Below, in pieces: positions 1 to 32,817 of a stretch of DNA of 32,817 bases. Below the pieces are notes generated by a model. The model worked only from the letters and a program-made list of their open reading frames with translations, did not search any database and was not told the DNA's origin. The stretch comes from an uncultured Opitutia bacterium (GTDB lineage: Bacteria; Verrucomicrobiota; Verrucomicrobiia; Opitutales; UBA953): NCBI GenBank assembly GCA_903882335.1, contig CAIRWP010000028.1, positions 1-32,817 of the forward strand, written 5' to 3'. A program made the position numbers and the translations under genes. Position 1 is the stretch's first letter. Each line of letters begins with the position of its first letter.

Positions 1-82
1 CGACCGTCGTGCCTTTCGCCGTGTCCAACACGAGCGCCGTTGCGCTCTGCGTGGACAGGTCAAGACCCAGGACGATCGCCAT
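1..82 (-). CDS. xylB: xylulokinase, N-terminal fragment
   Basis: Only the first 27 codons lie in the window; the gene runs off the left edge. The N-terminus has the GLDLSTQS stretch, the first phosphate-binding motif of FGGY-family sugar kinases. It starts four bases after the stop codon of xylose isomerase on the same strand, and a GAGG just before the ATG could act as ribosome binding site. Xylulokinase phosphorylates D-xylulose to xylulose 5-phosphate for the pentose phosphate pathway. The substrate is inferred from the xylA neighbour; the fragment alone shows only an FGGY kinase. Confidence 0.85.
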   Translation of the reverse strand, partial: MAIVLGLDLSTQSATALVLDTAKGTTV

Positions 83-86
83 AGCC

Positions 87-1397
87 TCAGCGAATGTACT
101 CGTTGATCAGGTTCTCGAGCATCTCTTGGCGACCGGACGCGAGCGTCGGCGCCTTGATGCCCTGGGCGTAGGCGTCGAGCTGGGCGAGGGTGGCCTTGCC
201 GGATTCGACCTTCTTACCGATGCCACTGTCCCAGGAGGCGTAGCGATTCGAGACGAACTTATCCATCTTGCCGTCCTTGATGATCGCATGGGCGATCTTG
301 AGGCCGCGGGCGAAGGCGTCCATGCCGCCGATATGGGCATGGAAGAGGTCGACCGGCTCGTGCGATTCGCGACGACGCTTGGCGTCGAAGTTGAGGCCGC
401 CCTTGGTGAAGCCACCCATCTTGAGGATGCGCAGCATGATGTTCGTCGTGAGGTAGAGGTCAGTCGGGAACTGGTCGGTGTCCCAGCCGACGAGCGTGTC
501 GCCACGGTTGGCGTCGACCGAGCCGAGGGCATCCGCGCCGATCGAGACTTCCATCTCATGCTCCATCGTGTGACCAGCGAGCGTGGCGTGGTTGGTCTCG
601 AGGTTCAGCTTGAAGTGCTTCAGGAGGCCGTATTCCCGGAGGAAGTTAAGGCACGCCGCCGCATCGGAATCGTACTGGTGGGTCGAGGGTTCGCGCGGCT
701 TGGGCTCGATCAGGAACTGGCCCTTGAAGCCGATCTTCTTCGCATGGTCGACGGCCAGGTGCAGGAGCGCGGCGAGGTGATCCAGCTCCCGCTTCATGTC
801 GGTATTGATCAGCGTGGCGTAGCCTTCGCGGCCGCCCCAGAAGACGTAGCCTTCGCCGCCGAGGGCCTTGGTGGCCTCGAGCGCGTGGCGGACCTGGCTG
901 GCGCCGTAGGCGAACACATCGGCGTTGGGCGAGGTGCCCGCGCCCTGCGCGTAGCGCGGGTGCGAGAAGAGACAGGCGGTACCCCAGAGGAGTTTCTTGC
1001 CGGTGCCTTTTTGGAACGCCTTCAGCTCCTGGGTGACGCGGGCGAGGTTCGCATGCGTCTCGGTGAGGGTCTTGCCTTCGGGAGCGATGTCGCGGTCATG
1101 GAAGCAGTAGAAGTCGATTTGGCACTTCTGGAGGAACTCAAAGAAGACCGGGACGCGGCGCAGGGCGTTGTCGAGGGAATCGGAGCCGTCATCCCAGGGC
1201 ATGAGGGCGGTGCCGGCGCCGAACGGGTCGGAGAGGCTGTTGCGCATCACGTGCCAGTAGGCCGCGGCGAAGCGCATGTGATCCTTCATCTTCTTCCCGC
1301 CGATCTTCTCGTCCGGGTTGTAGTGCTTGAAGGCGAACGGGTTCTTGGACTTGGGTCCTTCGAACTGGATGACCGGGACGTTGGGGAAGTGCGGCAT
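87..1397 (-). CDS. xylA: xylose isomerase
   Basis: 436 residues, full length for the long (class II) xylose isomerases, which convert D-xylose to D-xylulose in the cytoplasm. Family residues are in place: catalytic FHDRD (His100, Asp103), WGGREG near 187, metal-binding IEPKP (Glu231, Lys233), [10 protein letters not shown] (Glu267, His270), Asp295 in SVDANRGD, Asp306 and Asp308 in WDTDQ, and Asp338 in LNFDAK. Numbering is one less than in the E. coli enzyme. It is the first gene of a minus-strand operon with xylB, four bases apart. The leader is C-rich with no clear Shine-Dalgarno sequence, and an inverted repeat lies 9 bases before the ATG. No regulator gene is visible nearby. Confidence 0.97.
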
Positions 1398-1405
1398 GGC
1401 GGGTA

Positions 1406-1432
1406 GGAGCGGAAGCCCGACTTTGCCGCTCC
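1406..1432 (-). promoter_or_regulatory. inverted repeat in the xylA leader
   Basis: Seven-base arms GGAGCGG (1406-1412) and CCGCTCC (1426-1432) with a 13-base loop lie just upstream of the xylA start at 1397. The transcript could fold here, or a regulator could bind. No clear -35/-10 pair was recognised in the divergent gap 1398-1543 between xylA and panC. In GC-rich DNA a 7-base repeat can arise by chance. Confidence 0.25.
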
Positions 1433-1543
1433 GCCCCGCCCTGCCAAGAATGGAATGGGCGACCCGACCGAACGGCTTGTATTAATGCGACCCGCGGAAC
1501 TGCGCCTTGCAGGGACGGCCGTGCCGGACCAGCATCGGCCCTC

Positions 1544-2389
1544 ATGGAGGTCGTCCACACCATCCCCGAACTGCGCGCGGCGGTGGCCCGAGCCCGGCAA
1601 GCCGGCCGGACCATCGGGTTCGTGCCGACGATGGGTTGCCTGCACGAAGGGCATCTCGCCCTCATCCGCCGGGCGAAAGCCGAAACCGGCTATGTCGTCG
1701 TCTCGATCTTCGTGAACCCGACCCAGTTCGGACCGAACGAGGATTTCGCCAAGTACCCCCGCACGCTCGCCAACGACGTCGCCGGGAGCGCCACCGCGGG
1801 GGCCGACCTCGTCTTCGCGCCCGCGACCGAGGACTTCTACGCGCCCGGCGCCTCGACCTGGGTCGAGGAGACGTTCGTGAGCGAGGGCCTGTGCGGAGAG
1901 TTCCGTCCGGGGCACTTCCGCGGCGTCACGACGGTGGTCGCCATGCTCTTCAATGCCGTCCAACCCGACGTCGCGGTCTTCGGCCGGAAGGACCTGCAAC
2001 AGCTCGCCGCCCTGCGCCGCATGGTCCGCGACCTGCTCTTCCCGCTCCGGATCATCGCCCATGAGACGGTCCGCGAAGCCAACGGCGTGGCGATGAGTTC
2101 GCGGAACCGCTACCTTTCGCCCGCGGACTTCGCCAAGGCGACGGCCATCCCGGCCGCCCTCGCCGTGGCCCAGGCCTTGGTCGCCGCCGGGGAACGCGAC
2201 GCCGGCCGGGTCCGGTCCGCGGCCCTCGCCCGCCTCGCGGCGGAACCGGCCCTCCGCCCCCAGTATTGCCAGGTGGTGGACGCGGAGACCTTGCGGCCGG
2301 TGGACCAAGTCACCCCAGGCCGGACGGTGCTGGCGGTGGCCGGTCACCTCGGGGCGACCCGCCTGATCGACAACGCCGACCTCGGTTGA
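1544..2389 (+). CDS. panC: pantoate--beta-alanine ligase
   Basis: 281 residues, normal length. It joins pantoate and beta-alanine with ATP to make pantothenate, the coenzyme A precursor, in the cytoplasm. Motifs in order: PTMG (28-31) and HEGH (34-37), the nucleotidyltransferase HIGH-type signature; IFVNPTQF (55-62); RPGHFRGV (121-128); FGRKDLQQ (146-153), where many homologues read GEKDYQQ; and MSSRNRYL (184-191). No pan gene neighbours it. The ATG at 1544 is the only start that gives the standard N-terminus, and no Shine-Dalgarno sequence precedes it. Transcription diverges from xylA. Confidence 0.96.
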   Translation: MEVVHTIPELRAAVARARQAGRTIGFVPTMGCLHEGHLALIRRAKAETGYVVVSIFVNPTQFGPNEDFAKYPRTLANDVAGSATAGADLVFAPATEDFYAPGASTWVEETFVSEGLCGEFRPGHFRGVTTVVAMLFNAVQPDVAVFGRKDLQQLAALRRMVRDLLFPLRIIAHETVREANGVAMSSRNRYLSPADFAKATAIPAALAVAQALVAAGERDAGRVRSAALARLAAEPALRPQYCQVVDAETLRPVDQVTPGRTVLAVAGHLGATRLIDNADLG

Positions 2390-2400
2390 GCGGAAAAAGG

Positions 2401-2428
2401 CGGCAAGTCCCCTTGCGGGGACTCGCCG
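2401..2428 (+). terminator. hairpin after panC, no T-tract
   Basis: The stem is CGGC, one mismatch, then AGTCCCC, closed by a TTGC loop and pairing with GGGGACT and GCCG. It starts 12 bases after the panC stop and 19 bases before the next start codon. There is no run of T after it, so it may be a weak terminator, a processing site or a 3'-end stabiliser. Confidence 0.45.
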
Positions 2429-2446
2429 AGGGGTCAGACTTGAGGG

Positions 2447-4273
2447 ATGGGACAATTTGCCTACAAGAACGAGGTGCTGGAGCCGCTGCGCCGGGTCCTC
2501 TCCGAGCAACTGGTCATGGACCTCAACCACGTCGCGGATGGCCCGCTGCTCGCGATGGCCAAGAAAATCCCCGGCGGGTACATCCACCGAAAGCCCTTTC
2601 TCCGCGATGCCAAGTGGCGCTTCCAGAAACGCCTCGCCCACCTGACCCAGGACGCCGCGGCCATCGCGGATCACCTCCCGTGGTACCAAGAAACGCTGAA
2701 AAGCGATAAGGCCAAGCTCGGCGAGCACCTTGATGAGTTGGCCGCGGTGATCGGTGGCCCCCGCGCCGCCCTCCTCTGTGTGCTCTGGAACGAGCAAGCC
2801 ACACAGAAGGATGCGACGCTCCCCGCCGACTGGCTCGCCCGGCTGGTCGCCCTTTCCAAGCCCCAAGCGGGCAAACCGGAGACGAAGGCCTGGAAGGCCC
2901 TCCTCGCCAAGCTGGTAGAGACGCCGGGGAAGGAACCCCTGGACTCGGCCGACGCCCTGGACTCGGCCGACCGCACGCTCCGGCGCCTGCAACAGGAAAT
3001 CGCGCAGGGCAAGGCGGCGCGCGAAAATGAAGGCCGCCAAATCCGCCGCCAGCACGCCAATGAACTTGAGACGAAGGACGGCGAGATCCGCAAGGCCCGG
3101 GAGGAAGCCGCCAAGTCCCTCCAAGAGGCCGCCAAGCTGGGCGCGAACCTGGAGTCGCAGGTCCAGTCGTTGCAGGCCAAGCTGACCAAGGAGGAGGAAG
3201 AAGTGGCCCGGCTCCGCGGCGAACTCGATCGCGCCCGCGAGCAGGTCGCGAAGAAGGCCCGGGAAATCGCCGAGGAACTCCTCTCCGAGGAAGTCCGTCC
3301 TTGGCTGGCCGATGCCCGGATCCTGAAGGCCGCCTCAGAGGAAGTCGCCAAACTCCGCCAGCTCACCTCGGAGACGGTGGAGAAAGTCCGCAAGGCGCAA
3401 CGGGACGCCGACCCCTTCCTGGCGAAGGAACACCAACTCCGTCAGGCCATCCCGCAGATGGAGGAAATGCTCAAGCTCCTCCGCCGCTACCAGCGGACCG
3501 CGGTGCAGGCGCTGCCGGAAGTGACCGCGCTGGAACAGCGCATCACCGAGCACGTCGAGAAGGTCCGCTACGAACTGGAAAAGCGCGACCAGCCTTCCGA
3601 CCCCTTCCTCGAACGCATCTCCGCCAAGATCAACGTCGCCGACAGTCGCGAGTTGAAGTCGATCGAAAGCGCCCTGCTGCTGGCGGAACAGTCCGGCCTC
3701 GTCGATTCCCGGCACGCCGACCTTTACCGGCGCGACATCCATCGACGCCGCTCCTACCTGGCCGACCGCGATTTCCACGTCCAGAAACAATCCGGCCCGC
3801 TGGCCTTGCTGGAACGCGCGGCGGCGACGGGCGAGAAGGCCCGCTTGGCCGTCGACGCCAACAACTTTGCCTGCCTCCGCCAAGATTACCTCGGGCTCAG
3901 CCTCCCCACCAAGAAGAACGCCCAAGGTGAGACGCGCTTCCTGCTCGATGCCGCCGCCCGGCAGAAGGTCGTCCAACTGCTCGAGAAGCTGGCGGACGAC
4001 GCCACGGGGCTGCACGTGTGGGTCTGCTTCGACGGCCAACCCAGCCAGCTCCGGATCGGCAACCCGCGGCTCAAGGCGACGTTCAGCCGCGCGGGGGGCA
4101 AGGCGGACCACGACCTGATGGACCTCGTCGCCAAGGACAAGACCGTGGAGGCCCCTTGGTTTGTCGTCTCGGACGACATCGAGGTGCGCGACGCCACCGG
4201 CCGCGAGGGCGCCTACATCGTCTACAACGACGGGCTGGTGCAGTTGCTGGTGAACCGCGGGCTGAAACCCTAA
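2447..4273 (+). CDS. coiled-coil protein with C-terminal NYN/PIN-like nuclease domain
   Basis: 608 residues with no signal peptide or membrane segment, so probably cytoplasmic. I do not recognise a named family for the whole protein. The N-terminal 180 residues are of unknown fold (note YIHRKPFLRDAKWRF near 45-59). Residues 175-345 are rich in Glu, Lys, Ala and Gln with heptad-like spacing, a long coiled coil. Residues about 465-605 look like a NYN/PIN-type metal nuclease: AVDANNF (Asp470, Asn472), VCFDGQP (Asp529), KADHDLMDL (Asp554, Asp556) and VVSDDIEVRD (Asp576, Asp577), spaced as in an acidic active site between beta strands. RNA cleavage is therefore inferred, not shown. It appears to be a single gene; it follows panC by 57 bases but looks functionally unrelated. 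GAGGG abuts the ATG, too close to be an ideal ribosome binding site. Confidence 0.75.
   Translation: MGQFAYKNEVLEPLRRVLSEQLVMDLNHVADGPLLAMAKKIPGGYIHRKPFLRDAKWRFQKRLAHLTQDAAAIADHLPWYQETLKSDKAKLGEHLDELAAVIGGPRAALLCVLWNEQATQKDATLPADWLARLVALSKPQAGKPETKAWKALLAKLVETPGKEPLDSADALDSADRTLRRLQQEIAQGKAARENEGRQIRRQHANELETKDGEIRKAREEAAKSLQEAAKLGANLESQVQSLQAKLTKEEEEVARLRGELDRAREQVAKKAREIAEELLSEEVRPWLADARILKAASEEVAKLRQLTSETVEKVRKAQRDADPFLAKEHQLRQAIPQMEEMLKLLRRYQRTAVQALPEVTALEQRITEHVEKVRYELEKRDQPSDPFLERISAKINVADSRELKSIESALLLAEQSGLVDSRHADLYRRDIHRRRSYLADRDFHVQKQSGPLALLERAAATGEKARLAVDANNFACLRQDYLGLSLPTKKNAQGETRFLLDAAARQKVVQLLEKLADDATGLHVWVCFDGQPSQLRIGNPRLKATFSRAGGKADHDLMDLVAKDKTVEAPWFVVSDDIEVRDATGREGAYIVYNDGLVQLLVNRGLKP
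2937..2972 (+). repeat. 18-bp tandem duplication inside the coiled-coil gene
   Basis: The 17-base unit CCCTGGACTCGGCCGAC occurs at 2937-2953 and again at 2955-2971, period 18. It is in frame and encodes a doubled Leu-Asp-Ser-Ala-Asp block just before the coiled coil. It looks like a recent slippage or duplication event in a linker. Confidence 0.85.
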
Positions 4274-4301
4274 AAGAAAAAGGCGCCCCAGCGGGGCGCC
4301 T
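4272..4301 (-). terminator. intrinsic terminator of the ThuA-like gene
   Basis: A perfect 9-bp stem, AGGCGCCCC (4281-4289) and GGGGCGCCT (4293-4301), with a 3-base loop. Read on the minus strand it is followed by TTTTCTTTT (4280 to 4272), a good U-tract 20 bases past the stop of the gene ending at 4323. It sits between convergent genes, so the stem may also slow plus-strand transcripts from 2447-4273, though without a T-run in that direction. Confidence 0.85.
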
Positions 4302-4322
4302 CGGCGGACCCGGGCGGGCGGC

Positions 4323-5405
4323 TTACTTGGCGGCGGGCTTCTTCGGCGCGGGCGCGGGCGCGGCCACCGGCTCGGGCAGCACCGCGGCGAAGGCCTCGGC
4401 CTTCAGCCCCTTGTGGAACTGGTTGAAGGAGTACTTGCTGGGCTTCCACTCGACGAGCGGGGTGGCGTCGGCGGCGGCCGGAACGTCGAGTTTGAGGCCC
4501 CAGAAGACGCCGTTGATCAGGAGGCGACGGAGCGACTCATCCTTGAGGTCGCTGGCGGAAGCCATGGTGGTGGTGAGGATGCGGTTGACGGTACCGGCCT
4601 CGTTCTTCAGTTCACGGGTCCAGGCGACGGCCATGGCGGGCTCGTTGATGCCCTGCTCCTGCTTGTCGGTCGCGCGCTTCTTGCGGCGCTCGCTGGGCGG
4701 GCTCTTCGGATCCATATCCTTCAGGACCACGCCACGCAGGAGCACCTGGGCGTCGGCGGGCGGGTAGGCCTCATAGACGTCGGTGTCGCCGAAAATGCTG
4801 GTCACGCCATTGAGGAGCGGGCTCTTTTCGGCACCGGGCTCGACGGCGGTGCGCGTCGCCTCGCCCTTGTGGTTGCCCCAGTGGCTCACCCAGGTCTCGC
4901 CGAGCACGTTCTTGCCGAAGCCACCCTTGCTGTTCCAGTTATAGGCGGCGAAGGGGCTTTCCTTGGGGATGCCGGCGAAGGCGTGGGTGCTGGTGCGCGT
5001 GGCGACGATCGGTACGCCGCGCTTCACGGCGGCGTCGAACTTGGCAAGGGCCGTCTCGTTCCACTTGCGGAAACGCAGGCCGAGCACGAGCGCGTCCGCG
5101 CCATCGAGGGCCTCGGGCTTGCCCAGCGAGGCGCCGTTGTTCGGATTGATGGTGCCGTCGGCATCGTGCGAGAATAGGACGACGCAATGGAACCCGTGGC
5201 GCTCCGCGAGGAGGCGGGCGAGCATGGGCAGCGACTCCTCCGAACGGTATTCCTCGTCGCCCGCGAGCAGGACGACGGTCTTGCCGGAGCCGGGGCCCTT
5301 GCCGCCGGGGAAGTCGAGCCAGCCAGGGCCGGAGGTGAAGGTCTCGGCCGCAGTGAGCGAGACCACGCAGAGCGTGGCGACCAGAAGGGAGAGGAGGCGT
5401 TTCAT
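4323..5405 (-). CDS. secreted ThuA-like domain protein
   Basis: 360 residues. A signal peptide covers about 1-20 (Lys-Arg, hydrophobic run, Ala-Ala). The body matches the ThuA-like fold, a class I glutamine-amidotransferase-like alpha/beta domain: VVLLAGDEEYRSEE (44-57), ADALVLGL (103-110), TRTSTHAF (136-143), WVSHWGNHKG (172-181) and GDTDVYEAY (206-214). In PVC bacteria such proteins often sit in sugar-degradation loci; their reaction is mostly unknown. The last 18 residues are a Pro/Ala/Lys tail. The C-rich leader ends CACCACCCC before the ATG with no Shine-Dalgarno sequence. It lies 73 bases downstream of the repeat protein on the same strand and may be co-transcribed with it. Confidence 0.8.
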   Translation of the reverse strand: MKRLLSLLVATLCVVSLTAAETFTSGPGWLDFPGGKGPGSGKTVVLLAGDEEYRSEESLPMLARLLAERHGFHCVVLFSHDADGTINPNNGASLGKPEALDGADALVLGLRFRKWNETALAKFDAAVKRGVPIVATRTSTHAFAGIPKESPFAAYNWNSKGGFGKNVLGETWVSHWGNHKGEATRTAVEPGAEKSPLLNGVTSIFGDTDVYEAYPPADAQVLLRGVVLKDMDPKSPPSERRKKRATDKQEQGINEPAMAVAWTRELKNEAGTVNRILTTTMASASDLKDESLRRLLINGVFWGLKLDVPAAADATPLVEWKPSKYSFNQFHKGLKAEAFAAVLPEPVAAPAPAPKKPAAK

Positions 5406-5478
5406 GGGGTGGTGAGAGGAGAAAAGTAGGCGGGCGGCAGGAGGCTTTCAAGCGCCCTGTTCTGCCAAATACCCCCTA

Positions 5479-6177
5479 TTACCGGCGGTCGCCCGCCCGT
5501 TTGGGCGGGGGCGATAACGGGTCTGGGCGCAAAGTCTCGGTCCGCCCGTCGGAATAGGTCGTGACTCGGTTGCCCAGCGCGTCGACGCGCGTGGTCGCCG
5601 AGGTGCCGTCGGAGAAACGCGTCTCCACGTGGCCCAGTGCGTCCACGCGGGAGCTCGCGGTGACGCCGTTGGAGAAGCGCGTGGTCGTCGAGCCGAGCAG
5701 GTCCGTGCGGCTCTCGGCGGTGATACCGTTCGAGTAACGCGTGCTGACGCCGCCGAGCGGGTCGACGCGGGAGGAAGCGGTCACGCCGTTATCGAAGCGG
5801 AGTTCGCGGCGACCCAGGGCGTCGACGCCGGCTACGCCCGCGGTGGGCAGGCGACCGCTCCAAGGGTCGCGGTGCGCCGCGGCGGCCGCGGGGGTCAAGG
5901 GCCGGACAGCTTCGCCGTCGGACATGATCGAGGCGGGGGCGGTCGCCGCCCTGGGAGCGGAGCGGACGTCGGCGGCGAGAGGTGCGCGAGGCCGGACGGG
6001 AGCCGCGGCAGAGTCGCCGCGGGCGGCCGGCGCGGCGGTGCCGACGGATGGCGGGAGCACCTCGACGGGTGCAGGGCCCAGCGTCCGCGCCAGCAGGAAG
6101 CACGCGAGGAGCGCGAGAGCGAGGAGCGGAAGGAGGCGTCCCACCCGGACAGTATCATCGGGCGGCGACGCGGTCAC
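5479..6177 (-). CDS. membrane-anchored protein with five 20-residue repeats
   Basis: About 232 residues from the GTG at 6177; family not recognised. A hydrophobic segment (about 12-29, containing LLAC, a loose lipobox) would anchor it in a membrane or make it a lipoprotein. A Pro/Ala/Arg-rich linker follows to about residue 105. Then come five consecutive 20-residue units of the pattern R-V-D-A-L-G-x3-T-R-x-S-N-G-x-T-A-x-S, plus a partial sixth, with the Asp of each unit exactly 20 residues apart. The alternating polar pattern suggests short beta hairpins. The start is uncertain: GTG at 6177 has GGGGG upstream; GTG at 6144 would place the hydrophobic run at the N-terminus; the TTG at 6192 lies in the T-tract of the preceding terminator and is unlikely. 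Function unknown; a surface or envelope role is inferred. Confidence 0.65.
   Translation of the reverse strand: MTASPPDDTVRVGRLLPLLALALLACFLLARTLGPAPVEVLPPSVGTAAPAARGDSAAAPVRPRAPLAADVRSAPRAATAPASIMSDGEAVRPLTPAAAAAHRDPWSGRLPTAGVAGVDALGRRELRFDNGVTASSRVDPLGGVSTRYSNGITAESRTDLLGSTTTRFSNGVTASSRVDALGHVETRFSDGTSATTRVDALGNRVTTYSDGRTETLRPDPLSPPPKRAGDRR
5530..5829 (-). repeat. five 60-bp in-frame tandem units
   Basis: The DNA encoding the 20-residue repeats has a 60-base period. Units have drifted at the nucleotide level (for example gcgtcgacgcg, gcgtccacgcg and gggtcgacgcg versions of the same position) while the VDALG and SNG residues persist, which suggests selection on the protein rather than recent slippage. 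Confidence 0.85.
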
Positions 6178-6184
6178 AACCCCC

Positions 6185-6223
6185 GAAAACAAACGGGGCG
6201 GACGTCTCGCGACATCCGCCCCG
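6185..6223 (-). terminator. intrinsic terminator after the DUF1501 gene
   Basis: Arms CGGGGCGGA (6194-6202) and TCCGCCCCG (6215-6223) form a 9-bp stem, with two more pairs inside after one mismatch. On the minus strand the stem is followed by TTTGTTTTC (6193 to 6185). It lies 21 bases after the DUF1501 stop codon and closes the 6244-10852 operon. Its T-tract directly abuts the start region of the repeat protein. Confidence 0.8.
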
Positions 6224-6243
6224 GAGCCTCGCGCCGGAGGCGC

Positions 6244-7632
6244 TTAGGCGATGACCTTGTCGACCACCTTACCGAAGTTGTCGGTCAGGCGGAAGTCGCG
6301 GCCGTTGTAGCGGTAAGTCAGCTTGGTGTGGTCGAAGCCGAGCAGGCGCAGGATCGTGGCGTGCAGGTCGTGGATATCCACGCCGTCGGAAGCGACCTGG
6401 GAGCCGATTTCGTCGGTCTCGCCGTAGTGCATACCGCCCTTGACGCCGCCGCCCGCCATCCAGCAGCAGAAGGCCTTGGCGTGGTGGTCGCGACCGGAGT
6501 TCTGGTTCACGCGGCCCGCGGTGGTCGGGGTGCGGCCGAACTCTCCGCCCCAGATGATCAGGGTCTGGTCGAGCAGACCGCGCTGCTTGAGGTCGGCGAT
6601 GAGCGCCGCCGCCGGCGTGTCGATCGCGCCGCCGGTGCGGGCGGCCGAGGTGAAGATGTTGGTGTGGTGGTCCCAGCCGCCCGCGTCCACCTGGACGAAG
6701 CGGACGCCGCGCTCGACGAGGCGGCGGGCGCAGAGGAGCTTGGCGCCGAGGTCGCTCTTGCCGTAGGCGTCGCGGGTCTTCTGCGACTCCTTGGAGATGT
6801 CGAAGGCGTCGGTCGCGGCGGTCTGCATGCGGAAGGCGAGCTCGAAGGACTCAATGCGGGCCTCCAGCTGCTCATCCTTCTGCACCGTCTGCATGTGGCG
6901 CTCGTTGAGCTGGCGGACGAGGTCGAGCTGCTTGCGCTGGGCCTCCTCGGTGGTGAACTCGCTCTGGAGGTTGGCGATGACCTTGTTGGCCGGAGCGCCG
7001 GGACGGAAGGAGGTCTTCGCACCCTGGAAGATGGAAGGCAGGAAGGCCGACTGGCGACCGTCCGCGCCGCCGCCGAGGCTGACGAAGCCCGGGAGGTCCT
7101 GGCTCTCGGTGCCGAGACCGTAGAGCACCCAGGAGCCGAGGCAGGGCTTAGTGAGGATCGCCGAGCCGGTGTGCATCAGCTTGGCGGCCGGACCGTGGGC
7201 CGGCAGGTCGGAGTGCATCGAGCGGATGACGCACATCTCGTCGGCCTGCTCCTGGAGCTTCGGGAAGATCTCGGAGATTTCGAGGCCGGACTTGCCGCAC
7301 TTCTTGAACTCGAAGGGCGTCGGGAAGATCACGCCGCCCTGGCCGGAGGTGGACTTCTCGGCGAAGGCCTTCATGCCGGGCTTGTAGTCGAAGGTGTCGA
7401 GGTGCGAAGGCGCGCCGCCGGCGAAGATGTGGATGACGTGCTTGGCCTTGGCCGGCAGCGGGGCCTTGCGGGGCTTGAGGTCGGCCGTGATCTCGGCGCG
7501 GGCCGGGGCGACGAGGTAGTCGGCGACCATGGTGCCGAAGGCGACGGTGCCGAGGCCCATGCCGGTCTGGCGGAGGAACTCCCGGCGCGAGTTGGGCGTC
7601 GGAAGGCTGTTGGAGCAGTTCTGGATTTCCAT
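6244..7632 (-). CDS. Tat-exported DUF1501 protein (first copy)
   Basis: 462 residues from the ATG at 7632. The N-terminus has a twin-arginine signal, SRREFLRQTG (15-24), followed by a hydrophobic stretch ending near AAs 40-46, so the folded protein should be exported by Tat. The body has DUF1501 hallmarks: HIFAGGAPSHLDTFDYKPG after the signal, MHSDLPAHGP, VDAGGWDHHTN, WGGEFGRTP and GRDHHAKAF. DUF1501 belongs to the alkaline phosphatase/sulfatase-like superfamily; its reaction is not established and I claim none. The gene starts 31 bases after the stop of the haem protein upstream, an operon typical of PVC genomes. The leader is AACCAAACCAAACCACATC, without a Shine-Dalgarno sequence. Confidence 0.9.
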   Translation of the reverse strand: MEIQNCSNSLPTPNSRREFLRQTGMGLGTVAFGTMVADYLVAPARAEITADLKPRKAPLPAKAKHVIHIFAGGAPSHLDTFDYKPGMKAFAEKSTSGQGGVIFPTPFEFKKCGKSGLEISEIFPKLQEQADEMCVIRSMHSDLPAHGPAAKLMHTGSAILTKPCLGSWVLYGLGTESQDLPGFVSLGGGADGRQSAFLPSIFQGAKTSFRPGAPANKVIANLQSEFTTEEAQRKQLDLVRQLNERHMQTVQKDEQLEARIESFELAFRMQTAATDAFDISKESQKTRDAYGKSDLGAKLLCARRLVERGVRFVQVDAGGWDHHTNIFTSAARTGGAIDTPAAALIADLKQRGLLDQTLIIWGGEFGRTPTTAGRVNQNSGRDHHAKAFCCWMAGGGVKGGMHYGETDEIGSQVASDGVDIHDLHATILRLLGFDHTKLTYRYNGRDFRLTDNFGKVVDKVIA

Positions 7633-7663
7633 GATGTGGTTTGGTTTGGTTGTAGAAACGGGG

Positions 7664-10600
7664 TTAGTTGAGGTAGACGAATTCGTTGGAGCAGACCATG
7701 GCCTGGGCGAGCATCTCGATCGGGCTGACCGGACGCTTGTCGAGCTTGACGCCCTCGTTGACCAGGCCGGCGCCGGTGACCTTGGTCTTGGGGGCCTCGA
7801 CGGCGGCCACGAGCGGCGCGCTGGGGACAAGGGGCTTGTTCATGAGCTCGCGGGCCGTGGGCTTGGGGGCCTTGGCGACCGGGGCCGGCTTGGCCTTGGC
7901 GACGGGCTCGTCGATGAAGCCGGCGACCTTGCGGACGAAGTCGCGGGCGAACTTGAGCTCGGCGACGGTCGGCGACCGCTGGTACATGATCTTGTAGAGC
8001 TGGGCGATGCGCGCGTCCTCGGAGGAAGCACCGGTCACCTCGGGGCGGGCCGCGACGGCGCGGGCCACGACGATCGAGAGCTCGTTGTTCATGAAGAACA
8101 GCGCCTGCTGCGGCACGATGGTGGAGCCGCGCTTGGAGTTGGCCATGTCGGGGTCCGCGAAGTCGAACTGGGACTGGAGGTCGCTGAGGCGCTCGCGGTC
8201 GATGTAGCCGTAGATGCTGCGGCGGTAGCTGATCGGGTCCTCGGTGATGTTGACGGGGCGGCCGCCGAGCGTCGTGTCCATCTTGCCGGTGAGCATCAGC
8301 ATGGAGTCGCGGATGGATTCGAAGTCCAGGCGACGGAGGTTGGCGTGCCAGAGGTACTTGTTGGCGGCGTCGATCTTCAGGGGGTCGACGGCTCCCTTCT
8401 GGGTCATCAGCGCGTTGACCTGCGGGTTGGCGGACTGGCGGTAGGTCGCCGACATCAGGATGCGCTTGTGCAGCTTCTTCAGGGACCAGCCGTCGTCCAT
8501 GAAGCGCATGGACAGCCAGTCGAGCAGCTCGGGGTGCGTGGGCTTCTCCGCCATGTTGCCGAAGTCGTCGGGGGACGAGACGATGCCGGAGCCGAAGTGA
8601 TGGAGCCAGACGCGGTTGACGAGCACGCGGGGCGTCAGCGGGTTGGTGCGGTTGGCGATGGCCAGCGCCAGCTCCCGGCGGCCGCTGCCTTCGTAGAAGG
8701 GCTGGCGGTCGGGGCCGGCGAGGATCTCGAGGAACTGGCGCGGGGCGACGGCGCCCTTCTTGTTGCGGTCGCCGCGCAGGTAGACGTTGGTGTCGCGGGG
8801 CTTCTCGGCGTCGGCGACGGTCATCGCGGTGCCGGGGCCGCCCGGGTGCGTCAGGTCGAGGGCGTTGATGGCCTCGAACCGGAAGAAGCGCGTCGGGATG
8901 TTGCCGTTCTGGAAGGCCGGGGCGGACTGCCAGGACTCGCAGAAGGCGCGGGTGGAGACGAGCACCGTCATCTGGGTGGTCGTGGCGATCTCCTCGTAGT
9001 TGGGCGTCGGGAAGGGGTAGGCCGCCAGCTGGGCGAGCGCCTTGTCGTCCTGGTCGCCGCGCTTGCCGGGCGTGCCGCGCATCTGGAGGTGCGCCATGAT
9101 GCGGTCATGGTGCTTCACGAACAGCGCGTCGTAGGCGAAGGCGACGTCATCGAGGGACTTCGGCTTGAGGTTGCGCAGGGCCTCCGCGACGAGCGGGTTG
9201 ACCGCGAGTTTCTTGTCGGCCAGCGCGGCGGCGAGGATGGCGGGGGCCTTCTCGGCGAACTGGGCCTCGGGCACCGCGCGGAGGCGGGCCAGCGGACCGG
9301 TGACGGGCGAGTCGGAGCGGATCATCATCGCGCCGTCCACCTCGCGGTCGACGACGTACTTGTCCTTGTACTTCTGCTGCATGTCGTAGCCCTTCTCGCT
9401 ACGGACGCCGCCGGCGAGCGCGACCATGGCGCGGGCGCCGAAGCCCTTATGCAGGAGGGCAAGCTGGCCGCCGACGTACTTGTAGTAGCCGCGGACGTTC
9501 TCGTCCATGTACTGGCGAAGCTGCTTCTCGTAGTCGGCGCGGACGGCGGCGGGGGCGGTGCGGGCCCCGCGGATGACCGGGTCGACGAGCGGGTCGATGG
9601 TGGAGGCGAAGACGCCGTGCAGGGAGTAGTAGTCGGCGGCGGGGATCGGGTCGAACTTGTGGTCGTGGCAGCGGGCGCAGGAGACGGTCAGGCCGAGGAA
9701 GCCCTTGGTCGTCGTGTCGATGCGCTCGTCGATCGTGTCGTCGTTGTTGTCGAAGCGCTTGCCCACGGTGATGAAGCCGAGCGCGGCGAGGCGCGGGTCG
9801 TCCTTGGCCAGGTCGGGCAGGCGGTCGGCCGCGAGCTGCTCGATGATGAACTGGTCGTAAGGCTTGTCGGCGTTGAGCGAGTCGATGACGTAGTCGCGGT
9901 AGGTCCAGGCGTTGGCGGAGCGGTCGCCCTCGGCGCCGCCGCGACGCAGGCCCTTGGTGTCGGAGTAACGGGCGGTATCGAGCCAGTGGCGGGCCCAGCG
10001 CTCGCCGTAGCGCGGCGAGGCGAGCAAGCGGTCGATGGTGCGTTCGAGCACCAGCGAGGCGGAGCGGGCGGGCTGGCCGTTGCGGACCGCCAGAGCGTCG
10101 CGGATCACGGCGGCGTCGAAATCGCGGGAGAAGGCGTCGGACTCGGCGTTGGTGGGCGGCAGGCCGTGGAGGTCGTAGGTGAGGCGGCGCAGCAGCGCCT
10201 CGCCGTCGGCGGTGGGATTGGGCTTGAGGCCCACCGCGTCGAGCTTGGCCAGGATGAATGAGTCGATCTCGTTCTGGCACCAGGCGGGGGCGCTCAGCTT
10301 GGCCGGCACGGCCGGGTCCTGGACCGCCTTGAAGGCCCAGTGGTCGCGGGCCTTCTGCGAAAGTCCGGTGAGCTTATCGGCGCCGCCGGCCGGGGCCGGC
10401 GCGCCCATCAGGACCCACTTCTCCAAGGTCGCGATCTTCGCGTCGCTCAGCTTCGGACCCGACTTGCGGGGCGGCATCGAGAGCTCGGGATCCTCCTGGT
10501 GGACCGCGACGAGCAGCAGGGATTTCTTGAGGTTGCCGGGAACCACGGCGGGTCCTTGGTCGCCGCCGGCCAGCAGCGCCGCGCGCGAGTCCATGATCAG

Positions 10601-10852
10601 GCCACCCTTGGAGACGCCTTCGGCCGCGGAGTGGCACTTGTAGCAATGCTCGCTGAAGATCGGGCGGATGTTCTTCTCGAAGAACTCCAGTCCGGCGGGA
10701 TCCATCTTTTCCGGCGCCTTGGCCTCGGGCTTCGCCGCGGCGGGCTTGGCGGACATGGCCTCGGCCTCCATCTTCATCTCCTGGGCGCGCACGGCGACGA
10801 CGCCGAGCAGGAGAAGCGTGGCGAGTCGGAGACTGGACGGGAAAGTCGGCAT
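7664..10852 (-). CDS. secreted di-haem PSCyt1/DUF1549/DUF1553 protein (copy A)
   Basis: 1062 residues. A signal peptide covers about 1-23, then an Ala/Lys/Glu/Pro-rich linker to about 50. The first domain is a planctomycete-type cytochrome c (CYKCH, Cys70/Cys73/His74, with a possible Met ligand in SMPP near 125-128). DUF1549 follows (SPRYGERWARHWLDTARYSD near 279-298) and contains a second haem motif, CARCH (Cys392/Cys395/His396). DUF1553 ends the protein (GSTIVPQQALFFMNN). Near the C-terminus an Ala/Pro/Lys-rich insert precedes the SNEFVYLN end. It is probably a periplasmic redox protein, with electron transfer inferred from the haem sites; substrate unknown. It is the operon mate of the DUF1501 gene at 6244-7632 and a tandem paralogue of 11035-14229. 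The leader is CCTACCCACCCC before the ATG. Confidence 0.92.
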   Translation of the reverse strand: MPTFPSSLRLATLLLLGVVAVRAQEMKMEAEAMSAKPAAAKPEAKAPEKMDPAGLEFFEKNIRPIFSEHCYKCHSAAEGVSKGGLIMDSRAALLAGGDQGPAVVPGNLKKSLLLVAVHQEDPELSMPPRKSGPKLSDAKIATLEKWVLMGAPAPAGGADKLTGLSQKARDHWAFKAVQDPAVPAKLSAPAWCQNEIDSFILAKLDAVGLKPNPTADGEALLRRLTYDLHGLPPTNAESDAFSRDFDAAVIRDALAVRNGQPARSASLVLERTIDRLLASPRYGERWARHWLDTARYSDTKGLRRGGAEGDRSANAWTYRDYVIDSLNADKPYDQFIIEQLAADRLPDLAKDDPRLAALGFITVGKRFDNNDDTIDERIDTTTKGFLGLTVSCARCHDHKFDPIPAADYYSLHGVFASTIDPLVDPVIRGARTAPAAVRADYEKQLRQYMDENVRGYYKYVGGQLALLHKGFGARAMVALAGGVRSEKGYDMQQKYKDKYVVDREVDGAMMIRSDSPVTGPLARLRAVPEAQFAEKAPAILAAALADKKLAVNPLVAEALRNLKPKSLDDVAFAYDALFVKHHDRIMAHLQMRGTPGKRGDQDDKALAQLAAYPFPTPNYEEIATTTQMTVLVSTRAFCESWQSAPAFQNGNIPTRFFRFEAINALDLTHPGGPGTAMTVADAEKPRDTNVYLRGDRNKKGAVAPRQFLEILAGPDRQPFYEGSGRRELALAIANRTNPLTPRVLVNRVWLHHFGSGIVSSPDDFGNMAEKPTHPELLDWLSMRFMDDGWSLKKLHKRILMSATYRQSANPQVNALMTQKGAVDPLKIDAANKYLWHANLRRLDFESIRDSMLMLTGKMDTTLGGRPVNITEDPISYRRSIYGYIDRERLSDLQSQFDFADPDMANSKRGSTIVPQQALFFMNNELSIVVARAVAARPEVTGASSEDARIAQLYKIMYQRSPTVAELKFARDFVRKVAGFIDEPVAKAKPAPVAKAPKPTARELMNKPLVPSAPLVAAVEAPKTKVTGAGLVNEGVKLDKRPVSPIEMLAQAMVCSNEFVYLN

Positions 10853-10942
10853 GGGGTGGGTAGGTTTTAAGACACCGCTGGGGTAATTAAGTTACGGCGT
10901 TTCTGGGGGTTTCTGCGGGGCCTGAACTAGAGATAATTGTCT

Positions 10943-10948
10943 ATTGTA
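10943..10948 (-). promoter_or_regulatory. possible -10 element for copy A, in an AT-rich patch
   Basis: In the 182-base gap 10853-11034 the only AT-rich island is 10930-10949. On the minus strand it holds TACAAT (10948 to 10943), five of six matches to the -10 consensus, about 90 bases before the start codon. No convincing -35 sits at the right distance. The adjacent TAGACAATTATC shares the AGACAAT heptamer with the palindrome upstream of the sigma factor gene. Confidence 0.25.
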
Positions 10949-10984
10949 AGCGGGGGGACTTCAAGCCGTAGATGAGGGGGACCC

Positions 10985-11013
10985 TAATAAAAAAGGGGGC
11001 CTTAGCCCCCTTT
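10985..11013 (-). terminator. intrinsic terminator after copy B
   Basis: A perfect 9-bp stem AAAGGGGGC (10992-11000) and GCCCCCTTT (11005-11013) with loop CTTA. On the minus strand the second arm runs into CTTTTTTATT (10994 to 10985). It begins 21 bases after the stop codon of the gene ending at 11035, so the two tandem paralogues are probably transcribed separately. Confidence 0.9.
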
Positions 11014-11034
11014 CGCGAACGGCCTCGCCGCCGC

Positions 11035-14000
11035 TCAATTGACGTAGACGAACTCGTTCGAGAGCAGCAAGGTGTGCGCTAGCAACTCGATGGGAGTCAA
11101 GGGGTTGCGAGGGATGGTCTCGCCGACGTTCTGTAGGATACCCTCGGCCCCGCCGGTGCTCACGGACATCATCATGTCGTCCGGGGCCTCGACCTTCTTG
11201 GTGGCGGGGACGCCCTTCTTGGTCACGGACCCCTGGGAGGCGGCGACCGGGTTGGCGGGCTTGGCGTCCTTGCCGGACGTGCCCTTGGCGCTGGTCCGGC
11301 TCGAGCCGGAGGTCGCGGTCTTGGCGGTGCCGGTGGCCGGGGTGCCGCGGGCGGCGGCGAGGGCCATGGCCTTCTGCTTGTCGAGGAAATCGCGGGCGGC
11401 GCGGATCTCGTTGGAGGTCGCGCGGCGCTGGAAGATCGCCATGAACATCGCGTTGATGCGCGCGTCCTCGGAAAAGGCCTTCACGACGTCGGGGCGCGCG
11501 GCCACCGAGCGGGCGACTTCGACCGAGAGCGGGTTGTTCATGAAGAACAACGCCTGTTGCGGCACGATGGTCGAACCGCGCTTGGAGTTCGCCATGTCGG
11601 GGTCGGCGTAGTCGAACTGCGACAACGTGTCGTTGAGGCGGAGGCGGTCGACGTAGCCGTAGAGACTGCGGCGGTAGCTGTAGGGCTCATCGGTGATGTT
11701 GGCCGGCTGCCCGCCGACGGCGGGGCTCATCTTGCCCGTGAGGAGGATCATCGAGTCGCGGATCGACTCGAAGTCGAGCCGACGCAGGTTGCCGCGCCAC
11801 AGCAGACGGTTGGCGGCGTCGATCTTGAGCGGATCGACGGCCCCCTTGCGGGCCACCAGCGGGTTGAGGTTGGGGTTGGAATCCTGGCGGTAGGCCGAGC
11901 TGAGCATGACCTGGCGGTGCATGCGCTTGAGCGTCCAGCCGTTCTTGGTGAAGTCGTCGGCCAGCCAATCGAGCAGCTCCGGGTGCGAGGGCGGCACGGA
12001 CATGTTACCGAGGTCGTCGGGCGTCAGCACCAAGCCTTCGCCGAAATGCTTCAGCCAGAGGCGGTTCATCGCGACGCGCGGGGCGATGGGGTTGGTCTTG
12101 GCCACGATGGCCTTGGCCAGCTCGAGGCGACCGCTCCCGTCGTTGAAGGCAGGGCGGTCGCCCTGCGAGAGCGCCTCGAGGAAGCGACGCGGGACCGTGG
12201 GACCGCGCTTATTCTTGTCGCCGCGCAGGTAGACGTAGCTGTCGCGGGGGCTGGCGGCATCCTGAATCGCCATGGCCTCGCGCGGGGCGCCGGGGTGGGA
12301 GAGGCGCAGCTCGTTGACCTGGGCCCAGCGGAAATAGGCGCCAGGCTTGCGGTTATTCTGGCCGCCGAAGACCGGACGGTTCTGCCAGTCGGCACAGAAC
12401 TTACGGGTATCAAAGAGCGCGATGCACTCCTCGTTCTCGAGGATCTCCTCGACGTCGGGCAGCGGCCACGGGTAGGCCGCCATCTGCGCGATCGCCGGCG
12501 GCGTCTGCTTGCTCGAGCGGCCGGGCGTCGCGCAACGGTCGATGTGCGCAAGGATGGAGGCCTTGCTGTCGTTGTAGGCCTTCTGGTAGGCCAGGGCGAC
12601 GTCGTCGATGGTCTTGGGCTTGAGGCCGCGCAGGGCCGAGGCGATGAGCGGGTTGACCGGGTTCTTGGGGTCGTTCAAGGCGGCGGCGAGCACGCCGGCG
12701 GCGCGCTCCTCGAACACCGCGACGGGAATGGCCGCCACGCGGGCGAACGGTCCGGTGATGGGGGAGTCGGCCTGGATGCGCATCGGCTCGAAGTCCGGCA
12801 AGGGCGTCTCCAGCTTGTACTTCTCGTTCACGTCGCCCCACTCGATCGAACCGCGCTTGAGCGTGGCGGCGACCAGGCGACCGGCCATCTCGCGGTCGTA
12901 GCGGGCGCGCATGTCCTTAAAGTACTTGTAGTAGCCGGCGGCGCTCTCCGCCTGCAGCTGATCGAGGCGTTTCTGGAAGTCGACCTTCAGGGTCGCGCCC
13001 TGGGGACCCGCGGTGATACCCGGCCGCTGGAGCGGCTCGATCGTCGAGGCGAAGATGCCGTGGAGCGAGTAGTAGTCGGCGGCGGGGATCGGGTCGAACT
13101 TGTGGTCGTGGCAGCGCGCGCAGGAGACCGTCAGGCCGAGGAAGGCCTTTGTCGTGGTGTCGATGCGCTCGTCGATCGTGTCGTCGATGTTGTCGAAGCG
13201 CTTGCCGATGGTGATGAAGCCGAGGGCCGCGAGGCGGGAGTCGTCGGGCTTGATGTCCGGGAGCTTGTCGGCGGCGAGCTGCTCGATCACGAAGCGGTCG
13301 TAGGGCTTGTCCGTGTTGAGCGCGTCGATGACGTAATCGCGGTAAGTCCAGGCGAAGGCGTAGCGGTAGTCCTCGTAGAGGCTCTTGCCCTGGTCGACCG
13401 GCAGACCGCGCGTGTCGGAGTAGCGGGCCGTATCGAGCCAGTGGCGGCCCCAGCGCTCGCCGTAGTGCGGCGAAGCCAGGAGGAAGTCGACCTGCTTGGC
13501 GACGACGGCGTCGACGTTGCCGGCCGGGGTGCCGCGACGGACGGCGGCGGCGTCGGCCGCGGCCGCGGCGTCATGGGCGCGGGTGAAGGCGATGACCTGG
13601 TCGGCGGTGGGCGGCAGGCCGAGGAGGTCGTAGGACATGCGGCGCAGGAGGGCCTCCGGGTCGGCGGCCGGATTGGGCGCGAGGCCGGCGGCCTCGAGCT
13701 TGGCGAGGATGAAGGCGTCGATCGGGCCCTTGACCCAGGCCTTGTTCTTCACCTCCGGCGGCGTGACGGCCTTGAGCGGGAGGTAGGCCCAGTGCTGCTT
13801 GGCCTTCTCGGTCAGGCCGGTGAGTTTGTTGCCGTTGCCGGCCGGGGCGGGGGCGCCCATCTTGACCCACTTCTCGAGCGCGGCGATCTTGGCGTCGGCA
13901 ATCTTACCGCCCTTCTTCTTCGGCGGCATGGCGATCTCGGGGTCGCCGTAATGGACGGCCAACAACAGGAGCGACTTGGCGACGTTGCCAGGCACCACGG

Positions 14001-14229
14001 CCGGACCTTGGTCGCCGCCCTTGAGCATCCCGTCGCGCGAATCGAGGATCAGGCCACCTTTCGAGGCGCCCTTTTCGATCGAGTGGCACTCGTAGCAATG
14101 CTCGGCGAAGATCGGGCGGATAGTCTTCTCGAAGAACTCGAGGCCCTCCTTGGTCGGCTCATCGGCGGCGAGCAACAGCGGACCGGCGGTCAGCACGGCG
14201 AGCAAGGGAAGGAAACGGCGCGGGGTCAT
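11035..14229 (-). CDS. secreted di-haem PSCyt1/DUF1549/DUF1553 protein (copy B)
   Basis: 1064 residues from the ATG at 14229, which gives a clean signal peptide (Thr-Pro-Arg-Arg, hydrophobic run, cleavage near 22). A TTG eight codons upstream is in frame but would spoil the signal. Domain order matches copy A: cytochrome motif CYECH (Cys45/Cys48/His49), AMPP near 100, a DUF1549 block HYGERWGRHWLDTARYSD (255-272), a second haem motif CARCH (Cys370/Cys373/His374), and DUF1553 with GSTIVPQQALFFMNN. A Ser/Thr/Lys/Ala-rich insert of about 80 residues precedes the SNEFVYVN end and differs completely from the insert in copy A. It has its own terminator and no DUF1501 partner. Probably a periplasmic redox protein; substrate unknown. 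Confidence 0.92.
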   Translation of the reverse strand: MTPRRFLPLLAVLTAGPLLLAADEPTKEGLEFFEKTIRPIFAEHCYECHSIEKGASKGGLILDSRDGMLKGGDQGPAVVPGNVAKSLLLLAVHYGDPEIAMPPKKKGGKIADAKIAALEKWVKMGAPAPAGNGNKLTGLTEKAKQHWAYLPLKAVTPPEVKNKAWVKGPIDAFILAKLEAAGLAPNPAADPEALLRRMSYDLLGLPPTADQVIAFTRAHDAAAAADAAAVRRGTPAGNVDAVVAKQVDFLLASPHYGERWGRHWLDTARYSDTRGLPVDQGKSLYEDYRYAFAWTYRDYVIDALNTDKPYDRFVIEQLAADKLPDIKPDDSRLAALGFITIGKRFDNIDDTIDERIDTTTKAFLGLTVSCARCHDHKFDPIPAADYYSLHGIFASTIEPLQRPGITAGPQGATLKVDFQKRLDQLQAESAAGYYKYFKDMRARYDREMAGRLVAATLKRGSIEWGDVNEKYKLETPLPDFEPMRIQADSPITGPFARVAAIPVAVFEERAAGVLAAALNDPKNPVNPLIASALRGLKPKTIDDVALAYQKAYNDSKASILAHIDRCATPGRSSKQTPPAIAQMAAYPWPLPDVEEILENEECIALFDTRKFCADWQNRPVFGGQNNRKPGAYFRWAQVNELRLSHPGAPREAMAIQDAASPRDSYVYLRGDKNKRGPTVPRRFLEALSQGDRPAFNDGSGRLELAKAIVAKTNPIAPRVAMNRLWLKHFGEGLVLTPDDLGNMSVPPSHPELLDWLADDFTKNGWTLKRMHRQVMLSSAYRQDSNPNLNPLVARKGAVDPLKIDAANRLLWRGNLRRLDFESIRDSMILLTGKMSPAVGGQPANITDEPYSYRRSLYGYVDRLRLNDTLSQFDYADPDMANSKRGSTIVPQQALFFMNNPLSVEVARSVAARPDVVKAFSEDARINAMFMAIFQRRATSNEIRAARDFLDKQKAMALAAARGTPATGTAKTATSGSSRTSAKGTSGKDAKPANPVAASQGSVTKKGVPATKKVEAPDDMMMSVSTGGAEGILQNVGETIPRNPLTPIELLAHTLLLSNEFVYVN

Positions 14230-14274
14230 GGCGAGAGGATGAAGGGATGACAAGGGGGAGGTCCGAAGGTTGCA

Positions 14275-14318
14275 CCTAGGGATAAAATCTCAGGCTGAGA
14301 TTAGGGATTAGCCCTAGG
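14275..14318. promoter_or_regulatory. nested palindromes between copy B and glycerate kinase
   Basis: In the 169-base divergent gap 14230-14398 an inverted repeat with 7-base arms, AATCTCA (14286-14292) and TGAGATT (14296-14302), is flanked by two CCTAGG palindromes (14275-14280 and 14313-14318). Related AATCCCTA-like blocks recur between them on the minus strand. This looks like an operator region serving one or both divergent genes. No promoter hexamers were clear. Confidence 0.45.
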
Positions 14319-14398
14319 GAATCAAGCGGGCTTAGGGGGCCTCCCGGTTAAATGCCCTTCCCCGCCCCCTCATTTCCGTGCATAAAGCCCCACCCCGG

Positions 14399-15511
14399 AT
14401 GCGCATCCTTCTCGCCAGCGACAAGTTCAAGGGCGCCCTTCCCTCCCCGGAGGTGGCGGCGGCCCTGCAGCACGCCCTCGCCGAAGTCTTCCCAGGGGCC
14501 GAGTTCGACACCTGTCCTATTGCTGACGGCGGCGAAGGGACCACGGAGGCGATGGTCGGGGCCCTGGGCGGCGTCTGGGCCGAGGCGGCCGTCACCGACG
14601 CCCAAGGCCGACCGCGGACCGCGCGCTTCGGCTGGGTTCCCGCCGAACGTCGGGCGATCCTGGAGATGAGCGCGGCCAGCGGCCTCGCCTTGGTCTCCGA
14701 CCGACCGCTCGACCCGACGTCCGCCAGCACGGCCGGCACCGGCGAACTCCTGCGGGCCGCCCACAAGCTCGGCGCGGAGCGCATCCTACTCGGCATCGGC
14801 GGCTCGGCGACCAACGACGGTGGCCTGGGGATGGCGCTCGCGCTCGGTCACCGCTTTGAACGCCGCGGCGCGCCCTTCGTCCCGACCTTGGCGACGCTGC
14901 CCGAGGCCGACCGACTGCGGCTCGCCCCACCCCTCTTCGCCGAGGTGCTCGTCGCCTGCGACGTGGACAACCCGTTGCTCGGGCCGCGCGGGGCAACGCG
15001 CGTCTACGGCCCGCAGAAGGGCGTGCGCGACTTCCCTTGGTTCGAGGCGCGACTCAGCCACCTCGCGGATCTGGCGGCGGCGGCGACCGGCACGGACCCG
15101 CGGGAGACGCCGGGCGCGGGCGCGGCGGGCGGGCTCGGCTTCGGCCTGCTGGCCTTCGCCGGCGGAAGACTCACGCCGGGCTTCGAGCTCGTGGCCGCGC
15201 AAGTCGGGCTCGCGGCGCGCGTGGCCCGGGCCGACCTCGTCATCACCGGGGAGGGCCGCCTGGATGAGCAAAGCCTGCAAGGCAAAGGGCCGGTCGGCGT
15301 AGCCCGCCTGGCCCGGGCGCAGGGCAAGCCCGTCGTCGGCGTGGCCGGCGCGGTGGCGGACTCCGCGGAGCTGCGGGCCCAGTTCGACCTGCTGCTCGCG
15401 ATCAAGCCGGCGGAGATGCCGCTCGCGGAGGCCATGCGCCGCACCGCCGAGCTCCTCGGCGCGACGGTGCGTGCGCACGCCGCGGAACTCCGCGCCCTGC
15501 CCCGCCCTTAG
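14399..15511 (+). CDS. glycerate kinase (GarK/GlxK family)
   Basis: 370 residues, usual length. Motifs: N-terminal ILLASDKFKGAL (3-14), IADGGEGTTEAM (41-52), GIGGSATNDGGLGM (132-145), GPQKG (204-208) and ITGEGRLDEQSLQGK (282-296). The family phosphorylates D-glycerate with ATP, usually to 2-phosphoglycerate, linking glyoxylate/tartronate or sugar-acid breakdown to glycolysis. The ATG at 14399 gives the standard N-terminus; an in-frame GTG at 14378 adds seven unlikely residues. The leader is CCCCACCCCGG. It converges with the DUF1501 gene at 15508, and the stop codons overlap with no terminator between them. Confidence 0.93.
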   Translation: MRILLASDKFKGALPSPEVAAALQHALAEVFPGAEFDTCPIADGGEGTTEAMVGALGGVWAEAAVTDAQGRPRTARFGWVPAERRAILEMSAASGLALVSDRPLDPTSASTAGTGELLRAAHKLGAERILLGIGGSATNDGGLGMALALGHRFERRGAPFVPTLATLPEADRLRLAPPLFAEVLVACDVDNPLLGPRGATRVYGPQKGVRDFPWFEARLSHLADLAAAATGTDPRETPGAGAAGGLGFGLLAFAGGRLTPGFELVAAQVGLAARVARADLVITGEGRLDEQSLQGKGPVGVARLARAQGKPVVGVAGAVADSAELRAQFDLLLAIKPAEMPLAEAMRRTAELLGATVRAHAAELRALPRP

Positions 15512-16956
15512 GCGAAGATCGGCGCGGCCTTCCCCTTGCCGTCGATGGTGGCGTAGAACGGGCGACCCTCGATGTCGTAGGCCTTGCGCGGGCTGATACC
15601 CATGGCCGTGAAGATCGTCGCATGGACGTCCTCGACCGCCAGCGGGTCCTTGATGGCCACGAGCGGCCGCTCGTCGGCGGTCGCGCCGAAGACATGCCCT
15701 TTCTTTACGCCGCCGCCGAACATCACAACGCTCGTGCCGCCGGTGAAGTGGCGGTGCAGGCCGTAATGATCGGGGTTCTCGATGGTGCCACCCTTATGGA
15801 AGGACTGGTCGCCGGCCTTGGAGCCGGGGCGTCCCTCGATCATCGCGTCGCGGCTGAACTCGCTGGCGATGACCACCAGCGTGCGGTCGAGCAGGCCGCG
15901 GGCCTCGAGGTCGCGGATCAGCTGCGCCACGGGCGCGTCGATCGTGCGGTGCATCTCGTCCACCATCTTGTGGCCCTTGCCGTGGGTGTCCCAGTTGAAG
16001 AAGGGCACGTACTCGGTGGTGACCTCGACGAAGCGGGCCCCGTTCTCGACCAGCCGGCGCGCGAGCTGGCAACCGCGCCCGAAGCGGGTCGTGCCGTAGG
16101 CCTGCTGGGCCTCCTTCGGCTCCAGCGAGAGGTCGAAGGCCGCGCGCTCCTTGGCGCTCAGGAGCCGGTAGGCGTTGTCCATCGAGCGCAGCATCGACTG
16201 CTGCTGGAAGTCGCTCATCCGGTCGCGGTCGGGGCTGGCGTCCACCAGGCGGCGGAACTCGCGGTCGCGGTTCACGAAGCGACCGGCGTCCATGCCCTTG
16301 GGCGGGCGCACCGCGGTGGCGGCGTCGTCGGGGAACGGCAGGTTCATCGGGCCGAACTCGCCGCCGAAGAAACCGGCGGTCGTGAAAGCCTTCAGTTCCT
16401 CGCTCTCGCCGACGCCCTCGAGGCGCTGGCCGATGTTGATGAAGGCGGGCATCACCGGGTTGCGGGGGCCGAGCACGCGGGCCATCCACGCGCCGAGGTG
16501 CGGGCAGGCGACGGTCTGCGGCGGCACGTAGCCGGTATGCCAGTGGAACTGGTGGCGCGAATGCAGGATGCTGCCGAGGTCGGGCTGGACGGCGGAGCGG
16601 ATGAGCGTCGCGCGGTCCATGACCGAGGCGATCTGCTCGAGACCCTGGCAGATGCGCAGCCCGTCGACCGCGGTGGGGATTGCCGGGAAGGTGCTCAGCA
16701 CGCGCTTGTACTCGAGGCCCTTCTCGTAAGGCGCGTAGCGCTTCGGGTCGAAGGTCTCGGGCGCGGCCATGCCGCCGGCCAGCCAGATCAGGATGCAGGC
16801 GTCGGCCTTGGCGACCGGCGCGGGTTCGTCGGCAGCGAGGAGCTTCGGCGCGCCGAGGCCGAGCGTGGCGACGCCGGCCGCGCCGAGGAGGCGGAGGAAC
16901 TCACGGCGACGCAGGGCGGGCGGGAGGTCCGGGTCGAGGGGAAGGTCGGGAATCAT
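15508..16956 (-). CDS. Tat-exported DUF1501 protein (second copy)
   Basis: 482 residues. The N-terminus has a twin-arginine signal, RRREFLRLLG (16-25), followed by a hydrophobic segment and cleavage near Ala-Ala 41-42. The body has DUF1501 features: ILIWLAGGMAAPETFDPK (55-72), HSRHQFHWHTGY, VEVTTEYVPFFNWDTHGKGH, VVIASEFSRD, and a closing block on DVHATIFTAMGI. It differs clearly from the first copy: GGMAAPETFDPK replaces GGAPSHLDTFDYK and several loops are longer. It is the last gene of the five-gene operon, three bases after the stop of the haem protein upstream, so the two are probably translationally coupled. Its stop overlaps that of glycerate kinase. Reaction unknown. Confidence 0.9.
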   Translation of the reverse strand: MIPDLPLDPDLPPALRRREFLRLLGAAGVATLGLGAPKLLAADEPAPVAKADACILIWLAGGMAAPETFDPKRYAPYEKGLEYKRVLSTFPAIPTAVDGLRICQGLEQIASVMDRATLIRSAVQPDLGSILHSRHQFHWHTGYVPPQTVACPHLGAWMARVLGPRNPVMPAFINIGQRLEGVGESEELKAFTTAGFFGGEFGPMNLPFPDDAATAVRPPKGMDAGRFVNRDREFRRLVDASPDRDRMSDFQQQSMLRSMDNAYRLLSAKERAAFDLSLEPKEAQQAYGTTRFGRGCQLARRLVENGARFVEVTTEYVPFFNWDTHGKGHKMVDEMHRTIDAPVAQLIRDLEARGLLDRTLVVIASEFSRDAMIEGRPGSKAGDQSFHKGGTIENPDHYGLHRHFTGGTSVVMFGGGVKKGHVFGATADERPLVAIKDPLAVEDVHATIFTAMGISPRKAYDIEGRPFYATIDGKGKAAPIFA

Positions 16957-16959
16957 GGT

Positions 16960-19356
16960 TCAGCGGATGGTCTGGAATTCGGGCAGCATGCAGACGGCCC
17001 AGAGGAGGTCGGCCACGCCTTGCTCATCGAGCTTGGGCCCGAGCAGGCTCCGGGCCACGGCGAGCTCGGCGGCGGTGGGTTCGCGGCAGAGGGCCGACAG
17101 GTACAGCCAGCGCGCAAAAGCCTCGGGGGACTCCCAGTTCCGCCGCAGGAGGTTGGTCGCGCCGCGGGCGAGAAGGTCGGTGAGGGCGGCGCCGTTGGCC
17201 AGGTCGATCGCCTCGAGCGTGCTCAGCTCGTTCGGACGCATCGACACGATCTGCTCGCGGTTCGGGCGGCCGAGCGAACGCTGCAGGAGGTCGGCCTTCA
17301 TCAGCGTAGCGCGCGGGGTCAGCAGGACCTTCCCGGAGAAGACCGCGACCTGATCGGCCATCCGCTTCTCGGCGAGACCCCAGGCGGTCCCCGCGACGAG
17401 CGCGACCGGCTTCCACCCGGCGGCGGCGGACAGCCGCCCTTGGGTGTCGGGCAAGGTCGCCGACCACTGCCAGGACTTATCCGTGGCCAGGGCGACCTCC
17501 TTGCCGTCGACGGTCTGCGCGTACAGCTGGCACCAGAGGGCGGCGGCGTTCGGCGCGGACCCGCCGTTGCGACCGACGGCTACGATCTCGTTGGCGCCCG
17601 CGCGGAGGAAGGGAGTGAGATCGAAGGTCTGCGGGGTCTGCCAATCGTCGCCGGCGCCGACCTTGCGGCCGTTGACCCAGAGCTCGAAGGCGTTGTCGCC
17701 GGTGATCGTGCAGGCCGCGCGGCGCGGCGCGGCGGCCAGCGTGAGCGACTGGCGGAAGGCGCGCGCCTCGCCGACGGCGGGCTGGCGACCCCGCCCCGTG
17801 TCGTTGGACCAGATGGGCTGGGCGAGGAACGCGGCGGGAGCGCCGCCGGCGGGGGCGCGCGTGACGCCGGCGTCGATCTTGGCGGGCGTGGTCCCCGTGA
17901 GCCGCCAGACGGCGTCGACGAACTGCTCCGCGGTCAGGCGCTTGGACCGGGGACCGCGATAGGCGTAGGCCTGCTCGTCGGCGGTGGGCGCCAGGACCTC
18001 CGCGCGGGCCTGGTAGGCCTCGGAGGTGGCGATGAAGGCGAGCGCGGCGCGCAGGTCGTAGCCCGAGTCCCGCAGCTGGTTGGCGAGCACGTCGAGCAAG
18101 TCCTGGTTCCAGGGCGCCGTCTGCATCGCGTCGACGGGATGGACTACGCCGCGGCCCATGAGCCGCTGCCAGAGACGGTTGGCCATCGTGCGCTGGAAGC
18201 GTCCGTTGTCCGGATGCGTCAGCAACGCCGCGAGCTGGGTCAGCCGCTCGCCCTTCGGCTTCGAGGCGTCGACCTGCCCGAGTTCGGGAAAGAGCCAGGC
18301 GGCCGCCGCGGGCTTGCCCGTCGGGACATCGCAGCGGACGAGCTCGAGCGGACGGTCGGAGTAGATAGCGGCGAGGCCGTAGGCGTCCTTGAGTTTCCAG
18401 CGGTCGATGAAGCTATCGTGGCAGGACGCGCACTTCATGTTGATGCCGAGGAAGGCCTGCGAGACGCTCTGCGCGAACTGCAGCTCGGGCTTCTGCCCGG
18501 CGCTGGTGGCGCCGCGCCACACGATACCCTTCGCGAAGCCTTCGCTCTCCGGGAGGGGCGCGACCAGCTCGCGGGCCAGCTGGTCGTACGGTTTGTTGGT
18601 CACGAGCGCGCGGTAGAGCCAGGGCGTGATCTGCTTGCGCCCGCCGTCGATGTAGCCGGTGCCGGCGTAGTCGTTGCGCAGGAGGTCGTTCCAGAAGGCC
18701 ATCCAGTGGTCCGCGTAATCGACGTCGCGAGCCAGCAGGGCGCGGACGAGCCGGGCACGCTTGTCGGGGGCCAGGTCGGCGACGAAAGCGCGGGTCTCCT
18801 CCGGGCTCGGCAGGAGGCCGACGAGGTCGAGGGAGACGCGCCGGAGGAAGGTGGCGTCATCGGCGCGCGCGGGGCGCGGTAGCCGGCGCGATGCCGTCCA
18901 GGCGTCGAGCACGCGGTCGATCGGATGGTCGCGGCCGTCCTGCGCGGCCGGCAAGGCCACCGCGCGAGGGCGCAGCGCCGGCTCGTAGGCCGGTTGCTTG
19001 AAGGCGAACCCTTCGGTCCAGCGCGCGCCCTGGCCGATCCAGGCGCGCAACGTGGCGACCTCCGCCGGCGTGAGGCCCGGGCCCTTCGGGGGCATCCGGA
19101 GATCCGGGTCGGTGCTGACGATTGCCTCGAGCAATCGCCCCTTGGCCGCGTCGCCGGGCGTGAGGACAGGCCCATCCTCGCCGCCCTCGAGCAACGCGGC
19201 GCGTGTGTTCATCGAGAAGCCGCCCTTCTTCTTGTCCCCCGTATGGCACTCCGCGCAATGCTTGCGCAGCAGCGGCACCACGGCGTGGTCGAAGTCGGGC
19301 TCGGCGGCGCCGAGGACGGCGCCGGCGGCCAGCAAGGCCAGGAGGGCGGGCTTCAT
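16960..19356 (-). CDS. secreted di-haem DUF1549/DUF1553 protein with inserted beta-sandwich domain
   Basis: 798 residues from the ATG at 19356, which gives a signal peptide (Lys-Pro, hydrophobic run, cleavage near 18). Cytochrome motif CAECH (Cys34/Cys37/His38) with RMPP at 87-90; a DUF1549 block at about 145-340 with a second haem motif CASCH (Cys309/Cys312/His313); then DUF1553. Residues about 533-660 break into DUF1553 and resemble a galactose-binding-like beta-sandwich: FELWVNGRKVGAGDDWQ (557-573), FDLTPFLRAGANEIV (578-592), then a Trp-rich stretch. Probably an exported redox protein that may bind a glycan through the insert (inference). It starts 11 bases after the lactonase stop and is coupled to the DUF1501 gene downstream. 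Confidence 0.9.
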   Translation of the reverse strand: MKPALLALLAAGAVLGAAEPDFDHAVVPLLRKHCAECHTGDKKKGGFSMNTRAALLEGGEDGPVLTPGDAAKGRLLEAIVSTDPDLRMPPKGPGLTPAEVATLRAWIGQGARWTEGFAFKQPAYEPALRPRAVALPAAQDGRDHPIDRVLDAWTASRRLPRPARADDATFLRRVSLDLVGLLPSPEETRAFVADLAPDKRARLVRALLARDVDYADHWMAFWNDLLRNDYAGTGYIDGGRKQITPWLYRALVTNKPYDQLARELVAPLPESEGFAKGIVWRGATSAGQKPELQFAQSVSQAFLGINMKCASCHDSFIDRWKLKDAYGLAAIYSDRPLELVRCDVPTGKPAAAAWLFPELGQVDASKPKGERLTQLAALLTHPDNGRFQRTMANRLWQRLMGRGVVHPVDAMQTAPWNQDLLDVLANQLRDSGYDLRAALAFIATSEAYQARAEVLAPTADEQAYAYRGPRSKRLTAEQFVDAVWRLTGTTPAKIDAGVTRAPAGGAPAAFLAQPIWSNDTGRGRQPAVGEARAFRQSLTLAAAPRRAACTITGDNAFELWVNGRKVGAGDDWQTPQTFDLTPFLRAGANEIVAVGRNGGSAPNAAALWCQLYAQTVDGKEVALATDKSWQWSATLPDTQGRLSAAAGWKPVALVAGTAWGLAEKRMADQVAVFSGKVLLTPRATLMKADLLQRSLGRPNREQIVSMRPNELSTLEAIDLANGAALTDLLARGATNLLRRNWESPEAFARWLYLSALCREPTAAELAVARSLLGPKLDEQGVADLLWAVCMLPEFQTIR

Positions 19357-19367
19357 CGCGGGGCGGC

Positions 19368-20465
19368 TCAGCGGGCGAACACGATGCAGCAAGCGGCGCC
19401 GGCCGCGACGGACTGCTTCGTGTCGGTCAGGCGGCCGGTGGCCGGGTCGACGCGGTAGGCGTTGAGGGTGCCCGACTTCTGCCCGGCGCAGACGAGCCAG
19501 CGGCCATCGGGGCTGAGGCCGAAGCCGCGCGGGACGGCCGGGACGTCGAGGGTGTGGCCGAGCGGCGACAGCTGGCCGTCGGCGCCGATCGCGTAGGCCG
19601 CCAGCGAATTATGGCCGCGGTTGGAGACATAGAGCGCCTTGCCGTCGGGCAGGCAGAAGATCTCCGCGGTGGAGGCGCCCTTGGCGTCGGCGCCGGCGGG
19701 CAAAGTCGGCAGGACCTGGAGCTCCTTCATCGCGCCGGTGGTCGCGTCGACCGCGAACACGCTCACGGTCATCGCCATCTCGTTGCACACGTACGCGAAA
19801 CCGCCCTGCGGGTGGAAGGCGAGGTGGCGGGGGCCGGCGCCCGGGGCCACGCGACCGGACTTGGCCGGGGACGGCTTGAGCGTGCCGGTGGCCGCGTCGA
19901 ACGCGTGGATGAAGATGTCGTCGGTCCCGAGGTCGGGCACGTAGACGAAACGGTTCGCGGCGTCCGCATAGATACCGTGGGCATGGGGGCCGGCCTGGCG
20001 ACCCTTGTTCGGGCCCGTGCCCTCGTGCTGCAGGAATGAGCTCGCGGGGCCGATCGAACCATCGGCCTTGAGCGGCAGGCAGGCGACGGAGCCCGAGCCG
20101 TAGTTGGCCGCGAAGAGGAACTTGCCCGTCCGGTCCAACGTGACATGGGTGGCGCCCTTCCCCTTCGTTTCCTCCGTGTTGAGCAAGGTGGCCGGGCCGT
20201 TCGCGGCGAGACGGTAGGCGGCGACGCCGCCACCGGCGACCTCGGCGGTGGCGTAGAGCACCTTGCCATCCTGGCCTAGCGCCAGGAAGGAGGCACCCTT
20301 GGCCTCGGCGATGACGACGGGGACGGAAAGTTTGCCGGTCTCCGCGTCGAGGGTGCCGCGCAGGATGCCCTGGGCCGCGGCCCCGGAGGTGCCGACATAG
20401 AAGGTGAGGTCGCCGGCGACGGCGGAGGCGGCGAGCAAGGTGAGCACGGGGAGGAGGGAGCGCAT
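19368..20465 (-). CDS. secreted beta-propeller lactonase (6-phosphogluconolactonase-like)
   Basis: 365 residues. A signal peptide covers about 1-18 (Arg-Ser, hydrophobic run, Ala-Val-Ala). The rest is a seven-bladed propeller of the YkgB/Pgl lactonase family: FYVGTSG near the start, GPHAHGIYADAANRFVYVPD, GAGPRHLAFHPQGGFAYV, EIFCLPDGKALYVSNRG, then PRGFGLSPDGRWLV and a last blade ending DPATGRLTD. Cytosolic members hydrolyse 6-phosphogluconolactone. Because this one is exported, an unphosphorylated aldonolactone made by periplasmic sugar oxidation is a more likely substrate (inference). It sits between a sulfatase (52 bases upstream) and a haem protein (11 bases downstream). The leader is AACCACCGCACC before the ATG. 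Confidence 0.85.
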   Translation of the reverse strand: MRSLLPVLTLLAASAVAGDLTFYVGTSGAAAQGILRGTLDAETGKLSVPVVIAEAKGASFLALGQDGKVLYATAEVAGGGVAAYRLAANGPATLLNTEETKGKGATHVTLDRTGKFLFAANYGSGSVACLPLKADGSIGPASSFLQHEGTGPNKGRQAGPHAHGIYADAANRFVYVPDLGTDDIFIHAFDAATGTLKPSPAKSGRVAPGAGPRHLAFHPQGGFAYVCNEMAMTVSVFAVDATTGAMKELQVLPTLPAGADAKGASTAEIFCLPDGKALYVSNRGHNSLAAYAIGADGQLSPLGHTLDVPAVPRGFGLSPDGRWLVCAGQKSGTLNAYRVDPATGRLTDTKQSVAAGAACCIVFAR

Positions 20466-20517
20466 GGTGCGGTGGTTATGATTAGAGGGATAGGAAAGGC
20501 CGAGGTTCCAAGCAAAC

Positions 20518-21843
20518 TCAGCGGCCGTCCCACCAGCCATCCAGGAGGGCGGTGAGTCGTTTGACCTCGGCCGGACGTTCGGCGGCGAGGTCGCGCTTTT
20601 CATGGGGATCGGCCTTGAGGTCGAAGAGACGCGGCGGCTCGGTGGCGTCGCTCGAGCCATGCTGGGTCGCGCCGGTCTTCAGGCCGCTCGAGACGATGAG
20701 CTTCAGGTCGCCGGCGACGAGCCAGCGGTAGCGCAGGCTGGCGGCGGGGGTACCCAGTTGGCGGATATCGTGGGTCGAGTTCTGCCCGGCGACGAAGGGG
20801 CGCGCCTGCAAGGCCGCGTCATCCAGGAGATTGAGACCGTCGCCGTCGGCGGGCACCGGCGCGCCGGCGAGCTTGAGCAAGGTCGGCATAAGGTCCACGG
20901 CGCTGGCCGGAGCCTGGACGACCGTCGGCGCGACCTGGCCCGGCCAGCTCACGAGGATCGGGGAGCGCACGCCGCCGTCGAAGGGCGACTGCTTGGAGCG
21001 CGCGAAGTCGACCTCCGGCTTGTCGGTCCGCGGGATCCAGCCGTTGTCGGCGATGTAGACGATGACCGTGTCGCGGGTGAGGCCTTCCTTCTCGAGGTGG
21101 GCGCGCACCTCGCCGATGGTCTCGTCGAACCACTCCACCATCGCATGGTAACGGGCGGCCTGGAGCGTCGGCGACTTGTCGCGGTACTTGGCGAGGAGCC
21201 GTTCGGGCGGCGTGTGCGGGTCGTGCGGCATCATGGGCGCGTACCACGCGAAGAACGGTTTGCCGGACTGCTTGGACCGGGTGATGAAGTCCGTGAGCGG
21301 GGCCAGGCTCTTGCGCCCGATGTCGAGCCCCACGTCGCCATGACGGCCACCCTTCGTCATGCCTTCGGTGAAACCGCCGGTGGAGTAATCGCCCATCCAC
21401 CACTTGCCGGTCTGCAGGCTGACGTAACCGCGCTCGCCCAGCAGACGCGGCAGGATCGGCGATGTCTGGAACAGCTTGATCATCTGGGCCCGACCCTGGA
21501 GGAAGGCCGGGCTTTTCTGGCGGGCCGCCGCGCCGCCGGCGGCGGCGGGCACCAGCGGGTCGTTGCCGGTGATGCCGTGCCGGTGGACATGCCGGCCGGT
21601 CAAGATCGAGGCGAGGCTGGGGCCGCACAGGGAGTTGGTGACGTAGCCCCGGGGGAAGACGCGGGACTCGGCCGCCAACTTGTCGAGGTGCGGGGTGCTG
21701 ACCGCCTTGGAGCCCATGAAGCCGTAATCGAACCACGCATGGTCGTCCGAGATGATCATCAGGATGTTCGGGGCCTTCGCGGGCGCCGCGGGTTCGGCGG
21801 CCGTCAGGGTGAGGGCACCGAGGAGAAGCAGGAGGGAACGCAT
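20518..21843 (-). CDS. secreted type I sulfatase with CxPSL motif
   Basis: 441 residues from the ATG at 21843. A signal peptide covers about 1-16, then a short Ala/Pro linker. Sulfatase features: NILMIISDDHAWFDYGF (26-42) with metal-binding Asp33/Asp34, and the formylglycine site SLCGPSLASILTGR (71-84), where Cys73 would be converted to formylglycine. The usual Arg of C-x-P-S-R is Leu77. Later come KWWMGDYSTGGF, WYAPMMPHDPHTPPERLL and YIADNGW (second metal site). It should cleave sulfate esters from a glycan or similar polymer outside the cytoplasm; the exact substrate cannot be read. It starts 8 bases after the M13 peptidase stop. No maturing-enzyme gene lies in the window. Confidence 0.92.
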   Translation of the reverse strand: MRSLLLLLGALTLTAAEPAAPAKAPNILMIISDDHAWFDYGFMGSKAVSTPHLDKLAAESRVFPRGYVTNSLCGPSLASILTGRHVHRHGITGNDPLVPAAAGGAAARQKSPAFLQGRAQMIKLFQTSPILPRLLGERGYVSLQTGKWWMGDYSTGGFTEGMTKGGRHGDVGLDIGRKSLAPLTDFITRSKQSGKPFFAWYAPMMPHDPHTPPERLLAKYRDKSPTLQAARYHAMVEWFDETIGEVRAHLEKEGLTRDTVIVYIADNGWIPRTDKPEVDFARSKQSPFDGGVRSPILVSWPGQVAPTVVQAPASAVDLMPTLLKLAGAPVPADGDGLNLLDDAALQARPFVAGQNSTHDIRQLGTPAASLRYRWLVAGDLKLIVSSGLKTGATQHGSSDATEPPRLFDLKADPHEKRDLAAERPAEVKRLTALLDGWWDGR

Positions 21844-21851
21844 GGGGAAAG

Positions 21852-23849
21852 TCACCAGATCTTGACGCGCTGAGCGGGGTCGAGCCACATCGAATCGCCC
21901 GGCTTCGTGCCGAACGCCTCGTGGAACTCGTCGATGTTGCGCAGCACGACGTTGATGCGCTGGGGCATCGGGGAGTGGGTGTCGGACAGCAGGCGGTTCC
22001 GCAAGGTCTCCGGGCGGATGTTGCCGGCGAAGGCGAAGGCGTGCGCCAGGAAGAAACGCTGCAGCGGCGTCTGGCCCGCGATGAGCCGGCCGGAGCGGAA
22101 CGCCTCGGTCTCCCGGAAGGCGTCCAGCGCGATCGCCACGCCGCCGATGTCGGCGATGTTCTCGCCGAGGGTCAGCTTACCGTTGACGCGGATGCCCGGC
22201 AGCGGTTCCTCCCGGTCGTACTGGGCGACGATCCGGTCGCAGCGCTCGCGGAACGCCTTCTCCGTCGGCGGAGACCAGCCCTGCTCCAGGCGCCCCGTCG
22301 GACCGAAACGGCGCCCCGAGTCGTCGAACCCGTGCGTGAGCTCATGCCCGATGGTGCAGGCGATGAAGCCGTAGAGCACGGCGTCATCGAGCGCCTCGCC
22401 GTCGTACGTCGGCACCCCGAGGATGGCGGCGGGCATGACGATCTCGTTGTTCATCGGGCTGTAGTAGGCGTTGACCGTGTAGGGGCGCATACCCCACTCC
22501 TCGCGTTCCGGGGCGCCGCCGACCCGGGCGAACGTCCGGGCGCGCGACCACTTGCTGACGTTGACGAGGTTCTGGGCGAGGCCGTCGGCGCGGATCTCCA
22601 CGCCTTCGTAGCCGCGGAACTTATCGGGATAGCCCACGCGGAGCTTGATCGCGGCGAGTTTGCGTAAGGCCCACGCCTGCGTCTCGGCATCCATCCACTC
22701 CAGCTTGCGGATGCGGGCGGCGAAGGCGGTCCGGACGTTCTCGCAGACCAGGCGGAAACGTTCGCGCTGCGCCGGGGTGAAGCGGCGCGCCACGTATTCC
22801 TTGCCGAGTAGGTCGCCCAGGGCGCCATCCTGTATCCGCAAGGCCCGCTCCGGGAGACTGCGTTGCTGCTTGGCGCCGGTCAGGACGACGCCCTCGAACT
22901 CGAAGGCGGCGGCCGCCGTGGCGGCGTTGAGCACGGAAGCATGCCCGGAGATCGCCTGGAAGCGGAAGTAATCGCGGACCGCCTCCGCCGGGGTCTCGGC
23001 GAGGATCCGCGCCAAAGCCTTGAGGAAATCGGGCTGGCCGACGATGACGCGGGTGACCGCGGGGGCGCCGGCGCGCCGCGTGACGGCCTCCCAGCGCAGG
23101 CCGGGCGTGAGGGCGTCGATCTCCGCCCAGGACATCGGGTGGTAATGGGCGTCAGGGTTGCGCAGCTGCACCAGCGGCAAGGAGACTTCGGCGAGCCTGG
23201 TCTCGAACGCGAGGACCGCCGCGCCGGCCTGCCGGGCTCGCGCCGCGTCATAACCGAGGAAGCCCAGCATCTGGGCGACATGGGCGGGGAAGGCGTCCCG
23301 CACGCGCTTGGTGGCGGGCTCCTCGCTGAAATAGAACGCGCGCTCCGGGAGGGAGAGCCCCGTCTGCCAGAGCTGCAGCGCGACCTTCGTCTCGTCCTTC
23401 TTGTCCTGCCCAGCGAACACCCCGAGGAACGTCCCCGTGCCTTCGGCGTAGAGATCGGCGGCGGCCTCCAGGAGCGCCTGCGGCGTCTTGGCCTCGTCGA
23501 GCTTGGCCAGGACGGCGCGCAGCCCGGCCGGGAGCTCGGCCGGGCCGGCCTCGAAGCCGAGGGCGGAACGCCAGAAATCGGCGAGCCGACGCTGATCGGC
23601 GGTGGCGTCCGGCTTTGCGAGCAACTCGCCGTTGATCACGAGGAGGTCCTTCTTGATGAGGTCGTCCTGCCAGGCGAAGGAGTTGTAGACGGCCCGGTCG
23701 GGGGCCAAGGGGAAACGGCGTAGCCAGGCCCCGTTCGCATGCGTCCAGAAGTCCTGCCGGGCGGACACCGCCGGGTCGCGGTTGGCCTCGATGAGATCCG
23801 CCCCGGGCAGGGAAGTAGCCAGCAGGAGGGCGAGCAGGGGCGAACGCAT
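21852..23849 (-). CDS. secreted M13 (neprilysin-like) zinc metallopeptidase
   Basis: 665 residues, usual for bacterial PepO-type enzymes. A signal peptide covers about 1-16. It has FWTHANGAWL near 34-43 in the N-terminal M13 domain, VNAYYSPMNNEIVMPAAIL before the active site, zinc motif HELTH (His502, Glu503, His506), GENIADIGG with third ligand Glu563 and Asp567, and the family C-terminal Trp (VKIW). It cleaves oligopeptides outside the cytoplasm. It is the first gene of the five-gene operon, eight bases before the sulfatase. The 277-base upstream gap is shared with the sigma factor gene. The leader is C-rich with no Shine-Dalgarno sequence. Confidence 0.95.
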   Translation of the reverse strand: MRSPLLALLLATSLPGADLIEANRDPAVSARQDFWTHANGAWLRRFPLAPDRAVYNSFAWQDDLIKKDLLVINGELLAKPDATADQRRLADFWRSALGFEAGPAELPAGLRAVLAKLDEAKTPQALLEAAADLYAEGTGTFLGVFAGQDKKDETKVALQLWQTGLSLPERAFYFSEEPATKRVRDAFPAHVAQMLGFLGYDAARARQAGAAVLAFETRLAEVSLPLVQLRNPDAHYHPMSWAEIDALTPGLRWEAVTRRAGAPAVTRVIVGQPDFLKALARILAETPAEAVRDYFRFQAISGHASVLNAATAAAAFEFEGVVLTGAKQQRSLPERALRIQDGALGDLLGKEYVARRFTPAQRERFRLVCENVRTAFAARIRKLEWMDAETQAWALRKLAAIKLRVGYPDKFRGYEGVEIRADGLAQNLVNVSKWSRARTFARVGGAPEREEWGMRPYTVNAYYSPMNNEIVMPAAILGVPTYDGEALDDAVLYGFIACTIGHELTHGFDDSGRRFGPTGRLEQGWSPPTEKAFRERCDRIVAQYDREEPLPGIRVNGKLTLGENIADIGGVAIALDAFRETEAFRSGRLIAGQTPLQRFFLAHAFAFAGNIRPETLRNRLLSDTHSPMPQRINVVLRNIDEFHEAFGTKPGDSMWLDPAQRVKIW

Positions 23850-23909
23850 ACCGCAGGGTGGCGGCCCCCAAGGGCGGGGGAAACCCTATTTTAGGGAACG
23901 ATGACCCGG

Positions 23910-23941
23910 GCCGGGGCTTGGACCGTTTGACAGGCCCCGGC
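23910..23941. promoter_or_regulatory. GC-rich inverted repeat enclosing a TTGACA
   Basis: Arms GCCGGGGC (23910-23917) and GCCCCGGC (23934-23941) enclose a 16-base loop that contains TTGACA (23927-23932). A smaller repeat, CCCTA-TTT-TAGGG (23884-23896), lies to its left. The structure is in the divergent gap between the M13 operon and the sigma factor, so a regulator or a cruciform could affect either promoter. Confidence 0.35.
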
Positions 23942-23955
23942 GAGCGGGCAGATTA
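23927..23955 (+). promoter_or_regulatory. candidate promoter of the sigma factor gene
   Basis: A perfect -35 hexamer TTGACA (23927-23932) is followed after 17 bases by AGATTA (23950-23955), a poor -10. This would give a leader of about 165 bases containing the palindrome at 24018-24034. The poor -10 could mean the match is chance, or that a factor with different -10 preference reads it. Confidence 0.25.
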
Positions 23956-24017
23956 CCCCTCGCCCACCCCCGGGCCCGGCGGACGCCCTGGCGCCGGAAA
24001 AATCTACGCGAAGGATT

Positions 24018-24034
24018 TCATTGTCAGACAATGA
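24018..24034. promoter_or_regulatory. 17-bp perfect palindrome upstream of the sigma factor
   Basis: TCATTGTC, one central A, then GACAATGA. The arms are perfect 8-mers in a locally AT-rich stretch of otherwise very GC-rich DNA, 92 bases before the sigma start codon. A related half-site TCATTGGTC follows at 24044-24052. It has the size and symmetry of an operator for a dimeric repressor. A second short palindrome, TCTATAGA, lies at 24077-24084. Confidence 0.6.
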
Positions 24035-24126
24035 CTTAGGAAATCATTGGTCCGAAAAGGGCATTTTCCGGCCCCTTCTATAGAGGCCATTTACTTTTTA
24101 TTAGAAACCACCCCACCCCTTTCCAC

Positions 24127-25128
24127 ATGATCCAAACCCAACTCCTCCAAGACCTCCGCCTGCCGACCAGCACCCTCCCCGCCCCGACCCACGACCGCCA
24201 CCCGAACCAGGAGACCGCCGCTGATTCCTCGACCCTGTCCGAGCTCGCCGCGCTCGCGGCCCAGGCCTTCGCCGAGGAGCCCACCGAGTTCGACGGCCTC
24301 GGCGACTACCTCCGCCGCGCCTGCCACCGCGATAAGCTCGAACCCGCCGAGGAGACCGCGCTGGGTCGCGCCCTGCGCGCCGGTCGCCGGGCCGACGGCT
24401 CGTTCACGCCGGCGGCGCGGCTCGCCTACGATGAGTTCGTCGAACGCAACCTGCGCCTGGTCGTCTACTTCGCCAAGCGTTTCGCCCGGAGCCGCGATGA
24501 CCTGCTGGACCTGATCAGCGCGGGCAACCTGGGCCTGATGACCGCGACCCAGAAGTTCGACCCCGAGCGCGGCATCCGTTTCAGTACCTTCGCGGCGTGG
24601 GACATCCACAGTCAGATCGTGGCGGAGGTGCGCCAGCGCCAGCGCCCGGTGCACCTGCCGCGCAACCTCCACGAGCAGCTGACCGCGGCCCGGCGCGCGG
24701 AGGCCGAGCTGACGCAGCAGCTCGGACGCGAGCCCACCGAGACCGAGGTCTCCTTGGAACTGGGTTGGGCGCCCGACCACCTGACGGACCTGCGCCGGCT
24801 GACGCAGGCCGGCGTCTCGCTCGACGCCCCGCCGGAAAACGACGGCGGACTCACCCTGGCGGACCGCCTGAAGGACGAGGCGGCAACGGACCCGGCGCAC
24901 GCGGCGGAACGCTCCGACCGCGCGACCTTCGCCCGCGCCCTGCTCGACCATCTCGACGGACGCGAGCGCCGCATCCTCTGCCTACGCCACGGGATCGGGA
25001 CCGACCATGAATGGACGCTCGAGGAGATCGGCGCCGCCCTGGGCGTCACCCGCGAACGCGTCCGCCAGCTCGAGGGCATCGCGCTGCAGAAGCTCCGGAC
25101 CGAGGCGGCCGCGCGGCCCGCGGCCTAA
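24127..25128 (+). CDS. sigma-70 family RNA polymerase sigma factor (primary-like, divergent region 2.4)
   Basis: 333 residues. It has a non-conserved N-terminus to about 55, a region 1.2-like segment (DGLGDYLRRA, 56-65), regions 2.1-2.3 (ERNLRLVVYFAKRF 106-119, DLLDLISAGNLGLMTATQKFDPERGIRFSTFAAW to 158), region 3 (SLDAP, 231-235), and region 4.2 (TLEEIGAALGVTRERVRQLE, 297-316) that closely matches primary sigma factors. Region 2.4 does not: the usual tract around W-W-I-R-Q-A-I reads W-D-I-H-S-Q-I (158-164), replacing the second Trp and the Gln that contacts the -10 element. Region 1.1 is absent, so it is probably an alternative (group 2-like) factor. Its upstream gap carries palindromes. The leader is CCACCCCACCCCTTTCCAC. 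Confidence 0.9.
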   Translation: MIQTQLLQDLRLPTSTLPAPTHDRHPNQETAADSSTLSELAALAAQAFAEEPTEFDGLGDYLRRACHRDKLEPAEETALGRALRAGRRADGSFTPAARLAYDEFVERNLRLVVYFAKRFARSRDDLLDLISAGNLGLMTATQKFDPERGIRFSTFAAWDIHSQIVAEVRQRQRPVHLPRNLHEQLTAARRAEAELTQQLGREPTETEVSLELGWAPDHLTDLRRLTQAGVSLDAPPENDGGLTLADRLKDEAATDPAHAAERSDRATFARALLDHLDGRERRILCLRHGIGTDHEWTLEEIGAALGVTRERVRQLEGIALQKLRTEAAARPAA

Positions 25129-25129
25129 C

Positions 25130-25146
25130 GCCGCCCGCAAGGCGGC
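25130..25146 (+). terminator. short hairpin after the sigma factor gene
   Basis: Six-base arms GCCGCC (25130-25135) and GGCGGC (25141-25146) with a 5-base loop begin two bases after the stop codon. No T-tract follows, so termination is doubtful and the downstream haem gene may be co-transcribed. Confidence 0.35.
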
Positions 25147-25199
25147 CTACTAACCCGGGGACGAGCACGGGCGGTCTTGCCGCGGCGTCGGGGGTGACC

Positions 25200-26510
25200 A
25201 TGATCGACGTCATGGCTCTCCGCCGCCCCGCCCTCCTGCTGGCCGCCACGCTGGCGCTGCGCGGAACCCTCGGTGCCCAGAACCACGAGCCTTTCGAGGA
25301 CCCGCCGATCAACTACTCCACGACGGTGCCGGTGGACGCCGTCTCCCGCCTGAACGCGGCCATGGCGAAACAGGCGGAGGAAATCCGCGGCTGGCCCGCG
25401 CGGCGCCGGTTACGTTGGTTACTCGAGCAGTTGCAGGTGCCGGTGGAGTCCCAGCTGCTCGTCTTCGGCAAGACCAGCCTGCAGCGCGGGCTCATCTCGC
25501 CCGGCAATCCCCGGGCGCTGTATTTCTCCGACGAGGCCTACGTCGGCTGGGTACCCGGCGGTGCCATCGAGATCACCGTCTTCGACCCCGTGCTGGGTGC
25601 GACCTTCTACGTGCTCGACGCCCAGCAGCCAGAGACGGCGCCGTTGATCGCGCGCAGCCAGGAGTGCCTGCTCTGCCACGCTCACCATGATCACACCCCC
25701 TCGCTGCGCGCGCGCTCGGTCTTCCCGGACGCGACCGGCGAACCGCTCAGCGGCTCGGGGAGCTCCAACATCGCGCCGGACACCCCGCTGGCGGAACGCT
25801 GGGGCGGCTGGTACGTCACCGGCCGGCCCAGCGGGCTGCGGCACCGGGGCAACGTCACCGGCAAGACAACCGAGGATTTCACGGGCGACGCCGGGTTGCG
25901 CGGCGAGGTGCGCCCGGAGCTACCCGCCGGCCCCGACGCCGCGCGCTACCCGCGGGCGACGAGCGATATCGTGGCGCTGCTGCTGCATGACCATCAGGTG
26001 CACGTGCACAACGTGCTCTCCGCCGCCAACCAGCAGGCGCGGATCGCGCTCTTCCGCTGGCCGGCGATGCGCGAGCTCCTGCAGCTGCCCGCGAACTCCG
26101 CGCCCGCCGGCTCCTGCCTGGTCGTCCTGAACAGCCAGGCGGAGAAGGTGATCGAAGCCCTGCTGTGCAAGGGCGAGGCAGCCTTCCCGGCCGGGGGCGC
26201 GCAGGGCGACGGGGCCTTCGAGAAAATCTATGCCGCCAGCCGCCGGGCGGACGACCGCGACCGCTCCCTGCGCGACCTCGACCTCCGGACGCGCCTGTTC
26301 AGGTACCGCTGCAGCCCGCTGATCTACGCGCGGACCTTCGAGGCGATGCCCAAGGAACTCCGGACCGTCGTGCTGCGCCGCCTCTCCGTCGGCCTGCGCG
26401 CCGCGACCCCGGCACCGGAGTTCGCCCACCTGCCGGCCGACGAACGCCAGGCCATCCACGAGATCCTGACGGCGACCTTGCCCGACCTTCCCGCGGACTG
26501 GGGGAAGTAG
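25200..26510 (+). CDS. exported mono-haem protein of an uncharacterised family
   Basis: 436 residues from the ATG at 25200 (a second ATG at 25212 is equally compatible). The N-terminus is a signal peptide ending near LGAQ (24-27). I know this architecture only as conserved uncharacterised PVC-type proteins: INYSTTVPVD (37-46), LLVFGKTSLQRGLISP (86-101), RALYFSDEAYVGWVPGG (105-121), then one cytochrome c motif CLLCH (Cys156/Cys159/His160) and WGGWYVTGRPSG (201-212). An electron-transfer or haem-sensing role in the periplasm is inferred from the motif only. The gene follows the sigma factor by 71 bases on the same strand and may belong to its operon. GGGGTGACC before the ATG is a weak ribosome binding site. 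Confidence 0.7.
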   Translation: MIDVMALRRPALLLAATLALRGTLGAQNHEPFEDPPINYSTTVPVDAVSRLNAAMAKQAEEIRGWPARRRLRWLLEQLQVPVESQLLVFGKTSLQRGLISPGNPRALYFSDEAYVGWVPGGAIEITVFDPVLGATFYVLDAQQPETAPLIARSQECLLCHAHHDHTPSLRARSVFPDATGEPLSGSGSSNIAPDTPLAERWGGWYVTGRPSGLRHRGNVTGKTTEDFTGDAGLRGEVRPELPAGPDAARYPRATSDIVALLLHDHQVHVHNVLSAANQQARIALFRWPAMRELLQLPANSAPAGSCLVVLNSQAEKVIEALLCKGEAAFPAGGAQGDGAFEKIYAASRRADDRDRSLRDLDLRTRLFRYRCSPLIYARTFEAMPKELRTVVLRRLSVGLRAATPAPEFAHLPADERQAIHEILTATLPDLPADWGK

Positions 26511-26520
26511 GCGGAGACGA

Positions 26521-26552
26521 CGAAGGCCGGACCCTCGCGGGACCGGCCTTCG
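26521..26552. terminator. long hairpin between convergent genes
   Basis: A perfect 10-bp stem CGAAGGCCGG (26521-26530) and CCGGCCTTCG (26543-26552), continued inside by CCC/GGG after one A-A mismatch and closed by TCGC. It lies in the 65-base gap between the haem gene and the convergent SGNH hydrolase. There is no T-run on either side, yet the position fits a bidirectional terminator. Confidence 0.6.
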
Positions 26553-26575
26553 GAAACCTGGGGTGAGACGGCGGC

Positions 26576-27382
26576 TTACTTGGCGAGCGCGGCGAGCTTC
26601 TCGCGGATGGCGTCGGCCTCGATCTGGTAGCCCTTGGCGTTCAGGTGCAGCAGGTCGGGCATGATCTCCTTGGAGAGCGTGCCGTCGGCGGTAAGGAACT
26701 TCGGTCCGATGTCGAAGTAGTGCACCTTCTGGCCGTCGTCGAACTTGGCGATCAGGGCGTTGACGGCCTTGTTCTTGGTCCGGCCGGGGTTGTTGGCCTC
26801 GCCGGCGCCGCGCGGGAAGATCGCGAGGAGCAGGACCTTGGTATCGGCCGAACGCTTATGGATGGCGGCGATGATGTTCTTGATGCCGCCCGCGATCTGC
26901 TCGGGGGAGTTCTCGGCGACGCCGGCGTTGTTGGTGCCGATCATGAGGACGACGACCTTCGGCTTGATGCCTTCGAACTCGCCGTTCTCGACGCGCCAGA
27001 GCACGTGCTGGACGCGGTCGCCGCCGATGCCGAAGTTCACGGCCTTGTACTGGGCGTATTCTTTCTCGAAGAGCGCCTTCTGGCCGTTCCAACCGGCGGT
27101 GATGGAGTCACCGAGGAAGACGACCTGGGCTTCGCCCTTCTTGGCGAGCGCGACGAAGGATTCGTGCGACTTCACGAAACCGGCCTGCGGCTGGCCGTCG
27201 TTGCCGAGCTTAGGGGCGGCGACATCGGCGGGCTGGGCGGGCAGCTTCACCGCCGGGGCCTTGGCCGCGGGGGCCTTGGCGGCCGGCTTGACGTCGGCGG
27301 CGGGCTTCTTCGCCTCGTCGGCGGCGAAGGCGGAGGCACCGAGGAAGGCGGCGCCGAGGAACAGGGTATGGAGGGGCTTCAT
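26576..27382 (-). CDS. secreted SGNH/GDSL-family hydrolase
   Basis: 268 residues from the ATG at 27382. A signal peptide covers about 1-21, then a Lys/Ala/Pro-rich linker to about 55. SGNH blocks: VVFLGDSITAGW (87-98, nucleophile Ser93), FGIGGDRVQHVLWR (117-130, block II Gly), MIGTNN (147-152, block III Asn151), and DLLHLNAKGY (243-252, Asp243 and His246). The spacing resembles the PAF-acetylhydrolase-like subgroup. It removes an ester such as acetyl, probably from a carbohydrate or lipid outside the cytoplasm; the substrate is not readable. The leader is CTGCTCCCACCCC before the ATG with no Shine-Dalgarno sequence. Transcription diverges from the cupin gene. Confidence 0.92.
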   Translation of the reverse strand: MKPLHTLFLGAAFLGASAFAADEAKKPAADVKPAAKAPAAKAPAVKLPAQPADVAAPKLGNDGQPQAGFVKSHESFVALAKKGEAQVVFLGDSITAGWNGQKALFEKEYAQYKAVNFGIGGDRVQHVLWRVENGEFEGIKPKVVVLMIGTNNAGVAENSPEQIAGGIKNIIAAIHKRSADTKVLLLAIFPRGAGEANNPGRTKNKAVNALIAKFDDGQKVHYFDIGPKFLTADGTLSKEIMPDLLHLNAKGYQIEADAIREKLAALAK

Positions 27383-27402
27383 GGGGTGGGAGCAGGACAA
27401 TG

Positions 27403-27431
27403 CTTCTCGCCCCGTGGTTCCCGCCTGTCAA
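27403..27431 (-). promoter_or_regulatory. candidate promoter of the SGNH hydrolase gene
   Basis: On the minus strand TTGACA (27431 to 27426) is followed after 17 bases by GAGAAG (27408 to 27403), a weak -10. It would start a transcript about 15 bases before the ATG, right at a CATTGTC heptamer. Such a short leader suits a start codon without a Shine-Dalgarno sequence. Confidence 0.3.
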
Positions 27432-27483
27432 CGCGCCGTTGCGGACGCTTGCCCTGCGGGCGGAGCTCGGCCAGCGTCGGACC

Positions 27484-27894
27484 ATGAGCAAACCCCTGCG
27501 TTTCGTGACCAAGGCCGAGGCCCTCAAGGAGGAATACAAAGGTCGCACCAACTACTGGCTGACCCGGCCGGAGCTCACCGGCGCGAAGGACCTGCAGGTC
27601 TGCGAGGCCACCTTGCCCGCCGGCGAAGGGCATGCCTTCCACACCCATCCTGAGCTCGAGGAGATGATCTACGTGCTCGCCGGCGAGGTGGAGCAGTGGG
27701 TCGAGACCGAGAAGCGCGTCCTGCGGCCCGGCGACAGCGCGCACATCCCCGCCGGCGTCGTGCACGCGACGTTCAACGCCTCGCAGGCCGACGCGACGAT
27801 CCTGGCGATCCTCTCGCCCGGCGCGAGCCAGGGCCCCTTCATGGTCGACGTCAGCGGCGAGTCCCCGTGGAAGGAACTGCGCGCGCAGGGATGA
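27484..27894 (+). CDS. small single-domain cupin
   Basis: 136 residues, one cupin domain. The first motif G-x5-H-x-H-x4-E-x6-G is complete (Gly47, His53, His55, Glu60, Gly67). The second, PGDSAHIPAGVVHATFN (82-98), supplies His94. It therefore has a full set of metal ligands. The fold is shared by dioxygenases, sugar isomerases and sensors, so the reaction cannot be assigned. No signal peptide, so cytoplasmic. The ATG at 27484 gives the natural N-terminus SKPLRFVTK. Its stop overlaps the next start as ATGA, so it is translationally coupled to the VTT membrane protein. Confidence 0.88.
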   Translation: MSKPLRFVTKAEALKEEYKGRTNYWLTRPELTGAKDLQVCEATLPAGEGHAFHTHPELEEMIYVLAGEVEQWVETEKRVLRPGDSAHIPAGVVHATFNASQADATILAILSPGASQGPFMVDVSGESPWKELRAQG

Positions 27895-28535
27895 ATTGGT
27901 TCGCCCGCCACCGCGTCCTGCTCGTCAGCGCCGCGCTCGTGCTGCTCGGCGCGATCGTGCCCTACCTGATCTGGGGCGACGCGTTGGAGGCGGCGTTCTC
28001 GGTCGAAGGGGCGCGCGCCTGGATGTCCGGCTACGGCGCAGGCGCGGGCCTCGCCGGGATCGGCCTGCTCGTCGCCGACCTCCTCCTGCCGATCCCGAGC
28101 ACGCTCGTGATGTCGGCCCTCGGCCTCGCTTACGGTACCTGGCTCGGCGGGCTCTACGCCGCGGCCGGCACGATGCTCGCCGGGCTCGTCGCCTACGCCC
28201 TCAGCCGCTGGCTGGGCCGGCCGCTCGCGCTGCGCCTCGCGGGCGAGGAAGGCCTGCGCGCCGGTGAAGGGCTCTTCGCCCGCGGCGGTGCCTGGCTCGT
28301 GGCGGGCTCGCGTTGCCTCCCGATCCTTCCCGAGGCGGTGGCGTGCCTCGCTGGCCTGCATCGCATGCCGTTCCGGACCTTCCTCTTCGCGCTGGCCTGC
28401 GGCAGCGTGCCGACGGGGTTCCTCTTCGCCGGCATCGGCGCGCTGGGCCAGGCGGAGCCGGCCTGGGCGCTGGGCCTGAGCGTGGTCGTCCCCGTGGCGC
28501 TCTGGCTGGCCGCGCGACGCTGGTTCCCGCGCTGA
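27891..28535 (+). CDS. VTT-domain (TVP38/TMEM64, DedA-like) membrane protein
   Basis: 214 residues, an integral membrane protein with about five hydrophobic segments (near 8-24, 46-60, 66-100, 155-180 and 185-205). The VTT core is visible: DLLLPIPSTLVMSALG, AYGTWLGGLYAAAGTMLAG, then SRCLPILPEAVACLAG and a final glycine-rich helix. The superfamily includes lipid scramblase or flippase-like proteins of the inner membrane; transport of a lipid carrier is possible but not shown. AGGG directly precedes the ATG. It overlaps the cupin by four bases and ends three bases from the convergent DUF1080 gene. Confidence 0.85.
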   Translation: MNWFARHRVLLVSAALVLLGAIVPYLIWGDALEAAFSVEGARAWMSGYGAGAGLAGIGLLVADLLLPIPSTLVMSALGLAYGTWLGGLYAAAGTMLAGLVAYALSRWLGRPLALRLAGEEGLRAGEGLFARGGAWLVAGSRCLPILPEAVACLAGLHRMPFRTFLFALACGSVPTGFLFAGIGALGQAEPAWALGLSVVVPVALWLAARRWFPR

Positions 28536-28538
28536 GGC

Positions 28539-29213
28539 CTACTTCAGTTCCTTGATCCGGACACCGCGGTACCAGACGCGCTTCGCCTCATCCTGGAAGC
28601 CGATGTGCCCGTCGGCCGGGCGGTCCTTCATCGGCGACTTATCCAACGCCAGTACGATGGTGCGCTCACCGTTGAAATCGACCTGCAGGAGGTCGGCCTG
28701 GAGGGTGAGCGTGTAGCGGTTCCACTCGCCCGCGGGTTTCACCATGTTCCGCGCCGCCGCCATCGCGCGGATGATCCCGCCGCAATCATGGTGGCCCGGC
28801 TTCGCCAGGCCGTGCGTGTCGAGGATCTGCAGCTCGATGCCACGGTCGACCGGATTAAGGGGGTCGGCCACGCGGAAGAAGACACCGGAGTTGCCGGTCC
28901 GTTCGAACTTGAATTCGAGGTCGAGGACGAAGTCGCGGTACTTGCGCTCGGTGAAAAGGTACGCATCGAAGCGCTTCCAGCCCGTCTCGCCGGGGCGCGG
29001 CTTGAGGGTGACGGTACCGTCGGCCTCGTAGACCCAGTTGCCCTTCGTGCGCCAGCCGGCGAGGTCCTGGCCGTTGAACAACGGGACGAAGCCGGGCGCG
29101 TCGGCCGGCGGGTGGGCCACGGCGGGCACCGTCGGGCTGACCGGGAATGGTTCGCTCGCGGGACGGGCGAGCGACGGCAGGAGGAGGCAGGCGAGTAGGA
29201 GCGGGGTACGCAT
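28539..29213 (-). CDS. secreted DUF1080 protein (3-keto-glycoside hydrolase-like)
   Basis: 224 residues. A signal peptide covers about 1-19, then a Pro-rich stretch. One DUF1080 beta-jelly-roll domain follows: FVPLFNGQDLAGWRTKGNW (42-60), FKFERTGNSGVFFR (101-114), RGIELQILDTHG (124-135), HDCGGIIRAMAA (142-153), PAGEWNRYTLT (160-170) and GHIGFQDE (202-209). Some characterised members cleave 3-keto-disaccharides; many act in glycan breakdown in Bacteroidota and PVC bacteria. It is coded 11 bases after the secreted alpha/beta hydrolase. The leader is CCCGCCACC before the ATG. Confidence 0.9.
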   Translation of the reverse strand: MRTPLLLACLLLPSLARPASEPFPVSPTVPAVAHPPADAPGFVPLFNGQDLAGWRTKGNWVYEADGTVTLKPRPGETGWKRFDAYLFTERKYRDFVLDLEFKFERTGNSGVFFRVADPLNPVDRGIELQILDTHGLAKPGHHDCGGIIRAMAAARNMVKPAGEWNRYTLTLQADLLQVDFNGERTIVLALDKSPMKDRPADGHIGFQDEAKRVWYRGVRIKELK

Positions 29214-29224
29214 GGTGGCGGGAA

Positions 29225-30361
29225 TCAAGGGAGACGCAGGGTGGCGGTCGGCGTGGATGGGGCGTCGAAGCGCTCGCTCAACCAAGCGCTCAGCTGGGCC
29301 GGCGACGCGGGCGTCGGGATCGCGGTCAGCGCCACGCGGCCGTTGACCGTGACCTTGACCGGGCGGGCGAGGTCGTCGACGAGCCCCTCGCGTAAGCGCA
29401 GCGTCAGGCCCGCAGGGACGTCGCCCTCGAGGACGATCTCCTGGCCGCGGGCGGTCGCGACGATCTTCTGGCCGGGCTTCGCGACGCCGGCGGGGAGCTC
29501 CAACCAATAGAAACGGTCGTGCGTGACGCCGGTCTGCACCCAGACGACCTTGCCGGGCCAGGCGACGCGGGTGAACTTGGCCATCCAGGGCAAGGCCTCG
29601 GCGTCCTTGCGGTCCATCCAATGCGGCAGACCGGGGTACACGCGCCCGAGATGCTCGTAACCGGCGGGGTCCTCCAGCCGCAAGCGACCGAACTCGGCGA
29701 TCTTCTCCGCGACGACCTTGTTGCGGTTATAAGCTGCGTCCGCCCCGCCGACGAACATGGCGAAGGGGAGATTACGTACGCCGAGGGTGTTCACGCCGTT
29801 CGTATGCCCCGCCATCATCGCGGCGGCAGCAAACCGGTCGGCCATCCGCGGGGCGAGCTGCCAGACCCCGTCGCCACCGGCGGAATAACCGAGCAGGTAG
29901 ACCTTGTCCGGGTGCACGCCGCGGACCGCGATGAAATCCTGGATCAGCCGGTCGAAGAGACGGTCGATGTGCGGCTCGTGCCAGAGGTTCCACGTGTTGG
30001 TCGGGGCACGCGGCGCGACCACGATGCCCTCGGGCGGGGCGTAGAGCCGGATCTGGTTGCGCCACTGCTGGTCGTTGACCTCGGCCGGGGCACCGCCGCC
30101 GCCGTGCATCGAGATCCAGAGGCTCCGCTCGCCCTCGGGGGCGAGGTTGAATTCCCGCTCCAGCCAGCGGAGGGACTTGTCCCCGTCCTTGATCTCGCGG
30201 GCGGCCACCTCGGCGGCGCGCTCGGCCCGGAGCTCCGTCCGGCGGCGCGCTTCGGCCACCTGCAACGGCGAGAGAGGCGGTATCGCGGAGACCGGGCCAC
30301 CGAGGACGACCAGCGCGGCGAGCAGCAAGAGCAAGAGGAAGGGACGGGGGCGCCTGACCAT
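29225..30361 (-). CDS. secreted alpha/beta hydrolase (depolymerase/esterase-like)
   Basis: 378 residues. A signal peptide covers about 1-26 (Arg-rich start, long Leu run, Val-Ser-Ala). The alpha/beta-hydrolase core has the oxyanion loop HGGGG (86-90), nucleophile elbow GYSAGGDG (158-165, Ser160), a probable acid at Asp208 in GGADAAYNR, and His247 in LPHWMD. It resembles the polyhydroxybutyrate depolymerase/feruloyl esterase-like group often called predicted peptidases. Residues from about 265 to the end look like a small beta domain. The substrate is unknown; an esterase acting on plant or algal polymer is plausible. First gene of a two-gene operon with DUF1080. It diverges from the S9 peptidase across 83 bases. 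Confidence 0.8.
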
Positions 30362-30405
30362 AGCCTAGACCTAGCCACCGGCCTTGCGGAGGCGAGCCAT
30401 CTTCT

Positions 30406-30421
30406 GAGGTCGACCGACCTC
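30406..30421. promoter_or_regulatory. 16-bp inverted repeat in the hydrolase/peptidase gap
   Basis: GAGGTCG (30406-30412), two bases, then CGACCTC (30415-30421), perfect arms. It lies in the 83-base divergent gap and is followed five bases later by a second inverted repeat over the peptidase ribosome binding site. It could be an operator or a leader hairpin. Confidence 0.5.
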
Positions 30422-30426
30422 CCTCA

Positions 30427-30443
30427 CCTCCTTTTAAAGGAGG
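30427..30443 (+). promoter_or_regulatory. Shine-Dalgarno inside a perfect palindrome
   Basis: CCTCCTTT (30427-30434), one base, AAAGGAGG (30436-30443), ending one base before the ATG at 30445. AAAGGAGG is the strongest Shine-Dalgarno sequence in the window, though spaced very close to the start. In RNA the CCTCC arm can pair with GGAGG and hide it. Confidence 0.6.
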
Positions 30444-30444
30444 C

Positions 30445-32364
30445 ATGGCCCGCCCCGCCCTCGCTTTCCTGCTGTCGCTCCTGCTCGTGACGGCCGCGGA
30501 GATCCCGCCGAACCTCGTCGTCGAAGGCGTGCCGCCGATCCCACCCGAGCTGCGGACGCAGGTCGAACCCTACCTCAATCTCGGCGGGGCGAGTTTCCGC
30601 GGCTGGCACGGCGCCCGGCGCGAGGCGATGGTCACGACGCGCATCGGCGACGCGACGCACCTCCATCGCCTGGCGGAACCGAAGGGCAAGCGCGTCCCGC
30701 TGACCCGCGGACCCGAACCGATCCGCAACGGCGCCTTCCAACCCGGCGGCACGAAGCTGCTCTACGTCGCCGACCAAGGCGGCGACGAGAACTACCAGCT
30801 CTGGCTGGTCGACACCGCCGACCCGAAGGCGACGCCGGCGCGGCTCACCGACGGGAAGTCTCGCAACACGGACGCCATCTGGTCGAAGGACGGCCAGTGG
30901 ATCGCCTACGCGACCAACCGGCGCGAGGTGAAGGCGAGCGACATCGTCCTCGTGCAAGCCGCGGATCCGCGGGAGGAGCGCGTGCTGCTCCGCCACGACA
31001 CCCCGGGCTGGGGCATCGCGGATTGGTCGGCGGATGGGACGAAGCTCCTTCTCCGCGTGGCCAACGGCCAGGAGGACACCCGGCTGTGGACCGCCGACGT
31101 CGCCACGGGCGCCAAGGTCCAGGTTTCGCCGAAGACCGGCCGGCGCATCCTCGCGCAAGCGCGGTTCGGCGACGGCGACCGGGCGGTCTTCGCGCTGAGC
31201 GATCATGAGTCGGATTTCCTCGACGTGGTGCGCCTCGAGCTCGCGACGGGGGAACTGCGCCGCCTCGGGCCGGCCCCGCGCTGGGATGCCGAGGAGCTCG
31301 CGCTCTCCGCGGACGGCCGTCTCCTGGCCTACACGCGCAACGAGGAGGGTTGGTCGGTGCTCCACGTGCGCGACCTGACCGACGGGCGGGAACGCGCGCT
31401 CCCCGCGGTGCCCGCCGGGGTGCTCTCGGCCCTGGCCTGGCGACCCGGCAGCCATGAGCTCGGCTTCTCGCTCAACAGCGAGGAGACGGCGGCCGACGCC
31501 TGGTCCGTCGACCTCGACGCCGGGACCGCAACGCGCTGGACCGACCGGACGAGCAAGCCGAAGCAGGCCATCGCCGTGCCGGCGCCGCGCGTCGTGCGCG
31601 CGCCGAGTTTCGACGGGCTCAGCATCCCCGCGCTCGTCTACGAACCCGACCCCGTCAGGTTCCCCGGCAAGCGCCCCGCGCTCTTCCTCCTCCACGGCGG
31701 GCCCGAAGGCCAGTCGCGCCCGGGCTACCGCGGGAACCTGCTCTACTACCTGAACGAGCTGGGCGTGGCGCTCATTTATCCGAACGTGCGCGGGTCCACC
31801 GGCTACGGCCGGCGTTACCTCTCCTTGGACAACGTCCTGAAACGCGAGGACTCGGTCAAGGACGTCGGCGCCCTGCTAGATTGGGCCGCCCAGGAACCGC
31901 GGCTCGACGCGACCCGCTTCGCCGTCTCCGGCGGCAGCTACGGCGGCTACCTGAGCCTGGCCTGCCTCGCGACCTACCCCGACCGTTTCCGCTGCGGCGT
32001 GGACAACGTCGGCATCGCGAACTTCGTCACGTTCCTCCGCGATACCTCCGACTACCGCCGCGGCAACCGCCGGCTGGAATACGGCGACGAGCGCAAACCC
32101 GAGGTGCGGGAGTTTCTCGAACGGATCTCCCCGGCGAACCAGGCCGAACGTATCAAGGCACCCCTCCTCATCGTCCAGGGCCGCAACGACCCCCGGGTCC
32201 CGGTGACGGAGGCCGAGCGGATGCGGGACGCCGTCCGGGCCAAGGGCGGACGGGTCTGGTACGTGATGGCCAAGGACGAGGGCCATGGCTTCGTGAAGAA
32301 GTCCAACGCGGACTTCCAGTTCCTCGCCACCGCGCTCTTCCTGCGGACGCACCTCTTGGACTGA
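30445..32364 (+). CDS. exported S9 prolyl oligopeptidase family peptidase
   Basis: 639 residues. A signal peptide covers about 1-18. Residues about 40-380 form a TolB/WD-like beta-propeller with recurring units of the type Asp-Gly-x-x-x-Ala-Tyr (DGQWIAYATN, DGTKLLLRVA, DGRLLAYTRN). The catalytic domain follows: FLLHGGPEGQSR, NVRGSTGYGRRY, nucleophile GGSYGGY (Ser498), GRNDPRVP (Asp582) and DEGHGF (His614). This is the S9C acylaminoacyl-peptidase-like arrangement. It cleaves peptides outside the cytoplasm. It starts at the only convincing Shine-Dalgarno site in the window, which lies inside a palindrome and so may be translationally controlled. Confidence 0.93.
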   Translation: MARPALAFLLSLLLVTAAEIPPNLVVEGVPPIPPELRTQVEPYLNLGGASFRGWHGARREAMVTTRIGDATHLHRLAEPKGKRVPLTRGPEPIRNGAFQPGGTKLLYVADQGGDENYQLWLVDTADPKATPARLTDGKSRNTDAIWSKDGQWIAYATNRREVKASDIVLVQAADPREERVLLRHDTPGWGIADWSADGTKLLLRVANGQEDTRLWTADVATGAKVQVSPKTGRRILAQARFGDGDRAVFALSDHESDFLDVVRLELATGELRRLGPAPRWDAEELALSADGRLLAYTRNEEGWSVLHVRDLTDGRERALPAVPAGVLSALAWRPGSHELGFSLNSEETAADAWSVDLDAGTATRWTDRTSKPKQAIAVPAPRVVRAPSFDGLSIPALVYEPDPVRFPGKRPALFLLHGGPEGQSRPGYRGNLLYYLNELGVALIYPNVRGSTGYGRRYLSLDNVLKREDSVKDVGALLDWAAQEPRLDATRFAVSGGSYGGYLSLACLATYPDRFRCGVDNVGIANFVTFLRDTSDYRRGNRRLEYGDERKPEVREFLERISPANQAERIKAPLLIVQGRNDPRVPVTEAERMRDAVRAKGGRVWYVMAKDEGHGFVKKSNADFQFLATALFLRTHLLD

Positions 32365-32371
32365 GCGACCC

Positions 32372-32385
32372 TGTAAACGATTACA
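32372..32385. promoter_or_regulatory. LacI/GalR-type operator-like site upstream of hppA
   Basis: TGTAAACGATTACA is a near-perfect 14-bp palindrome (one mismatched pair) with a central CG and TGTAA/TTACA ends, the form typical of LacI/GalR-family operators such as cre sites. It begins 8 bases after the peptidase stop and 115 bases before the hppA start. No regulator gene is in the window. Confidence 0.45.
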
Positions 32386-32426
32386 AATGACGGCGGCGAC
32401 CGGGAGTTTCCCCTCGCTCGCGGGCG

Positions 32427-32467
32427 GATAATCAGCATAAATCAGCCCATGGCCGCACCCCGCGGCC
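32427..32467 (+). promoter_or_regulatory. possible hppA -10, direct repeat and leader hairpin
   Basis: GATAAT (32427-32432) matches five of six -10 positions, without a clear -35. It overlaps two direct copies of AATCAGC (32430-32436 and 32440-32446). A hairpin GGCCGC (32451-32456) with GCGGCC (32462-32467) lies 19 bases before the ATG. Confidence 0.3.
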
Positions 32468-32486
32468 GTACCCCAATACCCTCCCC

Positions 32487-32817
32487 ATGAACTGCGTGAA
32501 GAAACTCACGGCGGCGCTGCTGCTGTCACTCCCCGGCCTCGCCCATGCCGGCGAAGCGGATATCCGAATCCCCGACCTCGCGAAGACGACGTTCCTCGTC
32601 GGCACGGTTACTGGCCCCCAAATCCTGTGGTTCGGCCTGATCGTCTGCGCCCTCGCGACCGCCTACGGTTGGTGGCAGTACCTGCAGACGCGGGCGCTGC
32701 CCGTGCACCGCTCCATGGCGGCGGTCTCCGACATCATCTGGGAGACCTGCAAGACCTACCTCTGGCAGCAGGGCAAGTTCCTCGCCGGCCTCTGGGTGCT
32801 CATCGCGGGCTGCATGA
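32487..32817 (+). CDS. hppA: ion-translocating membrane pyrophosphatase, N-terminal part
   Basis: The first 110 residues; the gene continues past the right edge. It begins with a signal-like segment (1-21), then a short exported stretch and a first transmembrane helix (about 43-60). Then comes the block ALPVHRSMAAVSDIIWETCK (about 70-89) and TYLWQQGKFLAGLWVL, which I recognise from the membrane-bound, H+ or Na+ pumping pyrophosphatases of Verrucomicrobiota and related phyla. The catalytic loops are not in view, so ion specificity cannot be read. The leader TACCCTCCCC has no Shine-Dalgarno sequence. Confidence 0.85.
   Translation, partial: MNCVKKLTAALLLSLPGLAHAGEADIRIPDLAKTTFLVGTVTGPQILWFGLIVCALATAYGWWQYLQTRALPVHRSMAAVSDIIWETCKTYLWQQGKFLAGLWVLIAGCM

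Follow-up and report, generated by a model that had tools for sequence, protein, structure and literature searches.

Does a sigma factor whose −35-reading helix is normal and whose −10-reading surface is rewritten recognise an unusual class of promoters? This question is raised by a gene in the window, which is the whole 32,817-nucleotide stretch of DNA analysed here, from an uncultured Opitutia bacterium. The gene encodes a sigma factor named SIGX here, for which the original prediction was a TTGACA-like −35 element combined with an unusual −10 element. The protein half of this prediction stands, the −35 helix being normal and the other surface rewritten, but the DNA half is not established.

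SIGX and its place among the sigma factors

24127–25128, + strand: SIGX gene, sigma-70-family factor of 333 amino acids (Pfam regions 2, 3 and 4; same-locus orthologues)

SIGX belongs to the sigma-70 superfamily, as the Pfam domains Sigma70_r2, Sigma70_r3 and Sigma70_r4 match it with 61.2, 58.1 and 64 bits, respectively, all above the gathering score of about 24–25. The score of SIGX stays below the cut-off of each NCBIfam model of a particular class: the top match is RpoS (TIGR02394, 195.7 bits against a cut-off of 378.7), followed by RpoD (TIGR02393, 181.5 against 354), FliA/WhiG of group 3 (TIGR02479, 112.5 against 189.6) and RpoH (TIGR02392, 108.1 against 323.1). The extracytoplasmic-function factors (ECF, group 4) have regions 2 and 4 without region 3, and region 3 is present in SIGX. 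Region 2.4 of SIGX reads WDIHSQIVA, as opposed to WWI[RK]Q in the group 2 relatives examined, so that SIGX is not near RpoD in this respect. The same genome also encodes a canonical RpoD (FSTYATWWIRQAI, L002) and a second sigma factor of group 2 type (LSTYAAWWIKQAI, L003). The features that we propose for a SIGX family are all seen in the window: a locus between the sulfatase or M13 peptidase gene and the haem-motif gene, a residue other than Trp at position 434, Ser (once Ala) at position 437, and Arg or Lys at position 454.

Residues of regions 2.4, 3.0 and 4.2

24598–24624, + strand: codons of region 2.4, residues 158–166, WDIHSQIVA (translation and family alignment)
24643–24675, + strand: codons of region 3.0, residues 173–183, RPVHLPRNLHE (family alignment)
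25015–25098, + strand: codons of region 4.2, residues 297–324, canonical −35-reading helix (translation and family alignment)

Positions are numbered against E. coli sigma70, with residues 158–164 of SIGX corresponding to positions 433–439. Both the translation and the family alignment bear out the claim that the usual WWIRQAI has become WDIHSQI at these residues. Region 2.4 is FSTFAAWDIHSQIVAEV in SIGX, compared with FSTYATWWIRQAITRSI in the RpoD of the same genome and LSTYAAWWIKQAIKRAL in its other group-2-type sigma factor, and the substitutions are W434 to Asp, R436 to His, Q437 to Ser, T440 to Val and R441 to Ala, with W433 retained. In region 3.0, R451 has been replaced by His, V454 by Arg and H455 by Asn, with E458 retained. 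Residues 297–316, TLEEIGAALGVTRERVRQLE, are almost canonical, as had been claimed, and the −35 readers R584, E585, R588 and Q589 are retained as R309, E310, R313 and Q314. The counterparts of K426, F427, T429 and Y430 of region 2.3 and of N383 and L386 of region 2.1, which we take from sigma70 structures to be the pocket residues for A-11 and T-7, are identical or conservatively changed.

W433, W434, Q437, R441, R451, V454, H455 and E458 are 100% conserved across 1002 primary sigma factors (Bae et al. 2015, PMC4593229, Table 3). Six of these eight residues are altered in SIGX, W433 and E458 alone being retained, and so SIGX lacks the full set of invariants of a group 1 factor. In the open complex T-12 is seated on W434 (PMC4593229), and in E. 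coli sigma70 a T-to-C change at −12 is suppressed by Q437H and T440I (PMC2613000). The Trp dyad is not conserved among the alternative sigma factors, where its absence may weaken melting and fine-tune specificity (Bae et al., PMC4593229).

A protein that has kept its core-binding residues and its −35 helix and is missing Trp434 and most −12-reading residues could act as a decoy or competitor, binding core polymerase or −35 DNA, melting poorly and thereby repressing. This is very improbable, because Trp433, the melting wedge, is present in 29 of 30 aligned members of the family, the A-11 pocket is intact, and active alternative sigma factors commonly lack the Trp pair (PMC4593229).

Distribution and constraint of SIGX in the genus

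An orthologue of SIGX is found at the same locus in more than 30 genomes of one genus, which are nearly all of its members: it is encoded in 33 of the first 36 genomes of the genus as well as in G059, G060, G061 and G211, and G057 has a SIGX-type promoter and the next gene. The genus genomes without SIGX (G006, G017, G030, G174 and, by all signs, G058) are small, 0.9–1.4 Mb. The order and orientation of the neighbouring genes are essentially constant in the 20 loci compared, apart from an optional insert, the M13 peptidase gene. This gene lies at 21852–23849 on the − strand of the window and is located between the sulfatase gene and SIGX in some species of the genus only. SIGX orthologues are mostly 41–48% identical (74% for G059, the nearest relative), compared with roughly 60–90% for the neighbouring genes, and so SIGX diverges far faster than its surroundings.

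In a profile search of 177 genomes of the order, members of the genus score 328–493 bits and no other genome exceeds 256 bits. Of the 103 nearest relatives from outside the genus (79 among the matches listed and 24 from a wider search), every one has the Trp pair and all but one have Q437; one named relative is a metagenome-assembled genome listed as Opitutus sp. GAS368 (order Opitutales). In the tree, SIGX forms a single clade with a support of 100/100 on a long stem of 0.8 changes per site.

An alignment of 30 SIGX sequences shows that S162, R179, N180 and E183 are invariant, that Trp158 is present in all sequences but one, and that position 434 is Gly, Ala, Asn, Ser, Asp or His and never Trp. 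Conservation is highest in region 3.0, where the mean entropy is 0.51 against 1.16 for the whole protein. The wider search adds G061, with Pro434, Lys454 and His455, and G060, with Ala437, so that position 437 is Ser in every member but G060 and positions 454–455 are Arg-Asn in nearly all. Region 2.4 of G059 is exactly WDIHSQI, and WDIHS is far from being a common variant, being found only in the window and in this nearest relative. The alignment of homologues that had been proposed as a check thus shows a rewriting that is nearly fixed throughout the genus and under purifying selection, dN/dS being 0.05–0.2 in close pairs (in distant pairs the synonymous sites are saturated, which makes the values unreliable). 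Since the −35 readers are retained, the rewriting is nearly fixed and selection is evident, a normal −35 reader with a changed −10 reader is well founded for the protein. The near-fixation of Ser437, Arg454 and Asn455 suggests a positive role in recognition rather than a mere loss.

The fast divergence of SIGX and its absence from some small genomes of the genus would be expected of a decaying or non-functional protein, in which region 2.4 has changed because a duplicate sigma factor that can be dispensed with is no longer tightly constrained. That reading is scarcely credible, being already disfavoured by the selection data, by intact reading frames in the orthologues and invariant residues on the DNA-reading surface, and by the conservation of the promoter and leader across the genus. 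SIGX is thus a real alternative sigma factor under selection, restricted to the genus among the genomes scanned.

Promoter and leader of the SIGX gene

23927–23954, + strand: conserved promoter of the SIGX gene, TTGACA at 23927–23932, 16 nucleotides, CAGATT at 23949–23954 (34 orthologous upstream regions)
24000–24126, + strand: conserved leader or control region of the SIGX gene (conserved in orthologues)

The window contains exactly two TTGACA sites, one at 23927 on the + strand and one at 27431–27426 on the − strand, with 4.4 occurrences expected by chance. As had been reported, they precede the starts at 24127 and 27382; the distances are 200 and 44 nucleotides, respectively. The first belongs to a promoter that in most species has the form TTGAC[AG]-N16-CATAAT, about 170–200 nucleotides 5′ of the SIGX start codon. 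The pattern TTGAC-N-N16-[CT]ANNN[TC] is found in 27 of the 34 SIGX upstream regions, compared with 0.11 on average in shuffled sequences and 0 on the opposite strand, and the spacer is sharply 16 nucleotides. Six members of the WAIYSLI clade have a TTGCG-N16-TATACT-like (TAnnnT) site instead, and among the 34 regions no clear promoter site was found before SIGX in G061. The possibility that CAT of CATAAT is the start codon of the divergent gene was rejected, as the corresponding peptide shows no conservation and the start of the sulfatase gene lies further on.

Of 33 related genomes, 21 have C and 12 have T at position −12 of this promoter, and none has A or G, although these counts are not independent. 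C at −12 is attractive because SIGX is devoid of W434 and Q437, the residues tied to this position. The −10 element itself can change with an identical region 2.4, as in CAGATT of the window and TAGTCT of G059, and in each of the pairs L029/L030, L014/L015 and window/G059 one member has C and the other T at −12, with the same region 2.4 in both. The conservation of a promoter in front of its own gene hints at autoregulation of SIGX, which, taken alone, we regard as possible rather than probable.

The leader of about 120 nucleotides contains an AT-rich block, an inverted repeat near 24021–24032 and the block CCCCTTCTATAGAGGCC at 24072–24088, which is present in a single copy in every genome but one, and its length is unusual for a genus with many leaderless messages. 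A structured RNA was rejected, since conserved pairs and Rfam matches were not found in the leader and the energies are weak. The block CCCTATATATACAGGCC just 5′ of the SIGX start was rejected as a regulon motif, since each genome has one copy, at the SIGX gene only, apart from one extra copy in one genome, and the block is therefore no promoter shared with other genes. The rpoS and rpoH genes have long regulated leaders, and by likeness to these the SIGX leader may possibly serve post-transcriptional control; alternatively, its blocks may bind regulators or have a role at the divergent gene.

Ordinary promoters of the genus and other candidate targets

27431–27426, − strand: TTGACA 44 nucleotides before the GDSL-lipase start at 27382 (sequence)

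All 16 syntenic relatives with a readable upstream region have this TTGACA conserved, and its −10 region is poor and GC-rich. It is followed after 16–17 nucleotides by a CGAAA[AT]-like sequence rather than TAnnnT. The original prediction took this site to fit use by SIGX, and this is not borne out: G017 and G174 have a similar TTGACA before their best GDSL homologue (57–61% identical) without having SIGX, and hence the site is no evidence for SIGX and does not appear to depend on it. TTGACA-N16-CGAAA[AT] was also rejected as a class of SIGX promoters, as its matches are mostly the GDSL gene throughout the genus together with scattered single matches.

In 400 kb of a related genome, G015 (L164–L183), with genes called by a simple codon-usage script, ordinary promoters take the form TTG[AC]C-N15..17-nAnnnT with A, C, G or T at −12; this two-box motif was fitted without using −12 to a small set whose starts are not mapped experimentally, and a reverse-complement control of the fit also gave a pattern, although a different one. 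Many G015 genes seem to be leaderless, with TTG[AC]C at −34/−35 and a degenerate nAnnnT at −12 to −7 from the ATG. The genes behind the ordinary promoters include some that presumably encode tsaE-, rlmI- and bcp-like proteins and a LON-domain protein, as recognised by sequence. Since such promoters are themselves degenerate at −12, C at this position is not diagnostic of another reader, a weak promoter of RpoD being expected to look alike, and its use as proof of a special reader was withdrawn. The claim that poor −10 matches would fit SIGX therefore holds in part: the site at 23927 is a conserved promoter with an off-consensus −10 element, but poor −10 matches are also seen in ordinary promoters of the genus. 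A search of 41 genomes for TTGACR-N16-CATAAT returned essentially the SIGX gene alone, and with one mismatch allowed it gave no convincing conserved second target. A literature search on sigma factors, promoters and leaderless messages in Verrucomicrobiota gave nothing usable.

These promoters bear on the reading that the specificity of SIGX largely overlaps that of RpoD. On this reading the missing Trp434 and Gln437 would chiefly weaken melting and so raise stringency, with little effect on −10 choice, and RpoD would transcribe SIGX from an ordinary weak promoter. The promoter of the SIGX gene does lie within the ordinary range of the genus, TTG[AC]C-N16-nAnnnT, its −12 base alternates between C and T without any change in region 2.4, the pocket residues for A-11 and T-7 are retained, and weakened melting is the effect that Bae et al. 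consider for sigma factors without the Trp dyad (PMC4593229). However, the near-fixed Ser437, Arg454 and Asn455 are more than losses, and −12 is never A or G before SIGX, unlike in the listed ordinary promoters. We give this reading a real but minor chance.

The gene behind SIGX

25212–26510, + strand: next gene, protein of 432 amino acids with the haem motif CLLCH (co-occurrence within the genus)

The product of the next gene has no match in Pfam, NCBIfam or PDB and is 61–82% identical among relatives. The gene is present in 35 of 41 genus genomes and absent wherever SIGX is absent; the exceptions to the pairing are G029, which has SIGX without it, and G003, where the contig ends. Rare homologues elsewhere in the phylum, with 36–40% identity, have no sigma factor gene within about 1.5 kb. 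Because it is found within the genus only together with SIGX and directly behind it, the haem-motif gene is the best candidate for a partner or target of SIGX.

A plausible mode of promoter recognition by SIGX

Judged from its residues, SIGX likely has an altered DNA specificity, and we consider it rather probable that it is an active sigma factor with changed recognition of the −10 region. SIGX would have arisen, or been acquired, once in the genus and then become fixed in most of its genomes. Its core-binding region, its −35-reading helix and the A-11/T-7 pocket residues in regions 2.1 and 2.3 have been retained, and the surface that contacts double-stranded DNA from −12 to −15 has been replaced, with Ser437 and Arg454-Asn455 and without the seat provided by Trp434. 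Such a factor should bind a TTGAC-like −35 element and remain dependent on A-11 and T-7, but its reading of −12 to −15 should differ, with C at −12 tolerated or preferred. It should also melt promoters with more difficulty than RpoD does, which would make it selective. Its most likely first target would be its own promoter, TTGAC-N16-[C/T]AnnnT, driving SIGX and probably the haem-motif gene.

The promoter form TTGAC-N16-CATAAT goes with the WGIRSAV clade and TTGCG-N16-TATACT with the WAIYSLI clade. A more specific hypothesis is that SIGX reads a new class of −10 elements, in which −12 is C or T, −13 to −15 are contacted differently and A-11 and T-7 are kept, that it controls itself, and that sigma factor and promoter have diverged together; we hold it to be rather doubtful. 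If it were true, one genus would contain a natural series of partly orthogonal sigma–promoter pairs. Changes in −10 specificity are known mostly from single sigma70 mutants and from a few mutually distant alternative sigma factors. Here, a single locus provides over 30 orthologous sigma factors that have WD, WG, WS, WN, WA, WP or MH in region 2.4; nearly all adjoin a conserved promoter, and the same cells also have a canonical RpoD. Should the rewritten surface indeed alter specificity, the successive steps would be directly assayable within the SIGX family.

Comparison with known sigma factors

Regions 2 to 4 of SIGX align with RpoD/SigA over about 230 residues, and the −35 helix and the A-11 pocket are shared. 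SIGX differs in the absence of the long N-terminal part and in the changes at W434, Q437, R441, R451, V454 and H455. With RpoS and other group 2 factors SIGX has in common a size of about 330 amino acids, the domain order and the status of a paralogue present in addition to RpoD, and rpoS has a long leader, as does the SIGX gene. In contrast, WW is present in every group 2 factor found here and Q437 in nearly every one; SIGX has neither.

RpoH (sigma32), like SIGX, departs from the Trp pair and Gln437. Sigma32 retains the second Trp and loses the first, which is the reverse of SIGX. The −10 element of E. coli sigma32 promoters is CCCCATnT (PMC6687850), with C next to A, like CATAAT before SIGX. 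Unlike for RpoH, there is no heat-shock context around SIGX, and its annotated neighbours include no motility, sporulation or anti-sigma genes. The I-R-G-A of FliA-type region 2.4 resembles the W-G-I-R-S-A-V of many SIGX members. SIGX nevertheless scores below the cut-offs for both FliA/WhiG and SigB/F/G, its −35 helix is of the RpoD type and, in further distinction from group 3, a region 1.2-like stretch is still recognisable in SIGX.
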